A DNA stretch of 64,000 nt, taken from positions 1-64,000 of the forward strand of contig DATJQV010000004.1 in assembly GCA_035505375.1 (NCBI GenBank), read 5' to 3'. The translations under genes were made by a program, and so were the position numbers. The notes under the pieces are model-generated. The model did no database searches. It was not told the origin of the DNA and saw nothing but the letters and a program-made list of their open reading frames with translations. This document shows positions 1 to 64,000 of this stretch, piece by piece. Every line of letters starts with the position of its first letter. Position 1 is the first letter of the stretch. The stretch comes from a bacterium (GTDB lineage: Bacteria > Hydrothermota > Tepidihabitantia > Tepidihabitantales > Tepidihabitantaceae).

Positions 1-4
1 TACC

Positions 5-176
5 GCCTACGGTCGAGCCTTAGGCCCATGCACAAGTAGAGCCTATGGTCGGGTCTTTTGCCGGAGCACTCTTCAGGTCTATTCCCGAGCCTACTCCGGA
101 ATCTAATCCCGGGCCTAATCCCGAGCCTTATCCTGAGCTTCGTTTTCCGGCCGGTGTCCGAGCCAGACTCCCGCCC
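5..176. repeat. Degenerate 12-bp-period repeat, locus 1
   Basis: A GCCT-like tetramer (GCCT, GTCT, ATCT, GCTT) recurs at 5, 17, 41, 53, 77, 89, 101, 113, 125 and 137, always in steps of 12 or 24, with six variable bases between. The phase is clear to about 140 and weak to about 176. Three other loci in the window have the same period. All frames are open in part, but no coding signal is convincing. From 177 to 328 I see no gene or clear element. Confidence 0.7.
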
Positions 177-328
177 CGCCCGCCCCCGCGGCTCTCGGCT
201 TGACTGCGGGCTAGGCCCGTCTACAAATCACCGTCAATGGAAGTTGGTCCTTTCTCAGCCTTGACGGAGTTAGAAATATGGGAAGCGTCCTTCTTTCCCC
301 CCGACCCGCTGGCCCCTGTCTATTCCGC

Positions 329-357
329 TTGACAGCGAACGATTTCCGTAGCACAAT
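329..357 (+). promoter_or_regulatory. Promoter for the DUF4160/DUF2442 pair
   Basis: The -35 box is TTGACA (329-334), followed by a 17-bp spacer and a weak -10 box CACAAT (352-357). The -10 ends 8 bases before the GTG at 366, so transcription would begin at or next to the start codon. Confidence 0.45.
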
Positions 358-365
358 GCACTAGG

Positions 366-506
366 GTGCCTGAGATTTCGAGATTCTTCGGGATTGTCGT
401 CCGTATGTACCACGACGACCATAATCCGCCGGATGTGCACGTCCAGTGCCAAGACGACAAGGCTCTGCTCGACTTCCACGGCAACGTGGTCAGAGGCGAG
501 AAGTAG
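366..506 (+). CDS. DUF4160 protein, short form (46 aa)
   Basis: The GTG-started frame reads VPEISRFFGIVVRMYHDDHN and continues with the PPDVHV motif, matching the N-terminal half of DUF4160 proteins (normally about 80 aa, with PEISRFxGI and HNPPHFHV). DUF4160 genes are commonly paired with DUF2442, as here, and the pair is often listed among toxin-antitoxin-like modules; no activity is established. The frame stops after VVRGEK, just before the LPxRALxLVLEWAELH segment expected in full-length members, so the C-terminal half is missing. The DUF2442 start follows 8 bases later. No Shine-Dalgarno is seen; a promoter lies immediately upstream. The gene may be a remnant or a naturally short variant. 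Confidence 0.7.
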   Translation: MPEISRFFGIVVRMYHDDHNPPDVHVQCQDDKALLDFHGNVVRGEK

Positions 507-514
507 AACTTGCT

Positions 515-808
515 ATGTGGCAACTGAACGACGTGACGAATATCGAGTACCGTGAAGGCTACGTCTACCGGATCACGTTTGACGACGGCCTATCGGACGA
601 CGTAGACTTCGCCGAGTACCTGGGCCGGGGTCCGGTCTTCGCCCCCTTGCGGGACCTCACGTACTTCCGCCAGGCTCAAATCGAGGGCGGGACAATTGCC
701 TGGCCCAATGGCGCTGACATCGCGCCCGAGACCCTCTACGAACGCATCGAAGCTCAGGTTGAGGCACAGGCTCCGGTCGCGCGCGACAAGCCGGCGTCCG
801 CCAAGTGA
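515..808 (+). CDS. DUF2442 domain protein (97 aa)
   Basis: The start is ATG 515 (MWQLNDVTNIEY), where homology to DUF2442 begins; longer readings only add arginine-rich sequence from the upstream gene. The core YRITFDDGLSDDVDFAEYL, the FAPLRDL segment and the IAWPNGADIAPETLYER end are typical of the family. DUF2442 proteins are small alpha/beta proteins usually encoded next to DUF4160 and suspected to be antitoxin-like. Here the gene follows the short DUF4160 gene with an 8-base gap, so the two should be co-transcribed. The alanine- and proline-rich tail (about residues 83-97) is probably unstructured. Confidence 0.85.
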   Translation: MWQLNDVTNIEYREGYVYRITFDDGLSDDVDFAEYLGRGPVFAPLRDLTYFRQAQIEGGTIAWPNGADIAPETLYERIEAQVEAQAPVARDKPASAK

Positions 809-857
809 CCGGCCCGTCCCTCGCCATTGTGGAGTCCAAGACCCGCCACGAACCCGG

Positions 858-875
858 CCATGACCAAAGTCATGG
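858..875. repeat. Perfect inverted repeat upstream of the methyltransferase stump
   Basis: CCATGAC (858-864) and GTCATGG (869-875) form perfect 7-bp arms around CAAA. It lies about 95 bases before the promoter at 968. It could be an operator or a short hairpin; nothing in the sequence decides between them. Confidence 0.4.
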
Positions 876-967
876 TCTACATCATGTCCTGCGTGATGAG
901 CCCGGCCGTTTCATGCGCCATATCCTCCACCCCAGTCCCTGACCGCCTCTCGGCGCAGTGGCGCGGC

Positions 968-995
968 TTGACACTGAGTCTGCCCTGACTATCCT
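968..995 (+). promoter_or_regulatory. Promoter in front of the methyltransferase stump
   Basis: TTGACA (968-973), a 16-bp spacer and TATCCT (990-995). The -10 ends 8 bases before ATG 1004, again predicting a leaderless transcript. It may now drive the downstream methyltransferase-nuclease gene. Confidence 0.6.
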
Positions 996-1003
996 CACCA
1001 CTG

Positions 1004-1132
1004 ATGTCAGACGGGAATCAGCCTAACCTGCTCTGCTACGGAGACAACCTCGACATCCTGCGCCGTATTGAAGACTTCGGCGCATCGGCATGTGACAACG
1101 CCACTCTATTCTTGTCTGTATGCTTGCTGTAG
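1004..1132 (+). pseudogene. N-terminal stump of a second DNA methyltransferase (42 codons)
   Basis: The frame from ATG 1004 contains NLLCYGDNLDILRR, the hallmark N-terminus of type III-like and other site-specific adenine methyltransferases (N-L-x-Y-G-D-N-L-x-I-L-R). In intact proteins the catalytic DPPF/DPPY motif follows within about 30 residues; here the frame degenerates after RIEDFGASACDN and stops at 1130-1132, having run 13 bases into the next gene. Only the promoter-proximal start survives. The join to the downstream gene looks like a deletion or replacement in which one methylase gene was exchanged for another. Confidence 0.65.
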
Positions 1133-3249
1133 CGCCAAAGCTCGTCAGGACCAATCGCATTCTCCCCAGCGACCGTGCGGTACACGATTGGTATCGGTTC
1201 GTGCTCTCGTTCCCGCCGCACCTTGTCCAAGAGTACCTGACCCGCTTTCAGGCCGGGTCGTCAACACTTGTGCTGGACCCGTTCTGCGGAACCGGGACCG
1301 TCCTTGTCGAATGCAAGAAACGGAAGATACCGAGCGTCGGCATCGAGGCCAACCCGATTGTCTGCTTCGCCTCTCGTACCAAGCTGAACTGGGCGACAGA
1401 CCCCGATGACCTCCTGCGCCTTGCGGACGAAGTCTGCGACGAAACCGAACACGCTCTGGTCGAGCAAGGCATACACGACACCACGGGACTCCCTCTCTTC
1501 GCGGAACCCGTTGATCAGAACCGGCTGAGACGTCTGCCCGAAGAACAGGCAGCGCTGCTCCTGCGCGGATCGATCAGTCCGCTTCCTCTGCATCGCACAC
1601 TCCTGCTGATCGATGCCCTGAACCGTCGCAAAGAATCGCCCGTCTTCGACCACGCGCGTCTTGCCCTTGCCAAGACAATCGTGTTCGGCGCGAGTAACCT
1701 GGCCTTTGGCCCAGAGGTCGGAGTCGGCCCCGCAAAGCAGGACGCCGCAGTGGGCAGACTGTGGCGCGACAATGTGCGCGCTATGGCCGAGGACATCCGA
1801 CTCTTGCGAACCAACGCGGCCGTGCCGGCCAGGGCCTTGGAAGCAGACTCCAGGGAGGTAGGTGACCTACTGCCGCCGCTGTCGGTAGACGTGGTTATTA
1901 CGTCTCCGCCTTATCCAAACGAGAAAGACTACACGCGCACGACGCGGCTCGAATCCGTGCTCCTCGGTTTCATAAAGACCAAGAGCGACCTGCGTGCTCT
2001 GAAGCAGGCGCTCGTGAAGTCGAACACGCGCGGCGTATACAAGAGCGACCGCGATGACGCTCTGGTCGAGGACAACGAGGACGTGCTCAGCCTGGCATCG
2101 GCCATTGAGAAACGACGAGAAGAGCTCGGCAAGACGTCCGGGTTCGAGCGGCTGTACGCGCGTGTCACCAAGCTGTATTTCGGAGGCATGACGCGCCACC
2201 TGAGTGGTCTCCGTTCCGTGCTCAGGCCGGGCGCCCACCTGGCGTACGTTGTAGGTGACCAGGCCTCATATCTCAGAGTGATGATACGCACCGGAGAAGT
2301 GCTGGCGGACATAGCGTCGTCTCTGGGCTTTCGCGTCGAAAGTGTGGACCTGTTTCGCAAGAGGCTCGCAACGGCCACGGGCGAGCAACTGCGAGAAGAG
2401 GTAGTCGTACTGGAGTGGCCGGGCTGGCAATTTGACTCAAGGAGGCCGACTGTGAGAGAAGGAAACAACTACTCCTCCATTATCGAGCACATCTTCATGG
2501 CGAAATACAAGTCGGGGATGGTCGCCGTTGACTTCGAACGTCAGGATATGGTCAAAGCGGGGCGCAAGCTCGGCGTCGCCGTGCCGAAGAACCTCGGCGA
2601 CGTCATTTACAGCTTCAGGTATCGGTCAACCCTTCCCGCCTCAGTACAGGCCAAGGCCAGTGCCGGTAAGGCATGGATCATCCGCCCCATCGGTCGGGCC
2701 AAGTACCGATTCGCCCTGGTCGCGGAGTGCCCGATTGCCCCGAACGCAAGCATGGGGATAACCAAGGTGCCCGACTGCACACCTGGCGTCGTCGCCAAGT
2801 ACGCATTCAATGACGAACAAGCTCTGCTGGCGCGCGTGCGCTACAACCGGCTCGTGGACATCTTCTCGGGCGTGACGTGCTACTCCTTGCAGAACCACCT
2901 GCGGACGGCTATTCAAGGAATTGGCCAAGTGGAGACCGACGAGATATACGTAGGCGTGGACAAGAAAGGCGCCCACTACGTATTCCCAGTCCAGGCCAAA
3001 GGCGGCACTGACCGACTGAACGTCGTGCAGATAGAGCAGGACTTTGCGGTCTGCGCCCAGAAGTTCCCTTCACTCATTTGCCGCCCGATAGCCGCGCAGT
3101 TCATGCCGGATGATGTCATCGCGCTTTTCGAGTTCGAGCAGGGCGAAGACGGCGTCAGAATCGCCAGCGAGAGGCACTACAAGCTCGTGCCGCCTGATGA
3201 CGTAACCGTGAAAGACCTAGAATCGTACCGTCACCGGCAGGCCGATTGA
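1120..3249 (+). CDS. DNA methyltransferase fused to a restriction endonuclease-like domain (709 aa)
   Basis: The N-terminal part (about residues 1-455) is an amino-methyltransferase: AdoMet motif DPFCGTGT (53-60) precedes the catalytic TSPPY (261-265), the alpha/gamma-type order; SPPY is frequent in N4-cytosine enzymes. The C-terminal part (about 470-709) starts near VPKNLGDVIYSFRYR and contains an acidic segment ETDEIYVGVD and FPVQAKGG (about 605-627), read as a PD-(D/E)xK-like nuclease core with Q in place of the usual acidic residue. Proteins with this C-terminal sequence are often annotated as endonucleases next to methylases; here both are one chain, so modification and cleavage may be a single polypeptide. 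The start at ATG 1120 is the first in frame, without a Shine-Dalgarno. The nuclease assignment is inference. Confidence 0.75.
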   Translation: MLAVAPKLVRTNRILPSDRAVHDWYRFVLSFPPHLVQEYLTRFQAGSSTLVLDPFCGTGTVLVECKKRKIPSVGIEANPIVCFASRTKLNWATDPDDLLRLADEVCDETEHALVEQGIHDTTGLPLFAEPVDQNRLRRLPEEQAALLLRGSISPLPLHRTLLLIDALNRRKESPVFDHARLALAKTIVFGASNLAFGPEVGVGPAKQDAAVGRLWRDNVRAMAEDIRLLRTNAAVPARALEADSREVGDLLPPLSVDVVITSPPYPNEKDYTRTTRLESVLLGFIKTKSDLRALKQALVKSNTRGVYKSDRDDALVEDNEDVLSLASAIEKRREELGKTSGFERLYARVTKLYFGGMTRHLSGLRSVLRPGAHLAYVVGDQASYLRVMIRTGEVLADIASSLGFRVESVDLFRKRLATATGEQLREEVVVLEWPGWQFDSRRPTVREGNNYSSIIEHIFMAKYKSGMVAVDFERQDMVKAGRKLGVAVPKNLGDVIYSFRYRSTLPASVQAKASAGKAWIIRPIGRAKYRFALVAECPIAPNASMGITKVPDCTPGVVAKYAFNDEQALLARVRYNRLVDIFSGVTCYSLQNHLRTAIQGIGQVETDEIYVGVDKKGAHYVFPVQAKGGTDRLNVVQIEQDFAVCAQKFPSLICRPIAAQFMPDDVIALFEFEQGEDGVRIASERHYKLVPPDDVTVKDLESYRHRQAD

Positions 3250-3280
3250 CCACTGATTCGCTAGCAGGGGAGTCGGTCCC

Positions 3281-4168
3281 TTGAACGACAACTCGTCTGT
3301 GTCGGCTGAGGGCAACAGAATCAAGTGGCTCGTCAGGGCGTCCGTAACGCTCGACCGGTCCTTTGGCGAGGTGTGGGATGAATATGCCCTGGATTCAGAC
3401 TACGAATACATCAAGCCCATGCTAGATGAATGCCGCGGGATCATCCGGGCCATATCCAAGGCCATCGGTGATTTTAGGGCACGGAGTCCTGGGGATTCGG
3501 CCGCGGCACAATCCCGGCTGGCAGACATGACTGCTGCATTCTCCGACGTTGTCGAGGCAGTCAAGAAGTACAGTGGCGACACAAGCGCCCTCAGTCGGTT
3601 CGACTCAGCGTTGGCAGACTTCCGATCAGAAATCACTGCATTGGCCGTGATGGCTGGCGTGCAGACGGACCTGCCACCATTGGAGAAGCTGCCGGATAGC
3701 GGGCAGCCAACTGCAATATCCACGGATGCGCTACCAGTGTTCATAGTACACGGCCACGATCAGACAGTCAAAGCAGAGGTTGAACTTCTGGTGACGAAAC
3801 TGGGACTCAAGCCCATAGTCCTCAACGAGCAAGTGAGCCGGAGCAACACGATCATTGAGAAGTTGGAGGCACACTCCGACGTAGGTTTCGCCATCGTGCT
3901 CCTCACTCCAGACGATGTGGGTGCGGCCGTATCTGAGAGTGACAAGTTGACGCTGAGAGCGCGCCAGAATGTGATCTTGGAGCTGGGATACTCTCTGGCG
4001 AAACTCGGGCGCTCGCGAGTCTGTACCCTCTGCTCAGGGAAAATGGATATCCCGTCGGACTGGAGCGGCGTGGTGTACGTTCCGATGGACACACAGGACG
4101 CGTGGAAGCTGCGGTCGGCGAAGGAATTAAAGAGCTTCTATCCGGCGGTAGACCTGAATGCTCTCTGA
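3281..4168 (+). CDS. TIR-like nucleotide-binding effector protein (295 aa)
   Basis: Residues 151-290 match the TIR-like family found in CBASS/Pycsar effectors and stand-alone bacterial TIRs: VFIVHGHD, the SNTIIEKLE segment with the probable catalytic Glu, VGFAIVLLTPDDVG, RQNVILELGYSLAKLGR and the terminal alpha/beta segment. Such proteins typically cleave NAD+ when activated by a nucleotide or partner. Residues 1-150 are an unrecognised, largely helical region that could be a sensor. The start is TTG 3281, 10 bases after a GGGGAG site. No cyclase gene is nearby; it follows the methyltransferase-nuclease gene by 31 bases, suggesting a shared defence operon in which the TIR may back up restriction. 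Confidence 0.82.
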   Translation: MNDNSSVSAEGNRIKWLVRASVTLDRSFGEVWDEYALDSDYEYIKPMLDECRGIIRAISKAIGDFRARSPGDSAAAQSRLADMTAAFSDVVEAVKKYSGDTSALSRFDSALADFRSEITALAVMAGVQTDLPPLEKLPDSGQPTAISTDALPVFIVHGHDQTVKAEVELLVTKLGLKPIVLNEQVSRSNTIIEKLEAHSDVGFAIVLLTPDDVGAAVSESDKLTLRARQNVILELGYSLAKLGRSRVCTLCSGKMDIPSDWSGVVYVPMDTQDAWKLRSAKELKSFYPAVDLNAL

Positions 4169-4221
4169 TGGGCCGGCGGTGGGCAGTTTCCCATTTCCGA
4201 TCCGCGTCCCGTCAACAGAAC

Positions 4222-4305
4222 GAACCAGGGACAGGCACGCCATTTCGGGAAGCTTCGGGACACCCCACGAGGCATTGCAGATTGCGGATTGTCGATTGCA
4301 GATTG
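4222..4305. repeat. Dispersed 3-prime-end repeat, copy 1, with heptamer array
   Basis: A core beginning ACCAGGGACAGGCACGCC and ending in CGGGAAGCTTCGGGACA is followed by a 7-bp-period array (GCAGATT, GCGGATT, GTCGATT). Related cores start near 7402, 8327 and 9240, each 4-70 bases after the stop codon of a plus-strand gene; here the TIR gene ends at 4168. Confidence 0.75.
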
Positions 4306-4360
4306 GTAGCGGCCTCGCCCCTACCATCAGCGCTATCCGTGAGCCGCACAAGGAGGGCTA

Positions 4361-4822
4361 ATGAAGAATCAGCTTGAGGCAGACCGGGAGTTCTTTCTTG
4401 AGGTCATCGACGACCTGACGAAGGACGCCGCGCAACACGCGCATAAAGCTGAGATGACGTCCGAGCAGTTCTGGGATCATATACAACGCCAAGCGGCCGA
4501 GTTCGACCGCATGTTCCCGGAAGCGGCGCAGGAACCCGAGGTGGCGACTGAGGACAAGGACGAGGCGGTCAAGAGGGAAACGGAGGAGGAAGCGGCTGAG
4601 CGGTTCCGGCAGGCATTGGCCCGCGTCCACCTCAAGGAGCTGCTCTTCTTTCGGCGGCACCAGGCCAAGTTGATTTGCATGCGCGTGACCCGCGTCGGGA
4701 GCTCCGATATCACTCCCTGTGCCCAGATGCTCAAGGGGTCGCTTGAACGGCTGCAGGCAGCGGACGCCGAAATCCGCCGCCGTATGCAGGCCCGCACCCC
4801 GAATCCGCCGGACCACCAATAG
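4361..4822 (+). CDS. Hypothetical soluble protein (153 aa)
   Basis: I do not recognise this protein. It is charged and predicted almost entirely helical: a helix-rich N-terminus (about 1-55), an acidic/basic stretch EDKDEAVKRETEEEAAERFR (about 66-86) that could form a coiled coil, and a C-terminal helical segment with HLKELLFFRRHQAKLICMRV (about 91-110). There is no signal peptide or membrane segment. ATG 4361 has only a weak AAGGAGGG-like site (4350-4357) but good spacing. The coding sequence lies between two repeat-rich gaps and has no co-directional operon partner. Confidence 0.7.
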   Translation: MKNQLEADREFFLEVIDDLTKDAAQHAHKAEMTSEQFWDHIQRQAAEFDRMFPEAAQEPEVATEDKDEAVKRETEEEAAERFRQALARVHLKELLFFRRHQAKLICMRVTRVGSSDITPCAQMLKGSLERLQAADAEIRRRMQARTPNPPDHQ

Positions 4823-4824
4823 GC

Positions 4825-4880
4825 ATTTCAGATTGCCGATTGTCGATTGCAGATTGGAGCGGCTCCGCCGCGAGACCCCG
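4825..4880. repeat. GATT heptamer array ending in a GC hairpin
   Basis: The units CAGATTG, CCGATTG, TCGATTG and CAGATTG repeat at 7 bp and run into GCGGCTCCGCCGC, a short hairpin with 5-bp arms. The same order (array, then GC-rich hairpin) is seen near 7455-7510 and 4263-4320. Confidence 0.7.
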
Positions 4881-4994
4881 CTCGACCTTGCCCCGCAAGC
4901 CCCGCTCCTTGGCATCGGGTAGACCGTCGAGATACACGGCCCTGCCCGTCACCAGCACAACCTGCCGCGCTAGCTCACGCATGTCAGCCGCCAT
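4840..4994 (-). pseudogene. 5-prime fragment related to the adjacent TPR gene
   Basis: Reading leftward from ATG 4994, the sequence MAADMRELARQVV...AVYLDGLPD resembles MRRNVDRMALYLDGLP in the N-terminal region of the TPR protein encoded just upstream (5001-6437). Homology ends after about 35 codons, where the frame runs into the heptamer array. The same 13 bases, AGACTGACTGCCG, precede both start codons, here including the TPR gene's own stop. The likeliest reading is a decayed copy from tandem duplication. Confidence 0.45.
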
Positions 4995-5000
4995 CGGCAG

Positions 5001-6437
5001 TCAGTCTGGCGATTCGCCCGACCGGGCCAGCGTGTCGGCCAGCTTCCCGGCATCCTCAGGCGTCAACCCGGCATCAACGCATCCAGCCACAAACATCTCT
5101 CGGCCCATCTGCTCCAGCAGCGGTTCAAGGTTCCCCATGGTTTGCTCTACACGAAGTCGTGCACCGATGGCTGAGAACACCAACAGAGCTTCAGCAAGAT
5201 ACTTCAGCGCCTTGTCGGGTTCGCCCTTGTCGTCGTAGATGATCCCGATATTGCCAAGTTGGATAGCCACGCCCTGCTGATACCAGATTTCGCGGTCAAT
5301 CGCCAACGCTTCCTCTAAGTACTTCAGCGCCTTGTCGAGTTCGCCCTTGCCGCGGTAGAAGAGCCCGATGTTGCCGAGTTGGGTAGCCACGCCCTGCTGA
5401 TACCCGATTTCGCGGTGAATCGCCAACGCCTCCTCGTGGTACTTCAGCGCCTTGTCGGGTTCGCCCTTGTCGCTGTAGATGAGCCCGATGTTGCCGAGGT
5501 GGATAGCCACGCCGTGCTGATACCCGATTTCACGGTCAATCGCCAACGCTTCCTCTAAGTACTTCAGCGCCTTGTCGGGTTCGCCCTTGCCGCGGTAGAA
5601 GAGCCCGATGTTGCCGAGGTGGTTCGACACGCCCCGCTGATACCCGATTTCGCGGTCAATCGCCAACGCCTCCTCGTGGTACTTCAGCGCCTTGTCGGGT
5701 TCGCCCTTGTCGCGGTAGATGATCCCGATGCTGCCGAGGTCGCTCGCCACGCCATGCTGATGCCCAATCTCGCGGTCTATGGCCAACGCTTCTTCCAAAT
5801 ACTTCAACGCCTTGTCGGGTTTGCCCTTGTCGCGGTAGATGAGCCCGATGTTGCAGAGTTGGACCGCCACGCCCCGCTGATACCCGGTTTCGCGGTGAAT
5901 CGCCAACGCCTCCTCGTGGTACTTCAGCGCCTTGTCGGGTTCGCCCTTGTCGCCGTAGATGATCCCGATGTCTCCGAGGGCCGCGGCCTCGCCCTGCTTT
6001 TCGCCAAAGTCCACGGCCAGCCTGCGCGACTCTTCGTAGGCCTGAAGCGCATCGTTCCACCGCCCCGGCGTGTCATGACATAGGCCGATGAGGTTGTAGA
6101 GCGCGACCAGTTGTGTCCCGGATGCGGACTTGATGGCCTCCCGGAAGTGCATGATTGCTTCGTCCCACTTGCAGACCTCCATCGCTGCACAGCCCAGGTC
6201 GTAGCTTGACCTGACCGGCCCGGACGACTTCGGCAGCCCGTCGAGGTACAGAGCCATCCTGTCCACATTACGCCGCATGCCGTCGAGTATGGTCTCGACA
6301 GTCTTCGCATGCCGTCTGCTTGGTCCTAGCTCATACACGATTGTGGTTACGATAGCTGTAATAACGATTCCTACTGCGGCGGGTACGACTGCCCAGAAGA
6401 CAAGAGGGTCGAAGTAGTGCCCGAGGAAATGCACCAT
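5001..6437 (-). CDS. Membrane-anchored tetratricopeptide repeat protein (478 aa)
   Basis: One N-terminal membrane segment (about residues 13-36, VVPAAVGIVITAIVTTIV) is followed by a linker, two divergent TPRs (about 80-150) and a block of seven 40-residue units (about 155-435), each containing GDKGEPDKALKYxEEALAI. Units of exactly 40 residues are typical of the TPR_12 or kinesin-light-chain type, which bind peptides in a superhelical groove. At DNA level the repeats are exact 120-bp units. KYHEEAL and KYLEEAL alternate, so the true unit of expansion seems to be 240 bp. The orientation places the TPR domain on one face of the membrane; partner unknown. ATG 6437 lacks a Shine-Dalgarno. Confidence 0.88.
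   Translation of the reverse strand: MVHFLGHYFDPLVFWAVVPAAVGIVITAIVTTIVYELGPSRRHAKTVETILDGMRRNVDRMALYLDGLPKSSGPVRSSYDLGCAAMEVCKWDEAIMHFREAIKSASGTQLVALYNLIGLCHDTPGRWNDALQAYEESRRLAVDFGEKQGEAAALGDIGIIYGDKGEPDKALKYHEEALAIHRETGYQRGVAVQLCNIGLIYRDKGKPDKALKYLEEALAIDREIGHQHGVASDLGSIGIIYRDKGEPDKALKYHEEALAIDREIGYQRGVSNHLGNIGLFYRGKGEPDKALKYLEEALAIDREIGYQHGVAIHLGNIGLIYSDKGEPDKALKYHEEALAIHREIGYQQGVATQLGNIGLFYRGKGELDKALKYLEEALAIDREIWYQQGVAIQLGNIGIIYDDKGEPDKALKYLAEALLVFSAIGARLRVEQTMGNLEPLLEQMGREMFVAGCVDAGLTPEDAGKLADTLARSGESPD
5161..5985. repeat. 120-bp tandem repeats within the TPR gene, with 240-bp super-period
   Basis: Seven copies in exact 120-bp register (phase seen at 5221, 5341, 5461, 5581, 5701, 5821, 5941). 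Copies with TCCTCGTGGT at 5431, 5671 and 5911 alternate with copies carrying TCCTCTAAGT or TCTTCCAAAT at 5311, 5551 and 5791. Recombination between copies would change repeat number without shifting frame. Confidence 0.93.
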
Positions 6438-6484
6438 CGGCAGTCAGTCTATTCATACCGCATTCGCCGTCAAATCCCACAGCC

Positions 6485-6512
6485 TTGACTTCCCGGCACG
6501 CAGAAGTAACAT
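6485..6512 (+). promoter_or_regulatory. Candidate promoter for the 233-aa membrane protein
   Basis: TTGACT (6485-6490), a 16-bp spacer and TAACAT (6507-6512). The start codon is 120 bases downstream, so this would give a normal leader. Confidence 0.35.
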
Positions 6513-6631
6513 TCGCCCTGTTGTGGAACCCAAACCCCGCTCGGCCTTGACGGATATGGAATAGAGCATGATGCCCCTGGAATTCCCTGGTTGGTCCAAG
6601 GCAAGCATACCCCTAAAGGAATAAACTCACA

Positions 6632-7333
6632 ATGAAGAAGTTCACTATCGCAACCACGTCCATTATCATGTTGGCCTCACTAGTCGGGCTGTATTTCGCC
6701 GGTCGCAGTGCGTTCCACTCTTCTGGGCTGCCTACGAAACGACTCGATGTTACGGTCCTACTGAATGCTCCGCTGTTCTCACGCAGTCCGGTGGTCGCGG
6801 ACCAACGACTCCGCGTTGCCTACGGTGACTCAGTCCTGGCGTCCCCGCGCCAATTGCTAGTCAAGGTCCGCAATTCAGGCGGGTCCGCCATCCGCGACAG
6901 GGACATTGTCGACCCACTGTCAATTAGCTTGGGAGGCAGCGCACGCGTCATGGGCGCGGACATCATCGCGAGGTGGCCTGAGAACCTTGCGGCGACAGTT
7001 GTCCTACGTGATTCAACACTTAACGTTTCATGGCCCTTGCTGAACCAGAGAGACAGCATGCTCGTCGGTGTTATCTACGACCTAGCTAGGCCGGTGGCTG
7101 ATACGTCGCTTGCATCCGTCTCGGCCCAAGCGCGCATAGAGGGACTCCATGATATAGACTTCCATCCTGAACCTCCGGCTGGGACGGATACCCCGGGTAG
7201 TAACATCCGCATATTGTCACTCATGATTGGCTTCTTCGCCGCACTACTATGGGGTGGTGGGCGAGTATCAAGAGCTTGGCTCGAAAGACAGACTCGTCGA
7301 CGGGTCGCGTCCAAGCCCACGACTCGTAGCTAG
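6632..7333 (+). CDS. Hypothetical protein with two membrane anchors (233 aa)
   Basis: I do not recognise a family. There is an N-terminal hydrophobic segment (about residues 5-25, IATTSIIMLASLVGLYFAG) and a second near the C-terminus (about 192-212, ILSLMIGFFAALLWGGGRV), with a 165-residue beta-rich region between them and a short basic tail (RRRVASKPTTRS). The basic tail and flanks suggest that the middle is extracytoplasmic. ATG 6632 follows AAAGGAAT by 11 bases. The gene stands alone and is followed by a dispersed repeat copy. Confidence 0.75.
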   Translation: MKKFTIATTSIIMLASLVGLYFAGRSAFHSSGLPTKRLDVTVLLNAPLFSRSPVVADQRLRVAYGDSVLASPRQLLVKVRNSGGSAIRDRDIVDPLSISLGGSARVMGADIIARWPENLAATVVLRDSTLNVSWPLLNQRDSMLVGVIYDLARPVADTSLASVSAQARIEGLHDIDFHPEPPAGTDTPGSNIRILSLMIGFFAALLWGGGRVSRAWLERQTRRRVASKPTTRS

Positions 7334-7401
7334 CTGCAATGTGGGAGAAACGGGTGAAACGGGGACACATTGCGAAATAGGTTCGGGAGCGCGTGAGGGA
7401 A

Positions 7402-7512
7402 AACCAGGGACAGGACCGAATTTCGGGAAACTTCGGGACATCCCACGAGGAATTGCAGATTCTAGATTGACGATTGTAGATTGGCGGTTGGCCGCGACTT
7501 CGCCGCGAGACT
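7402..7512. repeat. Dispersed 3-prime-end repeat, copy 2, with GATT array and hairpin
   Basis: The core ACCAGGGACAGG...TTTCGGGAAACTTCGGGACAT is followed by heptamers (GCAGATT, CTAGATT, GACGATT, GTAGATT) and the GC-rich segment ending CGCCGCGAGAC, collinear with copy 1. It begins about 70 bases after a stop codon. Confidence 0.75.
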
Positions 7513-7610
7513 AAGGTTGAGGTCGAGGCTAAGATGAGGGTCGGAGCGGAACTGCGTCGCAGCCCAGGCAGAAGAAGGCGGACGGCGGACAGCTTACGGC
7601 TGACCGCTTC

Positions 7611-7730
7611 AGGCCCGTCCCCAATCCCTGGCCCCTAACCCCTCGCCCCCAATCCCTTGTCCCCAGTCCCTCCGCCCTACTCCCCAGACCCTGGTCCCTA
7701 ACGCCTTCCCCTAATCCCCTGCTGCCCCAC
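7611..7730. repeat. CCCTAAT-type heptamer array
   Basis: About 17 units of 7 bp with consensus RYCCCYA (GTCCCCA, ATCCCTG, GCCCCTA, and so on) run without a break. The rest of 7334-7900 shows no gene; it contains the copy-2 repeat, this array and TAAGCTGTTAGCCGA-like words. The family resembles the heptanucleotide STRR arrays known in filamentous cyanobacteria in period only. Confidence 0.8.
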
Positions 7731-7900
7731 CCCCGCCCGCGAGCCGCCGGCCGACCGCTTCCGGCCAGCTCTTCATCCCTACCCTCTCAGCCTCCCCAAT
7801 CCTCTCCCCTACATCTGGAACCAAGTCCCGCGGTTCACTTAAATGAACCGCGTGCTGCAAGCCATAAGCTGTTAGCCGACAGCCGTCCATCCCCGCCGAT

Positions 7901-7929
7901 TTGACATCCCCGCCTGCGAATCCTATCAT
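7901..7929 (+). promoter_or_regulatory. Promoter fixing the lipoprotein start at 7937
   Basis: TTGACA (7901-7906), a 17-bp spacer and TATCAT (7924-7929). The -10 overlaps the upstream in-frame ATG at 7928, which therefore cannot be in the mRNA; a start 7-8 bases later coincides with ATG 7937. Confidence 0.7.
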
Positions 7930-7936
7930 GTCTGCG

Positions 7937-8323
7937 ATGAGGCCCTGTACCGTCCTTATCGTTCTGGCTGCGCTGGTTACGTTGCCGGGCTGCATCGTCA
8001 TCACGCCCAAACCACCAACGCCCACTCTTTCTGGCCCGGACACCGGCTGGACTCACACGCCAACCTTGTTCGCGGTCACATACCCGAGCACGGGTGGCTG
8101 GCATACTGTTCTCTTCGTCAACTGGGGCGATAGCGCGGGCGCGTCTCTTGCCTCGAGCGACCAGCCCTCGCATGAGTACCCGGAACCGGGCACATACACA
8201 GTGAAATGCCGGTTGATGATTGACGCGTACATGGAAGACTTCGAGTTCGGTGGACCCAGAGGAGGCGACTGGTCCAATCCCTGCACCGTCCACATTGTCC
8301 CTGGCACGCTCACGCGCCCATAA
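7937..8323 (+). CDS. Small PKD-like lipoprotein (128 aa)
   Basis: The signal sequence MRPCTVLIVLAALVTLPGC carries a lipobox (LPGC), so Cys19 should be lipidated and the protein anchored to a membrane after export. The mature part has NWGDSAGASLASSDQPSHEY followed by PEPGTYTVKCR, the strand pattern of a PKD/Ig-like fold (WGD...HxYxxxGxYxV). Such domains bind surfaces or proteins; no enzyme residues are evident. A related two-domain lipoprotein is encoded at 44098-44736. The promoter position selects ATG 7937 over ATG 7928. Confidence 0.8.
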   Translation: MRPCTVLIVLAALVTLPGCIVITPKPPTPTLSGPDTGWTHTPTLFAVTYPSTGGWHTVLFVNWGDSAGASLASSDQPSHEYPEPGTYTVKCRLMIDAYMEDFEFGGPRGGDWSNPCTVHIVPGTLTRP

Positions 8324-8326
8324 GGG

Positions 8327-8380
8327 GCCGAACTAGAGACAGGCACGCTATTCCGGGAAGCTGCGGGACATCAGGCGAGC
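8327..8380. repeat. Dispersed 3-prime-end repeat, copy 3
   Basis: GAGACAGGCACGCTATTCCGGGAAGCTGCGGGACATC aligns with copies 1 and 2; it starts within 10 bases of the lipoprotein stop. The following words CTACAGCTAACGG and GGCTAACAGC repeat at about 7 bp. No gene is seen between 8324 and 8577. Confidence 0.65.
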
Positions 8381-8523
8381 CTACAGCTAACGGCTATTGG
8401 CTAACAGCTTCGAACACCTTGTCCTGTCTTCTCCCCTCCCACGGTCTCTCTTGCCTTCTCCCCACCGAGAGAGCCAATCCCCGCGGTTCAGTAAAATGAA
8501 CCCGCTGCCCTCCGCCCGCCGAT

Positions 8524-8551
8524 TTGACATCCCCGCCCGCGAGACTAAAAT
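8524..8551 (+). promoter_or_regulatory. Promoter for the 206-aa exported protein
   Basis: TTGACA (8524-8529), a 16-bp spacer and TAAAAT (8546-8551). It shares the word TTGACATCCCCGCC with the lipoprotein promoter at 7901. The TTG start at 8578, after AAGGA (8566-8570), gives a leader of about 20 bases. Confidence 0.65.
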
Positions 8552-8577
8552 CCTGTGTCTCATCTAAGGATCATGCG

Positions 8578-9198
8578 TTGACGCGGTTCATGTTCGCGGT
8601 GCTGGCGCTGACGTGTTCGGTGACAGCTGGGGAGACTCCATCGGCCGGTACAGGTCAAACTCCGGACGGAACCAGGCAGGAATCTTGCTGGCCGGTCGTA
8701 GGCGAGGCGGCGGGCGCCGTAGCCGGAGAGTTCATTGCAGACTACACAGTGGGCACTGTGCTGTTCTTCGTCATGTGGTGCAATGCAAACGACCATCCGG
8801 CGGTCGCGGTGGCGGGTGAAGCAGCTGTGGCAGCTACGCTTGCGCTCGGCAGCGCTGGCGGCGCATCGCTGGTCGGGCTTTGGACCAGGCAGCACGGGAC
8901 GTTTCTCGGATCCTTGGCCGGGGCGGGCGTGGGTGTAGTCGCATTCGGAGCGTGCGTGTTTGCGAGCGACCGCTTTAGAGGCAACCACGTCGCCAACACG
9001 GCATTTGCGATGGCCGCGCCCTTTTGCCCACCTGCGGGCGCGGTCATTGGGTACAACATGAGCAGGCGGTCGCTCGCGCAGACGGGGCTCGAGTCAAGGC
9101 TGCTTTCGCCGGAGCTTTCGATCTCCCCGGTCAGAACGGCACGACAGAGTCGGATCGAGGTACAAGCGAACGTGCGACTGCTGTCATTCAGGTTTTAG
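8578..9198 (+). CDS. Hypothetical exported membrane protein (206 aa)
   Basis: A signal peptide (MTRFMFAVLALTCSVTAGE) is followed by glycine/alanine-rich hydrophobic segments at about residues 45-75, 85-105, 113-135 and 148-165, suggesting a small helical membrane domain, then a polar C-terminus ending in the beta-like VRLLSFRF. The Gly-x-x-x-Gly spacing (GAVAGE, GSAGGASLVG, GSLAGAGVG) is common in tightly packed helices; a C-terminal aromatic residue is also common in outer-membrane proteins, so location is uncertain. The start is TTG 8578, chosen for the AAGGA site 7 bases upstream and promoter position. The family is not recognised. Confidence 0.7.
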   Translation: MTRFMFAVLALTCSVTAGETPSAGTGQTPDGTRQESCWPVVGEAAGAVAGEFIADYTVGTVLFFVMWCNANDHPAVAVAGEAAVAATLALGSAGGASLVGLWTRQHGTFLGSLAGAGVGVVAFGACVFASDRFRGNHVANTAFAMAAPFCPPAGAVIGYNMSRRSLAQTGLESRLLSPELSISPVRTARQSRIEVQANVRLLSFRF

Positions 9199-9239
9199 TC
9201 TAGTCTTACGCGAACACAATCCATGGACGCAGCAAAGCA

Positions 9240-9295
9240 GACCAGGGACAGGCACCCTGAAGCTGGAAGCTGCGAGACATCGCGCTGCCGGAGGC
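9240..9295. repeat. Dispersed 3-prime-end repeat, copy 4
   Basis: ACCAGGGACAGGCACCCTGA followed by AGCTGGAAGCTGCGAGACATC aligns with the other copies and begins 42 bases after a stop codon. The remaining gap to 9560 has GATT-type words (near 9310-9380) and no gene. Confidence 0.65.
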
Positions 9296-9560
9296 AGCGA
9301 GCAATCCCATCTTGGATTGTAGATTTCCGATTTTGGATTAGCCGAGTCCGACCAATTCCAGGTTGTTAATTGCCGATTGGCGGGCGGAGCGACGCGGCGT
9401 CTTTGAACAGAAAGCAGGAAGCCGAGCGTCCTGTCCGGGACGACCCAACATCCGACGGCTGACAGCGATTGCCTTCATCCCTAAACCGTGGCCCCAAGCC
9501 CCCAGCACCTTTTCCGCTGACACCCCCGCCCGTCCGCCAGCGGCCGAGTGAGTGTCTGGG

Positions 9561-11747
9561 CTAGTTGGTCAGGACGACCTTGGTGATGCTCGCCGCCGGA
9601 TGCTCCACGCTGGACACCTGACGCACGAAGTACACTCCCGGGGTCAGCCGGCTGACGTCATTCGCTCCGGGGCGCAGGTTCATCACCTTACGGCCGGCTG
9701 CATCCAGCAACTCGCCAATCGCCATTCGCCCTTGGCCATTCGCCAATCTCAGGACGCCGCGGGCGATTGTCGGTTCCGGCTTGAGGCTTGTGGCTTGGGG
9801 CCTGTGGCTCTCCTGGACGCCGGCCCCGCCGTAGAACTGGTAGACCTGGAGGCCGGCCTCCCAGTCGGCGAGATACGCGTAGTTGCTGTCTACCGCTACG
9901 TTGCAGGCCGAGCTCGGCGCATCGTGGAACCCGACCTCCTGCGGTGCGAGCGGGTTGGAGACGTCAACGACGTGAATGCCTTGGTTGCCCGACGTCACGT
10001 AGGCATACTTGCCGCTGAGCGCGACGCCGCCCGACGAACCGTCCAGGTCACAGTGTCCGACTTCGTGCGGGGCGGCCGGGTTTGAGACGTTGACCACGCG
10101 CAGGCCGGAATCACCGTCGCCGACGAAGGCATAGCTGTCTCTCACTGCTACGCCGTAGGCGTTATCCGCCAGGATGCAGGAACCGACCTCGTGCGGACTT
10201 GGCGAGCCGCTGAAGTGCAACACACGCAGCCCGGAATCGGTGGCTGCGACATAGACATAGGTAGTGTCACCGTCAAGATCCGAGGCATAGCCCGCGGTCA
10301 GGCAGTGCCCGACCTCGTGGGGGCTTAGCGGGTTGGAAACGTCTACTATTCTCAACCCCGAGTCGCCGTCCGCCACCGCGGCGTAGGCTCCCGAGACCCC
10401 CACTGCCTCGGCGTAGCCGGGCAGGGCGCAGTGAGCGACTTCGTGCGGGTTATGCACGTCCGAGACGTCGATAACTCGCAGGCCGGAATCACCATCCGCA
10501 ATCCCGGCGTAGCTCCCGCTGACTGTCACGCCTTCGGCATAGCTCGGCACGTCGCAATGCCCGACTGCCACGGGGTTCTGCCGGTCCGAGACGTCGATAA
10601 TCACCAATCCCGAAGTTTCGTCAGCGAGGAGAGCATAGTTGCCGGCGAGCACCACATCGTTGGCGAAGTCCGGCGTGAGATAGTGACCGGTCTCGTGAGG
10701 ATTCGCTGGGTTAGACACACTGACCACTCGCATGCCGCCATCGGCATCGGCGACATACGCGGAGTGCGCGTTCGCGGCCACGACATCAGTCCAACCCGGC
10801 GTTTGACAGTAGCCGACTTGTTGCGGATTCAGGGGGTCGACGACACTGACTACGTGCAGGCCTGCGCTGTCGTCGTCCACCACGTAGACGTAGTTACCGT
10901 GCAAGGTCAGCGAGTTCACGCTGCCCGGGGCCGAGCAGTGCGCGACTTCGTGAGGATTCATCGGGTCGGAGATCTTGACCACCCGCAGCCCGGAGTCACC
11001 CACCCCGACAAAGGCGTAGCTGTCGCGCACCGCGGCGTACGCCAGGATGCCCGGCAGGACGCAGGAGCCGGCCGGTTGCGGATGCAGCGGGTCGGCAACA
11101 TTGACGACACGCAGCAGTGAATCGAAGCCGGCCAGGTAGGCGTGGGTCCCGGCAACGGTCACGCCCCAGACCGGAACCGGCGTTGCATAGTGCCCGACGA
11201 CGCGGGGATTCTGCGGGTCTGAGTCGTTGATAACGCACACGCCGGAATCATAGTCCGCAGCGTAGAGGTAGTTCCCGCTACGAGACACGGTGCTGACGTA
11301 GCCAGGCGTGCCGACGTGGCCCGCGTGTGTCGGGTTGGCCGGCATCGAAACGTTCCAGATGTCGACGCCGGCCGCGCCATCTGCGACGTAGAGTCGGCCT
11401 GAATCAACGAGAAGCGACTTAACGAGACCGGGTGTGTGGATTGCCTCGGACAGCACGACCGGGTGGGACGAGTCGCTGACGTCCAGTACGTACACGCCGG
11501 CGCCCGAGCCGCAGAAGGCGAGACTACGGGCCGAATCCTGTTCCACCGCGTACGACGGGCCGAACGGCCAGTTCCCAACCAGCCGACAGGCGTTCGAGTC
11601 AGACCAGGGGAGTTGATGGGGATTCCCGGCGCGAACCGGGCTTGGCGCGGCGATCCTCGCACGGTGTTGCCTTGAAGGACCCGCCGCTGCGGACACGCTG
11701 AGCAACGCGAGCAGGACCACGGCAGGGACTCTCACCTTGAGCATCAT
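9561..11747 (-). CDS. Secreted LVIVD-repeat beta-propeller protein (728 aa)
   Basis: The signal peptide (MMLKVRVPAVVLLALLSVSAAAG) is followed by about 14 repeats of some 43 residues with GDSGLRVVNVSNPxxPHEVGHC, the LVIVD pattern that builds beta-propellers. The last 75 residues are a FlgD/Por-like sorting domain (LLDAAGRKVMNLRPGANDV...LTPGVYFVRQ...KVVLTN), so it should be exported and held at the cell surface. A paralogue lies at 49939-52161. RLANGQGRMAIGE in the sorting domain is encoded by a CAATCGC-type heptamer array (9712-9751). ATG 11747 follows AAGGAGGAT with 5-base spacing. Confidence 0.9.
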   Translation of the reverse strand: MMLKVRVPAVVLLALLSVSAAAGPSRQHRARIAAPSPVRAGNPHQLPWSDSNACRLVGNWPFGPSYAVEQDSARSLAFCGSGAGVYVLDVSDSSHPVVLSEAIHTPGLVKSLLVDSGRLYVADGAAGVDIWNVSMPANPTHAGHVGTPGYVSTVSRSGNYLYAADYDSGVCVINDSDPQNPRVVGHYATPVPVWGVTVAGTHAYLAGFDSLLRVVNVADPLHPQPAGSCVLPGILAYAAVRDSYAFVGVGDSGLRVVKISDPMNPHEVAHCSAPGSVNSLTLHGNYVYVVDDDSAGLHVVSVVDPLNPQQVGYCQTPGWTDVVAANAHSAYVADADGGMRVVSVSNPANPHETGHYLTPDFANDVVLAGNYALLADETSGLVIIDVSDRQNPVAVGHCDVPSYAEGVTVSGSYAGIADGDSGLRVIDVSDVHNPHEVAHCALPGYAEAVGVSGAYAAVADGDSGLRIVDVSNPLSPHEVGHCLTAGYASDLDGDTTYVYVAATDSGLRVLHFSGSPSPHEVGSCILADNAYGVAVRDSYAFVGDGDSGLRVVNVSNPAAPHEVGHCDLDGSSGGVALSGKYAYVTSGNQGIHVVDVSNPLAPQEVGFHDAPSSACNVAVDSNYAYLADWEAGLQVYQFYGGAGVQESHRPQATSLKPEPTIARGVLRLANGQGRMAIGELLDAAGRKVMNLRPGANDVSRLTPGVYFVRQVSSVEHPAASITKVVLTN

Positions 11748-11874
11748 TGCATCCTCCTTTTGCGGTTGGTCGGGGCCCGAGTCATGCTACGGGCACCCTC
11801 TGCAGCCATCAGATCAGCGAGGCCACATTCGTCCAGCCGACATAGCGTCTGCTGCGAATTGACCCAGCTCGGTC

Positions 11875-11903
11875 ATTGTAGACACCGTGTCCCGTCAAGT
11901 CAA
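11875..11903 (-). promoter_or_regulatory. Promoter of the LVIVD gene
   Basis: On the minus strand TTGACT (11903-11898), a 17-bp spacer and TACAAT (11880-11875) give a leader of about 120 bases to the start at 11747, in keeping with its strong Shine-Dalgarno. Confidence 0.6.
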
Positions 11904-11973
11904 CAAACATCCGCCGGGTGTGATATTGCGTCAGACCGCTGCTCGACCATTGACAATCCACCACGCGACAGGG

Positions 11974-12001
11974 CCCGGCGGCAGCCGAAGCCGCCGCCGG
12001 G
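11974..12001 (-). terminator. Hairpin with a TTCG loop after the sorting-domain fragment
   Basis: On the minus strand a 12-bp GC stem (one G-T pair) closes on a TTCG loop, 17 bases after the stop of the fragment at 12018. No clear T-run follows. It is a very stable hairpin, probably the terminator of the gene whose end survives at 12018-12140. Confidence 0.6.
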
Positions 12002-12017
12002 GAGATTCGCCGCTGAG

Positions 12018-12140
12018 CTAGCTACTGAGCAGAACTTTGCCGGTGGCTGAGTAGTTGCCGGCTTGGAGCCGGCAAAGGTAGATGCCGGATGCCACCGGCC
12101 TGCCGGAACCGTCCCGGCCGTTCCAGATGGCCGAATAATC
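12018..12140 (-). pseudogene. Orphan sorting-domain end of a lost surface protein
   Basis: YSAIWNGRDGSGRPVASGIY, then LCRLQAGNYSATGKVLLSS and a stop, is the last 40 residues of a FlgD-like sorting domain. Upstream, the frame has no sensible protein; longer readings to 12287 are arginine-rich noise. The body of the gene has been deleted while the end and its hairpin remain. Confidence 0.7.
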
Positions 12141-12342
12141 CTCGGAGAAACGGGTACACATTGTTTGTCTCAATCCAAAGCGCCTATGGCATCGGACCAC
12201 CGAATGAGATTGAGGATTGCCCACGTGGAATTGTGCCGCCGAGGCAGGCGAACGCTTTCTCCTGCGGCATGCTTGTCGAATATACACCGGCCGGCTTGCA
12301 GGGCCGCCAGCCGACCTCCCGGCCTCGTTCTGGAGAAGGTCC

Positions 12343-12927
12343 CTAGTAGACCTTTTCTCCGATCTTGACGGTGTAGGTGTTGTCGCGGAACTGGACTTTG
12401 ACCGCGTCGCCTTCGACGTCGAGTATCCGATGGCCCGCTACGTCGTCTCCGGCCTTCAGCCGCTGATCACCGATGAGTGCGACCCGTGAGCCGGTGGCGT
12501 CGGTGAGTATTGCAGTGAGCTGGTTCGTGCTGCTCGCGACGTGGGTGTCGGTGGTATGAACGTAGCCGCCGGTCGCGGTGCGCGTGGTCCTGGCGCCGCC
12601 GCCCGCGGCAGTCGTGCCGAGCCTCGACTGCTGTTCGAGCCGCCTCTTTGTCGTATCCCGCTTGGCGTGACTCGCCGCCAGCGTACGAGCCGGCGGTTTC
12701 CGGGCCGCGTGAGTCCCCCCGACCCCTAGTGCCGTATCGACCACGGCTCCGGTCGGGGCCGCAACCGGCTTCTTGCCGGCGCTCTGGAACAGCAGCACCG
12801 CCATGATTATCAGGACCACGATTCCGGCCACGATCATGATGACCTGCGTCATCCCGGTCCCGCTTCTCTTACCCGGCGTCTGCCTGGGTCTCGATGCCCC
12901 GGCGTTTGATTTCTTCGATGGCGTCAT
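12343..12927 (-). CDS. Single-pass membrane protein with a C-terminal PilP/GspC-like beta domain (194 aa)
   Basis: A basic N-terminus (1-25) precedes one membrane helix (about 26-47, MTQVIMIVAGIVVLIIMAVLLF), a long Ala/Thr/Arg-rich linker (about 50-135) and a compact domain: TAILTDATGSRVALIGDQRL, then KAGDDVAGHRILDVEGDAV and KVQFRDNTYTVKIGEKVY. This end resembles the short beta domains of type IV pilus PilP or type II secretion GspC (xVxGDxVxGYxVxxIxxxxVxL), suggesting a periplasmic scaffold role; no pilus genes are nearby. ATG 12927 has AGGAGG 7 bases upstream. The assignment rests on pattern only. Confidence 0.7.
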   Translation of the reverse strand: MTPSKKSNAGASRPRQTPGKRSGTGMTQVIMIVAGIVVLIIMAVLLFQSAGKKPVAAPTGAVVDTALGVGGTHAARKPPARTLAASHAKRDTTKRRLEQQSRLGTTAAGGGARTTRTATGGYVHTTDTHVASSTNQLTAILTDATGSRVALIGDQRLKAGDDVAGHRILDVEGDAVKVQFRDNTYTVKIGEKVY

Positions 12928-13044
12928 GTTCTAGCCTCCTGCACTGACAATTATCTGAATGTCACCGGTTCGGCCCGGACTCGTTTGAGACACGCTATAA
13001 CATAGCGCGGTCACTGCCACCCTGTCAAGCACCGCGCTGACGAC

Positions 13045-13113
13045 TGTCGGCTGGCGAATGCCGATTGGCGATTGGCCGGAGCATTCGACATTCGTCACCC
13101 GCCAATCGCCAAT
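13045..13113. repeat. Inverted GATTGGC heptamer arrays
   Basis: GAATGCCGATTGGCGATTGG on the left faces CGCCAATCGCCAATG on the right around a short loop; the right arm directly abuts the stop codon (13115) of the large minus-strand gene. Confidence 0.7.
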
Positions 13114-13114
13114 G

Positions 13115-16100
13115 TCAGAAGTACGCCTTGAGTTGGGCGCTCAGCGTGTGTTCGCTCGCCCGGTCCGGACGGTGGTGGAATCCATACTGCACCGAGGCGG
13201 ACAGAACGTCGCTGAACGAGTGCTCGTAGCTCAACTCGATACCCGGAGTCGTACCGAGCGGTTCGTCGAGTTCCACGTCGAACGGTAGGGTCGCGACCGT
13301 GGCCGTCCGGTGCGCGACTTCGACCAGCGCACGCACGCGGGCACGTGTGCCGATGCTGAACGTCCGGGCCAGGCTTGCGTCCACCGATGTAAGCGAGAAG
13401 GTGCCGAGTTCGGGATACGAGGCCGGCTCGGCGATGGACTTCCGCTCATAGCCGACCACGGCTTCGAGTTTGAGCGCAGTGCCGAGTACCGGGCTGGCCT
13501 CGAGCTTCCACCCGTCCTCATCGCGGTCGACATCTCCGCTGTTCAGTCTGCGCAGCGTGCGTTCCAGCTCGATCCTCGCGCGGCCCTCGACTTCGGGCAG
13601 CTTGTCGCTGTAGAGTTCCAGGTAGCCGTCCTGATGCGACGATGCGAGGCCGGTCGCCGCAAGCGAGCGGTCGGCGCTGAAGTCGGACGATGCCTCGATG
13701 GTCGGGGTGAGCACGGGTTGGAGCGCGTTTATCACCAGCCTCAGGTCCTCCCGGCTGAGACCGGCAAGCACCGCGCTGTCGGTGCTGGTCCGGCTTTCGC
13801 TGAAGGAACCGGTCAACGCCACCGGGTCAAAGGCCGAGATGTCGCCGGAGCCGTTCAGCGTCCACTGGCGCGCCTGCGTGAAGTTGCCGGTCGCCACCAC
13901 CGCCCTGGTGTAGTCGCCCTGCGGGTCCTGGTAGTAACGTCCGGTCAGGGAGTCGCGCCGGTACTGTCCCTCTCCCTCACCCACGTAGCGGAACAGCTCG
14001 TCCTTGAGCTGCGTCTTCTGGTACGATTGGTTGAAATCCGCCTGAAACCGCAGCCCGGCCCTCGGCGTCGCCGACCCGTTCACGGCGGCCAGCAACTGGT
14101 TCCAGTCACCGCTGGAACTCGTGTCGAAGTGCTGATTGTTCAGACCGGCCATCGCGCTCACCCGGTAGGCGGTCCCGCCGGTCCAGTCCGCCCGTGCCTC
14201 CAGCAGCCGCGCGAGGTTCGTCCTTGCCCAGACGCCGGCCGAATCGGGCGCGTAGAACCCGGAATTGCGGAAGTCGACCCCGGCGCTCAGGGCCGACGCC
14301 GGTTTCACGTCGAGCCCCGAGGTCCAGACCAGCGACTTCTCGCCCGAATCCGCCTCGGTTTGCCAGCCGGCACTGGGATAGAACCAGCCCACCCGCGGTG
14401 CGGCCGAGAGACTCTGTCTGGTCAGGTCACCGACCCGGGCCACATCGTATCCCACCCAGCCGAGCCTGGCGTTTCCCTCGTACCGCTCAATCTGCCCGCC
14501 CTCAAACCGGTCGAGCCTGCCCGCCTCGCCGGTCAGGCTGAGGAACGAGGCCGGCTTCGCACGCGCCGACACCTCGTCGCTCGAACGTCGCTCGCTCTCG
14601 GTCGTCCCGCCCCAGCGGTACGTGAAATCGACCTCCGGCCTTGCGCCCGGCAGCTCGAAACCCGCGCCCTGCGACTGGTGGTGATAGGTGACGCCGTAGG
14701 AGCTGTCCTGCCAACCGGCATCCACGCCCAGCGCGCCCGCGTCTTCCGGAGCTCCGCCTGCCGCGAACAGGTTCAGGTCCCGGCGCTGGAACAACCCGTC
14801 CACCCCGGCACTGAATCCCCATTTCCTGTAGCCCAGACGGGCGTACGCCGCCTCGGTCCGCTGGGGCAGGGCAATGTGGCGCTTCGCGACGTAGTTCCCG
14901 GCCTTCGCGCCGGCGTAACTGTAGGCGAGTGTCGTATCATTGTACCGGTAGTCGCCCAGCGAATCACCGACCAGCGCGAACGACACCTGGTAGTCGCCCG
15001 AATCCCGGCCGACGTAGACGTAGTGGTCCCCGGACTTGACGTAGTCGCCCTTGCCATCACCCGCATAGACCGCGCCGTCGAGCCATGCCCGCGAGGTGTC
15101 GGCGCCGATCGCGGCCAGCGATTCTACTTCCGCCCTAGTCAGGTTCTCGATGGTGCTGTGACTCGTATCGTCGCCTTCATTGAATAGCCCGACGCTCAGA
15201 TTGGCGCCGGCCTGAGAATAGCCTGCGCCGCCGACGACAATCGCCCGGCTGTAGTCGCCGGTGACGTACTGGAACGTCGCCTCAATCCGCGACAGCCGGT
15301 CAATCACCCGGCGATTGGTGAACGTCAACTCGCCGGTCGAGTAGTCAATCGTGTAGTCCGCGTCCCAGCCGCGCGTCATCCGGCTGCCGTTCAGGTACAC
15401 TTCCTCGCTGCCCGCAACGATCTGGGTCGACCGTCCGTCGGGTGCCAGCACGTACGGCCCCTGCGAGCCGTCGGCGCCGGACAGCTCGACCCGGCCGAAC
15501 TGACCCTTGGGGCTGGCGTACCCCCCGTTCAGTTGCAGCCCGCTCACCGGCGTTGCGGCGGCGGTCGCACCGATCGCCTGCCGCTCGATGGTTCCGAAAT
15601 CCCCGGCCGGAAGCGACAGGTCGACGTCCCCGAACGACCCCTTCCACTGCTTGCCGGTCAGGTTGATAATGAGCTTGTCCAGTTGTTCGATGTTGGTGGT
15701 AGTACCCTCCGGCGGAATCGGCGAGTTCTGGTCCGACAACTCGGCATCCACACCGACGCCCTCGACGTTGCCGCTTATCTTGACCCGCGTCGCCTGGTCA
15801 ATCCCGGCGTTCTCCCCTCCGAAACTGACACCCAACGTCTTGCTGCCGGATAGCCCCAGCCCGGTCGACTCCGCCGCGCCCGCGGGCGCCGCCGCCACCG
15901 ACGCCGCGGCCGTCTCGGCCCCTGGTAACTGGGAATTGGCAATTGGCAATTCGCGCAGGCGGTATTCCTTCGGCACGCCCGGAAGCAGAACGCATCGGTA
16001 CGTGACCCGAATCGGAACCCACTTCTCCGGCCTGCGCCAGAATATGACGGAACCGGAGTTGTAGTCAAACGTGTAGTCGACCGAGTCGAGCCTTACCCCG

Positions 16101-16261
16101 GAGACATAAACCGTATCGGTGCCCGGAACCAGGAATCCGTGCTCAACCGGGTAGCACGTGCTGATGCCGTCGCTGACGATCAGCGTCTGGCAGGGAACGC
16201 CGAAGGGCTCAGCGCCCGCGAGCGCCGCAACCAGCGAAAGGAACAGGAACAAACGTATCAA
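13115..16261 (-). CDS. Very large outer-membrane beta-barrel-type protein (1048 aa)
   Basis: A signal peptide (MIRLFLFLSLVAALAGA) is followed by beta-strand modules with the pattern VYVSGVRLDSVDYTFDYNSG, repeated as VYLNGSRMTRGWDADYTIDY (about residues 50-85 and 285-320), seen in large envelope proteins of uncultured bacteria. From about residue 330 to the end there are alternating hydrophobic/polar strands with aromatic edges (for example the SVQYGFHH segment near the end) and a final Phe (LKAYF), as in outer-membrane beta-barrels. Function is unknown; transport or surface anchoring is plausible. The residues LPIANSQLPGA (about 105-115) come from an in-frame heptamer array. Confidence 0.8.
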   Translation of the reverse strand: MIRLFLFLSLVAALAGAEPFGVPCQTLIVSDGISTCYPVEHGFLVPGTDTVYVSGVRLDSVDYTFDYNSGSVIFWRRPEKWVPIRVTYRCVLLPGVPKEYRLRELPIANSQLPGAETAAASVAAAPAGAAESTGLGLSGSKTLGVSFGGENAGIDQATRVKISGNVEGVGVDAELSDQNSPIPPEGTTTNIEQLDKLIINLTGKQWKGSFGDVDLSLPAGDFGTIERQAIGATAAATPVSGLQLNGGYASPKGQFGRVELSGADGSQGPYVLAPDGRSTQIVAGSEEVYLNGSRMTRGWDADYTIDYSTGELTFTNRRVIDRLSRIEATFQYVTGDYSRAIVVGGAGYSQAGANLSVGLFNEGDDTSHSTIENLTRAEVESLAAIGADTSRAWLDGAVYAGDGKGDYVKSGDHYVYVGRDSGDYQVSFALVGDSLGDYRYNDTTLAYSYAGAKAGNYVAKRHIALPQRTEAAYARLGYRKWGFSAGVDGLFQRRDLNLFAAGGAPEDAGALGVDAGWQDSSYGVTYHHQSQGAGFELPGARPEVDFTYRWGGTTESERRSSDEVSARAKPASFLSLTGEAGRLDRFEGGQIERYEGNARLGWVGYDVARVGDLTRQSLSAAPRVGWFYPSAGWQTEADSGEKSLVWTSGLDVKPASALSAGVDFRNSGFYAPDSAGVWARTNLARLLEARADWTGGTAYRVSAMAGLNNQHFDTSSSGDWNQLLAAVNGSATPRAGLRFQADFNQSYQKTQLKDELFRYVGEGEGQYRRDSLTGRYYQDPQGDYTRAVVATGNFTQARQWTLNGSGDISAFDPVALTGSFSESRTSTDSAVLAGLSREDLRLVINALQPVLTPTIEASSDFSADRSLAATGLASSHQDGYLELYSDKLPEVEGRARIELERTLRRLNSGDVDRDEDGWKLEASPVLGTALKLEAVVGYERKSIAEPASYPELGTFSLTSVDASLARTFSIGTRARVRALVEVAHRTATVATLPFDVELDEPLGTTPGIELSYEHSFSDVLSASVQYGFHHRPDRASEHTLSAQLKAYF

Positions 16262-16288
16262 GGTCAGCCGTCTAGCCGCGAGCTATTG

Positions 16289-16326
16289 AGCCAATCGCCA
16301 ATCGTAAATCGTCAATCGCCAATCCT
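16289..16326. repeat. AATCGCC heptamer array spanning a stop codon
   Basis: CCAATCGCCAATCGTAAATCG and further units cover the end of the propeller lipoprotein gene; its last residues (IGD) and stop codon are themselves part of the array. Confidence 0.75.
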
Positions 16327-17175
16327 GAAGACGTCGAGCCCCGTCCCCGCGTCGAGGACCACGAGTCGAGTGTTAACGATCGCCAGTGACAGCGGGCTGA
16401 CTGCGCCCGGCAAGGCACAGCCGGTCCACCGTTTGCCCCGTAACAGCCACACCTGCGGCTTCCCGCGCTGGCCGACACAGAACGTCCCGTGCCCGTCGTA
16501 CGCCAGCAGGTCGCAGGCCGCGGGGAGCGAGACCGAGTGCGTGACAACCCCGCTCCGGTTGAAGAAGTGAATCCGCCTCGCGGCCGGGCTCAGCACCGCG
16601 AAGCTCCCGTCCTCAAGGGCGACCATCGCTCCGGGTCGGGCGACCTCGGCCGCGCTGATGAACTGCCGGCTGTCCCCGAACAGACCCTTGTACCAGATTG
16701 CGCCGCGGTCGGCATCGCTCACCAGCATTATCCCGGGCTCGAAACCCGCCAGTCCCGTAACCCGCACACTGTCAAACCACGGCTGCAGGTCGAGCTTGTC
16801 CTTGGACATCCGGTACAAGGTATGGCTGTCATAGATGTAGATGTAGAACCGGTCCGCCGCGACCCCGGCCGGTGCCGTGATCCGCTCGATCAAGGGCAAC
16901 GTCTCCTGCCGTACGGTCGCCAGTCGCCAATCGCCAACCGCCAATCTGACGACCCGCGTTCCCGAACTCTCCAGCACCAACAGAGAGTCACCGTCCCGAC
17001 ACATTGCTGTTGCCGGCGTGCCGAGCTGAACCGTCGCCTCCGGCTCGAGCGGTGCGAAAGCGCTGTCCGCCGGAGGCCGCGGAGGCTCTTTCGCAGGCGG
17101 TACGCGGCCGCCGCCGACACAGCCCGCGACAAGCCACAGCACCACCGCGCCCCCCAGCCCGCCTAGATTCGTCAT
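16312..17175 (-). CDS. Beta-propeller lipoprotein (287 aa)
   Basis: The signal sequence MTNLGGLGGAVVLWLVAGCV has a lipobox (VAGC), so the protein should be membrane-anchored. The remainder has six NHL/SMP30-like blades with motifs such as GLAGFEPGIMLVSDADRGAI and LEDGSFAVLSPAARRIHFF. No catalytic residues are evident; a scaffold or ligand-binding propeller is likely. It precedes the large barrel gene by 50 bases on the same strand, so they may share a transcript and location. VGDWRLATV (about residues 81-89) is encoded by a heptamer array, and the C-terminus IGD-stop lies in another. Confidence 0.8.
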   Translation of the reverse strand: MTNLGGLGGAVVLWLVAGCVGGGRVPPAKEPPRPPADSAFAPLEPEATVQLGTPATAMCRDGDSLLVLESSGTRVVRLAVGDWRLATVRQETLPLIERITAPAGVAADRFYIYIYDSHTLYRMSKDKLDLQPWFDSVRVTGLAGFEPGIMLVSDADRGAIWYKGLFGDSRQFISAAEVARPGAMVALEDGSFAVLSPAARRIHFFNRSGVVTHSVSLPAACDLLAYDGHGTFCVGQRGKPQVWLLRGKRWTGCALPGAVSPLSLAIVNTRLVVLDAGTGLDVFRIGD

Positions 17176-17579
17176 TCTGACTTCTGCCTTATCTTCTTTG
17201 AGTCCGCACTTCTGGTTCTGTCATCTGGCTTCCGACTTCGTCTCTTGCATGACTGCCCTTCTATTGTTCTCACCCGATGGCCAAAGTCAAGCCCTCTCGA
17301 CACGGGCTCCGAATCGACCGCGGATTGCGCAATCCTGATGCCATGCTCGCGGTCGTCCACCAGAAGTTCCCGGGACACAACACGAGATGGGTTCTGCTGC
17401 GCGGCAATGGGCATCGAGCCCACCCCAATTCCGCTCGACCACTCGACACAGAGCGGCTTCGCCGCGAGTTCCCGAATTGCAGTTCGCAGGTTGCAGTTGA
17501 CTCCGCGGCCTGGGGCAGCATAATGCCCATGCTGTCGCGACGTCCGGGCCCGCAAAGCTGTCTTTCACGGGAGGAAACA
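17176..17579. other. Gene-free gap with CTTCTGA heptamers
   Basis: From 17176 to about 17250 the words TTCTGAC, TTCTGCC and TTCCGAC recur at about 7 bp. From 17270 to 17560 there are open frames on both strands but no recognisable protein, and the frame continuous with the next gene has no signal or domain before residue V at 17580. Words such as GCAGTTCGCAGGTTGCAGTT (17490) are repeat-like. Confidence 0.5.
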
Positions 17580-18500
17580 GTGAAGCTTGATAACCTTACT
17601 CAGAGCCGATTGAACACGACGATGCTGGGCGTGGTGAAAGCCGTGCTCGATTACTATCACCCCGGCACCAGCGCGGCGTGGGCGTTTGGCGGGTCGGGCC
17701 ACGCCTTTCTTGTCAACATTCACGAACAGATTTGTCCAAGCGGTCCGTACTGCTGGAAGTACGAAGGAGTGCAGAGGCTAATCCGCAACCTGGGCATCGA
17801 GATGACCGACCTTGGATTCTTCCACTCCGGAAGCAGACCCGAGGAGCGCGCCGCCGTTGAGTTGAAGCTGAGACAGGCCCTCGACTCAGGAATGCCCTGC
17901 TCGCTCGTGAACATGGAACACCAGGTCATTTATGGGTACGACGACAAGGCCTTCTTCACCGCTCAACCCTGGGGCGACAGCTGCGGCGGCTTCCCGCCCG
18001 CGACCCTGACCTTCGGCACGTGGCCGGAACTCAAGGACGAGGTCCACGTGACCTTTTTCACATTCCGAAAGCTCGCACCGGCGGATGACCGGACAGTCGT
18101 CCGCGACAGCCTGAGCTATGCGCTCAACCTGTTCCGGAACCCGGAGCAGCTCAGCTTTGAGCACTACGGAATCGGCCCCAACGCCTACGACAACTGGTTG
18201 CGAGCGGTAGCGGACGGGCACGGTTCATCGCACGGCAATTGGTGGAACGCAACGGTCTGGTCAGAGTGCCGGGCGATGGCTTCCGGCTACTTCTCGGAAA
18301 TCGGGCAGAAGTTCACGCCGGTCGCCGGACAGGCTCAGGACCTGAGCGCGGCATACCGCGAGATCGCCGACCTCTTGTCCAAGGCGGCCGACAAGAACAT
18401 GAACCCCGCCGACAAAACGGCCATCCTCACCGAATTGAAGGGCAAGGAAACGCAGGCCATCGGGCAGGTCGAGTCGCTGCTTGGCTCGCGCCTCATTTGA
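17580..18500 (+). CDS. BtrH-like papain-fold protein (306 aa)
   Basis: The start is GTG 17580, with GGGAGGAAACA immediately upstream; longer readings have no support. The N-terminal half resembles the BtrH/C39-like fold: LNTTMLGVVKAVLDYYHPG, then AWAFGGSGHAFLVNI (about 25-50), SGMPCSLVNMEHQVIYGYDD (about 105-125, with the expected His) and PWGDSCGG. Known BtrH proteins transfer an acyl group through a Cys in the first helix; here that position reads LNTTML, so the nucleophile seems absent. The C-terminal half (about 180-300) is helical, as in DUF4872 relatives. Substrate unknown. Confidence 0.6.
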   Translation: MKLDNLTQSRLNTTMLGVVKAVLDYYHPGTSAAWAFGGSGHAFLVNIHEQICPSGPYCWKYEGVQRLIRNLGIEMTDLGFFHSGSRPEERAAVELKLRQALDSGMPCSLVNMEHQVIYGYDDKAFFTAQPWGDSCGGFPPATLTFGTWPELKDEVHVTFFTFRKLAPADDRTVVRDSLSYALNLFRNPEQLSFEHYGIGPNAYDNWLRAVADGHGSSHGNWWNATVWSECRAMASGYFSEIGQKFTPVAGQAQDLSAAYREIADLLSKAADKNMNPADKTAILTELKGKETQAIGQVESLLGSRLI

Positions 18501-18524
18501 CACTGTGTTGACTTCCCTTAGAAT
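18497..18524 (+). promoter_or_regulatory. Promoter of pepP
   Basis: TTGACA (18497-18502, overlapping the upstream stop codon), a 16-bp spacer and TAGAAT (18519-18524). The -10 ends 8 bases before ATG 18533; no Shine-Dalgarno is present. Confidence 0.7.
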
Positions 18525-18532
18525 ACGTCACC

Positions 18533-19591
18533 ATGTCTAGGAGAATCGAACGGCTGCGCGGCCTGATGCGCCGCGAGAAACTGGACGGGTTCGTCGTCGT
18601 GAACCTGCCCAACGTCCGCTATCTGTGCGGCTACACCGGCTCGAACGGGCTGATGCTCGTCACGCGCCATGACTGCTGGTTCTACACCGACTTCCGGTAT
18701 GCCGAGCAGATAAAGACCGAAGTTAAGGGTTGCCGTAAGCGCGTGCTCGTGCGCGATCTCGTGTCGCACCCGCCCCCGGAATGGGGCAGTTCCTACCGAC
18801 GGCTTGGGGTCGAGGAGAGCCACATCACTGTCGCCCGGTTCAAGCAGTTCCGGAAGCGCTTTCCGAAAGCCCGGCTCGTCCCGACCAGGGACCTCGTGCT
18901 GGAGCTGCGCCGGACCAAGGAAGCGGTTGAGGTCGAGACGATTGCCGAAGCCCAGAGCATCACGGACCACGTGTTCAGAGACGTGCTGAAGATGGTGAAG
19001 CCGGGCGTGCGCGAACGCGACCTTGCCCTCGAGATTGAGTTCCAGTTCCGCCGGCACGGCGAAGTGGCGTTCGATTCCATCGTCGCGTCCGGTGAGAACG
19101 CGGCCAAGCCCCACGCGGGATTCAGCGACCGGAAGCTCAGGAAGGGCGACGCGCTCACCTTTGACATCGGCTGCCGGCTGCGCGGGTACTGCTCGGACAT
19201 GACCCGGACCGTATTCGTCGGCAAGGCCTCGGCCGAGCTGCGGAAGGTGTACGAGATTGTGTACGAGGCCCAGCGGCGCGCCCTCGATACCATCAAGCCG
19301 GGCATCGCGGCCAAAGCCGCCGATGCCGCGGCGCGCGACTACATCACCGAGAAGGGCTACGGCGAGCAGTTCGGCCACGGCCTCGGTCATGGCGTCGGCA
19401 TCGAGGTCCACGAGATGCCCGCGGTGGCCGCCGCCAGCAAGGACGAACTCGCGCCGGGCGACGTCGTCACGGTCGAGCCGGGAATCTACCTGCCGGGAGT
19501 CGGCGGGGTCCGCATCGAAGACATGGTACACATCACGAAGACCGGCTACACGAATCTCACCCGGAGTCCGAAGCGGCTCATCGAGCTTTAG
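18533..19591 (+). CDS. pepP: Xaa-Pro aminopeptidase, M24 family (352 aa)
   Basis: Removes N-terminal residues preceding proline in the cytoplasm. Residues 1-130 form the creatinase N-terminal domain (NVRYLCGYTGSNG), and the pita-bread catalytic domain follows with all five metal ligands: the two Asp in TFDIGCRLRGYCSDMTRT, His in FGHGLGHGVGIEVHE, Glu in VEPGIYLPG and Glu in GGVRIEDM. Length and order are standard for PepP/PepQ. It is followed by efp, the usual arrangement in many bacteria. Its promoter implies a leaderless mRNA starting at the ATG. Confidence 0.93.
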   Translation: MSRRIERLRGLMRREKLDGFVVVNLPNVRYLCGYTGSNGLMLVTRHDCWFYTDFRYAEQIKTEVKGCRKRVLVRDLVSHPPPEWGSSYRRLGVEESHITVARFKQFRKRFPKARLVPTRDLVLELRRTKEAVEVETIAEAQSITDHVFRDVLKMVKPGVRERDLALEIEFQFRRHGEVAFDSIVASGENAAKPHAGFSDRKLRKGDALTFDIGCRLRGYCSDMTRTVFVGKASAELRKVYEIVYEAQRRALDTIKPGIAAKAADAAARDYITEKGYGEQFGHGLGHGVGIEVHEMPAVAAASKDELAPGDVVTVEPGIYLPGVGGVRIEDMVHITKTGYTNLTRSPKRLIEL

Positions 19592-19628
19592 CCGAACCGG
19601 GTTCCGCTCTAAGGAACAGGAGTATCCA

Positions 19629-20186
19629 ATGATCACCCCCAATGAATTCAAGTCCGGAGTGCTCATCAAGTTCAAGGACGGCATCTACCAGGTCCTGTCC
19701 TACTCACGCAGCCGGACCGCGCAGCGCCGGGCCCGGGTCGTGGCCAAGCTGCGCAACATCAAGACCGGGGTCCAGATTGAAGAGAGTTTCGAATCCGAGG
19801 CCAAGTTCGATGAGGTCGAGAGGGAACGGAAGAAAGCGCAGTTCCTCTACCACGACCACGTCGGCTATCACTTCATGGACACTTCGACCTACGAGCAGTT
19901 CGCCCTGAACGCGGAACAGCTCGGCGACAGCGCGCTCTACCTGAGCGACGGCCTCGAAATCGACGTCTCCTACATGGAAGGCCTGCCGGTCAGCGTGGAG
20001 CCGCCGATGTTCATCGTCCTTGAGGTCGCCGAGACCGAGCCGAACTTCCGCGGCGACACCGCCGCCGGGGGCGGAAAGCCGGCCAAACTCACGACCGGCC
20101 TGGTTGTAACCGTCCCGTTTTTCGTCAAGACCGGTGACAAGGTAAGGGTGGACACGCGGACAAACACCTATGTCGAACGGGCGTGA
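19629..20186 (+). CDS. efp: Translation elongation factor P (185 aa)
   Basis: EF-P binds between the ribosomal P and E sites and relieves stalling at polyproline stretches. All three beta-barrel domains are present: ITPNEFKSGVLIKFKDGIYQ, the central QFLYHDHVGYHFMDTSTYEQ domain and the C-terminal GDTAAGGGKPAKLTTG with VPFFVKTGDKVRVDTRTN. ATG 19629 has CAGGAG 7 bases upstream. The loop that carries the modified Lys34 or Arg32 in studied EF-Ps reads SRSRTAQRRARV; aligned from the conserved KLxNxKTG, the tip residue is Gln32, not Lys or Arg. No epmA, epmB or earP gene is adjacent. Confidence 0.95.
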   Translation: MITPNEFKSGVLIKFKDGIYQVLSYSRSRTAQRRARVVAKLRNIKTGVQIEESFESEAKFDEVERERKKAQFLYHDHVGYHFMDTSTYEQFALNAEQLGDSALYLSDGLEIDVSYMEGLPVSVEPPMFIVLEVAETEPNFRGDTAAGGGKPAKLTTGLVVTVPFFVKTGDKVRVDTRTNTYVERA

Positions 20187-20199
20187 GCAGAACCCAGCG

Positions 20200-20322
20200 C
20201 TCGAATGACCAATAACCAAGTCCCAATGACCAACGAATTCCCAATGTTCCAGTGCCTGCTTCGGTTTTCCCCTCTTTGGTCGTTCGTTGGGAATTGGCAA
20301 TCGGGAATTGGGCATTCCTCCT
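20200..20322. repeat. Inverted ATGACCA/TTGGGAA heptamer arrays in the accB position
   Basis: The left arm has units AATGACC, AATAACC, AAGTCCC, AATGACC and AACGAATT; the right arm is TTGGTCGTTCGTTGGGAATTGG-like. The 140-bp gap lies exactly where accB stands in the usual pepP-efp-accB-accC order. The right arm ends 5 bases before the accC start. Confidence 0.75.
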
Positions 20323-20326
20323 AGCC

Positions 20327-21679
20327 ATGTCTCTGCCTTTCAAGAAAGTCCTGATCGCCAACCGCGGCGAGGTGGCGCTGCGTGTCATCCGCGCCTGCCG
20401 TGAGCTGGGCGTTCCGTCGGCCCTGGTCTATTCCGAGGCCGACCGCGACTCCCTGCCGGTGCTCGTCGCCGACGAAGCGGTCTGCATCGGCCCGGCGCCC
20501 GCTCCGGACAGCTACCTGAACGTCTCGCGCATCCTGTCGGCTGCGGAAATCACCAAGGCGGACGCGCTCCATCCCGGTTACGGCTTCCTGGCTGAATCAC
20601 CCGAGTTCGTGGACGCGACCGAGTCGTGCAAGATCACGTTCATAGGTCCGACCGCCGACACCCTGCGGCTGGCGCGAGACAAGATACGTCTGCGACAGCT
20701 CGCCCGCGAAGCCGGGCTGGCGCTGGTTCCCGGTTCGGAAGGCGAGGTCGCGACCGCGGCTGACGCCGCGAAGCTGGCAGCGGAACTGGGCTATCCGGTT
20801 CTGGTCAAGGCTGCCGCCGGGCACGGCGGCGGCGGCATGCGCCTGGTGAAACGAGACAAGGACATTGAGACCGGATTCCGGATGTGTCAGGCGGAGGCCA
20901 AGGCTGCATTCGGCGACGGCCGGGTCTTCATCGAGAAGCACCTCGCCAACGCCCGTCACGTGGAGATTCAACTGCTCGCCGACCGACAGGGCAGTCTCGC
21001 GTACCTACCCGAGCGCGACTGCTCGGTGCAGTTCCGCTATCGGAAGCTGCTGGAGGAAAGCCCGTCGCCGGCGGTCAGCGAGCAGTTGCGACAGAAACTC
21101 GGCGATCAGGCGGCAGCGGTCGGCCGTGCGGTGGGATTGACCAATTCCGGCACGGTCGAGTTCCTGCTGGACGAGAAAGAGAATTGCTTCTTCCTTGAGC
21201 TCAGCTGCCGGCTGCAGATTGAGCACGGAGTAACTGAAGCAGTCACCGGCCTGGACATTGTCCAATGTCAGATCCGCATCGCAGCCGGCGAGCAGCTTGC
21301 GCTGCCGGCCGGGCCGTCCGTGCCCCGCGGTCACGCCATCGAGTGCCGCATAAATGCCCAGGATCCGGATGCGGGGTTCGAACCGAGTTCCGGACTTGTG
21401 ACCGAAGTACGGATGCCGGGCGGTCCCGGCATAAGAGTCGATTCCTACCTCACGCCCGGGTACGTCGTGCCGGCGCTCTATGAGCCGCTCTTGGCCAAGG
21501 TAATCTCGTGGGCGCCGGACCGAACCCAGGCGATCGCACGGATGGCACGGGCTCTGGCCGAGACCGCGGTCACTGGCGTTACAACAACTATCGGGCTCCA
21601 CCGCCGGTTGATGGTTAGCGGTCGGTTCCGCCGGGGCAAACTCGGAATCGGCATGCTCGATGAGGAGCTGGCGGTTTGA
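20327..21679 (+). CDS. accC: Biotin carboxylase, divergent (450 aa)
   Basis: An ATP-grasp enzyme that carboxylates biotin on AccB for fatty-acid synthesis, or serves a related acyl-CoA carboxylase. Clear matches include KVLIANRGEVALRVIRA, HPGYGFLAE, RHVEIQLLAD, ERDCSVQ, GHAIECRINA and PGGPGIRVDSY, with normal length. Compared with the E. coli enzyme, the ATP loop reads KAAAGHGGGGMR (Arg of GGRGM lost) and the active-site segment ELSCRLQIEHGVTE has Ser for Asn290 and Gly for the following Pro, while Glu276, Glu288, Arg292 and Glu296 equivalents remain. No biotin carrier gene is in the window. It may have altered activity or use a distant partner. Confidence 0.85.
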   Translation: MSLPFKKVLIANRGEVALRVIRACRELGVPSALVYSEADRDSLPVLVADEAVCIGPAPAPDSYLNVSRILSAAEITKADALHPGYGFLAESPEFVDATESCKITFIGPTADTLRLARDKIRLRQLAREAGLALVPGSEGEVATAADAAKLAAELGYPVLVKAAAGHGGGGMRLVKRDKDIETGFRMCQAEAKAAFGDGRVFIEKHLANARHVEIQLLADRQGSLAYLPERDCSVQFRYRKLLEESPSPAVSEQLRQKLGDQAAAVGRAVGLTNSGTVEFLLDEKENCFFLELSCRLQIEHGVTEAVTGLDIVQCQIRIAAGEQLALPAGPSVPRGHAIECRINAQDPDAGFEPSSGLVTEVRMPGGPGIRVDSYLTPGYVVPALYEPLLAKVISWAPDRTQAIARMARALAETAVTGVTTTIGLHRRLMVSGRFRRGKLGIGMLDEELAV

Positions 21680-22410
21680 GAATCAACGTCGCCCCGGTAC
21701 CACGTGAATTGGCCCTGGCCTCGGCCGGACAGGGCACCGTCGAGACCGGTACAGCGGTCGTCGTGGTGGACTTGTTTCGCGCCTCGACTACGATTGCCGC
21801 AGCGTTGGGTGCAGGCGCGAGGTTCGTGCTACCCGTCCCGGACGTCGAGCAGGCGGTCAGACTGTCCGAACCCTACGCCGAACATGAAGTTCTGCTCGGC
21901 GGCGAGCGCGAATGCCAGCGAATCGAGGGGTTCCACCTCGGCAATTCCCCCCGGGAGTACACGCGGGAAGTCGTCGCCGGCAAGGTCGTCATCTTCACGA
22001 CAACCAACGGCACCCGGGCGCTGGAGGCTGCCAAGGACGCGGGAATGGTCCTGGTGGGCGGTTTCGTCAATTTCAGCGCGATCGTGGAAGCCGTCGTCCA
22101 CAAAGAGGCCGTGACAATTCTCTGCGCCGGCAACAACGGCCGGCTCTGCCTCGAGGACTTCGTCTGCGCGGGCGGGTTTGTGAACCGGCTGGCAAAAGAA
22201 ACAGCGCAACTGAACGATGCGGCGCTGGCCGCCCGGGCTGCATACAAGAACCTGAGAACCGATCTTGCCCGTGCCCTGTTTTCCACCGAACACGCCCGCC
22301 GATTGACCGAGCTCGGGTTCCGCGCCGACCTCGAGTTCGCGCTCAAAGTCGACTCGCTGCCGGTCGTGCCCTGCCTGAGCGAAGGCCGAATCGCGCCGCT
22401 GACTGCTTGA
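21676..22410 (+). CDS. comB: 2-phosphosulfolactate phosphatase family protein (244 aa)
   Basis: Related to ComB, which dephosphorylates 2-phosphosulfolactate in coenzyme M and sulfolactate metabolism; bacterial homologues often have unknown substrates. Family motifs are VVVVDLFRASTTIAAALGAGA, LLGGERECQRIEGFHLGNSPREY, VIFTTTNGTRAL, CAGNNGRLCLEDFVCAG and the C-terminal VDSLPVVPCL. The TTG start at 21676 overlaps the accC stop (TTTGA), so translation should be coupled. No ComA or ComC gene is nearby, so the in vivo reaction is uncertain. Confidence 0.8.
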   Translation: MRINVAPVPRELALASAGQGTVETGTAVVVVDLFRASTTIAAALGAGARFVLPVPDVEQAVRLSEPYAEHEVLLGGERECQRIEGFHLGNSPREYTREVVAGKVVIFTTTNGTRALEAAKDAGMVLVGGFVNFSAIVEAVVHKEAVTILCAGNNGRLCLEDFVCAGGFVNRLAKETAQLNDAALAARAAYKNLRTDLARALFSTEHARRLTELGFRADLEFALKVDSLPVVPCLSEGRIAPLTA

Positions 22411-22520
22411 CTTGTCGACGCGGCGACCTAAGATAGTGCATCATCGCAGTTCGGACGGACCGGTCGTTACCCGGGCCGCTGCGTGCGGCCGTCGGGGCCG
22501 TCCGCGCCCACACGTCAAAC

Positions 22521-24200
22521 ATGTTGAACAGCGTTAGGCCGGGCCGGAACGACCGAGTGACCCGCGCGGTCGCGGCGGTCGAGACCACACTCGAACGAAC
22601 CGCCAAGTACTATCCGGCCGACCTGCCGACCCACCATTACGCCCGACGCACGAACTGGCACTTCGAACCACAGCGCGTGGACGGCATACTGCGCCACCGC
22701 CCGGATGCTGTCGCCCGGTTCGAACCGCTCCGGCGTCAGTTCGAGGTCGCCCGGGCGCACGCCGAGGCCCTGCTCGTCTCCGAACTGCTCGGCGATGTCA
22801 TTCTCGATGCCGAGCAGCGTGAAAGACTGAACCGGCGCGCGCTCGGAATTCTGCCCGGCCACGAGGCCGAGCGGCTGCGCGAGGTCTTCGCCTGTGCCGA
22901 ACTGCAGCCGCGGCACTTTGCCCGCTCCGCCCCAACGACGATGGCGGTGTTCGAACAGATCGAACACAACGTCGGCCGCGCGACGGCGCTTGCCTACTGC
23001 ATGCTGACCCTGGCCGGCCAGCACAAAGAAGAGGAGATAGTCACGTACGGAAAACGTCTGGACAATGTTTTCGAGCGCGTGGTAGCCGCCCCGGCGGTAA
23101 GCAAAGCTCTCGAGGCCAGGGTCCCCGAGAGCCCCCACGGCCTCTTCGAGGCGCTGTTTCCGCTGCTCCGGGCCGTGCGCGAACAGCTGTGGGCAATGAA
23201 GCCGAACCGGGTCTCGACCGAGTTCCTGCTCACCCACGTCATTGATAATTATCTCGGTGACCGGAGCGGCGTCGGCAACTCGCTCGGACTCGCCCTTTTC
23301 GACGGCATCATCCTCGGCAAGCTCGGGTTCCGTGTGAACTACGTCATGCAGGACGGCATGCTCCGGCTCCATGTGCAAATCGGCAGCCAGAGCGTGTTCT
23401 GGGAACTGGTCAAGCCGCTGCCGCTCTCGCTGGCGCCCGTTTCCAGCGGCAGCATCGTCGACCTGCGTTCGTTCTTCGCCATTACCTATGGCAGCCTCGC
23501 CACGATGTGCTTCACGCGCAGCCTGTGGGAGCGCGCGGCCGAAGCCTACGAACGCGCGCTGGAGCTCAATCCCGAGTCGGTCGAAACCCGAACCAGCCTG
23601 GCGATCTGCCTGCTGCGGGAGCAGCGTCCTGAAGATGCGATTCGCGAGCTCAAGGCCTGTCTCGAACTTGACCCGAACTCCGCCATGGCTCATCAGCAAC
23701 TGGGGAACGCGTACACCATGCAGTCGAACTGGCCCAAGGCTACCGACTCTTACAAACGCGCTCTGCGGATAAGCCCGGACACGGCCGAGGTCTACAACAA
23801 CCTCGGCTTCGCTTACCTCCGTTGCGGCAACGACCCGCAGGCGGTTGCAGCTTTCGAAGCGGCCATCCAGCATCGGCCCGACTACTCCGAGGCGCATTTC
23901 AACCTCGCCAATCTGCACATGGAACAGCAGCGCTACGACCTGGCAATCGAGCACTATCGCCAGACACTTCGCATCCAACCGAGCTTCGTTGCCGCCTACT
24001 ACAACATGGGGCGCGCCGAGTATGAAAAGCACGACCTCAACGCAGCCATCCGCTGCTATCAGAAGGCGGTCGAGCTGAATCCGAAACACTTCGGCGCATG
24101 GCACAATCTCGGGATCGCCTACCGCGATCAGGGCCAGACCGAGAAGGCAGTCGAAGCGCTGGAAAAGGCAGTGGCCATCAACCCGAACCTGATGAGGTAA
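22521..24200 (+). CDS. TPR protein with an inactive SirB1/transglutaminase-like domain (559 aa)
   Basis: Residues 1-300 are a helical region ending in a SirB1-like segment: VIDNYLGDRSGVGNSLGLALFDGIILGKLGFRVNY and HVQIGSQSVFWEL. In SirB1 and relatives a Cys follows the RRG of this segment; here GVGNSL has none, so the thiol enzyme is probably inactive. Residues 320-559 are six to seven canonical 34-residue TPRs (for example AEVYNNLGFAYLRCG and AWHNLGIAYRDQGQ). It likely acts as a cytoplasmic scaffold. A promoter-like pair TTGACT/TAAGAT at 22407-22434 lies after comB; the ATG is 86 bases further. Confidence 0.8.
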   Translation: MLNSVRPGRNDRVTRAVAAVETTLERTAKYYPADLPTHHYARRTNWHFEPQRVDGILRHRPDAVARFEPLRRQFEVARAHAEALLVSELLGDVILDAEQRERLNRRALGILPGHEAERLREVFACAELQPRHFARSAPTTMAVFEQIEHNVGRATALAYCMLTLAGQHKEEEIVTYGKRLDNVFERVVAAPAVSKALEARVPESPHGLFEALFPLLRAVREQLWAMKPNRVSTEFLLTHVIDNYLGDRSGVGNSLGLALFDGIILGKLGFRVNYVMQDGMLRLHVQIGSQSVFWELVKPLPLSLAPVSSGSIVDLRSFFAITYGSLATMCFTRSLWERAAEAYERALELNPESVETRTSLAICLLREQRPEDAIRELKACLELDPNSAMAHQQLGNAYTMQSNWPKATDSYKRALRISPDTAEVYNNLGFAYLRCGNDPQAVAAFEAAIQHRPDYSEAHFNLANLHMEQQRYDLAIEHYRQTLRIQPSFVAAYYNMGRAEYEKHDLNAAIRCYQKAVELNPKHFGAWHNLGIAYRDQGQTEKAVEALEKAVAINPNLMR

Positions 24201-24229
24201 CGCATGCGTCATGCGTCGAGGAGGCATAA

Positions 24230-25204
24230 TTGCCGGCGGAGCTGAGTCGCGTTCTCAGGAACGCTCCCGCTGAACAGGTCGAAGGCTTGGTCCGCTTCGG
24301 CCCCCGTTATGCGTTGTCGGGCGACCGGCTGGCTATCGAATCCGGTTCGCTGGCCGGCACTACCCTGCGCATCGAGCGCCGCCTGTCGGACAGCAGAGCC
24401 GATTTCGCATTCTACGAGACAAGCACGGCGCACCATGCGTCGCGCGTCATGCGTAGTGAACCGATCGCCCACTGCCACTTTGACCGCGACCCGGAAACGG
24501 GAATGGAAACCCTCTGGGGCATCTTCGTGCGGGCCGAGTACCGGCACCGACGTCTGGCCACACTCTTTGTCCGGTCCACACTTCGTGAACTGATGACTTC
24601 GGGCGAACGTCACTGGTTCGCCGTCCGCAAGCTGATGCAGGTCGATTCTGAGGCCGGCCGCCGCGTGCCGCTCGGAGGTCGTGCATCGCCCGGCTCGGCC
24701 AGACCGCAAATCGAGAAGGCAGACATCGAATCCGCCAACCCCTTGCCGATTCAGCCGCCCCCGATCTCGCTTCACAACCTCGGCATCGGTCTGGTCGCAC
24801 TGCGGCTCGGGCTCAGGCCGGAACCTGATCTCGAGCGCCTGCTCGCCCCGGGTAACGTCAAAGCGGTGCAGGCGCTGCCGCCCACGCCCGAGAGTCCGCC
24901 CGGACTGCTCCTGCGGCTGGAAGTCCTGCCCGGGCTCCTGGTCGCGGCGTTGATCGACACCGACACCGGTCATCCTCTTTCTGACCGTCACGCGTACGAG
25001 CAGTTCGTCAACCCCCGGCACCTGCTTAGAGAGGCCCTGGCCGGCCGGGCAGTCATCGGCAACATCGACTACATCCTGCCGCGTGGCGCGATTGAGCCTT
25101 TTGCCGCACGACTGGCGAACAGCCCGGCTGAAATGGGGCAGATCACCGCTGCCCTCCGTCGCGGTGCGCGGTGTTGCCCGTCCGGGGCCGCCGAGGCCAA
25201 CTGA
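24230..25204 (+). CDS. Hypothetical protein with a GNAT-like segment (324 aa)
   Basis: Residues 85-125 read METLWGIFVRAEYRHRRLAT then LFVRSTLREL, the acetyl-CoA-binding motif A of GNAT acetyltransferases (V-x-x-x-x-R-x-x-x-x-A). Flanking regions are not recognised; the C-terminal half (about 180-310) is leucine/proline-rich. HHASRVMRSE (about 66-75) is encoded by ATGCGTC-type heptamers also found just before the gene (24203-24218). The start is TTG 24230 after CGAGGAGG. The next gene begins immediately after the stop, so the gene is operonic. The acetyltransferase role is tentative. Confidence 0.55.
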   Translation: MPAELSRVLRNAPAEQVEGLVRFGPRYALSGDRLAIESGSLAGTTLRIERRLSDSRADFAFYETSTAHHASRVMRSEPIAHCHFDRDPETGMETLWGIFVRAEYRHRRLATLFVRSTLRELMTSGERHWFAVRKLMQVDSEAGRRVPLGGRASPGSARPQIEKADIESANPLPIQPPPISLHNLGIGLVALRLGLRPEPDLERLLAPGNVKAVQALPPTPESPPGLLLRLEVLPGLLVAALIDTDTGHPLSDRHAYEQFVNPRHLLREALAGRAVIGNIDYILPRGAIEPFAARLANSPAEMGQITAALRRGARCCPSGAAEAN

Positions 25205-25867
25205 ATGCCGACGAAGCTCAGGCTCGAACTGAACCGGATGCTCGGAATATCGCTTGCGGCGCTCAGCCCGACGTACGGATGCGGTTCGATGCTGCGTAGC
25301 CTGCCGCGGTTCAGCTCCTCCGACCCCCTGCTCGACATCATGTCCAACTACGGTTACCAGAACGTGGCCGGCGACAAGGTGGCCCAGAGGCTGGTCGCGA
25401 ACCCGGGTCTGCTCAAACAGTTTCACGAAAACGCCTTCAGCAACAAACTGCCGCTCTCCGAGAACTACAAGAACGTCTATGGGCACCTCGATGTCTTCCT
25501 GGCGACCGACGCAGCGGTGAAGACTGCATGGTTTGTTGCCGACCCGCCCAACCGCGTCGCGCTTCTGAACTACGATCGCGACGCCGTGTCGTTCGGCCTC
25601 AAACCGCTCGGCGTGCTGCTGCTCGGCTCGACGGTCCGGCTTACCGCGGCCGGCTGGCAGAACCTGCACGATCTCCTGACCGACGAGTTCTTCAACATCC
25701 ATCCCGGAATCCAGCGGGTCGAGATCACAGGCGTGCTGGATGGAGTCCGCTGGCGGACCAATACCCTGAGCCTGGGCGTGACAATGCTGAACTTTCGCGA
25801 ACTGCCGGAGATCCAGACTGTGGTCGTGAAGACGCTTCTCACCAGGAGTCTGGACACAAAGAGCTGA
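25205..25867 (+). CDS. Hypothetical protein (220 aa)
   Basis: I do not recognise a domain. The N-terminus MPTKLRLELNRMLGISLAAL may be amphipathic; there is an Asn/Phe-rich middle (GYQNVAGDKV...FHENAFSNKL) and a C-terminal region with strands (VALLNYDRDAVSFGLKPLGVLLLG and VRWRTNTLSLGVTML). ATG 25205 follows the previous stop without a gap, and its stop overlaps the next ATG by one base. Translation coupling across these three genes suggests that they act together. Confidence 0.7.
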   Translation: MPTKLRLELNRMLGISLAALSPTYGCGSMLRSLPRFSSSDPLLDIMSNYGYQNVAGDKVAQRLVANPGLLKQFHENAFSNKLPLSENYKNVYGHLDVFLATDAAVKTAWFVADPPNRVALLNYDRDAVSFGLKPLGVLLLGSTVRLTAAGWQNLHDLLTDEFFNIHPGIQRVEITGVLDGVRWRTNTLSLGVTMLNFRELPEIQTVVVKTLLTRSLDTKS

Positions 25868-26418
25868 TGGCTGAGGACATTCACCACGTCATAACCGGCA
25901 CAATCTGGCCGAAGCTCAAGGACGACGTGCGCGACTTCCGCGTCTTCAGCCGCCACGACCTCGCCTGCGCCGCCTACTTCCACATCCGCCGGTTACTGCT
26001 CGTTCAGCCTGGCTGGTCCTGTCGTGCCACCCCTCCACTCAGCGCGAATGAGAGACGTCCGCCGCTGCCATGCCCTGATCTCGCCCTGTTCTCAGACCGG
26101 AAGCTGATGGCGCTGTTCCGATTCGAGTTCCACCTCACCCCGGGCATGGATGGGGGATTCCCGACATCGGTAATGAATGAGAGGATGACAGCTCTGCGTA
26201 AGACCGTTGAGAACACCGGACATTCGCCGCCGGACGCGAGCAGCGGCAAAGGCTACATGGTCGCCGTCCACGACACCAAGGAAGAATGGTTCTATCCTGA
26301 CCAGGCGGCATGGGAAAAGCAGTCGTGTTTCTGGCTGCCGGTCAATTCCCGAGGATTCGGCAACTACGCCGAGTGGCACCAGAAGTGGGAGAGGCTTGCC
26401 CGGCTCTCGAGTCGCTAG
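25867..26418 (+). CDS. Hypothetical protein (183 aa)
   Basis: It starts at ATG 25867, overlapping the upstream TGA by one base. An acidic N-terminus (MAEDIHHVITGTIWPKLKDD) leads into FRVFSRHDLACAAYFHIRRL, and there is a segment KLMALFRFEFHLTPGMDGGF. The WFYPDQAAWEKQSCFWLPV end contains several aromatics. No signal peptide or membrane span. I do not recognise the family; position in a coupled gene run suggests a shared role with 24230-25867. Confidence 0.7.
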   Translation: MAEDIHHVITGTIWPKLKDDVRDFRVFSRHDLACAAYFHIRRLLLVQPGWSCRATPPLSANERRPPLPCPDLALFSDRKLMALFRFEFHLTPGMDGGFPTSVMNERMTALRKTVENTGHSPPDASSGKGYMVAVHDTKEEWFYPDQAAWEKQSCFWLPVNSRGFGNYAEWHQKWERLARLSSR

Positions 26419-28189
26419 ACATCCGACTCTGCCAATCGTAGCGCGGCCCGGACCCGCAGCGGTCTTTTCCCTGCTGCTTGCTGCCTGTTGGACCATCGGC
26501 CTCGCGGGTATCCCGATCATGACCGTGGATCAGCTCAAGCCTGGCATGAAGGGCACCGGCCGTTCGGTCTTCTTCGGCACCGAAGTCAAGGAGTTCGGCG
26601 TCGAGGTAGTCGATGTCATGCACAAGGCCTGGCCGCGGGGCGACTTGATAATCTGCCGGCTATCCGGGCAGGGACTTGAAGAATCGGGAGTCGTCGCCGG
26701 CATGTCAGGCAGCCCGGTCTACATTGAAGGCAAGCTCATCGGAGCTGTCGCCTACGCGTGGGGCTTCGCCAAAGAGCCGCTCGCCGGGGTCACGCCGGCG
26801 GCCCAGATGCTGCGAATCTGGAATGAGCCTGACCGGTCAGGAGGCCAGGGTGGCTCACGCTCCGGTCGCCTGTCTGAAGGCATCGCGCCGACCGGTCTCT
26901 CGCCCCTCCCGCTGCCCGTAGCTCTGTCCGGATTCACGCCCGCACTGGCCGAACTCATCCAGCCAGCTTTCAGCAAGTTCGGCCTGACGCCGGTCGCCGC
27001 TGCCGGTGCTGCCTCGACTGGTGCTGCTGACACGTCCGGCCTGGTCCCGGGTGCGGCCGTCGGCATCGCCCTGATTGATGGAGATGTGCGTGTCGCCGCA
27101 ATGGGAACTCTCACCTGTCGCGAAGGTAAGCGAATCATCGCGTTCGGACACCCGATGCTGGGGGCCGGCAACATCCGTATGCCGATGGTCGGCGGCGTCA
27201 TTCATTCGGTCGTACCATCGGAAATGAGCTCGTTCAAGCTCTTCTCCCCCACCGCTCCGCTCGGCACCATTAACCAGGACCGGTTGGCCGGGATTGGCGG
27301 CAACATCGGTGCGGCTCCTGAGATGCTGCCGGTCACAGCCGTCATTTCCTCGCCTTCCGGCCTTGACACGTACAGATTTCGCATCGTCGAGCTTGAGGAC
27401 CTCGCCCCAACGCTCGCGGCAGCCGGGCTGACCGATGTGGTCTACCAGACCGAGGGAAACCTCGAGGAAATGACGCTGGCTTCACGGATGACGGTACGCC
27501 TGTCGCCTGCCGCCAATCGTCAATCGCAAATCCCCGCCGACTCGCTTGTCGTCGAGCACCGTTTCAGCGGCACGAACCCGGCCGAAGAGCTCTTCCGAAC
27601 TGCCCAAAGCGAACTCGGAGCCCTGTACAGCAACCGGTTTCTGCCGGCGCCGGTCGCATCGGTCGGATTCGACCTCCGCTTCACTCCGGGCCGGAACCTC
27701 GCGTACCTGCTCTCGGCTCGACCGGACCGGGTGCGCGTGCGCCCCGGCGATTCGGTCAACGTCACGCTGGGGCTGCGCGACTACCGCGGCAGCAATACCG
27801 AGGTAACCGTTGCCATCGGCGTGCCCGAACCCACGCCCGAGGGGAAGTTGAGAATCATCATCGCCCCTCGTGACTCGCTGTTTGCCTTTGAAGCCATGCG
27901 CGCCCCGGCAACGCTTGAACCTGGGTCTTTCGCCCGCCTTGTCGAATTGCTCTCGCAGACCGGCCGGGAAAACGAGCTGGTGGCGGCAGGCTTCATCACC
28001 GGACCGGGCCTGACACTAGCCGGAGAGGAGTTTCCCACGCCTCCGCCTTCACTGCGATCGGTACTGCTCAACCGCCAGGCCGACGAGCCGGTCACGGCGA
28101 CAAACGACAGTCCGGTAATCCGTCAGACGCTCCGCTTGGACCGCGTCATCTCCGGAGTGGTCAAGCTCGACCTGGAGGTCAAAAGGTGA
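26396..28189 (+). CDS. SpoIVB-type S55 serine peptidase, secreted (about 597 aa)
   Basis: Signature segments are IMTVDQLKPGMKGTGRSVFF, EFGVEVVDVM and GLEESGVVAGMSGSPVYIEG (Ser of GMSGSP is the nucleophile), then KRIIAFGHPMLGAGN. In Bacillus, SpoIVB is a sporulation signalling protease; outside Firmicutes such proteins are envelope proteases of unknown substrate. The hydrophobic stretch AAVFSLLLAACWTIGLAG just before this domain looks like a signal peptide, so translation must begin upstream of ATG 26519; TTG 26396 is the best candidate and overlaps the preceding gene by 23 bases. AANRQSQIP (near 375) is encoded by a heptamer array. Confidence 0.78.
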   Translation: MPGSRVARHPTLPIVARPGPAAVFSLLLAACWTIGLAGIPIMTVDQLKPGMKGTGRSVFFGTEVKEFGVEVVDVMHKAWPRGDLIICRLSGQGLEESGVVAGMSGSPVYIEGKLIGAVAYAWGFAKEPLAGVTPAAQMLRIWNEPDRSGGQGGSRSGRLSEGIAPTGLSPLPLPVALSGFTPALAELIQPAFSKFGLTPVAAAGAASTGAADTSGLVPGAAVGIALIDGDVRVAAMGTLTCREGKRIIAFGHPMLGAGNIRMPMVGGVIHSVVPSEMSSFKLFSPTAPLGTINQDRLAGIGGNIGAAPEMLPVTAVISSPSGLDTYRFRIVELEDLAPTLAAAGLTDVVYQTEGNLEEMTLASRMTVRLSPAANRQSQIPADSLVVEHRFSGTNPAEELFRTAQSELGALYSNRFLPAPVASVGFDLRFTPGRNLAYLLSARPDRVRVRPGDSVNVTLGLRDYRGSNTEVTVAIGVPEPTPEGKLRIIIAPRDSLFAFEAMRAPATLEPGSFARLVELLSQTGRENELVAAGFITGPGLTLAGEEFPTPPPSLRSVLLNRQADEPVTATNDSPVIRQTLRLDRVISGVVKLDLEVKR

Positions 28190-30318
28190 GAACACAAGTA
28201 CAAAGTCGCAAGGACAAAGGACAAGACAAGCTCCAAACGAAGCCGGGAAGGGTTCAGTTTCATCTCTCATCCTTCATCCTTTCCCCTTGCTTAGTCCTTT
28301 GTACTTTATCCTTTACACTTGCGTCGGTTTGGACCACTGACGGCACCGACAGCCTGCTTCAGCAACTCGACCGCATCGAATTCGAGAACGTGTCGATTCA
28401 CAGCCAGGGAACGGTGACGCTGGCACCAGCCCTGGCCAACCGGACGCTCGACAACGCGGCTGCGGTCTGGCAGACGGCCGCTGACCGCCGCGGGAATGTC
28501 TACGTGGCGACCGGCAACCAGGGACGCCTCTACCGCCTGCGTTCACCGTCCATCGTTAGTCGTTCATCGTTGCCCGAACTGGTGTACGATTCCGCGTCCG
28601 GAGAGATACTTGCCCTGACTTCAGACGCGTCCGGCACGGTCTACTTCGGCACCACGCCGGACGGCAACGTGTATCGTATCCGCCCGGGCGGCAAACCCGA
28701 GCATCTCTGTTCCACCGGTGAGAGCTATGTCTATTGCCTGCTGCCTGCGGGCGACCCCTCTGGATCAGTCTTCGCCGCTACCGGCCAGCACGGCAAGCTC
28801 CTGCGCATCACGCCCGATGGCAAGGCAACCGAGGTCTTTACAGCCAAACAAGGCAGTCTGACCGCATTGGCCTGGCTGATTCCCGGCAAGGAAATGCTGG
28901 TCGGGACTTCCCCTGACGGCACAGTCTACCGTCTCAGCTTCACCGCCGGCGCTGAGCGGCCGAGCGTCTCCGTACTGTACGACACACCGTTGAACGAAGT
29001 ACGGGCAATTGCTGCGGACGCAGCCGGCCGGGTCTACATCGGCGCGAACGCAGGGGGTGACGCAGACGCGGATTCAGCCCGTGCCGAAGTCTTCTTCATC
29101 GACAGGTTCGGCGTTCGCCGATGGTGCTGGCGCGCGCCCGATTCCACGGTGTTCGCCATCGCCCCCCTCTCGTCCTCAGGCGTGCTCGTGGCAACCGGCA
29201 ACAAGGCCATGGTCTACGAACTCGACACGCTCGGCCATGTCTCGGTCCGGTACCGGATGAAAGAAACTCAGGCGCTCTGCCTGTCTCCGGTGCCAGGCGG
29301 ACTATGGCTCGGAACCGGCAACCCGGGCAAGCTCTATGAGGCGGGCGCGGCTTACGCCGACTCGGGCCACCTCACTTCTGCACCGCACGACTGCGCCAAC
29401 CCGGCGCTGTTCGGCACGCTCTCCTTCCGCGCGAACGTCCCGGCCGGAACCGGGCTGACCTTCGAAACTCGGTCAGGTAACTCCGAGAAACCGGACTCGA
29501 CATGGAGCCAATGGACAGCGGCAGACCCTGGGATAAAGTCTCCGTCGCGTCGCTTCATTCAGTGGCGGAGCCGTTTCCGCACATCCTTCCCCAATCTCAC
29601 CCCCGAACTGCAGCGCGTGGATGTCTACTACCGCCCTGCCAACCTTGCGCCGGTCATCAAGAAGTTTGACGTTCCCGAGCCGTCACTGGAAGACGCGCGA
29701 AAGGGCTTGAACAAGCCGTCACGCCAAATCACATGGGAAGCTACCGACCCGGATTCCGACTCGCTCTCGTTCGAGCTCTGCTTCCGGCGAGAGCACGAAA
29801 CACAGTGGCAGCGGGTGGAGCATGACATTTCCGACAGCCGCTTCGACCTCGACACCCGGGCCCTGCCTGATGGCTGGTACGAACTCAAGCTCGTGGCCAG
29901 CGACAAGCCGACCGAACCAGCGGGCGCGGCCCTCACGACTGAGTACGTGAGTCGGCCCTTCCTTGTCGACAACACCGCTCCGACCGTGACCGGGCTGAGC
30001 ACCCAAGTCCTCTCTGCCGGCGACTCGTCAATCGCCAATCGCCAATCGCCAATCGCCAATTACAGACTCTGCCGCGTCAGCTTCTCCGCCCACGATTCCC
30101 TGTCCACGATTGCCGCGGCCCGGGTTTCGGTCAACGCCGGTGACTGGATAACGCTCGAGCCTGAGGACCACGTCTTCGACTCCGGCACAGAACGCTTCAA
30201 CGCCGACGTCTCTCTTCCGTCCTCCGTCATTGGTCTTCCGTCCTTTGTCGTAAGCGTCTGGGTTGCCGATGCCCAGCGAAACGTCGCCGCGGCACGCACG
30301 ATTGTGCGCGCCAAGTAA
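28186..30318 (+). CDS. Secreted beta-propeller protein with Ig-like domains (710 aa)
   Basis: GTG 28186 overlaps the previous stop by 4 bases. After the signal peptide, residues 60-400 are propeller blades (GNVYVATGNQGRLYRLR, GTVYFGTTPDGNVYRIR, VFAATGQHGKLLRITPDG), and residues 420-710 include Ig/Fn3-like domains (ITWEATDPDSDSLSFEL, WYELKLVASDKP). No sorting domain is present at the C-terminus. The first 47 residues, a basic region and hydrophobic core (SPCLVLCTLSFTLAS), are encoded by both arms of an AAGGACA-type inverted repeat. Two more repeat arrays run through 30028-30063 (IANRQSP units) and 30217-30253. Confidence 0.85.
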   Translation: MRTQVQSRKDKGQDKLQTKPGRVQFHLSSFILSPCLVLCTLSFTLASVWTTDGTDSLLQQLDRIEFENVSIHSQGTVTLAPALANRTLDNAAAVWQTAADRRGNVYVATGNQGRLYRLRSPSIVSRSSLPELVYDSASGEILALTSDASGTVYFGTTPDGNVYRIRPGGKPEHLCSTGESYVYCLLPAGDPSGSVFAATGQHGKLLRITPDGKATEVFTAKQGSLTALAWLIPGKEMLVGTSPDGTVYRLSFTAGAERPSVSVLYDTPLNEVRAIAADAAGRVYIGANAGGDADADSARAEVFFIDRFGVRRWCWRAPDSTVFAIAPLSSSGVLVATGNKAMVYELDTLGHVSVRYRMKETQALCLSPVPGGLWLGTGNPGKLYEAGAAYADSGHLTSAPHDCANPALFGTLSFRANVPAGTGLTFETRSGNSEKPDSTWSQWTAADPGIKSPSRRFIQWRSRFRTSFPNLTPELQRVDVYYRPANLAPVIKKFDVPEPSLEDARKGLNKPSRQITWEATDPDSDSLSFELCFRREHETQWQRVEHDISDSRFDLDTRALPDGWYELKLVASDKPTEPAGAALTTEYVSRPFLVDNTAPTVTGLSTQVLSAGDSSIANRQSPIANYRLCRVSFSAHDSLSTIAAARVSVNAGDWITLEPEDHVFDSGTERFNADVSLPSSVIGLPSFVVSVWVADAQRNVAAARTIVRAK
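28190..28326. repeat. AAGGACA inverted repeat that forms the 5-prime coding end
   Basis: The left arm (28192-28230) has units AAGTACA, AAGTCGC, AAGGACA, AAGGACA; the right arm (28264-28322) has CCTTCAT, CCTTTCC, CCTTGCT, TAGTCCT, TTGTACT, TTATCCT. Both are translated. Confidence 0.85.
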
Positions 30319-30321
30319 TCG

Positions 30322-30448
30322 CGCACAAGGACCAAGTAGTAAGGACAAAGGACTAATCAAAGCGGCAAGTCACAAGACGAACCCCGACTTCGTACTTTGT
30401 CATTCTCTGCGTTGCTTTGTCCTTAGTCCTTTGTCCTTGATACTTGCG
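30322..30448. repeat. AAGGACA inverted repeat between a stop and the archease start
   Basis: The left arm has AAGGACC, AAGTAGT, AAGGACA, AAGGACT; the right has CTTTGTC, CTTAGTC, CTTTGTC, CTTGATA, around a GC-rich loop. The element fills the whole gap: it begins 6 bases after one stop and ends 3 bases before the ATG at 30451. Confidence 0.88.
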
Positions 30449-30450
30449 CC

Positions 30451-30870
30451 ATGAAGGCGCCGTACCGTCTCCTCGAACACACCTCTGACGTCAAGGCCGA
30501 GATCTATGGCTCTGACCTTGCCGAGCTCTTCACCAACGCTGCCACCTGCCTCTTCGACCTGATTCTCGACCGAGACAAGGTGCGGGAGACCGTACGCCAG
30601 CCCGTATACCTCGAGACCGAGTCACTCTCTGAACTCTTCCTCGACTGGCTGCGCGAACTCCTGTTCCTCTTCTCCACGCGCTCTCTGGCAATCGCCCGCA
30701 TCGAAATCAACTCGGTCGAGCCAACTCATATCAGTGCCACCGTCTATGGTGAGGAATTCGACCGGGAACGCCACGGCCTCAAAGTCGAGGTCAAGACCCC
30801 GACCTACCATCAGTACAGGATAGACAAGACCGACGACGGCTACCGCGCCACCGTCATCCTCGACGTCTAG
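30451..30870 (+). CDS. Archease (139 aa)
   Basis: Archease activates the RtcB RNA ligase by promoting its guanylation and turnover. The sequence matches the small family throughout: YRLLEHTSDVKAEIYGSDL, LAELFTNAATCLFDLI, LETESLSELFLDWLRELLFL, and the C-terminal VKTPTYHQYRIDKTDDGYRA with VILDV (the acidic residues include metal ligands). Length is normal. No rtcB is in the window. No Shine-Dalgarno is seen because the upstream bases belong to a repeat; expression may depend on the gene upstream or on the repeat. Confidence 0.92.
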   Translation: MKAPYRLLEHTSDVKAEIYGSDLAELFTNAATCLFDLILDRDKVRETVRQPVYLETESLSELFLDWLRELLFLFSTRSLAIARIEINSVEPTHISATVYGEEFDRERHGLKVEVKTPTYHQYRIDKTDDGYRATVILDV

Positions 30871-30963
30871 GCGACTTACGGTCGTCTCGTCGGGAATGAA
30901 GGAATCCGCGTAATAATCTGTGTGATCTGCGGACAGATTCGGACCGGGGACCTGTCCTGGCGG

Positions 30964-32130
30964 CTACGTGCGCCGGTTCCAGATAGGCGAGATTGAACGG
31001 AGCCGGGCTACGACCTTCTCGAAGACCTCAATCGTGTAGTCGATCTCGGCCTCGGTGTTGCCCGGGCCGAGCGACATCCTGACCGGAGAATTGGCGAAGA
31101 GCGGAGGCACCCCGATTGCTTTCATCGTCGCCGACGGCTCGGCGCTCCCGGTCGAGCATGCCGACCCCGACGCAACCGCAATGCCCTCCATGTCTAGGTT
31201 CACAAGCAGGGCCTCGCCCTCGACGTAGCCCACACACACGTGACAGACGTTCGGCAGACGCCTGGTCGGATGGCCGTCCAGGATGAGCTTCGAAACCCGC
31301 GTGAGAATCGCCCGCTCCAACTTGTCCCGCAGCTTGCGCTCATGTTCGGCGTTCGTCTGCCACTCGGCGGCGAGGAGCTCGCAGGCCTTGCCCAGCCCGG
31401 CGATGCCGATGACGTTCTCGGTGCCGCCGCGGAGTCCCTTCTCCTGATGGCCACCGTGCACCAACGGGTGTATCTTCGTCCCTTCACGGATGTAAAGGGC
31501 GCCAACGCCTTTTGGGCCCTGCAGCTTGTGCCCGGAAATCGTCAGGAGGTCAACACCCAGCTCGTTCACGTCCACACGGATCTTGCCCGCGGCCGCGACC
31601 GCGTCGGTGTGACTCGTGACGCCGGCCTCACGGCAGATTCGGGCAATCTCTGCAACGGGCTCGATGGTCCCTATCTCATTGTTCGCAAGCATCACCGAGA
31701 CGAGCGCGGTCTCCCTGGTCAGGGCGCGCTTCACCTCGTCCGGGTCAACCAGACCGGACTTGTCCACCGGCAGATACGTCGCCCGGAACCCTAGCGACTC
31801 AAGGTACCGGCAGCTCTCCAATACCGCACTGTGCTCAATCGCGCTGCAGACAACGTGCTTCCCTCGATCCACCCGCGCGTAGGCGGTGCCCTTCACCGCC
31901 CAGTTGTCCGCCTCGGTTCCGCCACCGGTGAAGAATATCTCGTCCGGGCTCGCGCCAAGGAAGGCTGCGACCTGCTCTCTTGCCTCGGCCACCGGCTCGG
32001 CGCACTCCCGGCCGAAGCTGTGAATATTCGAGGGATTGCCGAACAGCTCGTGCAGGTACGGCTCCATCGCCGCGGCAACGCGCGGGTCAATCGGCGTCGT
32101 CGAATTGTTGTCGAGATAGACTCTGGTCAT
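30964..32130 (-). CDS. Cysteine desulfurase, NifS/IscS type (388 aa)
   Basis: A PLP enzyme that moves sulfur from cysteine to acceptors for Fe-S clusters and thio-cofactors. Seen are VYLDNNSTTPIDPRV, FTGGGTEADNWA, the PLP-binding Lys in ISGHKLQGPKGVGALY, GGTENVIGIAG and the active Cys in SGSACSTGSAEPS, typical of group I. The usual SHTDAVQAAGK reads SHTDAVAAAGK: the Gln that contacts PLP is Ala. No iscU or regulator is adjacent. ATG 32130 is 6 bases after the lspA stop, so both genes form an operon. Confidence 0.93.
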   Translation of the reverse strand: MTRVYLDNNSTTPIDPRVAAAMEPYLHELFGNPSNIHSFGRECAEPVAEAREQVAAFLGASPDEIFFTGGGTEADNWAVKGTAYARVDRGKHVVCSAIEHSAVLESCRYLESLGFRATYLPVDKSGLVDPDEVKRALTRETALVSVMLANNEIGTIEPVAEIARICREAGVTSHTDAVAAAGKIRVDVNELGVDLLTISGHKLQGPKGVGALYIREGTKIHPLVHGGHQEKGLRGGTENVIGIAGLGKACELLAAEWQTNAEHERKLRDKLERAILTRVSKLILDGHPTRRLPNVCHVCVGYVEGEALLVNLDMEGIAVASGSACSTGSAEPSATMKAIGVPPLFANSPVRMSLGPGNTEAEIDYTIEVFEKVVARLRSISPIWNRRT

Positions 32131-32136
32131 AGCTGG

Positions 32137-32694
32137 CTAGTCTCCCTCTGCCGTCGCAGCCGCGGTTATGGGTTCGGCCTCTGACCTTCTGGCCCCTGGC
32201 GCTCGGCCTAACAGCTCCTTGCCGACTAACATCACGACGCCGACAAGGACAAAGGCGTCGGCAAGGTTGAACACCGGCCACGGAACAATTGGAAAGCGCC
32301 CGAACAGGACAACCGGATGGCCGGGTATGTCGAAAAGCAGGAAGTCAATCACGTAGCTCAGCCCCACTCGATCAATCACGTTGCCGAGCGCGCCGCTCAG
32401 AACCAGGCCGAACGCGGTGGAAGACCAGATGTCATTCGCCCGGAGACCGTACCACGCTACAAGCCCCGCCGCCGACAGCGGCAGTACGAAGTACATGAAC
32501 GGCGGCCCGTAGTTCAGGCTGAACAGGCCTTGATGGTTCATCGCGTACGTGACCTTGAGCACGTTGCCGATGAGACGTAGCTCGCGCCCGTCGCTGAGCA
32601 CGCCACTGATGAACATCCCATGCACGATAAGCTTCGGAATCCGGTCGAGGACCAGACCGACAATCGCGGCCCAGATAAAGAAACGACGACTCAT
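32137..32694 (-). CDS. lspA: Lipoprotein signal peptidase II (185 aa)
   Basis: An inner-membrane aspartyl protease that removes signal peptides from lipoproteins, of which this window encodes at least three. The N-terminal helix (IWAAIVGLVLDRIPKLIV) carries the family Asp (DRxPK in place of DQxxK), the conserved NHQGLFSL segment follows, and the catalytic Asp pair is in GNVIDRVGLSYVIDFLLF and FNLADAFVLVG. There are four membrane helices. The C-terminal tail after VGKELLGRA is longer than usual. The promoter places transcription start at the ATG. Confidence 0.92.
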   Translation of the reverse strand: MSRRFFIWAAIVGLVLDRIPKLIVHGMFISGVLSDGRELRLIGNVLKVTYAMNHQGLFSLNYGPPFMYFVLPLSAAGLVAWYGLRANDIWSSTAFGLVLSGALGNVIDRVGLSYVIDFLLFDIPGHPVVLFGRFPIVPWPVFNLADAFVLVGVVMLVGKELLGRAPGARRSEAEPITAAATAEGD

Positions 32695-32700
32695 CAGGAA

Positions 32701-32728
32701 AGCGTAGCCCTGACTGCGCTGGTGTCAA
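32701..32728 (-). promoter_or_regulatory. Promoter of lspA and the desulfurase gene
   Basis: On the minus strand TTGACA (32728-32723), a 16-bp spacer and TACGCT (32706-32701); the -10 ends 6 bases before ATG 32694. No Shine-Dalgarno. Confidence 0.6.
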
Positions 32729-32735
32729 GCAACGG

Positions 32736-32870
32736 AAATGACCAAGTACCAGGTTCCAATGACCAATCAAGCCTCGATTCCGGAATGGTCTCGAACGCCC
32801 CGCCGTTCCTGCTTTGGGCATTTAATTATCATTGACGCTTGGCCATTGGTGCTTGGTCCGACGGCCCACC
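32736..32870. repeat. ATGACCA-type inverted heptamer array
   Basis: Left units AAATGACC, AAGTACC, AGGTTCC, AATGACC and right units GCTTGGCC, ATTGGTG, CTTGGTC surround GGAATGGTCTCGAACGCC-like sequence. It fills the divergent lspA-nnrE gap apart from the promoters. Confidence 0.7.
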
Positions 32871-32899
32871 GGACGTCTTCCATTGCGTCTTCCATTGCG

Positions 32900-32927
32900 T
32901 TGACACTCACCAGCCCGCTTCTATAAT
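32900..32927 (+). promoter_or_regulatory. Promoter of nnrE-nnrD
   Basis: TTGACA (32900-32905), a 16-bp spacer and a perfect TATAAT (32922-32927). ATG 32939 is 11 bases on, leaving a leader of only about 4 bases. Confidence 0.75.
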
Positions 32928-32938
32928 CACTAACCGCC

Positions 32939-34606
32939 ATGCAGCGTCTTGTGACCGCAGCCCAGATGCAGGACCTCGACCGTCGCGCGACCGCGGAGCA
33001 CGGCATCCCGGGCTTGACGCTGATGGAGAACGCCGGTCAGGCCGTAATCAAGTTCATGGAAAAACACCTTGGCAGCCTCGCCGGCACTCAGCCGCTCGTC
33101 GTCTGCGGCAAGGGCAACAACGGTGGTGACGGCTTCGTGGTCACTCGGCTGCTGCTCGACAATGGCGCGAAGCCCGATTGCGTCCTTTTGGGAAGCTCAG
33201 CCGACCTCGCGGGTGATGCCCTCGCCAACTGCAACCGACTCAAGGACGGCGGTCTCTCGGTCCGCGAAGTTTCGAAGGCCGCAGACGTCGCACCGCTTCT
33301 CCAAGACAGGAAGGTAATCATCGATGCGATCTTCGGCACAGGCCTGACCCGCAGGCCTGCCGGGCTCGCCGCCCAGGCCATTACGCTCATCAACCAGTCC
33401 GGCGCATACGTGGTGGCCATCGACCTGCCCTCCGGGCTTCAATCCGACACCGGCGTGCCGTACGAACCGTGCGTCCGCGCCGACCTGACCGTGACCATGG
33501 CCATGCCGAAGGTCGGCCTCTGGCTCTACCCTGGCCGTGTCTGCGTGGGCACCGCAGAAATCGGCGACATCGGTATGCCAGAGATAGGAACTAGGGACGA
33601 GGGACTAGGGACGAGGGCTCGGACCCTAATCCCCAATCCCCAGCCCCTAATCCCTGGTGATCAGGCCTTCCTGCTCGATGCCGAACACGTCCGCTCGATT
33701 CTGCCCGGGCGCAGACCCGATGGCCACAAGGGAACATTCGGCACCACGCTCATCATCGCCGGGTCGCGGAATTTCTCCGGCGCGGCCGTCCTCGCCGGTT
33801 CGGCTGCGGTCCGTTCCGGGTGCGGTCTGATACGGATCGCCATTCCTGCCGGCATCGCCGATGTCGTGTCATCCGACGTAGTCGAGGCGGTGAAAATCCC
33901 GCTGCCGCAGACGGATACCGAGACACTGTCCCCGGCCGCCACCGAGAGCCTGCTTGAACTGGCCGGCGACGCTCAGGCAGTCGCGCTCGGCCCCGGCATC
34001 GGCACCGACCCCCGCACGCGAGAACTCGAGCTCGACTTCCTCGCCGAGGTCGAACGGCCGACCGTGATTGACGCGGACGGCATCAACAACCTCGCCGGTC
34101 GCATCGACCTGCTCTCGCGCGTCAAGGCTCCACTCGTGCTTACGCCTCACCCGGGCGAGTTCGCACGCCTGACCGGGCTGAAGGCGGGTGACGTCAACGC
34201 CGACCGCGTCGGCATCTCGCGTAAATTCGCGACTGAGCGTAAGGTGGTGCTCGTGCTCAAAGGCGCCTCGACCGTGGTCGCCGCTCCGGACGGCACCATC
34301 TTCGTCAACCCGACCGGCAATTCAGGCCTGGCCAAGGGCGGAACCGGCGACGTCCTCACCGGTCTGATCGCTGGCCTGATCGCTCAGGGCATGTCGCCGC
34401 TGGACGGCGCTTGTGCGGGCGTGTTCCTCCACGGTCTCGCCGCCGACATTGCCGTGCGGACGTTCACCGAGTATTGCCTCGCCGCCGGTGACCTGCCCCA
34501 CTTCCTGCCGCAGGCGTTCGCGGCAGTGCTCAATGGAGATGCCCAGGCTTCGATGCGTCGGAATGACCAATTGTCAAGTGCCAATTCCCAATCAAACCCC
34601 AGGTAA
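32939..34606 (+). CDS. nnrD: Bifunctional NAD(P)H-hydrate epimerase/dehydratase (555 aa)
   Basis: Repairs hydrated NADH and NADPH. Residues 1-215 are the epimerase (NnrE): TAAQMQDLDRRATAEHGIPG, CGKGNNGGDGFVV, DAIFGTGLTRRP, VAIDLPSGLQSDTG. Residues 245-545 are the ATP/ADP-dependent dehydratase: GHKGTFGTTLIIAGSRNFSG, GPGIGTD, LTPHPGEFARLTG and NSGLAKGGTGDVLTGLIAG. The two-domain fusion is standard. Odd are the linker (about residues 217-241, GTRDEGLGTRARTLIPNPQP...), encoded by a GGGACTA/CCCCAAT heptamer array, and the final 15 residues (RNDQLSSANSQSNPR), encoded by ATGACCA heptamers. Confidence 0.93.
   Translation: MQRLVTAAQMQDLDRRATAEHGIPGLTLMENAGQAVIKFMEKHLGSLAGTQPLVVCGKGNNGGDGFVVTRLLLDNGAKPDCVLLGSSADLAGDALANCNRLKDGGLSVREVSKAADVAPLLQDRKVIIDAIFGTGLTRRPAGLAAQAITLINQSGAYVVAIDLPSGLQSDTGVPYEPCVRADLTVTMAMPKVGLWLYPGRVCVGTAEIGDIGMPEIGTRDEGLGTRARTLIPNPQPLIPGDQAFLLDAEHVRSILPGRRPDGHKGTFGTTLIIAGSRNFSGAAVLAGSAAVRSGCGLIRIAIPAGIADVVSSDVVEAVKIPLPQTDTETLSPAATESLLELAGDAQAVALGPGIGTDPRTRELELDFLAEVERPTVIDADGINNLAGRIDLLSRVKAPLVLTPHPGEFARLTGLKAGDVNADRVGISRKFATERKVVLVLKGASTVVAAPDGTIFVNPTGNSGLAKGGTGDVLTGLIAGLIAQGMSPLDGACAGVFLHGLAADIAVRTFTEYCLAAGDLPHFLPQAFAAVLNGDAQASMRRNDQLSSANSQSNPR
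33587..33660. repeat. In-frame GGGACTA/CCCCAAT heptamer array inside nnrE-nnrD
   Basis: Units GGAACTA, GGGACGA, GGGACTA, GGGACGA, then CCCTAAT, CCCCAAT, CCCCAGC, CCCTAAT, CCCTGGT: two complementary-type arms in 7-bp register, read straight through. Confidence 0.9.
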
Positions 34607-34678
34607 GGAAATGACCAATCGGGCATTCGGCATTCCGGCATTGATTGGTCATTGGGACTTGGTCATTGGGGTTTGTGG
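34562..34678. repeat. ATGACCA heptamers at the nnrD end and before the next gene
   Basis: Units ATGACCA, ATTGTCA, AGTGCCA, ATTCCCA carry the last codons of nnrD; GGCATTC, CATTGGG and TTGGTCA units continue to 34670, 15 bases before the following start. Confidence 0.8.
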
Positions 34679-34684
34679 TACCTG

Positions 34685-36139
34685 ATGGTTTCCCTGCTTC
34701 TCCTCGCCCTGCTCGGCATGTACCATCCCGAGAACTGGCAGTTCTTTCCCTCGATGGACGAGGTCCGCTGCATCTCCGCGTCCGTCTCCGAAGTGTACGT
34801 CGCGGTACCAACCGGCGTCTGTGTCTTTGACCGCCCGCGGCTGCGTTTCGTCCGCGCCCTGACCGTGGCCGATGGTCTCACCGGCGAAGTTCGCCTCTGC
34901 GCCCACAACCCGTCGCGCGGCGACGTCTTCATCGCAACCGACGGCCACATCCACCGCTATGTCCCGGCCACCGGGCTGGTCGAGGAACTCACGGCACCGT
35001 TCAAGAACGTCTCATCCATCGGCATTGCCGAAAACGGCGCTTACTTCGAAACCGACGCCGGTCCCTACTTCCGTGCGAGCAACGCGCTCGACTTCAACCG
35101 GGTCTCTGAATTCCCGTCCGACCTTACCTGGTACGGAGGAAGGGACACGCTCAAACCCCGCAACTTCCCCTTCCTCACGCCGTACTTCGTCACGGACGAG
35201 CAGCTCATCAACCACCCGATTACGCTCGTGCGGCCGGACAAAAGCAACAAACGGCTGTTTGCCGCTGTTCAGGGCTATGGCATCGTCGTATACAACCCCC
35301 GCTCCGGGTTCAGTGAAGGGCACATCCGCTTCGGCCCATCAACTTCCGGCTCCGGTCTCCCGTCTTCCGTCTCCCACATCGCCCGCGTCGACAACCGGCT
35401 CTGGTTCATCGGCGGCTCGACCGCAATATCGCTCGACTCGACCGGTGACTGGTACTACTTCCTCACCCGGCCCGGCGACCTTGTCACCGGCGGCTTCCAG
35501 CTCCTCTACGGCAACGTCACGTCGCTTGAACGTGACCACGGCCTCACCGCGATTTCGGCCGACTCGAGCGGACTGCTGCTCGGCACCACGGACGGCATCT
35601 ACTCGCTGGGCTCGAACAAGAAGCTCGTGCAACTGCTCAGCCTGCCGCGCCAGGCGAACGGACTGCTCCGGCTTCACGACTCGCTCATCTTCGGCACCGA
35701 CCAGGGGCTATTTCTCTCCACCCGCGACAGCGCCGCCGAGTACACCGACCCGTACGGCGCGACCAACTTCGGCGTGTTCGACATCGCCAGCGCGGGCAAC
35801 GGCACCGCCTACTTCGGCGCCATCGGAGGAATCGTCTCGCGCACTGCCGACGGCCGGTGGTTCCACTACGTCCCGCCCGGGTTTGACTTGAAACAGCCCA
35901 TCCGTACCCTTGCCGCGGCCGGCACCCGCGTCTTCATGGCCACTCCGTCACCCGTCCCCGGTCTCCCGTCCTCCGTCATCACAGTGCTCGACACCAAAGA
36001 CGGCTCATACACCACAATTGATGCGTCCCGCGGCCTGCCGGTCGCGAAAATCAACTCACTCTACGCCGACGACCACTACCTCTGGATCGCCTCGCCCGGT
36101 CTGATTTCTCGCTTGGACTACACCAAAGAACTCCGCTAG
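34685..36139 (+). CDS. Secreted two-component-regulator-type propeller protein (484 aa)
   Basis: ATG 34685 is chosen because it directly precedes a signal peptide (MVSLLLLALLGMYHPENW); an in-frame TTG 33 bases earlier lies inside a repeat. The mature protein has regulator-propeller blades (VSEVYVAVPTGVCVFD, GLTAISADSSGLLLGTTDGI and its LGSN end, LIFGTDQGLFLST, INSLYADDHYLWIASPGL). Propellers of this kind sense or bind ligands outside the cell; no kinase part follows. SGSGLPSSVSH (near 222) and PVPGLPSSVIT (near 423) are encoded by GTCTCCC-type heptamers. Confidence 0.82.
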   Translation: MVSLLLLALLGMYHPENWQFFPSMDEVRCISASVSEVYVAVPTGVCVFDRPRLRFVRALTVADGLTGEVRLCAHNPSRGDVFIATDGHIHRYVPATGLVEELTAPFKNVSSIGIAENGAYFETDAGPYFRASNALDFNRVSEFPSDLTWYGGRDTLKPRNFPFLTPYFVTDEQLINHPITLVRPDKSNKRLFAAVQGYGIVVYNPRSGFSEGHIRFGPSTSGSGLPSSVSHIARVDNRLWFIGGSTAISLDSTGDWYYFLTRPGDLVTGGFQLLYGNVTSLERDHGLTAISADSSGLLLGTTDGIYSLGSNKKLVQLLSLPRQANGLLRLHDSLIFGTDQGLFLSTRDSAAEYTDPYGATNFGVFDIASAGNGTAYFGAIGGIVSRTADGRWFHYVPPGFDLKQPIRTLAAAGTRVFMATPSPVPGLPSSVITVLDTKDGSYTTIDASRGLPVAKINSLYADDHYLWIASPGLISRLDYTKELR

Positions 36140-36413
36140 CCGCCTCTGTCCGTCCCTTCACTTCTGACATCTCGCATCCAGCTTCTGACATCTGACTTCG
36201 TTCCATCCCTGAAGTATGGATTGCCGGAGGAGGCAAGAGACAAGGAGAACCGCAGATTACGCAGATGACGCAGATGGCTCACATTTGGGCCCGCTCCTCT
36301 GCTCTCACGCCAACCTCAACCTCTTCCTCATTCTCAACCTCAACCTCAACCTGTTCCTAGAACTGATTCCTGGCAAATGTGACCTCACGTCAGACGCGCG
36401 ATTTGGTCCTTCA
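36140..36413. repeat. Gene-free stretch with 7-, 9- and 6-bp-period arrays
   Basis: CTTCTGACATCTCGC-type heptamers (36158-36205), a 9-bp array GCAGATTAC, GCAGATGAC, GCAGATGGC (36250-36276) and a 6-bp array CTCAAC, CTCTTC, CTCATT, CTCAAC (36318-36372) follow each other. The 6-bp family recurs at 39900-39945 and 63197-63283. No gene is supported, although several frames are open. Confidence 0.75.
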
Positions 36414-36660
36414 AAGCACCTGTCATTGCTCGTCGGAAAGCTCGGACCAAAGTATCCTTCACTGCGCACTGCACTGCGTCGGCCAGCGCGTCGTGAACTG
36501 CGTGAGCAACTGCACACGGAATTCCTCGGCGAACTGCACGCGACATTGCTCAGGACATTGCTCGAAACAAAGCTCGCAGCATTGCTCGGCTCGTTGCTCG
36601 ACTCAAAGCTCGGGTCATTGCAGGCTACAAAGTACCTCGCGCTGCATCGGCAAGGGCTGC
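36414..36660. repeat. Degenerate 12-bp-period repeat, locus 2
   Basis: Hexamers of the type TTGCTC, AAGCTC, CTGCGT, CTGCAC occur at 36414, 36426, 36438, 36450 and every 12 bases to 36642, with no insertion or deletion; only 36402 and earlier break the pattern. The six bases between are variable. Three frames are open (for example LLET KLAA LLGS LLDS), each with a 4-residue period, as any 12-bp repeat would give. Confidence 0.88.
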
Positions 36661-36753
36661 GGGGTGGGCAGTCTCCGGACTGAGGGGTGGGCGGCAGAAT
36701 TGTGGTCCGAGAACGGTTACGCCACTACATATAGTATGCCGGCCACTGAGCCC

Positions 36754-36882
36754 AAGATGGGGACTGTCCCTTCGCAGGGCCTTGTGCGACTTCCAGGGAC
36801 TGTCCCCATCTTGGCGACGGCACGTCAACGTATCACCGGTATTAGAGCGTCCGCGCGCTCCTTGGGACTGTCCCCATTTTCG
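36754..36882. repeat. REPIN-like pair with a GGGGACTGTCCCC core
   Basis: AAGATGGGGACTGTCCC (36754-36770) faces GGGACTGTCCCCATCTT (36796-36812) as an inverted pair; a third copy GGGACTGTCCCCATTTT is at 36864-36880. The same core pair is at 49156-49216. Such palindromic words are typical of REP elements mobilised by Y1 (RAYT) transposases; none is in this window. Confidence 0.75.
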
Positions 36883-36968
36883 ATCTTGCATCGCGTCAAA
36901 GCGCCTTCTGGGGCATTGGGATCGTGTCCAAGTCCGGGTTGAGTCAAAGCGCTCGCATCAGGATTCCG

Positions 36969-37304
36969 CGGTTCGATGCCGTCCTGAACTCGGCAGTGGC
37001 ATAGGCGCTGACGGCGTGACTGGCCGCCGCGGTGGCCTCACGGCTGAGCGCGCAGGTCAGGCCCGAACTCGCGGCTGGGCTCGCCGCGCGGCCGATGGCC
37101 GGGCTGAGGCTGGCGTTGACGTCCCCACTCAGAGTGGCGCTGAATTCCCCAGTCTGGTCGCGATTGCCCGCGGCCTTGAACTCTGAACTCGTCGCGCTAC
37201 AGACAACCGCCCTAAATCCTTGACTGACGGCCACATTGAGCACCGCATCGTGTGCGGCCTTTAATGCCGCAGTCACCCCCGGATTGACTCCCCTCTTGGC
37301 AACG
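36969..37304. repeat. Degenerate 12-bp-period repeat, locus 3
   Basis: Hexamers with consensus SNRYTS (GCGCTG, TGACTG, GCGGTG, CGGCTG, CAGGTC, GAACTC, GGGCTC) occur every 12 bases from 36969 to 37293, 28 units in exact phase. This is the longest of the four loci. No gene is supported between 36140 and 37565. Confidence 0.88.
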
Positions 37305-37375
37305 CCACCGCCGGCTCAGGTCGCAGACCGCAGGCAGCCGCCGCCTTGATTGAGCTGCTGAAGAAGGCCTCCTTT

Positions 37376-37460
37376 CGTCATTCTGAGCGCGGCGAAGAGT
37401 CTTCGAGAGGACGATTCTACGGCAGTTAGAAGACCCTTCGCTTCGCTCAGGGTGACATGA
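37376..37460. repeat. CATTCTGAG inverted repeat
   Basis: CGTCATTCTGAGCGCGGCG and TTCGCTTCGCTCAGGGTGAC form imperfect inverted arms of about 27 bases. Words of this type (TCATTCTGAGCGAAGCGAAG) are dispersed repeats in several unrelated bacterial groups. Confidence 0.75.
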
Positions 37461-37565
37461 ACGGGGGTTTCAACGGCCTCAGTGTTCCTGTTTTCTGTGG
37501 TTCAATTTCGGATTCAGAGGGTGTCTATCGACTTGATGCGGAAAGGCGCGCCGATAAACTGAGAC

Positions 37566-37817
37566 ATGGAGATTCGTCACTACCGATTCAGCCGCATTAC
37601 TCTTGACCCCGACAAGTGCTTCGGCAAGCCCTGCATCAGGGGCCTGAGGATGCCGGTTGCCTCTATCCTCAGCTACCTGGCCTCCGGTATGACAGTCGAT
37701 GAGATTCTCCGCGAGTGGCCGGAGCTTGAGCGAGAAGACGTACAACAGGCGCTGGCGTACGCCTCGTGGGCGAAGGAAGAACGCGTGGTCTCGCTGGAGC
37801 CGGCGAGCACCGCTTGA
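37566..37817 (+). CDS. DUF433 antitoxin-like protein (83 aa)
   Basis: Matches DUF433, small helix-turn-helix proteins with the invariant [20 protein letters not shown] segment followed by [19 protein letters not shown] and [12 protein letters not shown]. They are usually encoded just before a DUF5615 PIN-like protein and are taken as antitoxins. The next gene here begins inside the TGA of this one (TTGA overlap), the standard arrangement. No Shine-Dalgarno is seen before ATG 37566. Confidence 0.9.
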
Positions 37818-38011
37818 AGTTCCTCCTCAACATGAACCTGCCGCGCGAACTCGGCAGGCGACTGTCGTCGAGAGGGCACTCTTGTCGCCACGTCGGTGAC
37901 ATCGGACTTGCTTCGGCATCGGACGAACGCATCGTTGCCGAAGCCAGGCGCACGCGAGAGGTCATCATGCTGCGGGGCGGGCCTTCGCCGGCCCCAACTC
38001 CTGACTCTTGA
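37814..38011 (+). pseudogene. Truncated DUF5615 PIN-like toxin (65 aa)
   Basis: TTG 37814 starts [52 protein letters not shown], the N-terminal half of DUF5615 proteins (normally 110-120 aa, with a leading acidic active-site residue). The usual second half, beginning with the T-x-D-x-D-F segment, is gone: after EVIM the frame enters a GC hairpin and repeats (LRGGPSPAPTPDS). The first conserved residues also read LNMN rather than the usual LDEN/LDED. The toxin is probably inactive. Confidence 0.75.
37974..37995 (+). terminator. GC hairpin at the truncation point
   Basis: GGGGC (37974-37978) and GCCCC (37991-37995) enclose GGGCCTTCGCCG, which can pair further with a TTCG loop. It replaces the lost half of the DUF5615 gene. 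Confidence 0.45.
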
Positions 38012-38033
38012 CTGCTACCTGCTAACTCTCCAC

Positions 38034-38443
38034 CTACCTCATCACCACCGCCTTCTTCACCGCCCGGAACCCCGGCGCGGAGCCGGCAGCGCTTGATCAG
38101 GCATTAGGTGCCACAGGACATCCCGCAAAGACGACCGGACGACGGCCATTGACGCGCCCGACATCATCGCTAAACTTGGCTCGAAAGGAAGGCGCATGAA
38201 TGACCGCAGGTTCGCGGCCGTTGTTACCAAGGAAGAGAACTGGTACGTGGGCCGTTGTCTGGAGCTCGAAGTGGTCAGCCAAGGCAAGACGATTGAAGAG
38301 ACACAGGCGAACCTCAAAGAAGCGGTCAAGCTGTACCTCGAAAGCTTCGGCTCCGACGACCAGCCGCAGAGCCTCGGCACGACGCGCCCGCGGTCATCCG
38401 TGCCATCCCAGCGCACTGAGTAGAGACCCGCCCGCCGGAATCC
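38034..38443 (-). pseudogene. Split sorting-domain end interrupted by about 280 bp
   Basis: On the minus strand 38443-38372 reads GLYSVRWDGTDDRGRVVP and 38093-38034 reads SAPGFRAVKKAVVMR followed by a stop. These are the two consecutive halves of a FlgD-like sorting domain; only about 10 residues (xGVYFxRLx) should separate them. The intervening DNA contains most of a HicB-like gene on the other strand, so that DNA appears to have been inserted into an old surface-protein gene. Confidence 0.6.
38196..38423 (+). CDS. HicB-family antitoxin-like protein (75 aa)
   Basis: FAAVVTKEENWYVGRCLELEV (about 6-26), then VSQGKTIEETQANLKEAVKLYLES, is the partial RNase-H-like fold of HicB-type antitoxins. 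ATG 38196 has AAGGAAGG just upstream. No HicA toxin gene is adjacent. The final residues (about GTTRPRSSVPSQRTE) are antisense to the remnant WDGTDDRGR of a sorting domain, so the original C-terminus has probably been lost. Confidence 0.8.
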   Translation: MNDRRFAAVVTKEENWYVGRCLELEVVSQGKTIEETQANLKEAVKLYLESFGSDDQPQSLGTTRPRSSVPSQRTE

Positions 38444-38470
38444 GCTCGCCAGCGTGCGCGCGGCCCGGCC

Positions 38471-38498
38471 TTGACTCATGGTTCAGCCAGCCTAGAAT
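38471..38498 (+). promoter_or_regulatory. Promoter of the solitary antitoxin gene
   Basis: TTGACT (38471-38476), a 16-bp spacer and TAGAAT (38493-38498), followed by AGAGGAG and the GTG at 38517. Confidence 0.6.
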
Positions 38499-38516
38499 CA
38501 CGAAGAGGAGCTACAT

Positions 38517-38777
38517 GTGCCCGAGGTGAAGAATGAAGCCATCGAGATGATTGAGCGGCTCCCCGACGACGCCAGCATGACGGACATCATGGCCGAGATC
38601 TACTTCAGACTCAAAGTCGAAACCGGCCTGAAGGAGCTGGACGAAGGCAAGGGCATCACGCAGACCGTTGCACGCGACCGACTCAAGAAGTGGCTCAGCT
38701 GGTTTGGTCTCCGTCCGCGCCTTCTCAGTGTCCGCCCACTAACCGGTCCGTATCGGCCCATCCTGATCGCCCCTTGA
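38517..38777 (+). CDS. Solitary antitoxin-like protein with an aberrant C-terminus (86 aa)
   Basis: VKNEAIEMIERLPDDASMTDIMAEIYFRLKVETGLKELDEGKGI then RDRLKKWL resembles small antitoxins paired with RelE/ParE toxins (V-x-x-x-I-x-x-L-P-x-D-A-x-x-x-D-I-M...IExGLxxxEEGR). Family members normally end at this KKWL; here 26 residues of foreign sequence (SWFGLRPRLLSVRPLTGP...) follow, as expected after a frame change or deletion. GTG 38517 follows AGAGGAG by 7 bases. No toxin gene is present. Confidence 0.65.
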   Translation: MPEVKNEAIEMIERLPDDASMTDIMAEIYFRLKVETGLKELDEGKGITQTVARDRLKKWLSWFGLRPRLLSVRPLTGPYRPILIAP

Positions 38778-38807
38778 CTCCCGAGAGCTAGTTCATTATG
38801 ATGAACT
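38774..38807 (+). promoter_or_regulatory. Promoter and palindromic operator of the MNT-HEPN pair
   Basis: TTGACT (38774-38779), a 17-bp spacer and TATGAT (38797-38802). A perfect palindrome AGTTCAT-TATG-ATGAACT (38790-38807) covers the -10 box, and another GAGTTCA follows at 38810. The winged-helix part of the next protein could bind here and repress its own operon. Confidence 0.7.
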
Positions 38808-38817
38808 TGAGTTCACC

Positions 38818-39378
38818 ATGAAGTACGTGAGTTCAGGCCGGCGCCAGGGCGACTCGGGTCGATTGTTTGTTGCGTCGCTGGAGCAAGCCGTGCTGGCGTT
38901 TCTCTGCGCCCACGCTGACCGGAGTTTCTACGGCGTCGAAGTGGCGGGCGAAGCCGGCCTCTCACGCGGCGGGGTGAACCGCGTGCTCCGTGAACTGGCC
39001 GAAGCCGGTCTGGTTGAAGCCGAGGATCGCGGCCGGATGCGATTCTACCGCGCGCGTCTTGGCGACCCGCGAGTCCGATCGTTCAAGATGCTGCTGAACA
39101 TCGACGCTCTCGCCCCTCTGCTTGACCGCCTGTCCAGACTGGCGCTGCGAGTTGTGCTGTTCGGCAGCGCCGCCGAGGGAACGAACATTCCCGACAGCGA
39201 TATTGACCTGTTGGTGGTGACCAATTCGCCGGACCGGGTGCGGAAGATCGTCTCCGCCGGCGGCGACGCGTTGCAGACCGTCATCGTGACGCCGGTCGGG
39301 CTTGCCGACCTGGAGCGCGCCAACCCCGTATTCGGCGCCGAACTCAGGCGGGGCATCGAGCTATGGAAAGAAAGCTAG
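38818..39378 (+). CDS. MNT-type nucleotidyltransferase antitoxin with winged helix (186 aa)
   Basis: Residues 20-80 form a winged helix-turn-helix (FYGVEVAGEAGLSRGGVNRVLRELAEAGLVEAEDRG). Residues 105-140 are a minimal nucleotidyltransferase: VVLFGSAAEGTNIPDSDIDLLVV, with the GS and DxD of the active site intact. In MNT-HEPN systems the MNT protein AMPylates the HEPN toxin and neutralises it. The HEPN gene follows with a 16-base overlap. The HTH and the palindrome at 38790-38807 suggest autoregulation. Confidence 0.88.
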   Translation: MKYVSSGRRQGDSGRLFVASLEQAVLAFLCAHADRSFYGVEVAGEAGLSRGGVNRVLRELAEAGLVEAEDRGRMRFYRARLGDPRVRSFKMLLNIDALAPLLDRLSRLALRVVLFGSAAEGTNIPDSDIDLLVVTNSPDRVRKIVSAGGDALQTVIVTPVGLADLERANPVFGAELRRGIELWKES

Positions 39379-39818
39379 GCCCGGAGTTCGAGTCATGTCT
39401 GAAGTCGGGCAGGATTCGGCGGTTTTCGCCTGGTCCGACCCTTGTCGCGGGCGAACTGGCGGCAGCGGGCCAGGACCTCGATGAGGCCCGCCGGACCTTG
39501 GTCGCAGGCGGGCTCAAATGGGCGACCATCCAAGCCTACTACTCCATGTTTCACAGTGCGCGGGCGCTCTTGTACGCCCGGGGATACCGTGAACGCAGCC
39601 ACCGTTGTCTCGTCATCGCGCTGCGTGAACTCTACGTCGGATCCCGACTACTCGAGTTGGAGTTTGTCGAAGGGCTTGAGGCAGGGAAGACGCTGCGGGA
39701 GAACGCTGACTACTACAGTCGCTTCTCCGAAGCCGGCTCTCGCCAGGCAGTTGAGCTGGCCGCTTCGTTCCTTGCCCGGGCGCGCACGCTCACCAGTAAG
39801 CCGGTAGGACCGACATAG
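39363..39818 (+). CDS. HEPN-domain toxin (151 aa)
   Basis: A HEPN four-helix ribonuclease partner of the preceding MNT protein. GLKWATIQAYYSMFHSARALLYARG (about 50-75), then YRERSHRCLVIAL with the R-x4-H-type active-site motif and DYYSRFSEAGSRQAVELAASFLA near the C-terminus are characteristic. The family cleaves RNA when free; here the apparently complete pair could be an active toxin-antitoxin or defence unit. ATG 39363 lies inside the MNT gene, so translation is coupled. Confidence 0.88.
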   Translation: MERKLGPEFESCLKSGRIRRFSPGPTLVAGELAAAGQDLDEARRTLVAGGLKWATIQAYYSMFHSARALLYARGYRERSHRCLVIALRELYVGSRLLELEFVEGLEAGKTLRENADYYSRFSEAGSRQAVELAASFLARARTLTSKPVGPT

Positions 39819-39861
39819 CGTCCCGGCCTGCAGCCGACGACTGAGGCCGGTTCAGGGGATT

Positions 39862-39892
39862 GGGGCGGGCTTGCGCCCGCCCCTTCTGGTTT
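39862..39892 (+). terminator. Terminator after MNT-HEPN
   Basis: GGGGCGGGC (39862-39870), loop TTGC, GCCCGCCCC (39875-39883), then TTCTGGTTTCTC. From here to 39945 there is a 6-bp CTTAAC/CTCAGC array. Confidence 0.8.
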
Positions 39893-39945
39893 CTCTATAC
39901 CGCTCTCTGCGCCTCTACCTTAACCTCAGCCTTAACCTCTTCTCC

Positions 39946-40200
39946 CTACCTCGTCACTACCACCTTCTTCGTATCCTGGAATCCCGGCGCGTCGAGACGA
40001 AGGAAGTAGATTCCGGCAGGAAGAGCACCCGAAGGAAACCTGGCCTCGTACCGGCCCGGCGCAGCGTCGCCCTCACGAAGCGACCGAACCAGCCTGCCAT
40101 CGACGTCGTAGACGCCGACTGATACGTTGGCCTGATCCGGCACCTCGTAGCGCACCGAGAACGCGCCGCGGGCAGGGTTCGGGCTGAAGGATAGCGACCA
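39946..40200 (-). pseudogene. Orphan sorting domain (about 84 codons)
   Basis: SLSFSPNPARGAFSVRYEVP, then DQANVSVGVYDVDGRLVRSL, PSGALPAGIYFLRLDAPGF and KKVVVTR with a stop make an essentially complete C-terminal sorting domain. The sequence upstream (40200-40300) encodes nothing recognisable, so the cargo part is lost. Confidence 0.75.
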
Positions 40201-40349
40201 TTGCTGCGGTGCGCGGGGAAAAGAGTGACACTTCCAAATTTACACATCCCAAGCGCGTCAATGGTATGTGACTTCGTCACGGCTGCAAGCCTCAAGCTGC
40301 AAGCTTCAATCCGTGAGCCACGGCCGTAGACCGTCTTCCTAGAACCGGA

Positions 40350-40377
40350 GGCCGCCGGGCCCCGAGGCCCGGCGGCC
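40350..40377 (-). terminator. Perfect GC hairpin after the deaminase gene
   Basis: Twelve-bp perfect arms (GGCCGCCGGGCC and GGCCCGGCGGCC) with a 4-base loop lie 17 bases past the deaminase stop. At 40283-40318 a TGCAAGC/CTCAAGC heptamer array is the only other feature in the gap. Confidence 0.65.
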
Positions 40378-40393
40378 GATTGCGTGTAGCCGG

Positions 40394-40918
40394 CTAGACC
40401 GGCTTGCGGACTTTGACTTGCGCCTGGGCCAGCATCTGGCGGCCGAGTTCGTCCGGGTACGGGTGCTCCACCACGAACTCTCTGATGCCCGCGTTCAGGA
40501 GCATCTTGGCGCAGGTGATGCACGGTTCGTGGGTGCAGTAGAGCATCGCACCAGTGACGTTGATGCCGAAGGCAGCAGCCTGGACGAGCGCGTTCTGTTC
40601 CGCGTGGATTCCCCGGCAGATCTCGATACGTTCGCCGGATGGGATGTGCAGCTTCTCACGAAGACAACCGGCTTCGTCGCAGTGGGGAAGGCCGCGCGCC
40701 GCTCCGTTGTATCCGGTGCAGAGTATCCTGCGCTCGCGCACGAGCACCGCGCCGACCTTGCGCCGGAGGCAGGTGGAACGCTCGCTCACCAGTTGTGCGA
40801 TGTCCATGAAATAGTGGTCCCAACTCTTTCTAGGGACTAGGGACGGACTACGGACCTTGGACTTTGGACTTCGGGCTTGCTTTGTCCCTTGCGCTTTGTC
40901 CTTTTTCCTTGGTCTCAT
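40394..40918 (-). CDS. dCMP deaminase family protein with a repeat-encoded N-terminus (174 aa)
   Basis: A zinc enzyme that deaminates dCMP to dUMP for dTTP synthesis (ComEB-like). The core starts at SWDHYFMDIAQLVSERSTCL, then GAVLVRERRILCTGYNGAARGLPHC, the zinc motifs HAEQNAL and CTHEPCITCAKMLLNAG. The only in-frame start before SWDHY is ATG 40918, which overlaps the upstream stop (ATGA). The first 32 residues or so (RPRKKDKAQGTKQARSPK...) are encoded by AAGGACA/CCAAAGT heptamers, so this family member seems to carry a repeat-derived basic extension. Confidence 0.85.
   Translation of the reverse strand: MRPRKKDKAQGTKQARSPKSKVRSPSLVPRKSWDHYFMDIAQLVSERSTCLRRKVGAVLVRERRILCTGYNGAARGLPHCDEAGCLREKLHIPSGERIEICRGIHAEQNALVQAAAFGINVTGAMLYCTHEPCITCAKMLLNAGIREFVVEHPYPDELGRQMLAQAQVKVRKPV
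40828..40915. repeat. Heptamer array forming the deaminase 5-prime end
   Basis: On the coding strand units AAGGACA, AAGCGCA, AGGGACA, AAGCAAG, then CCAAAGT, CCAAGGT, CCGTAGT, CCCTAGT run from the stop codon of the M14 gene to the first conserved deaminase codon. Confidence 0.85.
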
Positions 40919-43900
40919 CTTACGACCGTTGTCTTTGCCACAACTGACTTGTCGCCCGCGACCAGCCGCACGAGGTAGACTCCTGCCCCGACCTTGCGGC
41001 CCATGGCGTCGGTGCCGTCCCAGGTGAGAACCGACTTGGGACACGATCCCAAATCTCGGAGATTTGGGTCATGTCCCGCGTCCAGGTCCCAATGTCTGAC
41101 CAGCCGGCCGGTGCGGTCGTAGACGCAGAGCCTTGCTTTGTCTGCAATCGGCAGAGTGTAGGCGAGCGTGATGCGGCCCCGGCTCGGGTTGCCAAGGGCC
41201 TTCAACGTCAGCCGTCCGACAGGGGTCAGGCTGGACAGTCGCTCGGCGATGCCGGTCGGCGCAGTGGTCGTGTATTTGATAGCCCGGCCCGGAACAATCG
41301 GCGCCGCGCCGTCGGCGTAGGTGCCGTTGAACAGGTCCTGAATCGCAATGGCCCTGGTCGGGTCCTGAATGCCGAGGGTCGAGCTGGTAAACCCGGCCGC
41401 AGTCTTGTACTGAACCACGATCACGTTGTCCCCCGAGGGTGAGGCAACGGTGGTGTCGTAGTAGATGACTTCGAACTTGTCGCGCGTCGAGGTGTTGCTC
41501 ACGTAGGCCACCGAATCGTATTCGACGATGAAGCGGTGATTGGCCGTGTCGGGGTAGTAGTAGACGTACCCCGAGCCTTCGACTTTCGGGTAGAGGTCAT
41601 CCCAGTTGGCGAAGACTGTGGCGCGCGGGGCCGAAGCGTTGGGGAGGTTGGTGTTCGTGTAGTTAGACGTGGTGTAGTTACCGCAGGCAATCCAGCCGTC
41701 GGCCGAGATGGACAACTGCGTGTAGCGCTGGCCGTAGAACTTCAGCGGCCCGAACGCGGCCGGAATGCTTGTCAGGTTGACGGCGTCGTTATTGGAGAAG
41801 CTCATCTGGGTCCCGACGCCGTTCACTTCGACCCAGTTGTAGGTCGGGTGTTCATCGTATAGGGTGTCGATGTCATCGTACGCCCAATACGAAGGCGGCG
41901 TCCGCGGCCCGTCCGGGACCGGGTCGGTCACGAACCGTTTGCCAACCGTGATGGTGAACGACGTGCTGTCCGAGTAGCCCATGCCGGTCAGGTACAGCTT
42001 CATCTGGGCCAGGTGCTCCAGCGGTGTGTTGGCTGCCGCCGCAACGTGGAATCGGTCGGCGTTGTTGTCCCGCGTCGATTCCGACAGAACAGTACCGTAG
42101 TAGGCGGTCGAGTCGGAAACCGAGACGTACGAGTCGGTGGTCCTGAGCACGGCCCTGAGGCTGTCGACGCCGCGCCGGCCTGCGTTCTTGAGCGCGACCA
42201 CGAGGTCAGCATTCTCGCCCGGGTCCAGTCGGTTGTTGGCGTTGCCTCCCGGCGGGGAGTCAATCACCGTCTGCGCCTGATAGCCGACAGCCGGTGCGTT
42301 GACCGGCACCGCCTCAATCGCGTCGAGGTCGAACCCGGCGTAGGGGCCGGAACTTCCGTTCCCGACGTCCGCAATCCGAACGTACCGGGCGCTGGACAGG
42401 CCGGCCACGGCCAGGTCATAGCTCTGCGTGCCCGTACCGACTCCACAGAGGCGCCACGACCCGTTCCAGTCGTTCGAAACACACACGCTGCAAGCCTCCG
42501 GGCTGGAGTCGCCCTCGTAGACGGTGAAATCGCTGCCCGGTCCATTGATGATCGGCGTCTTCCGGCCCATGTCGAAGCTGCACCACCCGGAGTCGCCGAT
42601 TGAGAATCGGACACCGTCGTGCCGGCCGAGCGCGTAGCAGGCGAAGGTCGGGTTGATGTTGGCCGGTTTCTCGTTCATGTCGCAGGTGATGACCTTGTAC
42701 GCGCAGATCGGGCCCGCCGTGTCCGGAGCGAGCGCAACGTTCACGACCGTGAAAGTGTCGGCCGAGACCGCCACGTTGTTGACGGTCTTGACATGGTACC
42801 CGTTGGCCTCGACGGTGACTGCGTAGGTGCCGACGCGGAGGCTCTTGCTGTAGTAGCCCATCGAGTCGGTGTAGGTGAACCAGTTGGGCGGGTTCACGGT
42901 GATGCGCGCGTCAACCGGCTTGCCCGTGACTGAATCCAGCACCCTGCCCCGGATGCCCCACATCACTCGTTCAATCTCCCCCTTCATCGCCGTCCAGTTG
43001 GAATGGTTGATGGTGTCAATCTGCGACGGGTCGCTGGGTTGACCCGTACACACCTCGACCGCGTAGCCCATGGCCCCGAGCGCACCCTGGTACCAGTCGG
43101 TCGAGCCGCCGGACACCGAATACAGGATGCGCGATATCTGGCCCGCGGTAAGCCCGCATATCTGACCATAGCGCGTCATCTCGGAATCGACCAGGACCGA
43201 GTCCATTGCCGCCTTGGTCGTGTATCCCCAGCACCACATTGCGTCGGTCGCTCCGCTGTGGTACTGGCTCCATGCCTGCATCGGATGGTTCTCAGCCAGG
43301 TGGTATAGCGCCTGATCCTCCGGCTCGGAAAATGGCCCGGTGCCGCCGTTCGCGTTCGGACCCCAGGCGTAGCCGTAGTTCCGGTTACAGTCGTAGCCGT
43401 GTCCGTTCTCGCGCGTGCGCGCAATCAGGCCGTCCGGGTTGGTCATCGGGATAATCCAGATTTCCCGCTCCTTCACCCAGCGCGTGATGTCCTGGTCCAC
43501 GTTGTAGCCGCTGACAAGCTGAATAATCGCATAGAGACCGATCTCGCAGCCGTTATTCTCGATGCCGTGAATCGAGCAGTCGAAGCAGATGCGCGGCTTA
43601 CCACGAAATACGTTCACGCTTTCCGCTATCTTCATCGCCAGCATCAGGTTGCCGTTGGCCGAATAGCCGATCGTATCCAGCCGGCAGATGTCCGGATGGT
43701 TCTGAGCGATGATGGCCAGGGTATCGCGGATTTGCTCATAGGTATGGAAAGCGGCAGTGTTCCGCAGCGCCGCGGCACGCACATCCGGCACGAGCACATC
43801 GATCTTGAACCCTTCCTTCACCAGCTTCTCGTAGACCGGCTCCTTCACCGCGCCGATGAACCAGCCCTCACCTTTGCCGTAGAACTCGAGCACGTCCGGC

Positions 43901-44025
43901 GCGATGCGGGCGAGCTGGTCCGGCGTTGCGTAGACCTTGACCTTCTTCTCGACGACATAGCGAGAACTCGCCGCCGACGCGACCGCGGCAAGGGCAACAA
44001 GACAGAACAACAGGAACTTATTCAT
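40915..44025 (-). CDS. Secreted M14 zinc carboxypeptidase with sorting domain (1036 aa)
   Basis: ATG 44025 follows GGAGGCACC and opens a signal peptide (MNKFLLFCLVALAAVASA). Residues 90-375 are the M14 peptidase: zinc ligands His153 and Glu156 (SIHGIENNG) and His256 (SQYHSGAT), substrate-binding DCNRNYGY, catalytic Glu in GYAVEVCTG near 328. A carboxypeptidase regulatory-like domain follows (about 380-450, GRVLDSVTGKPVDARITV), then beta-sandwich domains and a FlgD-like sorting end (LTWDGTDAMGRKVGAGVYLVR). A REPIN-like hairpin is read in frame near residue 990. Likely digests peptides at the cell surface. Confidence 0.9.
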   Translation of the reverse strand: MNKFLLFCLVALAAVASAASSRYVVEKKVKVYATPDQLARIAPDVLEFYGKGEGWFIGAVKEPVYEKLVKEGFKIDVLVPDVRAAALRNTAAFHTYEQIRDTLAIIAQNHPDICRLDTIGYSANGNLMLAMKIAESVNVFRGKPRICFDCSIHGIENNGCEIGLYAIIQLVSGYNVDQDITRWVKEREIWIIPMTNPDGLIARTRENGHGYDCNRNYGYAWGPNANGGTGPFSEPEDQALYHLAENHPMQAWSQYHSGATDAMWCWGYTTKAAMDSVLVDSEMTRYGQICGLTAGQISRILYSVSGGSTDWYQGALGAMGYAVEVCTGQPSDPSQIDTINHSNWTAMKGEIERVMWGIRGRVLDSVTGKPVDARITVNPPNWFTYTDSMGYYSKSLRVGTYAVTVEANGYHVKTVNNVAVSADTFTVVNVALAPDTAGPICAYKVITCDMNEKPANINPTFACYALGRHDGVRFSIGDSGWCSFDMGRKTPIINGPGSDFTVYEGDSSPEACSVCVSNDWNGSWRLCGVGTGTQSYDLAVAGLSSARYVRIADVGNGSSGPYAGFDLDAIEAVPVNAPAVGYQAQTVIDSPPGGNANNRLDPGENADLVVALKNAGRRGVDSLRAVLRTTDSYVSVSDSTAYYGTVLSESTRDNNADRFHVAAAANTPLEHLAQMKLYLTGMGYSDSTSFTITVGKRFVTDPVPDGPRTPPSYWAYDDIDTLYDEHPTYNWVEVNGVGTQMSFSNNDAVNLTSIPAAFGPLKFYGQRYTQLSISADGWIACGNYTTSNYTNTNLPNASAPRATVFANWDDLYPKVEGSGYVYYYPDTANHRFIVEYDSVAYVSNTSTRDKFEVIYYDTTVASPSGDNVIVVQYKTAAGFTSSTLGIQDPTRAIAIQDLFNGTYADGAAPIVPGRAIKYTTTAPTGIAERLSSLTPVGRLTLKALGNPSRGRITLAYTLPIADKARLCVYDRTGRLVRHWDLDAGHDPNLRDLGSCPKSVLTWDGTDAMGRKVGAGVYLVRLVAGDKSVVAKTTVVR
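41038..41077. repeat. REPIN-like hairpin inside the M14 coding sequence
   Basis: GGGACACGATCCCAAATCT pairs with AGATTTGGGTCATGTCCC around CGG. The outer words GGGACATGACCCA and TGGGATCG are also found at 49118-49155. It encodes GHDPNLRDLGSCPK between two conserved parts of the sorting domain. Confidence 0.85.
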
Positions 44026-44097
44026 GGTGCCTCCGGGAAAGAGTCCGGCATAGGACGAATGGACCAATAGGACGAACGGCCTGAAGGCTGAGCCTCA

Positions 44098-44736
44098 TCA
44101 TGGCACCACCGTGACCGACTCCGGTCTGGACCAGTCGGACACGTGGTCAAGGCTGTCTTTGGCGCGCGCCCGCACCGGCATGATTCCGGAGCGAGAGAAT
44201 GCGTGCCGCGCGTAGTAGGATGCGCTTGGAGCCATGAACTCGCTCCAGTCGCCCAGGGTGTCGCCCCAATCGAACTGAATGGAAACTCGTCGGTAAAGAG
44301 GATGTCCGGCCGACGTGAAGTAGTCCACCGAATCTGCGACCTTTACTGTATCCGGGCCTGAAGGTCGGTTCGGAACAAACGGCCCGAATTCGCCGATATG
44401 GATGAAAGAAGTGTCGGACCAGCCGGTTTCACTGGTTGAGTCCTTCGCCTTTGCCAGGACGCCAAAGACCCCGGTGTCGGTGTAGACATGCGGGACGGCG
44501 TACGCTGTGACGGACGGCACCGGTCCGACCCAGCCTGACTGGGTTCCGTCGCCCCAGTCAATCAGGAAGTACATCAGGTGGCCGCCCCGGTCGTACGATT
44601 GCACCTGGGCCCAGACTGAGTCGCCGCGCTGGGCCATATCGGGAACCAGCAGCGACGGCACAATCGGCGCGTGGTTGTTCGAGCAGGCGGCCAGAACCAA
44701 CAGGCAGGCAATCGGAACCACTCGGCAGATACGCAT
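44098..44736 (-). CDS. Lipoprotein with two PKD-like domains (212 aa)
   Basis: Signal sequence MRICRVVPIACLLVLAACS with lipobox (LAAC). Two tandem domains of about 90 residues contain IDWGDGTQSGWV...HVYTDTGVFGVLAKAKD and FDWGDTLGDWSEF...HAFSRSGIMPVRARAKD, the PKD signature (WGDG...HxYxxxGxYxVxxxAxD). Such lipoproteins act as surface or periplasmic binding modules. It resembles the single-domain lipoprotein at 7937-8323. The promoter position makes the ATG the likely transcription start. Confidence 0.85.
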   Translation of the reverse strand: MRICRVVPIACLLVLAACSNNHAPIVPSLLVPDMAQRGDSVWAQVQSYDRGGHLMYFLIDWGDGTQSGWVGPVPSVTAYAVPHVYTDTGVFGVLAKAKDSTSETGWSDTSFIHIGEFGPFVPNRPSGPDTVKVADSVDYFTSAGHPLYRRVSIQFDWGDTLGDWSEFMAPSASYYARHAFSRSGIMPVRARAKDSLDHVSDWSRPESVTVVP

Positions 44737-44742
44737 GATTGA

Positions 44743-44770
44743 AGCTTATGCCGGGAGTTCGCCTTGTCAA
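44743..44770 (-). promoter_or_regulatory. Promoter of the two-PKD lipoprotein
   Basis: On the minus strand TTGACA (44770-44765), a 16-bp spacer and TAAGCT (44748-44743); the -10 ends 6 bases before ATG 44736. No Shine-Dalgarno. Confidence 0.65.
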
Positions 44771-44908
44771 TTCCTCGCCCGACTTGACCGCCAGGCCGAC
44801 CCTGCCTATCTTCACCCATGGACGACCGCAGGTCGCCGGCTCTGCGCAGCTTTGCCCGCCCTCCTCGCTTTGTCATTTGTCCTTTGTACTTCGTCCTTCC
44901 CTAGAACA

Positions 44909-45595
44909 GTGGACTATCTCCGCGGTCTGTGGACCGATGCACGCAGGAACATCTCGGCCGCGCCCGACCTGCTCCTGCTGAGCGCGACCTTCGCGCTGGC
45001 CGCGCTGCTCCCCCCGTATCTCCGACCGCGCACGCCCCATCTCTGGCCGGGATGGCAGGGCGCGGTCACGGTGCTCTGGCGCAGCGCTTTCTACCTGGTA
45101 TTGCCGTTGCTGTCGCTCATCCCGCTGCGGCTGCCTCTCGGGAAGGTCGGTTTCCGTTTGGAGAAACACGGCCGCTGGATTCGCGACATCGGACTGCTCT
45201 ACCTGGTGATGCTGCCCATCGTCTATCTTGCCTCTCGCCGTCCCGATTTCCAGCATGCCTATCCCTACTTCGCTTTTGAGCGTCTCGGCGCCGGCAGTCT
45301 GCTGCTGGGGCTCGGCATCAAGGCGGTCGAGATGTTCATCTGGGAGTTCTTCTTCCGCGGCTACCTGCTGTTCGGGTTCGAGCGCCGGGTCGGCGGGCCT
45401 GCGGCCATCGCAATTCAGACCATCCCATTTGCCATAATGCACGCGGGCAAGCCCGGTCTCGAGGCTGTCGGTTCCATCGTCGCCGGCATCGCCCTCGGCA
45501 TCATCGCCCTCAGGAGCCGCAGCTTCATTCCCGGCACGATCCTGCACTGGTCGGTCGCGGCGACCATGGACATTCTCGCCGTCGTCCACGTCTAG
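44909..45595 (+). CDS. CPBP-family membrane protease (about 228 aa)
   Basis: An intramembrane CAAX-protease/bacteriocin-immunity-type protein. Six to seven helices; conserved motifs are EMFIWEFFFRGYLLFG (E-x3-R, with Trp in place of the first of the usual two Glu), IPFAIMHAGKP (F-x3-H) and ALRSRSFIPGTILHWSV (second His). GTG 44909 is chosen because sequence before it (SSLCHLSFVLCTSSF) comes from a CTTTGTC-type heptamer array (44868-44902) and from antisense of the PKD gene; a longer hydrophobic N-terminus from ATG 44736 is possible but unlikely. Confidence 0.75.
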   Translation: MDYLRGLWTDARRNISAAPDLLLLSATFALAALLPPYLRPRTPHLWPGWQGAVTVLWRSAFYLVLPLLSLIPLRLPLGKVGFRLEKHGRWIRDIGLLYLVMLPIVYLASRRPDFQHAYPYFAFERLGAGSLLLGLGIKAVEMFIWEFFFRGYLLFGFERRVGGPAAIAIQTIPFAIMHAGKPGLEAVGSIVAGIALGIIALRSRSFIPGTILHWSVAATMDILAVVHV

Positions 45596-45644
45596 CGCGG
45601 TTCGTTCGGATTGGTCACTTGTGCATCCTGACTTCTGCCTTCGT

Positions 45645-45672
45645 TTGACATCCTTGGCGCGCGGCCTATCCT
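45645..45672 (+). promoter_or_regulatory. Promoter of the 246-aa membrane protein
   Basis: TTGACA (45645-45650), a 16-bp spacer and TATCCT (45667-45672); the -10 ends 7 bases before GTG 45680. No Shine-Dalgarno. Confidence 0.68.
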
Positions 45673-45679
45673 GAATCGC

Positions 45680-46420
45680 GTGGGTACTCGTACTCCCGAC
45701 ACGGCAGTAGCCTCGCGCCCGCTGGTAGGATTCCCGTATTCAGGTTCGGAACCGTGGTCATGGATTCCGGGAATCTGGGTCCAGCCGGGGACCGTTTTCG
45801 TGACCGTCAATGGTCGCTTCTACCGGTTGGTGACGCGCACCGACGAGGGCTGGAACGCGGAGGAAGTCGAGCAGACCCAGATCGGCGACCCCTTACGCGT
45901 CGCCGAGATAATGGGGTTGAAAACCCGCTACGACCAGGGGCTTGCCGCGCACGACGAGCTCGACCAGAAGCTGCGTGAGGGCAACGACACGCCCGAGGGC
46001 CGCGCGCTGCTCCACGCCCGCGCCGAGGAACTTCACGAACTGCGCGACCGGCTCATCCTGCTCTGCAACGGCCGCACGCCCGAGGCACGGACGGTCAAGT
46101 CCGACCCGGACCGATGGATGAAGATGCTGGTCATCGTGCTCGCCATCGGCTTCGTAGCATCGGTCGCGTACTGCTACCGACGGCTGGCGGAACTGATACC
46201 GGAACAGATGGGCAAAGTTGCCGCGAGCACGGCCTTCTTCCTTGCCAGTGCGGCCCTCCTCGTCATCGGCGCCCGGCAGCTTGCCAAACACAAGAAGCGA
46301 CTCGTCACGGCCAACCTCGTCGGGTGCTATACGCTGCTCGTTATTGCCGTCGCGGTCGCTGCCTTTGCCATCATGTTCGTCGCGGCGTTTCTTCACTACG
46401 CAGGAGCCTACAACCAATAG
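45680..46420 (+). CDS. Hypothetical membrane protein (246 aa)
   Basis: Residues 1-60 are soluble with an aromatic-rich segment (FPYSGSEPWSWIPGIWVQPG). Residues 70-125 are a charged helical region (AAHDELDQKLREGNDTPEGRA) likely to be a coiled coil, and residues 145-245 contain three membrane helices (MLVIVLAIGFVASVAYCY, AASTAFFLASAALLVIGA, LVGCYTLLVIAVAVAAFAIM). I do not recognise the family. GTG 45680 is fixed by the promoter, giving a leaderless mRNA. Confidence 0.75.
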   Translation: MGTRTPDTAVASRPLVGFPYSGSEPWSWIPGIWVQPGTVFVTVNGRFYRLVTRTDEGWNAEEVEQTQIGDPLRVAEIMGLKTRYDQGLAAHDELDQKLREGNDTPEGRALLHARAEELHELRDRLILLCNGRTPEARTVKSDPDRWMKMLVIVLAIGFVASVAYCYRRLAELIPEQMGKVAASTAFFLASAALLVIGARQLAKHKKRLVTANLVGCYTLLVIAVAVAAFAIMFVAAFLHYAGAYNQ

Positions 46421-46443
46421 CAGCCGATGCCGGAGCGCGGCGA

Positions 46444-47295
46444 CTACCTGCCGGGTCCGGCTTGCGAAGGCGACTGCCGCAGTTGAAGGTCCACCGTAAC
46501 TGCCCAGTCTTTCACCAGCCTGACAATTGTGTAGGCCTTGAGGTAGCCCTCGCAGTTGACCAGAACCTTGTTCATGCCGACCGGCACGTCTCCGATTGAG
46601 TAGTGTCCGATTGAGTCGGTGACCGCCTCGCAGCCGGTCCCCTCCACACTGATTCGCGCACCGGCTACAGGCCTACCGGTGCCGGCATCGAACACCGTCC
46701 CCTCCGCTCTGCCGACATTCGTTGTGTCCATCAGGTACAGCTCAACGGTGTCCGTCTCTCCGCTCCTGACCTGAACCGCGACGGACTTCGCAGGATACCC
46801 GAGGCAAGACGCTTCCAGTGTCTGCGGGCCGGGCGGGAAACCGCTCAATAGAAATCCACCATCCGCGCGTGTCGATTCTGCCAACCTGGCCCCGGCAACT
46901 GAAACCAGCGCTCCGGCGATGGCCAGCTTGGTCGCGGCGTCAGAAACCCGGCCCACGACCACGCGCGGCCCGCTCGTGTAGAGCGTCAGCGCGACAGTCA
47001 GCGTGTCCGGACCCGGCCTGGCGGGCGGCGACCAAGGAAACCGCAGGTCGGAATAGCCGCTGCGCGAGGCCACGAGCATCCCACCCTTCCTTGGCAGAGA
47101 CACGACCATGCACTGCCCGGCCGAATCGGTCACTGCCATGATGTCGCTGCCCGCACTCATCACCATCGCCCCGGCCAACGGCTGCCTAGTCTCGCCGTCC
47201 TGCACTCGCGTAATCAAGACCGGTGCGGCGCTGCCTGCAAAGAAGCAGGCGCACAGAATCATCGCCGCGCGGATTCCTGCTCCTGCTTTCAACAT
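46444..47295 (-). CDS. Exported protein with carboxypeptidase regulatory-like repeats (283 aa)
   Basis: ATG 47295 is preceded by GGAGG (8-base spacing) and opens a signal peptide (MLKAGAGIRAAMILCACFFAGSAA). Three tandem CarboxypepD_reg-type beta-sandwich domains follow, with VQDGETRQPLAGAMVMS, VSDAATKLAIAGALVSVAGA and VFDAGTGRPVAGARISVEGT starting each, and GYxxxxxxV returns. These domains mediate adhesion or anchoring. No enzyme or sorting domain is attached; the upstream beta-helix gene on the same strand may be a partner. Confidence 0.85.
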   Translation of the reverse strand: MLKAGAGIRAAMILCACFFAGSAAPVLITRVQDGETRQPLAGAMVMSAGSDIMAVTDSAGQCMVVSLPRKGGMLVASRSGYSDLRFPWSPPARPGPDTLTVALTLYTSGPRVVVGRVSDAATKLAIAGALVSVAGARLAESTRADGGFLLSGFPPGPQTLEASCLGYPAKSVAVQVRSGETDTVELYLMDTTNVGRAEGTVFDAGTGRPVAGARISVEGTGCEAVTDSIGHYSIGDVPVGMNKVLVNCEGYLKAYTIVRLVKDWAVTVDLQLRQSPSQAGPGR

Positions 47296-47346
47296 TCCAT
47301 TGACCTCCACAACAGCAATGCAGCACTCTGCCCCCTCCCTTCTATT

Positions 47347-47368
47347 CCCTCCCCCTTGAGGGGGAGGG
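47347..47368. terminator. Hairpin between two surface-protein genes
   Basis: CCCTCCCCC (47347-47355), loop TTGA, GGGGGAGGG (47360-47368): perfect 9-bp arms, about 90 bases after the stop of the beta-helix gene. It may be a terminator, or a copy of a common CCCTCCCCCTTGAGGG-type repeat. Confidence 0.55.
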
Positions 47369-47458
47369 AAGGGTGAGGGTGACGCAGGTGAGCTACAACC
47401 TGTGCGAGGCCCAGCAGTTTCTGCACTCTGACTTCGCCTCTCTTCTCTGACCGCTCCC

Positions 47459-48976
47459 CTACTCGGCCACGACGCAGCGAGCCGTAGCCCGGAGCGCGCC
47501 GGACTTGAGCGTAACCAGATACACGCCCGGGGTCAGTCGCCCGCCCAAAGGCAGCGAGTGGTCGCCGGCCGGCTGCCACCGGTCCAGCAGAATCGCCCGC
47601 ACCCGACCCGCCACGTCCACGACCGTGACCTCGACCCGCCCGGCGTGAACAGTCGAGTACTCGACCGCCGCGCGCAGGCGCACGGGATTGGGCCGCACCT
47701 TCAGGCGCGCCAGACTCGCGTTCGCAAGACGTCCGTCGAGCCCGACGACCATCGGCTCCAGTGGATAGTGGTAACCCATGTCTATCGCGCCGGCATCGGG
47801 CACCGAATCGGTGCGCGTCGTCCACGCGTGCACCAGCGAATCGAGCCGGAGCGGGGCAGTCGCGAGCAGCGTGTCCCCGGCATCAATGCACGGACTGCTT
47901 GAATCCTGCCCGGCCGCGACGCAGCCAAGATAGAAGTCGCCTTTCGAGCCTGTGGCGTATAGCGGATCCAGCGATAACGCATTGGAGCCGGGAAAGCAGG
48001 CATAGTAGTTGTCCGGCGAATTGCCCCAGACATCGTTGTAGTCGAAAACGGGGGGCTGGTGAGCCGTATCGGTGTAACACGCGATACCGCCGCCCATGTG
48101 CCCGATTCCCTCGGCCGCGTTCCCGCTGATGATGTTGTTCTTGATCGTCGAGGTCCACGACTGGTCGACGTAGATGCCGCCGCCATACGTTACGCCGGTT
48201 GAGCACCGATTGCCGAAGAAGGTATTGTTCGCGACGTACGCCGAGCCCGCACCGATGTACAGACCGCCTCCGTACGCGAAGCCGCCGGCGGTCGAGCCAA
48301 CCCGGTTATTCAGGAACAGGTTCGAGAAGACCAGCGGCTCGCCGCCCGCGAGAGCCAGCCCGCCGCCGTACCAGAAGCCTCCCGCGCCGCCCAGCGCCGC
48401 ATTCTCTTCAAACACATTCTGGTAGAACACACCCGACCCGGCGCAATGCACGCCCGGCCCGTACCGCCAGCCCCCTCCGCCCTGATTGATAATCGTATCC
48501 CACGCAATGAGGTTGTAGCTCAGCACCGGCCCACCAGACGCATACACGCCGGCGCCGTATCCGAACTCGGTCAGCTTGTTGCAGACGATGCGGTTGCGGG
48601 ATATCACCGGCGAACCCGTGCACTTGATGCCCGCACCTCCGTCGTCCACGATCGCAACCAGGCCGTGCGCAATCGTGAACCCCTCCAGCACGGTCGCATT
48701 AGTGTAGCTCGCGTCGGTCATGTTCACTACCCGGCCCGAATCACTGCCGTCAATCACGGTCGAGTCCGCACCGGACTCACCTAAGAGCACAATGCTGTCA
48801 CGGGCCGGCCAGACAATCCTCTCATAATAAGTGTCCGGCGCTACCAGCACCGTGTCCCCGGCCAGCGCCCCTCTAAGCCCGCGCTGAATCGTGGCCGAAT
48901 CGCCCGGCACGTGAATTACCACTGCACCGGCTAACGCAACCAGCGCTGCCGGCGCGAACAACAGTCTCAACTCCAT
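47459..48976 (-). CDS. Secreted right-handed beta-helix protein with sorting domain (505 aa)
   Basis: ATG 48976 follows AAAGGAGG; the signal peptide is MELRLLFAPAALVALAGA. Residues 25-400 have short Asn/Gly-rich coils characteristic of parallel beta-helices (FYQNVFEENAALGGAGGFWY, VFSNLFLNNRVGSTAGGFAY, YVANNTFFGNRCSTGVTYGG, IKNNIISGNAAEG), close to pectate-lyase-like or NosD repeats. The end is a FlgD-like sorting domain (VTVVDVAGRVRAILLDRW, GVYLVTLKSGA). Probably a surface carbohydrate-binding or adhesive protein. Confidence 0.87.
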   Translation of the reverse strand: MELRLLFAPAALVALAGAVVIHVPGDSATIQRGLRGALAGDTVLVAPDTYYERIVWPARDSIVLLGESGADSTVIDGSDSGRVVNMTDASYTNATVLEGFTIAHGLVAIVDDGGAGIKCTGSPVISRNRIVCNKLTEFGYGAGVYASGGPVLSYNLIAWDTIINQGGGGWRYGPGVHCAGSGVFYQNVFEENAALGGAGGFWYGGGLALAGGEPLVFSNLFLNNRVGSTAGGFAYGGGLYIGAGSAYVANNTFFGNRCSTGVTYGGGIYVDQSWTSTIKNNIISGNAAEGIGHMGGGIACYTDTAHQPPVFDYNDVWGNSPDNYYACFPGSNALSLDPLYATGSKGDFYLGCVAAGQDSSSPCIDAGDTLLATAPLRLDSLVHAWTTRTDSVPDAGAIDMGYHYPLEPMVVGLDGRLANASLARLKVRPNPVRLRAAVEYSTVHAGRVEVTVVDVAGRVRAILLDRWQPAGDHSLPLGGRLTPGVYLVTLKSGALRATARCVVAE

Positions 48977-49084
48977 CTGGCCTCCTTTAAGGCGCAAGGC
49001 TCAACTGCATCTCTCACCTGAGCTAATCCTATGCCCCGACCTCGCCCCAGTCAAGCGCCATGTTAGCCCAACCCGGAGAACATC

Positions 49085-49355
49085 AACCGTAGATGACGCA
49101 GATGTCCCGAGGGCGGGGACATGACCCAATTCCGCTGAAGAATTGGGATCGGCCCAAATGGGGACTGTACCGCGCTGAGTCCGACGCAAGCGCTCCGTGG
49201 GACTGTCCCCATTTGGCGTTCGCGCGCAATCGTGTCCCAAGCCCGACCCGAAGGAGACTATCCACAGATTTCGCAGATCACACAGATTACATCCACTCTT
49301 CCTCCGCCACTAGATCACTAGACCACTTGACCACTGCTCCCCCGCAGATGACGCA
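49085..49355. repeat. GCAGATGAC 9-bp repeats and REPIN-like hairpins
   Basis: GTAGATGACGCAGATG (49091), ACAGATTTCGCAGATCACAC (49264) and GCAGATGACGCAGACG (49345) belong to the 9-bp family. Between them lie a CCCAATTC/GAATTGGG hairpin (49124-49147) and the inverted pair CCAAATGGGGACTGT (49153) / GGGACTGTCCCCATTTGG (49199-49216). The gap 48977-49938 has no gene. Confidence 0.75.
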
Positions 49356-49489
49356 GACGTGAAAACCACCAAGGGCCCCAAGAACGCCAAGACCGGACCG
49401 CCCACAGATTGTCGGAGTGAACGCAGATTCCACTCCCACACAAGTGCCGTCAGTATGTGTCACCAGGAAGCCAGACCCAGGAAGCTTGG

Positions 49490-49765
49490 GGACTTGCCCC
49501 GCGAATCGCCCCGCAAGTTATCCTCCGGGTCACGCCGCGAGTGGCAGTGCAGGTCATCTCGCGAATGACGCCGCGGGTCACGTCGCGAATTGCCGTCCGA
49601 GAGATGCCGACAATCACGCGCCGAGTCATGGTGCAGGTCGCACTCCAAACCGCAGCACAGGTCACCCTGAACATCGCCCGCCAAGTCTCTCCGAGAGTCC
49701 CCCTCCAAGTCCTGAGCCGAATCACCATCGGAACCACTCTGGGAACCGTTCCCGGGGTGACCCCC
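49490..49765. repeat. Degenerate 12-bp-period repeat, locus 4
   Basis: Hexamers of type CRRRTC (CGAATC, CAAGTT, CGGGTC, CGAGTG, CAGGTC) begin at 49502 and recur every 12 bases through 49754, 22 units without a single insertion or deletion. The other six bases vary freely. All six frames are largely open; the one reading RVTPRVAVQV has a 4-residue period. No codon or start evidence favours translation. Confidence 0.9.
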
Positions 49766-49882
49766 AAGGCGAGTCGCCCAGCGTCCCAAACCGCCACTAA
49801 TACAAGGACTTATCCCCCATCTTAGCCATCGATCCGCGTGAGTCTTATTGGACTCATGCGAAGAGACGCGCCCGGCAGTATT

Positions 49883-49907
49883 GCGGGCGGCCCCAAGGCC
49901 GCCCCGC
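49883..49907 (-). terminator. Hairpin after the second LVIVD gene
   Basis: GCGGGCGGCC and GGCCGCCCCGC (one bulge) around CCAA lie 32 bases beyond the stop codon at 49939. Confidence 0.55.
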
Positions 49908-49938
49908 TTGATCTGCCGTCTACTGCAAACTGTCTTCT

Positions 49939-52161
49939 CTACCGCCTACCGGTCAGCACGACCTTGCGGACCGCTTGTGCTTGCGCTTGGGCCTCTCTCA
50001 CAAAGTACACGCCCGGCGCCAGCGCCCGCACGTCATTCGCGCCCGGTTTCAGGTCCATCACCTTCCGCCCGCTGACGTCCAGTAGTTCCGCCCGGTCTCC
50101 CGTCTTCTGTCCCCGGTCTCCTATCATCAGCACTCCCCTGACCACGGTCGCCCCCTTCCGCGTACGCACTGATTCGACTTGCTTGGGCTCGGCAACGCCT
50201 GTCGCCGTCGTCTCAAGCACGCAGACACCTGCGTCACTGCACGCAACATAGAGATAAGGCGCCACGTAACTAAGATGAGGCGAACCGCCGCTCGGCGTGC
50301 TCCATCGGCAGACTTCTCGCGGGCTCAGCGGGTCCCTGACGTTCACCAGGTGCACGTAGTTGCCGCTTACCGCCGCGAGGGTGTCGTCCATTAGTTCGAC
50401 GTCGTATACGCCTTGATGACCACCAGACAGGGCTAAGCTCGCGATAGGGTAGGGCACGGACGGAACGGAGACGTTGTACACGACAATCGAGTCGTATCCC
50501 GGTGTCGTGACAGCATACGTATCCCTGATGACCGCAATACCATATGTTCCGCTGCTGATGTTCCCCACGATGAAGGGGTTGGTTGGGTTCGCAACGTTGA
50601 TGATGTAGCTGGGGACACTCGATACGTACGCCAATGAATCCTTGAGCCACAAGTCCATGACGTCATTCTGCAGCACGCAGCTCCCGACAAGCACCGGCTG
50701 ACGCGGCCGGGCAACGTTGACGACTTGGAAGCGATAGGCCTCGGCGCAGTAAAGGAAGCTATCCCGAAGCACCATATCCTTCGGGGGGTCGAAGAGCGAG
50801 CAGGCACCAGCCATAGAGGGCCGGGCCGGGTCGGTAACGTCTATGGTCCGCAAGGGCGGTGGCTGCGACCAGCTCATGAACGCAAAACTGTCTTGTCCAA
50901 CGGCTGACCGCGTCTCGAACGCATGGATGTTGGCTGTGTCAATGCCACCAAGGTCAATCGGGTTGGCTGGGTTCGTCACGTCCAGAATCCGCAGTCCCGC
51001 GCCGCCATCAGCAACGTATGCTCGGCATCCGTCCAACCAGACATCCCAAGCATCATGGGCCGGCAGTACGGTCGTGTCATAAACGGGATGGTTGATATCA
51101 TGGATGTCCATCACAGCAAGGCCCATTGCGTCGGCAACATATGCGTGGTTGGAAGTCCAATCGGCCCACACGGCGAAGCCATCGTTCGGTGTCTTTATTT
51201 GCGAGACGTCGTGCGGCCGGGTCGAGTCGCTGATGTCGATGATGGCGAAACCCCAACCGTAGTAATATCCGGATGTGAAAGCCAATGGCCCGCTCAGGTG
51301 AACATCGTATCCACCAACGCTATCAACCTCGCCCAGCAAACGAGGGTTGGTCGGGTCCGAAATATCGAGCACGTCCACCCAGAGCCTGTCTTGATCCCCG
51401 TTCTGGTACCCGTTGGCAACGCAGATGTTCCCTCGCGCGTCAACACCGAGGGCACCAATACCATAGGTGCCGACCCGTTCGGGTGCAGCCGGATTCGACA
51501 CGTCGATGAATGCCAGGCCACCCGGTTCTTTCGCTACGACTACCTTCTTCGTGGCCGCAGTGACACCTCCGTTTTCCGCACACGTGCCGAGCGGTCTGGG
51601 ATTGGCCGTGTTGGCGATGCTATAGGAGTAGAACGTGCCGGAACTGGCGAAATACAGGAAGGTGTCGAAGATGGCGAAGTCACCGACCGCGTAGGGTATC
51701 ACGTTGCGGTAGACCGGATGCGTCGAGTCGACGATGTTCCAGATCTCGATACCGTTCCCGCAGGTCAAGAGAAAGGAATCGTGCAAAGCGCTCTGAGCGG
51801 GGGTGAAGTCGAGTTGTATCTCGGAAAGCACAACCGGGCTATCCGGCTTGGCGAAGTTGAGGAGCGCCACCTCGCTGCCGAGAGTCAGCGCCACGAGGCT
51901 CCCCCTGCCGGTCACCGCGTTCGACTCGCCACGACCGTACTTGCCGACGAGCTTCAATCCCGTAGACGCAGACTCGGGCTTGTGGTACTCGGTGTAGCGC
52001 GACGCATCAAGCCCGTGCTTCTGCAGCCACTCCGCCCTGTACCTCGCTGGCATTCGCGCCAGCGACTCCTGCACGGCGCGATACGGCACGAACCCCGGCT
52101 CACGGCCGAGGACCGCAGCCGCGAGGGCCGCGCAAAGGAGAACGGCCACCGGTCTGTTCAC
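49939..52161 (-). CDS. Secreted LVIVD-repeat beta-propeller protein, paralogue (740 aa)
   Basis: The signal peptide MNRPVAVLLCAALAAAVLG precedes a short unique region (about 20-75) and LVIVD blades (WVDVLDISDPTNPRLLGEV, LAVMDIHDINHPVYDTTVL, YVADGGAGLRILDVTNPANP). The sorting domain at the end (LLDVSGRKVMDLKPGANDVR, LAPGVYFVREAQ, VRKVVLTGRR) is close to that of 9561-11747. GDRGQKTGDRAE before LLDVSG is encoded by GTCTCCC heptamers (50094-50125), at the same position as the CAATCGC array in the paralogue. The start is GTG 52161, set by a promoter. Confidence 0.9.
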   Translation of the reverse strand: MNRPVAVLLCAALAAAVLGREPGFVPYRAVQESLARMPARYRAEWLQKHGLDASRYTEYHKPESASTGLKLVGKYGRGESNAVTGRGSLVALTLGSEVALLNFAKPDSPVVLSEIQLDFTPAQSALHDSFLLTCGNGIEIWNIVDSTHPVYRNVIPYAVGDFAIFDTFLYFASSGTFYSYSIANTANPRPLGTCAENGGVTAATKKVVVAKEPGGLAFIDVSNPAAPERVGTYGIGALGVDARGNICVANGYQNGDQDRLWVDVLDISDPTNPRLLGEVDSVGGYDVHLSGPLAFTSGYYYGWGFAIIDISDSTRPHDVSQIKTPNDGFAVWADWTSNHAYVADAMGLAVMDIHDINHPVYDTTVLPAHDAWDVWLDGCRAYVADGGAGLRILDVTNPANPIDLGGIDTANIHAFETRSAVGQDSFAFMSWSQPPPLRTIDVTDPARPSMAGACSLFDPPKDMVLRDSFLYCAEAYRFQVVNVARPRQPVLVGSCVLQNDVMDLWLKDSLAYVSSVPSYIINVANPTNPFIVGNISSGTYGIAVIRDTYAVTTPGYDSIVVYNVSVPSVPYPIASLALSGGHQGVYDVELMDDTLAAVSGNYVHLVNVRDPLSPREVCRWSTPSGGSPHLSYVAPYLYVACSDAGVCVLETTATGVAEPKQVESVRTRKGATVVRGVLMIGDRGQKTGDRAELLDVSGRKVMDLKPGANDVRALAPGVYFVREAQAQAQAVRKVVLTGRR

Positions 52162-52167
52162 GCGACC

Positions 52168-52195
52168 AGTCTATGCCGGATTCCAGTCAAGTCAA
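52168..52195 (-). promoter_or_regulatory. Promoter of the second LVIVD gene
   Basis: On the minus strand TTGACT (52195-52190), a 16-bp spacer and TAGACT (52173-52168); the -10 ends 6 bases before GTG 52161. No Shine-Dalgarno. Confidence 0.6.
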
Positions 52196-52234
52196 GCAGC
52201 CGTAGCCTGCCATGCCGACATGGCCGGCCCGCGG

Positions 52235-53221
52235 CTAGGCGAACAGGTAGCGGAACGTCTCGCGGATGCGATCAACGCCCTGGATTTCGTGCTCGAGGCG
52301 CGGGACGACCGCGCGGACGTGCGGGAACGAGCTCCGGATGTCCTCCATGTACTTCTCCTGCGAGGCAATCCGGTTGAGGACGAACTCGTGGGTCTGGTCC
52401 GTGACCAGCGCCCGGTCAATCAAGCCGTTGACGATGACGCCGCCGACCGGGATGCCGAAGTCCTTAAACCAGCCGATGAACCGTTTGATGACCGCTATCG
52501 GCAGCGCCTCCGGCAGAGTGACGAAGAAGAACGAGGTCAGTTGCTCATCGGTCAGCAGCTTGTGCACCTTGTCTATCCGGTCGCGGAAGGTCAGGAGGTA
52601 GTCGAGCAGCGGGTCCTTTTCTTCCTTCTTGGAGAATGAGAGCGTCTTGGCCAGCGACGCAGCCTCGTTCCGGCTGGCGAGCATCTTCTCGACCCAGAGC
52701 CCGTAGACCTTTGACATGCCGAGCAGACGTCGCGCGTTCGCGGTCGGAGCCGTGTCGAACACGTAGACGTCGTAGCGGTTCTCGAACATCAGGTCCACCA
52801 TCCGCTCGAACATGGCGGATTCCTCGAACGCCGGGTTCATGGTCGCCGACTCGACGAAGTCCTCGGTCTTCTGACCGGACAGGTCCGCGTACTTCAGGAA
52901 CCACTCGATCTTACCCTTGATCTCCTGCTTCTTCTTGAGAATCGTATCCTTGGTGTCGATCTCGACGGCGATGAGCGGCGTGCCTGCGACCTGGGTCTCG
53001 TTGCCGAACACATCCTGCTTCAAGAGCCCGCTCAGGCTGTGAACCGGGTTGGTCGAGGCAAGAAGCACCTTCCGCCCTTGCTCCGCCAAATAGAGCGCCG
53101 TCGCCCCGGCGAACGCGGTCTTGCCCACGCCGCCCTTCCCACCGAAGTAGATGTACTTCAGAGTCGGGTGCTCCGCAAAGAAAGTCCGCAGATTCTCGGA
53201 CTCGGATATAGACATAGTCAC
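52235..53221 (-). CDS. ArsA/Get3-family ATPase, copy 1 (328 aa)
   Basis: A SIMIBI ATPase with deviant Walker A KYIYFGGKGGVGKTAFAG (about 20-38), switch segment VLLASTNPVHSLSGLL (Asn where ArsA/Get3 have Asp) and YVFDTAPTANARRLLGM. A single ATPase domain, as in Get3 rather than the doubled ArsA. No arsenic-binding Cys triad or arsB is present, so arsenite export is unlikely; a membrane-protein or cofactor chaperone role is possible. GTG 53221 or ATG 53215 could be the start (GGAG upstream of the latter). It is the last gene of a long minus-strand operon, next to a paralogue. Confidence 0.87.
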   Translation of the reverse strand: MTMSISESENLRTFFAEHPTLKYIYFGGKGGVGKTAFAGATALYLAEQGRKVLLASTNPVHSLSGLLKQDVFGNETQVAGTPLIAVEIDTKDTILKKKQEIKGKIEWFLKYADLSGQKTEDFVESATMNPAFEESAMFERMVDLMFENRYDVYVFDTAPTANARRLLGMSKVYGLWVEKMLASRNEAASLAKTLSFSKKEEKDPLLDYLLTFRDRIDKVHKLLTDEQLTSFFFVTLPEALPIAVIKRFIGWFKDFGIPVGGVIVNGLIDRALVTDQTHEFVLNRIASQEKYMEDIRSSFPHVRAVVPRLEHEIQGVDRIRETFRYLFA

Positions 53222-53286
53222 ACTCCAGTTCTAACCGCAGACTGCAGCAGGTCCAAGGTGCAAGGTCCCGAACAGGACCCGAGATT

Positions 53287-53316
53287 AACCGCAGATGTCG
53301 CAGATGACGCAGATGG
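53287..53316. repeat. Left arm of the GxxExxY cassette
   Basis: AACCGCAGATGTCGCAG and further 9-bp units (GCAGATGTC, GCAGATGAC, GCAGATGGC). It is the inverted copy of the arm at 53831-53862 on the other side of the gene. Confidence 0.85.
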
Positions 53317-53377
53317 CTCGAAACAGAACAGAGGGAGCATCTTCCGGGCCGCAGTTCCCGACGGAGACTGAACGGCC

Positions 53378-53821
53378 TCACGGTACGCGGTCCTTGGGAT
53401 ACGGATCCCCGTCAGGACTAGCCGCAGATGACGCTGACTTGGTCAGGGCGAAGCGGCGATACTCGAGACGCTCTGCGGCGAAGTTCAACAGCAAGCCGGT
53501 CTCGATGCTTGATGCGTTCAGGTAATTGATGACTTGTGCTTCCTCCACCTTCGTCAGCTTCGCGATCGCCTTCAACTCCACAATCACCTCCCCAAAGCAG
53601 ACGAAGTCTGCCTTGTACGATGTCCGCAGTCTCTCACCCTTGTAGGACACGGGCAACTCCACTTCCCGTTCATGGGGAATGCCGCGAGCCCGCAGCTCAA
53701 TCTCCAGCGCCTCCTGATAGACCGCCTCAGGGAAACCACTTCCCAGCACCCGGTGTACTTCCATGGCGGCACCAATGATAGCGTAGGTTCTCGGGTCCTT
53801 CTTTGTATCCTCGGCTGTCAT
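53378..53821 (-). CDS. GxxExxY family PD-(D/E)xK nuclease-like protein (147 aa)
   Basis: [25 protein letters not shown] contains the family motif GFPEAVY, and [20 protein letters not shown] the D...ExK nuclease triad (DFV/ELK). The family is widespread in uncultured and FCB/PVC bacteria, often in many copies; its biological role is not established. Here it is inserted between two ArsA-like genes in the same direction, without a Shine-Dalgarno. Arms of the GCAGATGAC repeat flank it in inverse orientation on both sides. The C-terminus ([16 protein letters not shown]) is non-conserved and close to the left arm. Confidence 0.88.
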
Positions 53822-53830
53822 GTCCGTTCA

Positions 53831-53937
53831 GACCATCTGCGACATCTGCGTAATCTGCGGTTCACTTCCGTCCGTCGGGTTTCTTGCCATCTTTGACATC
53901 TGCATCATCTGCGGTTCTCCTCTGTCCGTAGTCTGTG
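53831..53937. repeat. Right arm(s) of the GxxExxY cassette
   Basis: GACCATCTGCGACATCTGCG then TAATCTGCGGTT (53831-53862), and a second copy CCATCTTTGACATCTGCATC then ATCTGCGGTT (53888-53914), are inverted relative to the left arm. The array ends 3 bases before the stop codon of the upstream ArsA-like gene. Confidence 0.85.
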
Positions 53938-53939
53938 GT

Positions 53940-54914
53940 TCACGGGCCGAAGAGCTGGTCGGCTACCTTGGCAATCATGTCCAGACCCGTAATGTCGCGC
54001 TCGAACTCGGGCACGTTCCCGACCACCCGGTCGCCGAACGTCTCGGCGATTCGTGCCATCGGCTGGCGCTGCAACTCGATGCGGTGCCGCAGGTAGTCCG
54101 GTATCGCTTCACCGAGCAGACTCTCCGGGATGACTCGGTTCACGATGAAACCTCCAATCGGGACACCGAACTTGGAGAAGAGGCCCTCGGCCTTCTTGGT
54201 ATCGAGAATCGTCATCTCCTCGGGTGTGACCACAAAGAAGAAACCGGTCTTCTCCTTGTCGGTGAAGATGGACGACGAGAGGTTGATGCGCCGGCGGATC
54301 TCTTCGAGCTCGGTCAGGATTTCGTCCTCCTCGGATTTCTCCTCGGACTTGAGCTTGGACGCAACCCTGTCGTACTTCTGCATCTCGGACCGCAGCTCGG
54401 TCACCTTGTTTATCCACTCGTCGTAGATACTGCTCATCGAGAGGTAGTAGAGCGCGTGTCCCAGCGGCACCAGGTCGTAGATGTAGTAGTCGTACTGGCC
54501 CTGAAACACGATATCCACGACCGCGTCGAATATGGCACTCTCCTCCATCGCCGGCTCGCTCGACGCCGCGGCGATGTACGACTCTATTTCCTCCGGCACC
54601 TTGTCGAACCCGTACCGGTCGAGAATCTTCTTGCGGATCTCATTCTGGAAGTCGTGGATCCGGCGGTCCGCGTCTATCTCCTGCGCGAACAGGTTAGGCA
54701 TGATCTCAGTCGCGCCCTTGCCGAAGATGTCGCGCTGGAAGATATCGGAGAGCGATGCCTGCGGGTCAACCGAGAAGACCAGCACCTTATGGCCCTGCCT
54801 GGCCAGATGGTACGCGGCCGCGGCTGAGAACGTCGTCTTCCCGAGGCCGCCCTTGCCCCCGAACATGAGATACTTCATGCGGGGGTTGTTCGTGAGGACT
54901 TGGCTCAAGTTCAT
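53940..54914 (-). CDS. ArsA/Get3-family ATPase, copy 2 (324 aa)
   Basis: Walker A MKYLMFGGKGGLGKTTFSAA, switch VLVFSVDPQASLSDIFQRD (with the catalytic-type Asp retained, unlike copy 1), and YYIYDLVPLGHALYYLSMSS. A charged helical insert (KLKSEEKSEEDEILTELEEI, about 205-225) is absent from copy 1. Together the two may form a heterodimer, with one active and one altered site; this is inference. ATG 54914 has GGAG at 7-base spacing. An AAGGACA inverted repeat separates it from the upstream 93-aa gene. Confidence 0.87.
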   Translation of the reverse strand: MNLSQVLTNNPRMKYLMFGGKGGLGKTTFSAAAAYHLARQGHKVLVFSVDPQASLSDIFQRDIFGKGATEIMPNLFAQEIDADRRIHDFQNEIRKKILDRYGFDKVPEEIESYIAAASSEPAMEESAIFDAVVDIVFQGQYDYYIYDLVPLGHALYYLSMSSIYDEWINKVTELRSEMQKYDRVASKLKSEEKSEEDEILTELEEIRRRINLSSSIFTDKEKTGFFFVVTPEEMTILDTKKAEGLFSKFGVPIGGFIVNRVIPESLLGEAIPDYLRHRIELQRQPMARIAETFGDRVVGNVPEFERDITGLDMIAKVADQLFGP

Positions 54915-54952
54915 AGTAACTCCTCTGCACTCGACCACTGCGAGGCCGTGAA

Positions 54953-55077
54953 GTAGTAAGGACAAAGGACTAAGGACAAAGCAAGACGAAAAGGACAAAG
55001 TAACAAGTACGGACCGGACCGGGGCTTCTCACTTGTCACTTGCTTTGTCCTTACCACTTTGTCCTTTGTACTTTCCT
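54953..55077. repeat. AAGGACA inverted repeat in the operon, copy A
   Basis: Arms of AAGGACA/AAGGACTA and CTTTGTCCTTACCACTTTG type surround GGACCGGACCGGGGCTTCTC. It begins directly at the stop codon of the 93-aa gene. Copy B at 57048-57176 has the same order and a related loop (GGACGCGACTCGGCTTTTC). Confidence 0.88.
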
Positions 55078-55359
55078 TCATGCTAGCGTATCGGTAAAGT
55101 CTTTCTCGCGCAGCATCCGGCGCTTCCAGGTGGAGATCTGCGGCACCACGTAGGGCAGCAGCCGGAGCGAGTAGTACGGCGGCAGAATCGGGATGCCGAG
55201 CATGTCGCCCATGGTTATCAGGATGAAAAGATGCTCCATGCTGCCGCGCGTCTTCAATGCGAACCGGGCCGTGTCGTGCGCGGCCATGCCGTACACGAAC
55301 TCCCTCAGATTCTTCCCTAGCCCGAAACCCTTCTTCTTGTCCTTCTTGTCGTCGCCCAC
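55078..55359 (-). CDS. Small membrane-associated protein of the CstA-ArsA cluster (93 aa)
   Basis: GTG 55359 follows AAGGAG (7-base spacing) and overlaps the CstA stop by one base (TAGTG), so translation is coupled. The protein has a lysine-rich N-terminus (GDDKKDKKKGFGLGKNLREF), a helix around HDTARFALKTRGSMEHLFIL and a hydrophobic stretch ITMGDMLGIPILPPYYSLRLLPYVVP (about 46-72), followed by a basic tail. The family is not recognised. Position between a transporter and two ArsA-like ATPases suggests an adaptor or client of those proteins. Confidence 0.75.
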   Translation of the reverse strand: MGDDKKDKKKGFGLGKNLREFVYGMAAHDTARFALKTRGSMEHLFILITMGDMLGIPILPPYYSLRLLPYVVPQISTWKRRMLREKDFTDTLA

Positions 55360-57032
55360 TAGGCAACTCCTTTCGCAGTCTCTCGCTTCTTGCTGCCGAA
55401 TCGGAACAGCGCGCTCGCTCCATCGTAGGCCAGCACCAACGCCGCAATGAACAGCGCCACGCCGATGACGCCTGCTATCCAATTGCCCGCAATCTGTCCT
55501 GCGGGCAGTTTCGCCCCGGCCAGACTCAGGCCGGTCGCTGCCTGCCGCAACAACTGCCAGCAGGTCAACACCAATGCGGCCATCGTTGTCAAATACATGA
55601 AGACCATGGGCACGAGCGCAAATCCGGCCTTCTTCTTCTCAGATACCAGCCAGATGCTCCCGATCATCAAAGCCAGGCTGGCCATGAGCTGGTTGGCCGA
55701 GCCGAACAGCACCCAGATGTATTTGAACGTACCGGTAGTCACGAGCGCAAAGGTCAGGATGAGCGCCGCGACCGTGCCGATTACGGGCACGCGCATCACC
55801 GGCAGGACCCGCCCCAGCAGTTCGTTGGTCGCAATACGCATGAACCTGACCACGAGGTGCAGAATCGTGATCGCCAGAATCGCGATGAGTACCGGGCCGT
55901 ATGCCAGGCCCCATTTCGCCGGCAGGTGCAGGAACCCGAATATGCTCCCGAGGCCGGAAGCGAAGAGCTGGTCCGGCGAACCCGTGGTGCCCGCGGCCGT
56001 GATGCCGACGATCGCCAGCGCAATCAGCGCCAGTATCATCTCGAGGAACATGGCGCCGGCCGTAACCGGTCGCGCGTCGGTCTCGCTCTGCAACTGGCGG
56101 GACGTTCCGGTCGAAGAAACCACGCCGTGCCAGCCGGAAATAGCGCCGCAGGCGATGGTCACAAAGAGCATGGGCCAGAGCGGCAGGTTATCCGCAGTGA
56201 AGCCCGTGAACATCGGCCGTTGCATGACCGGGTGCTTGACGATGAGGCCCGCGACCGCGATCGCCATGCCGATGAGCACGATGTAGAATGAAAGATAGTT
56301 GATGGGCTGGACGAAGCTCCATATCGGTAGCAGCGAGCCGAAGAGCGAGAAGACCAGCGCGAAGACGACCCAGACCAGCCAATTGGTGTGGACTGAGCCG
56401 AACCTGATGTCAAACTGCCCGTTCAGGACCAGCGCGCCATAGAACAGGACGAGCCCGATGACGGTGACGACGGCAAGGTGCATCCGGCCATGGTAAATGA
56501 GATATCCGACAATCACGCCGGCCACGGCGAGCATGAGGATTGCAAGAGGTATCCTCGGGGCGTTGGCCAGCGCGGTCGCAACGATGTTGGCGAACGCGGC
56601 CGCAATCAGCAGCAGGTAGAGGTAGATGAACGTCATCAGGATGGTGCGCGCCCGTGGCGAGATGAGCGAGAACGAGATGCCGCCGAAGGTCTTGCCGTCG
56701 TTGCGCACCGAGACGATGGCGCTGGTGTAGTCCTGCACCCACCCGATGAAGAACGTACCCAGAAGAATCCAGACGAGGCCTGGTAGCCAGCCCCACTTGA
56801 TGGCGATAATAGGCCCAAGCACCGGCGCGGCACCGGCGATGGACTTGAACTGATAGCCGAACAGGATGCTGCGCGAGGTCGGCATGAAGTCCACGCCGTC
56901 AGCGTACATCCGCGCCGGGGTAGCCCTCTTCGGGTCAGCCCCGATGACCTTGCGGTCTACATACGCAGCATACACCCTCATGCCAACGAGGTACACCACC
57001 GCACCCAGCACCGGAAGGACGACCGAGTTCAT
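55359..57032 (-). CDS. cstA: Carbon starvation protein CstA family transporter (557 aa)
   Basis: A polytopic inner-membrane protein; studied members import peptides or pyruvate. Conserved segments are KSIAGAAPVLGPIIAIKWGWLPG, WVQDYTSAIVSVRNDGKT, GAISGWHGVVSSTGTSRQL, GFLHLPAKWGLAYGPVLIAI and VLFGSANQLMASLAL, with about 14 to 16 helices. It is shorter than E. coli CstA and of the compact type. ATG 57032 follows GGAGGCTCTGA-like sequence. It lies directly after the mutase small-subunit gene, linking uptake to the mutase operon. Confidence 0.93.
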   Translation of the reverse strand: MNSVVLPVLGAVVYLVGMRVYAAYVDRKVIGADPKRATPARMYADGVDFMPTSRSILFGYQFKSIAGAAPVLGPIIAIKWGWLPGLVWILLGTFFIGWVQDYTSAIVSVRNDGKTFGGISFSLISPRARTILMTFIYLYLLLIAAAFANIVATALANAPRIPLAILMLAVAGVIVGYLIYHGRMHLAVVTVIGLVLFYGALVLNGQFDIRFGSVHTNWLVWVVFALVFSLFGSLLPIWSFVQPINYLSFYIVLIGMAIAVAGLIVKHPVMQRPMFTGFTADNLPLWPMLFVTIACGAISGWHGVVSSTGTSRQLQSETDARPVTAGAMFLEMILALIALAIVGITAAGTTGSPDQLFASGLGSIFGFLHLPAKWGLAYGPVLIAILAITILHLVVRFMRIATNELLGRVLPVMRVPVIGTVAALILTFALVTTGTFKYIWVLFGSANQLMASLALMIGSIWLVSEKKKAGFALVPMVFMYLTTMAALVLTCWQLLRQAATGLSLAGAKLPAGQIAGNWIAGVIGVALFIAALVLAYDGASALFRFGSKKRETAKGVA

Positions 57033-57047
57033 TCAGAGCCTCCTAGC

Positions 57048-57176
57048 GAGGAAAATCCAAAGTCCAAAGGACAAAGGACAAACCAACGTGGAAAGGACAA
57101 AGTACCAAGTCCGGACGCGACTCGGCTTTTCACTTCGTACTTGCTTTGTCCTTCGTACTTTGTCCTTTGTACTTTT
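57048..57176. repeat. AAGGACA inverted repeat in the operon, copy B
   Basis: Left arm AAAGTCCAAAGGACAAAGG, loop GGACGCGACTCGGCTTTTC, right arm CTTTGTCCTTCGTACTTTG. It abuts the stop codon of the mutase small-subunit gene and ends 15 bases before the CstA start. Confidence 0.88.
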
Positions 57177-57578
57177 CTAGACGCGATCTGGGAACTTCTC
57201 TTTCAGGTAGGTGACGATGTCGGTAGTCGGTGTGCCAGGGCCGAAGAGCCGACCGCAGCCTTGCTTGTACAGCTCCTCCATGTCCTCGCGCGGGATGATT
57301 CCGCCGCCGAACACGAGGATGTCCCCAGCGCCCTTTTCTTTGAGCAGGCGCAACGTCTCGGGGAAGAGCGTCATGTGCGCGCCGGACAGTACTGACAGCC
57401 CAACGACGTCAACGTCCTCCTGCAACGCCGCCTCGGCAATCATCTCCGGGGTCTGGTGCAGCCCGGTGTAAATCACCTCGAACCCGGCGTCACGCAAGGC
57501 GCGGGCAACGACCTTTGCCCCACGGTCATGACCATCCAAGCCGGGCTTCGCAACTAGAACTCGCAACTTCTTACCCAT
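57177..57578 (-). CDS. Methylmalonyl-CoA mutase, cobalamin-binding subunit (133 aa)
   Basis: The B12-binding domain that pairs with the large subunit to interconvert methylmalonyl-CoA and succinyl-CoA. It shows the base-off motif LDGHDRG (D-x-H-x-x-G; His is the lower cobalt ligand), followed by [10 protein letters not shown] and [15 protein letters not shown]. Separate small subunits are usual in archaea and many anaerobes. ATG 57578 is preceded by GGAGG; longer readings start in repeat DNA. In this operon it is separated from the large-subunit gene by a 500-bp cassette. Confidence 0.95.
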
Positions 57579-57593
57579 CAGTCCTCCATCACT

Positions 57594-57633
57594 GCCAAGT
57601 CCAAAGTCCGAAGTACAAAGGACAAAGCAAGTA
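57594..57633. repeat. Right arm of the four-helix-bundle cassette
   Basis: CCAAGTCCAAAGTCCGAAG with AAGTACAAAGGACAAAGC: AAGGACA-family heptamers that start at the stop codon of the four-helix-bundle gene and reach to within 16 bases of the next start. Confidence 0.85.
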
Positions 57634-58068
57634 TCAAGTCTCAACTCCAGCACGGCGCTTCTTGAGAATAGCTGAGAAGATCATGGTCAGTTCGTGGGCT
57701 TCCCGCCACATCGTGCGGCACTCCTGCTTCGACGACTCATCGGCGACCGCGAGCATTCTCAGCCAGTGCATTGTCTCACGAGCCTCTCTCTTGCAGATGC
57801 CAATCTTGTGGTCAAAATCCTTGCCCGATTGCGCAGCCCCGGCTTCCATGTAGTTCGCCCCGACACTCGTGCTGGACCGCACAAACTGGCTGATCAAGGG
57901 CATGCTGACCGGAGTACGCAACAGGCCATTGGCCAGCTTGATTGCGGCCTCGCCAAATAGCGCAGTCCGCTCGCCCAGCTCGAACACTTTCCCGGACTCT
58001 GTGGCTTGCTTAGTCTTTTCGACTTTGTCCTTTGTACTTTCTTCAGAACCTTGCTTAGTCCTTACCAC
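57634..58068 (-). CDS. Four-helix-bundle protein of the 23S-rRNA-intervening-sequence (S23) family (144 aa)
   Basis: Residues 35-144 match the S23/four-helix-bundle family: [20 protein letters not shown], then [40 protein letters not shown] and [15 protein letters not shown]. Homologues are encoded in intervening sequences inside 23S rRNA genes and in diversity-generating retroelements (Avd). Here the gene splits the mutase large and small subunit genes. The first 26 residues ([20 protein letters not shown]...) are encoded by AAGGACA heptamers, so gene start and arm are fused. Function is unknown; a nucleic-acid-binding role is likely. Confidence 0.87.
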
Positions 58069-58086
58069 TTTGTCCTTCGTACTTTC
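58005..58086. repeat. Left arm of the four-helix-bundle cassette
   Basis: CTTAGTCTTTTCGACTTTG, CCTTTGTACTTTCTT and CTTAGTCCTTACCACTTTG units: AAGGACA-family heptamers that begin at the mutase large-subunit stop codon and continue into the four-helix-bundle coding sequence. Inverted relative to nothing here but to its own internal halves. Confidence 0.8.
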
Positions 58087-59742
58087 CTAGAACATCGGCG
58101 GTTCTTCGTAGGAGCCGAAGACTTCTTTCATCGTGCCGCAGATCTCGCCGAGCGTGGCATAGGCGCGCACCGCTTCCAGGATGGGATACATGACATTATC
58201 CTTGCCCGTGCACGCCGCTTTGAGTTCAGCCTGACACTTCTTCACCTTGGCGTTGTCCCGCTTCCTGCGCAGGCCTGCCAAGCGCTGGTGCTGCTCCTGC
58301 TCGACGGTCGGATCGATTCTGAGCAGGGGAATCTCAAGCTTCTCACCATCCAGTACGTGCTTGTTCACGCCGACTACGGTCCGCTTGCCCTGCTCGACCT
58401 GCTTCTGATATCGGTACGCCGCGTCGGCGATCTCCCGCTGCGGGAAGCCGTGCTCGATGGCCTTCACCATCCCGCCGAGTGCATCTATCTTCCGGAAGTA
58501 ATCGTACGCCTGCTTCTCAAGCTCATTGGTCAGCGCCTCAACGAAGTAGGAGCCGCCCAACGGGTCGATGGTATTCGTGACGCCGGTCTCCTCGGCGATG
58601 AGTTGTTGGGTACGCAAGGCGATCAGCACCGCCTTCTCGGTCGGCAGGGCCCACGTCTCATCCATCGAGTTCGTATGCAGGCTCTGTGTCCCGCCTAGGA
58701 CGGCAGCCAAAGCCTGGAATGCCGTACGCACGATGTTGTTTTCCGGTTGCTGGGCGGTAAGGCTACAACCAGCCGTCTGCGTGTGGAACCGGAGCAGCCA
58801 CGACTCGGGCTTCTTCGCCCTGAACGTTTCCTTCATCTCCCGCGCCCAGATGCGCCGAGCGGCCCGGAACTTGGCGATCTCCTCAAAGAAGTCGAGGTGG
58901 GAGTTGAAGAAATAGGATAGCCGCGGGGCGAAGAGGTCGACATCAAGCCCGGCCTTCACACCGGCTTCCACGTAGGTCAGCCCGTCCTTCAGGGTGAACG
59001 CAAGCTCCTGCGCCGCGGTCGAGCCGGCCTCGCGGATGTGGTAGCCGGATATGGAAATCGTGTTCCACTTGGGCACGTGCTTGGCCGCGTAGGCCATGAT
59101 ATCCGTGATGACGCGCATCGAAGGCTCGGGCGGGAAGAGCCACGACTTCTGGGCGATGTACTCCTTCAGGATGTCGTTCTGAATCGTGCCGCGCAGCTTC
59201 TCGCTCGGCACGCCCTGCTTCTCGGCCGCCGCGATGTAGAATGCCCAGACCACCGCGGCCGGACCATTGATGGTCATCGAGGTCGACACATCCTGCATCG
59301 GGATGCCGTCAAACAGCGTCTCCATGTCGGCGAGCGACGCGATGGCCACTCCGCACTTGCCGACCTCACCGCGCGAGATGGACTCGTCCGAATCCCGGCC
59401 ATAGAGAGTCGGGAAGTCGAACGCGACCGACAGCCCGGTTTCGCCATGTGCGAGCAGGAACTTGTAGCGGCCGTTGGTGTCCTTGGCCGTGCCGAAACCG
59501 GAGAACTCGCGCATCGTCCAATGCCTGCCCCGGTACATGTTGTTCCTGACGCCACGGGTGAATGGATACTGCCCGGGCAATCCCAAGTCTCTCAGGTAGT
59601 CGAACTCGGCGACTTCGGCCGGCGTGTATAGAATGTCCACCGGCACTCCGGAGAGTGTCTGGAACTGACCGGGTTCGGCCTGCCCGACGCCCAACTGCCA
59701 CATCCGCCGCTCTTCGGCAATCTTCTTCAAATCATCTGCCAT
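58087..59742 (-). CDS. Methylmalonyl-CoA mutase, large (substrate-binding) subunit (551 aa)
   Basis: The TIM-barrel subunit: [13 protein letters not shown], the substrate-binding [26 protein letters not shown]-type [67 protein letters not shown] and [13 protein letters not shown] are all typical. Length is right for the archaeal/anaerobe-type large subunit with a separate B12 protein. Function fits with the CobO and MeaB genes upstream. It is followed directly by the repeat arm of the four-helix-bundle cassette rather than by its small subunit. Confidence 0.96.
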
Positions 59743-59754
59743 CGAAATCTCCTC

Positions 59755-60708
59755 TCAACTCGCGGCAAGAACATCTTTCAGTATCGCCTCGGCCGCCTTA
59801 TAGGGTGTCGTGCCTCCATCCATCACCTGCTGCACCAACTCGTCCAGCCGGACCGTCGTGTCCGGCCGGCGCCACACGTCGCGCCTCAACCACTCCTCGG
59901 TCAGTTCCACAATCTCAGATCTGACGCTTTCGCGCTTCCGGTCCAGGAGCACGCCGGAGCTTTCAAGGTGCTTTCGGTGCGCCTCGAGTTGGTCCAGCAG
60001 CGAAGGCACGCCGAGCCCGGTCGTCGCAACGGTCTTGACCACCGGTGGCACCCAGCCATTGGTCTTGGTCTTCATCTCTACCATGGCTTCAACTTCCATG
60101 GCCACCCGGTCCGCGCCCTCCCGGTCCGACTTGTTCACGCAGAAGAGGTCGCCGATTTCCATCAACCCGGCCTTCATCGTCTGGATTCCGTCTCCCGACT
60201 CCGGCACCAGCACAACGACGGTAGAATGCGCGGCGCCGGCGATGTCGAGCTCGACCTGTCCCACGCCGACTGTCTCGATAATTACGCAGTCCCGGCCAAA
60301 AGCATCCAGCACATCGCAGACCTCTTTGGTTCGCGCGGCCAAGCCGCCGACGCCGCCCCGCGTCGCCATCGAACGGATGAACACGCCGGGGTCGGTGAAC
60401 AGCGAGGGCATCCGCACGCGGTCGCCAAGCAGAGCTCCGCCCGAAAAGGGCGAAGTCGGGTCCACGGCCACGATACCCACGGTCCGGTTGCGGTTCCGGC
60501 ATTCTCGCCCGAGCTTCTCGACCAGTGTGCTCTTACCCGCGCCGGGCGGCCCGGTGATTCCGATACGGAAAGCCCTGCCCATAAGCGGGTAAAGCTCGTC
60601 GAGAACCGTCGTAGCGACATCCGGCTCGTCCTCAACGATGCTCATCAGCCGGGCGCACGCCCGCTTGCTGCCAGCCCGGAACTCCGCCAGCAAGTCGCTA
60701 GTAGTCAA
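59755..60708 (-). CDS. meaB: MeaB/ArgK GTPase, mutase chaperone (317 aa)
   Basis: A G3E GTPase that gates adenosylcobalamin loading onto methylmalonyl-CoA mutase and protects it from inactivation. Motifs: Walker A GITGPPGAGKSTLVEKL, VAVDPTSPFSGGALLGDRVRM, IRSMATRGGVGGLA, ETVGVGQVE and NKSDREGADR. The C-terminal dimerisation arm is present. TTG 60708 overlaps the cobO stop by 11 bases; the mutase gene starts 12 bases after its stop. Confidence 0.95.
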   Translation of the reverse strand: MTTSDLLAEFRAGSKRACARLMSIVEDEPDVATTVLDELYPLMGRAFRIGITGPPGAGKSTLVEKLGRECRNRNRTVGIVAVDPTSPFSGGALLGDRVRMPSLFTDPGVFIRSMATRGGVGGLAARTKEVCDVLDAFGRDCVIIETVGVGQVELDIAGAAHSTVVVLVPESGDGIQTMKAGLMEIGDLFCVNKSDREGADRVAMEVEAMVEMKTKTNGWVPPVVKTVATTGLGVPSLLDQLEAHRKHLESSGVLLDRKRESVRSEIVELTEEWLRRDVWRRPDTTVRLDELVQQVMDGGTTPYKAAEAILKDVLAAS

Positions 60709-61207
60709 TCCCGACCCGATTGACGAATCCTTTCTGGTAGGGGTGCTTCACTTCATGGACTTCACTGACCAGGTCGGCTCGTTCCAGCACTGCCCGCTTT
60801 ACGGCACGGCCGGTGAACACCAATTCGACGTTTTCCGGGCAGGCGTCGATCAACGCCAGCCCGTCGTCGAGTTTCACCAATCCGTAGTCGATGGCCACGT
60901 TGATCTCATCGAGGATGATGAGCCGGTACTTGCCCGACTCCAACGCCTCGCGGGCGAGCTTGAGCCCTCGCGCGGCCTCAGCGAGGTCCTCAGCGCTCGG
61001 GTTGCCCTTCTCGACAAACGTCGGCAGGCCGGTTTGCACCACCATCAGCCCCTTGACTTCCCTGGCCGCCGTTATCTCGCCATATTCCGGGCTGCCCTTC
61101 ATGAACTGAATCATCAGCACGTTCCAGCCGTGCCCCGTCGCCCGCAAAGCGAGACCGAACGCAGCTGTGGTCTTACCCTTGCCGTCGCCGGTGTAGACCT
61201 CTACCAT
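60698..61207 (-). CDS. cobO: Cob(I)yrinic acid a,c-diamide adenosyltransferase, CobA/CobO type (169 aa)
   Basis: Makes the adenosyl-cobalt bond of adenosylcobalamin, the mutase cofactor. P-loop VYTGDGKGKTTAAFGLALRA at the N-terminus, VLMIQFMKGSPEYGE, IILDEINVAIDYGLV and VVFTGR-type ELVFTGRAVKR are signatures. It is short, the N-terminal helix before the P-loop found in E. coli BtuR being absent. ATG 61207 is the first codon not encoded by the upstream repeat. First gene of the mutase operon. Confidence 0.93.
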   Translation of the reverse strand: MVEVYTGDGKGKTTAAFGLALRATGHGWNVLMIQFMKGSPEYGEITAAREVKGLMVVQTGLPTFVEKGNPSAEDLAEAARGLKLAREALESGKYRLIILDEINVAIDYGLVKLDDGLALIDACPENVELVFTGRAVKRAVLERADLVSEVHEVKHPYQKGFVNRVGIDY

Positions 61208-61210
61208 GTC

Positions 61211-61305
61211 AGTAAATGACCAATGACCAATTGCCAATGACCCACACGGACGAGGCCGAAACCCCGCCCGGCAATCGACATTCGACAATCGTCAATTGTA
61301 GATTC
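61211..61305. repeat. ATGACCA and GACAATC heptamers
   Basis: Units AATGACC, AATGACC, AATTGCC, AATGACC (61214-61242) and GCAATCG, ACATTCG, ACAATCG, TCAATTG (61270-61298) flank a short GC-rich centre. They fill the gap between the membrane-protein stop and cobO. Confidence 0.75.
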
Positions 61306-61306
61306 C

Positions 61307-61813
61307 CTATCCTACGTCCGGATTCATGTCCGGTGAGAGCTTCGCTCTGAACAACAGCCGCATCAGAGCATTCCAGGTACGGAACTCGAAAACCTCGCGC
61401 ACGACAGACAAAGTGGCCATGTTGGTCGCGATCTCACCGTCAAGGCCCTGCGATGAAATCATGATTCTCAAGAACATGTGAGCCATGGTCCACGCCATGA
61501 CCAGGCCAAACATGCAACTGAAGAACCCGTCGAGCGACTGGGACGAAAAGGTAGTGACGGTGAACAGCCAGCGTGCGACCATGAATGCAACGACTGCGAG
61601 TGCGATGAACAACGCCAGCATCACCGTGCTTTCCCGGACGTGGATCTCACCGGCAAGCCCCGGTGAAAACGACGTTGACGCCACGGCTGCCACGACCACG
61701 CCGATGGCCTCAAACAGCGGCAACCCCATGCCGCCCGCCTTGATGCCTCGCACGGTCTGGATAATGGTCACCGTCACAATGATTGCCAGGGTCATCCACT
61801 CATACCAGTGCAT
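61307..61813 (-). CDS. CvpA-like four-helix membrane protein (168 aa)
   Basis: Four predicted membrane helices: WMTLAIIVTVTIIQTVRGI, LFEAIGVVVAAVASTSF, MLALFIALAVVAFMVARWLF and FFSCMFGLVMAWTMAHMFL, with a soluble helical C-terminus. The RGxxxG pattern after helix 1 (RGIKAGG), a second helix rich in small residues, and overall size resemble CvpA proteins (colicin V production; membrane function uncertain), but similarity is weak. ATG 61813; the last codons (PDMNPDVG) are close to repeat DNA. Probably co-transcribed with the FmdB gene. Confidence 0.5.
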   Translation of the reverse strand: MHWYEWMTLAIIVTVTIIQTVRGIKAGGMGLPLFEAIGVVVAAVASTSFSPGLAGEIHVRESTVMLALFIALAVVAFMVARWLFTVTTFSSQSLDGFFSCMFGLVMAWTMAHMFLRIMISSQGLDGEIATNMATLSVVREVFEFRTWNALMRLLFRAKLSPDMNPDVG

Positions 61814-61848
61814 CGTCGCCTCCGGTCGAGTCTGAGCGAGATTCTGCC

Positions 61849-62148
61849 CTAGTCGAGGTCATCGAGGCCGCCGGCGTCACCCGAACTCAGGTCGTCGCCG
61901 AGGTCATCCATACCCATGTCGTCGGGAAGCCCGGACTCACCGCCAGGGCCCATGTCGTCAAGCCCTTCGTCGAAATCATCATCGGTCTTCGACCCGGTGA
62001 GCAGCGTAAAACGGCTGAACACCTGCCGGGCTCGTTTCCGACCGCACTTGGGACACGTCGGGTCCAGCCCGACCTCTTTCTCGGCCAGTGTGGCGACAAC
62101 ATCGAACTTCTTTCCGCAGTCCTGACATTGAAACTCGTATACAGGCAC
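61849..62148 (-). CDS. FmdB-family zinc-ribbon protein (99 aa)
   Basis: MPVYEFQCQDCGKKFDVVAT with DPTCPKCGRKRARQVFSRF is the FmdB/putative regulatory zinc ribbon: two C-x-x-C knuckles (residues 8-11 and 32-35). The tail from residue 53 is extremely acidic (DDDFDEGLDDMG...DDLD), common in this family. Function is unknown; small nucleic-acid or protein adaptors are suspected. GTG 62148 has GGAGGT 7 bases upstream, and TATACT lies 21 bases before. Confidence 0.88.
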   Translation of the reverse strand: MPVYEFQCQDCGKKFDVVATLAEKEVGLDPTCPKCGRKRARQVFSRFTLLTGSKTDDDFDEGLDDMGPGGESGLPDDMGMDDLGDDLSSGDAGGLDDLD

Positions 62149-62288
62149 AGTGCACCTCCAGTCAAAACCAGTATAATCACTACCAAAAGCTGCTGATAAG
62201 TCAATGAGGAAGAGGCCACGAGGTTGACTTTACCGCCGGCTCGGCTACCATGAGCTGCAGTCCGCACGACAAGGAAAAGGAGCTTTTC

Positions 62289-63191
62289 GTGAAAGTAATC
62301 ATCACTGACCCGATCGCCAAGACCGGCGTCAAGATACTCGTGGATGCCGGCATCGACGTCGACGAACGCCCGGGCCTTCCGCCCGCCGAACTGATTCAGG
62401 CCATACCCGCGTACGATGCCATAATCGTACGTAGCGCGACCAAGGTCACGGCCGACGTCATCAACGCCGGCAAGAACCTGAAGGTCGTCGGCCGCGCCGG
62501 TGTCGGGCTCGACAACGTCGACAAGAAGGCCGCCGATGCCCGCGGGATCAAGGTTGTGAACACGCCGGCCGCGACGTCGGTCACGGTCGCCGAGTTAGCA
62601 CTCGGCATGATGCTTGCCTGCGCCCGTTCAATCCCGCAGGCAACCCAATCCCTGCGCGAGGGCAAGTGGGAGAAGAAGGCGTTCAAGGGCACCGAACTCT
62701 ACGGCAAGACCCTCGGACTCATCGGTTCCGGCCGCATTGGGACCGAACTGGGCAAACGGGCAATCGCCATGGGCATGAGCGTCCTCGTCTTCGACCCGTT
62801 CATCAAGACCTGCGAGGCGGGCAAGCTGTGCGATTTCCCCGAGATGTTGAAGAACGCCGACTATATCTCGCTGCACGTGCCCAAGACCGATCAGACCAAG
62901 CATATCATCAACAAAGAGAGCATCGCCCAGATGAAGAAGGGCGTGGTCATCGTTAACTGCGCGCGCGGCGGTGTCATTGATGAGGAAGCCCTTTACGAAG
63001 CGCTCAAGAGCGGGCAGGTCGGCGCGGCCGCGCTCGACGTATTTGAAACCGAGCCCCCCAAGGACTTCAAGCTCTTCTCGCTGCCCAACGTCATCGGTAC
63101 GCCCCACGTCGGCGCTCAAACCAAAGAAGGCCAGGAGCGTGCGGGCATCGGCATCGCGGAGGAAGTCCGCAAGGTCCTGCTGGGAAAGTAG
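62289..63191 (+). CDS. serA: D-3-phosphoglycerate dehydrogenase, short type (300 aa)
   Basis: First step of serine synthesis: 3-phosphoglycerate to 3-phosphohydroxypyruvate with NAD+. Rossmann motif LGLIGSGRIGTELGKRA, preceding GRAGVGLDNVDKKAADARG, then catalytic Arg in NCARGGVIDEEAL, Glu in VFETEPP and His in GTPHVGAQT. It ends after the dehydrogenase core (no ACT domain), as in short archaeal/anaerobe forms. GTG 62289 has AAGGAG 6 bases upstream and matches the usual VKVIITDPI start; an upstream ATG (62250) lacks a site. Followed by DUF1015. Confidence 0.93.
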   Translation: MKVIITDPIAKTGVKILVDAGIDVDERPGLPPAELIQAIPAYDAIIVRSATKVTADVINAGKNLKVVGRAGVGLDNVDKKAADARGIKVVNTPAATSVTVAELALGMMLACARSIPQATQSLREGKWEKKAFKGTELYGKTLGLIGSGRIGTELGKRAIAMGMSVLVFDPFIKTCEAGKLCDFPEMLKNADYISLHVPKTDQTKHIINKESIAQMKKGVVIVNCARGGVIDEEALYEALKSGQVGAAALDVFETEPPKDFKLFSLPNVIGTPHVGAQTKEGQERAGIGIAEEVRKVLLGK

Positions 63192-63196
63192 AACCG

Positions 63197-63283
63197 GACA
63201 TAGGTTGAGGCACAGGTTCAGGTTGAGATTCGGGAAAGACTCGTGTCCCATTCTCAACCTCGACCTCAGCCTAAACCTGTCCT
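63197..63283. repeat. AGGTTG/CAACCT 6-bp-period inverted array
   Basis: AGGTTG, AGGCAC, AGGTTC, AGGTTG, AGATTC on the left and TTCTCA, ACCTCG, ACCTCA, GCCTAA, ACCTGT on the right. The array fills the serA-DUF1015 gap and ends at the Shine-Dalgarno of the next gene. Confidence 0.82.
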
Positions 63284-63296
63284 TAAAGGAGTTCAG

Positions 63297-64000
63297 TTGG
63301 CTGACATTAGACCGTTCCGTGGCTGGCACTACAACTCGTCGAAGATCCCCGACCTGTCGCGGGTCATAACCCAGCCCTACGACAAGATATCCAAGGAACT
63401 GCAGCAGACCTACGTCGCCCGACATCCCAATAGCTTTGTGAACCTCATACTCCCGGCAGCGCCGGACCCCTATAACTACTCGGCCACCTCGTTCAAACTC
63501 TGGTCATCACAGTTCGTCCTGATCCGCGACATCAAGCCGGCCATCTACATCCTGCATCAGGAATTCGAAGTCGGAGGCCAGAAGAAGACCCGCAAGTCGT
63601 TCATCGCCGCCATCCGAGTCGATGAGTTCGAGAAGGGCACCGTGCTGCCGCACGAACGGACTCTGTCCAAGCCCAAGGCCGACCGCCTGAACCTGCTCCG
63701 AACCACCCGCGAGGACTACGAGCAGATATTCATGCTCTACGATGACCCCAAGGGGATTGTCGAGCAGGCGCTGGCTCCGACTGGCGAACCGGCCATGAAG
63801 GCGACCGACGACTACGGCGTTGTCCAGAAGGTGTGGGCGATCACCGATCCGGCCAAGCTCGCCATCGCGCGCCGCGAGCTGTCCGACAAGGTCGTTCTGA
63901 TTGCCGACGGCCACCATCGGTATGAGACCGCGCTCAACTTCCGGCAGGAAATGGAACAGGCCGGCCGAGTACCAGAGGACGCGGCGCTGCGCTTCAAGTC
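63297..64000 (+). CDS. DUF1015 family protein, partial (234+ aa, cut by the window edge)
   Basis: TTG 63297, after AAAGGAG (6-base spacing), starts ADIRPFRGWHYNSSKIPDLS, followed by ITQPYDKISKELQQTYVARHP, the VLPHERTLSKPKADRLNLLR segment and IADGHHRYETALNFRQEM, all hallmarks of DUF1015 (COG4198). These proteins are frequently encoded next to serA and a role in serine metabolism has been suspected from that neighbourhood; the reaction is not something the sequence shows. The remaining third of the protein lies outside the window. Confidence 0.9.
   Translation, partial: MADIRPFRGWHYNSSKIPDLSRVITQPYDKISKELQQTYVARHPNSFVNLILPAAPDPYNYSATSFKLWSSQFVLIRDIKPAIYILHQEFEVGGQKKTRKSFIAAIRVDEFEKGTVLPHERTLSKPKADRLNLLRTTREDYEQIFMLYDDPKGIVEQALAPTGEPAMKATDDYGVVQKVWAITDPAKLAIARRELSDKVVLIADGHHRYETALNFRQEMEQAGRVPEDAALRFK

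Follow-up and report, generated by a model that had tools for sequence, protein, structure and literature searches.

The enterobacterial MITEs RU-2/YPAL and RU-1f (ERIC) are small, dispersed intergenic palindromes whose translation is found fused in frame to genes (Delihas 2007; PMC2759123, PMC2229807). RU-2 accounts for residues 1-30 of the predicted 41-aa signal peptide of Yersinia YPO1552, and fusions of RU-1f give rise to predicted transmembrane segments (PMC2759123, PMC2229807). Rickettsia palindromic elements (RPEs), which are palindromes of about 105-150 bp, occur in intergenic regions as well as, in frame, within conserved protein-coding genes (Ogata 2000, as relayed in PMC10969869 and PMC2229807), and these two sources describe them as inserts within proteins that are neutral or slightly harmful. 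The TAACTGA repeats of Beggiatoaceae consist of 7-nt units that are mostly intergenic and form direct arrays (PMC4679880).

Here we analysed a window of 64,000 nucleotides from a 3.6-Mb draft genome whose named genus relatives belong to candidate division WOR-3; all genomes compared are draft assemblies. In this window, AAGGACA-type heptamers arranged as an inverted repeat of ~130 bp encode the first 46 residues (138 nt after the start) of a propeller-like protein. Compared at the sequence level, this member of a dispersed family is read in frame in the place where orthologues carry their signal peptides, and the same replacement recurs in other genes. We consider it very probable that the palindrome landed at the start of a gene already coding for an exported protein, where it took over the n- and h-regions of the signal while the c-region of the host gene was kept. 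Export would depend on Sec, and our predictions of export and cleavage draw on hydropathy, charge, the residues at -3 and -1 and orthology. The coordinates of the features are given in Table 1.

Table 1. Features of the propeller locus, further copies of the element in the window, and gene families fused to the element (G000 to G005 are the six genus members).
Feature	Window position or genomes	Strand	Remarks
Upstream gene, SpoIVB-type S55 peptidase domain (PF05580)	26207-28189	+	True start probably downstream of 26207
Shine-Dalgarno region, propeller gene	28168-28185	+	GGAGGT 6 nt before start; within 3' end of upstream S55-peptidase ORF
GTG start codon, propeller gene	28186-28188	+	Overlaps TGA of upstream ORF (GTGA)
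Proposed signal peptide, 46 aa	28186-28323	+	Based on hydropathy and on outgroup signal peptides aligned to it; predicted cleavage after ...TLA, before SVWTT
AAGGACA-heptamer palindromic element (model R1)	28190-28323	+	Covariance model, 92.5 bits, E 4e-18
Purine-rich left arm	28192-28230	+	Codes for basic segment TQVQSRKDKGQDK
Pyrimidine-rich right arm	28286-28324	+	Codes for hydrophobic core PCLVLCTLSFTLA
Mature part, propeller-like protein, predicted secreted (Reg_prop PF07494)	28324-30318	+	
Second element copy, intergenic	30321-30448	+	Ends 2 nt before archease ATG; adjoins cytoplasmic gene, unfused
Weak, diverged element-like match	34559-34680	-	40.7 bits
Element copy, intergenic	54945-55076	+	
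Element copy, essentially intergenic	57047-57177	+	1-nt overlap with called stop
MltG (TIGR00247, YceG), fused	G000, G003, G005		
SurA/PpiC protein, fused	G000, G004, G005, weakly G002		
SprA (TIGR04189), fused	G004, G005		
C45-type hydrolase, fused	G004, G005		
TolB-like propeller, fused	G000		

The propeller ORF runs from the GTG at 28186 to a stop at 30318 (710 aa), and its N-terminus reads VRTQVQSRKDKGQDKLQTKPGRVQFHLSSFILSPCLVLCTLSFTLA followed by SVWTT. The first-pass annotation had the coding sequence begin inside an AAGGACA inverted repeat; the repeat is indeed present, with arms of 39 nt that are 72% complementary and lie 55 nt apart, but the start codon is situated 6 nt upstream of the left arm. 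GGAGGT also precedes the start in the genus orthologues, and the start codon is ATG in the other five members. As had been proposed, the purine-rich arm is translated into a Lys/Arg-rich segment and the complementary arm into a hydrophobic core: the n-region carries a net charge of +5, and the core reaches a KD12 of 2.38, compared to 1.72-2.87 in 16 ordinary outgroup signals. The pyrimidine arm is the sole h-region of this N-terminus. Read by eye, the six genus members have small residues before SVWT, with T, C, S or A at -3 and A or G at -1.

Orthologues of the propeller gene were found in all five other members of the genus and in other genera. In the latter, the position of the gene start is the same and is followed by an ordinary signal peptide of short length, e.g. 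MKSLTFCLLAFVAVASYA before AVWTT, and no unrelated orthologue signal aligns upstream of the element. The six genus members share this start, but 44-53 element-type residues, the last of them A or G and followed by SVWT, stand in place of the signal. At this gene, four members match the element model strongly, G003 matches it moderately and G001 weakly (22.7 bits, E 0.01). At the propeller gene, the alignments indicate that the element replaced an existing signal and did not create export. The earlier proposal that the repeat had become the signal peptide therefore holds, on the aligned sequences, for the n- and h-regions but not for the c-region, which is the host gene's own; export and cleavage are predicted.

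The window contains 26 instances of AAGGACA compared to 5.2 expected, and 0 of 100 shuffles reached the observed count. BLAST with the propeller copy alone returned 63 matches in its own genome, itself counted, and a covariance model built from copies that include 28190-28323 gave 96, 25, 40, 50, 75 and 106 matches in the six genus genomes (both strands counted). The element has a median length of 132 bp and consists of two inverted arms of ~35 nt made of AAGGACA/AAGTACA-type heptamers; across 79 copies, identity was 0.53 at lag 7 and 0.49 at lag 14, compared to 0.21-0.36 at other lags. It shares several traits with MITEs, namely terminal inverted repeats, small size, many dispersed copies that are nearly all intergenic, and a GC content (46.8%, against 62% for the window) that makes it AT-richer than its host. 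The majority of the 79 strong copies are intergenic or extend a few bases into a gene end. Among the 69 copies with both neighbours called, 49 lie between co-directional, 15 between divergent and 5 between convergent genes, and this last figure speaks against a terminator role.

The repeat had also been described as a hairpin, a view that pairing of the arms does not bear out. The element alignment contained no excess of compensatory arm changes (77.1% paired cells, below the shuffle mean), an Rfam search with the element gave no match, and the folding z-score was modest (-2.3), all of which argues against a hairpin or structured-RNA function. The spacer between the propeller and archease genes (30319-30450 and the orthologous spacers L012-L016) carries the AAGGACA element in G000, G002, G003 and G005, but in G001 and G004 another heptamer repeat is found there, indicating repeat turnover at one site; for that reason, the spacer was uninformative as an intergenic control for frame keeping. 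Within the propeller ORF, further heptamer repeats at 28546-28577 and 30025-30060 correspond to peptide inserts (SPSIVSRSS and SSIANRQSPIANY) that are RPE-like and are absent or altered in orthologues, and similar IANRQSP-type inserts are found in MltG and TolB-like proteins. Elsewhere in the window, a tandem 120/240-bp repeat (5200-5979, 6.5 copies, 85% match) lies inside a minus-strand coding region.

A perfect AAGGACA array reads KDKGQRT in all frames and its complement reads LCPLSFV. The same peptide arises from every frame of a perfect arm because the period is 7 nt, and the purine arm leads in either orientation because the element is palindromic; with the period and the palindrome combined, frame and orientation matter little for the layout. 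Taking as a signal-peptide layout a basic stretch in an open frame with a hydrophobic core after it, a definition of our own, we found it in 44.8% of the six-way readings of 77 real copies, 99% of which have at least one such reading, compared to 1.5% for dinucleotide shuffles, 1.6% for random window segments and 0% for swapped halves. These values uphold the suggestion that the order of the arms by itself yields an n-region and then an h-region. Since copies unfused to exported genes gave the layout in 44.7% of readings, it is a property of the element and not the outcome of selection on coding copies. In MltG, SurA and SprA, the start codon sits where the left arm meets the loop, in most cases preceded by an AAGGA-like sequence. 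Such a junction start occurred in 29 of 133 readings examined, and the start and SD-like AAGGA that come with the element are an occasional bonus, not the rule.

A set of 165 elements was searched for reading frames that begin within the element and continue into a gene, with starts taken from a simple gene caller of our own. Besides the propeller, at least five families draw their start, n-region and h-region from the element: MltG, SurA, SprA, C45 hydrolase and TolB-like propeller, named by Pfam/NCBIfam or homology, the C45 and TolB matches being below curated cut-offs. In the outgroup genera, orthologues of the five families carry ordinary or lipoprotein signals at the place of the element, and ordinary signals devoid of the element also occur inside the genus, in SprA of G001-G003 and SurA of G001 and G003. 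The c-region of the host is retained behind the element, as AAFAA in SurA, FA before CTIG in C45 and a conserved lipobox-like Cys in MltG. Altogether 19 copies are fused in frame to protein genes, as known for RPEs, and six families were checked against orthologues; all these fusions are N-terminal, unlike the insertions of RPEs inside proteins. The 19 N-termini have a KD12 of 1.50-3.02 and a net charge before the h-region of 0 to +7, and their open frame is partly a matter of ascertainment, the +1 frame being closed in 17 of 19 and the +2 frame in 9 of 19. Because different genes are affected, the fusions must have arisen at least six times separately; the concatenated tree of the genus is ((G004,G005),(G001,(G002,G003)),G000). 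Further fused candidates (three TPR or TPR-like proteins, one coiled-coil and one beta-propeller protein) lie outside the orthologue-checked set on which the count of six families rests.

Where the gene next to an element codes for a cytoplasmic or polytopic protein (Thy1, MurJ, RodA, Era, SurE, ParB, an epimerase, dCMP deaminase and, in the window, archease), it carries its own start codon behind the element. A Fisher-type value for the association of fusion with export was not used as evidence because the comparison set was hand-picked. EndoIII beside G000:C49 was rejected as a fusion on account of an in-frame stop within the element. The first-pass annotation had supposed that the family could seed secretion signals wherever it lands at a gene start. 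Recurrence in several exported families and the identical layout of unfused copies agree with this, but the comparisons reveal replacement of signals, and no case of a cytoplasmic protein newly gaining secretion was found among the scanned elements.

Several other repeats and genes of this lineage were observed along the way. A C45 hydrolase gene in another genus of the family (G015, L275:1362-1486) has at its start a related palindrome of AAAGTCC-type units (34.8 bits), which is likewise translated into basic and then hydrophobic residues. MltG of G002 and G004 and the TolB-like protein of G001, G003 and G005 (L226-L228, L284-L287) seem to use other short repeats (RHQDTK..., EIKGSRDR...) as export signals. 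SprA (TIGR04189), the outer-membrane translocon of type IX secretion, is present in this WOR-3 family (L123, L257-L272); our literature search, which covered few subscription journals, found no paper naming both WOR-3 and type IX secretion.

The element could instead be a neutral, RPE-like insertion, a tolerated N-terminal extension behind which a residual native signal still directs export. A second hydrophobic stretch past the element in the TPR protein of G000:C73, in G005:C530 and in G004:C432 fits such a reading, as do the other heptamer repeats that form peptide inserts in the same proteins. Nevertheless, the right arm is the only h-region in the propeller, SprA, SurA and C45, where just the c-region follows, and we regard a neutral insertion as unlikely. 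Still less probable is that the element forms a 5' untranslated repeat with translation beginning downstream and the open frame accidental. Most copies are intergenic, and open frames come cheap in heptamer arms free of stops, but in the window's copy the stretch from the element to the conserved mature propeller is free of ATG and GTG, the first being 22 codons on; GGAGGT and ATG or GTG stand at the same place, directly followed by the element, in the genus orthologues; and the proteins would, minus the element, lose a signal that their orthologues have. That ordinary signal peptides merely resemble the repeat by chance, through T-rich codons in hydrophobic cores, might fit the weakest matches (propeller of G001, SurA of G002) but is scarcely credible given that in strong fused copies the match spans all 129 positions of the element, purine arm and loop included (E 1e-13 to 1e-23), that the layout is rare in shuffles and random segments, and that the outgroup orthologue loci except one C45 locus have no match.

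Replacement of the n- and h-regions of existing signals by the element is the reading we retain. Against it, the fused n-regions are long (25-40 residues), and some copies (propeller of G001, SurA of G002) have diverged to the point of matching the model weakly. A ~130-bp repeat, intergenic by default, would insert at the start of a gene for an exported protein and displace the n- and h-regions, leaving the host c-region in place; the purine arm is read as a stretch rich in Lys and Arg, its complement gives a hydrophobic peptide of the LCPLSFV/LCTLSFV type, and some copies bring an SD-like AAGGA and a start at the arm/loop junction. This bears on the origin of new signal peptides, as members of a single repeat family seem to have taken the place of targeting signals in several conserved exported proteins. 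The reason at the DNA level is simple, a purine-rich arm followed by its complement giving basic and then hydrophobic residues, and the prediction extends to every genome in which palindromes with purine/pyrimidine asymmetry abound. Heptamer palindromes may constitute a standing, lineage-wide supply of export signals, a cassette that in either orientation and several frames would bring an n-region, an h-region and sometimes a ribosome-binding site and start codon. Unrelated heptamer families, several in number, and a neighbouring genus (C45, L275) seem to behave alike, so that signal peptides in this group would turn over by repeat capture; to this proposal as a whole we give even chances.

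Heptanucleotide repeats that are mostly intergenic and form direct arrays are also known in cyanobacteria as STRR; unlike these and the TAACTGA repeats of Beggiatoaceae, the WOR-3 heptamers make up two inverted arms. Work on yeast invertase established that random sequences can act as secretion signals, so that export signals are easily made from unrelated sequence, whereas in WOR-3 a natural repeat appears to supply signals time and again, and the bias has a mechanistic explanation. A literature search covering few subscription journals found no report of a repeat recurrently replacing the signals of conserved exported proteins. RPEs provide a peptide insert within a protein, whereas the WOR-3 element is predicted to supply the N-terminal export signal itself. 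The closest precedent is RU-2 in Yersinia YPO1552. However, RU-2 and RU-1f fusions mostly concern small putative proteins and single cases, and in WOR-3 the fusions are recurrent and affect conserved exported proteins, the relatives of which have retained ordinary signals, with a layout that stems from arm asymmetry and the 7-nt period. The WOR-3 case is akin to the RU-2 and RPE fusions and differs from them by the repeated replacement of the signals of conserved exported proteins and by a design for which frame and orientation are largely immaterial.
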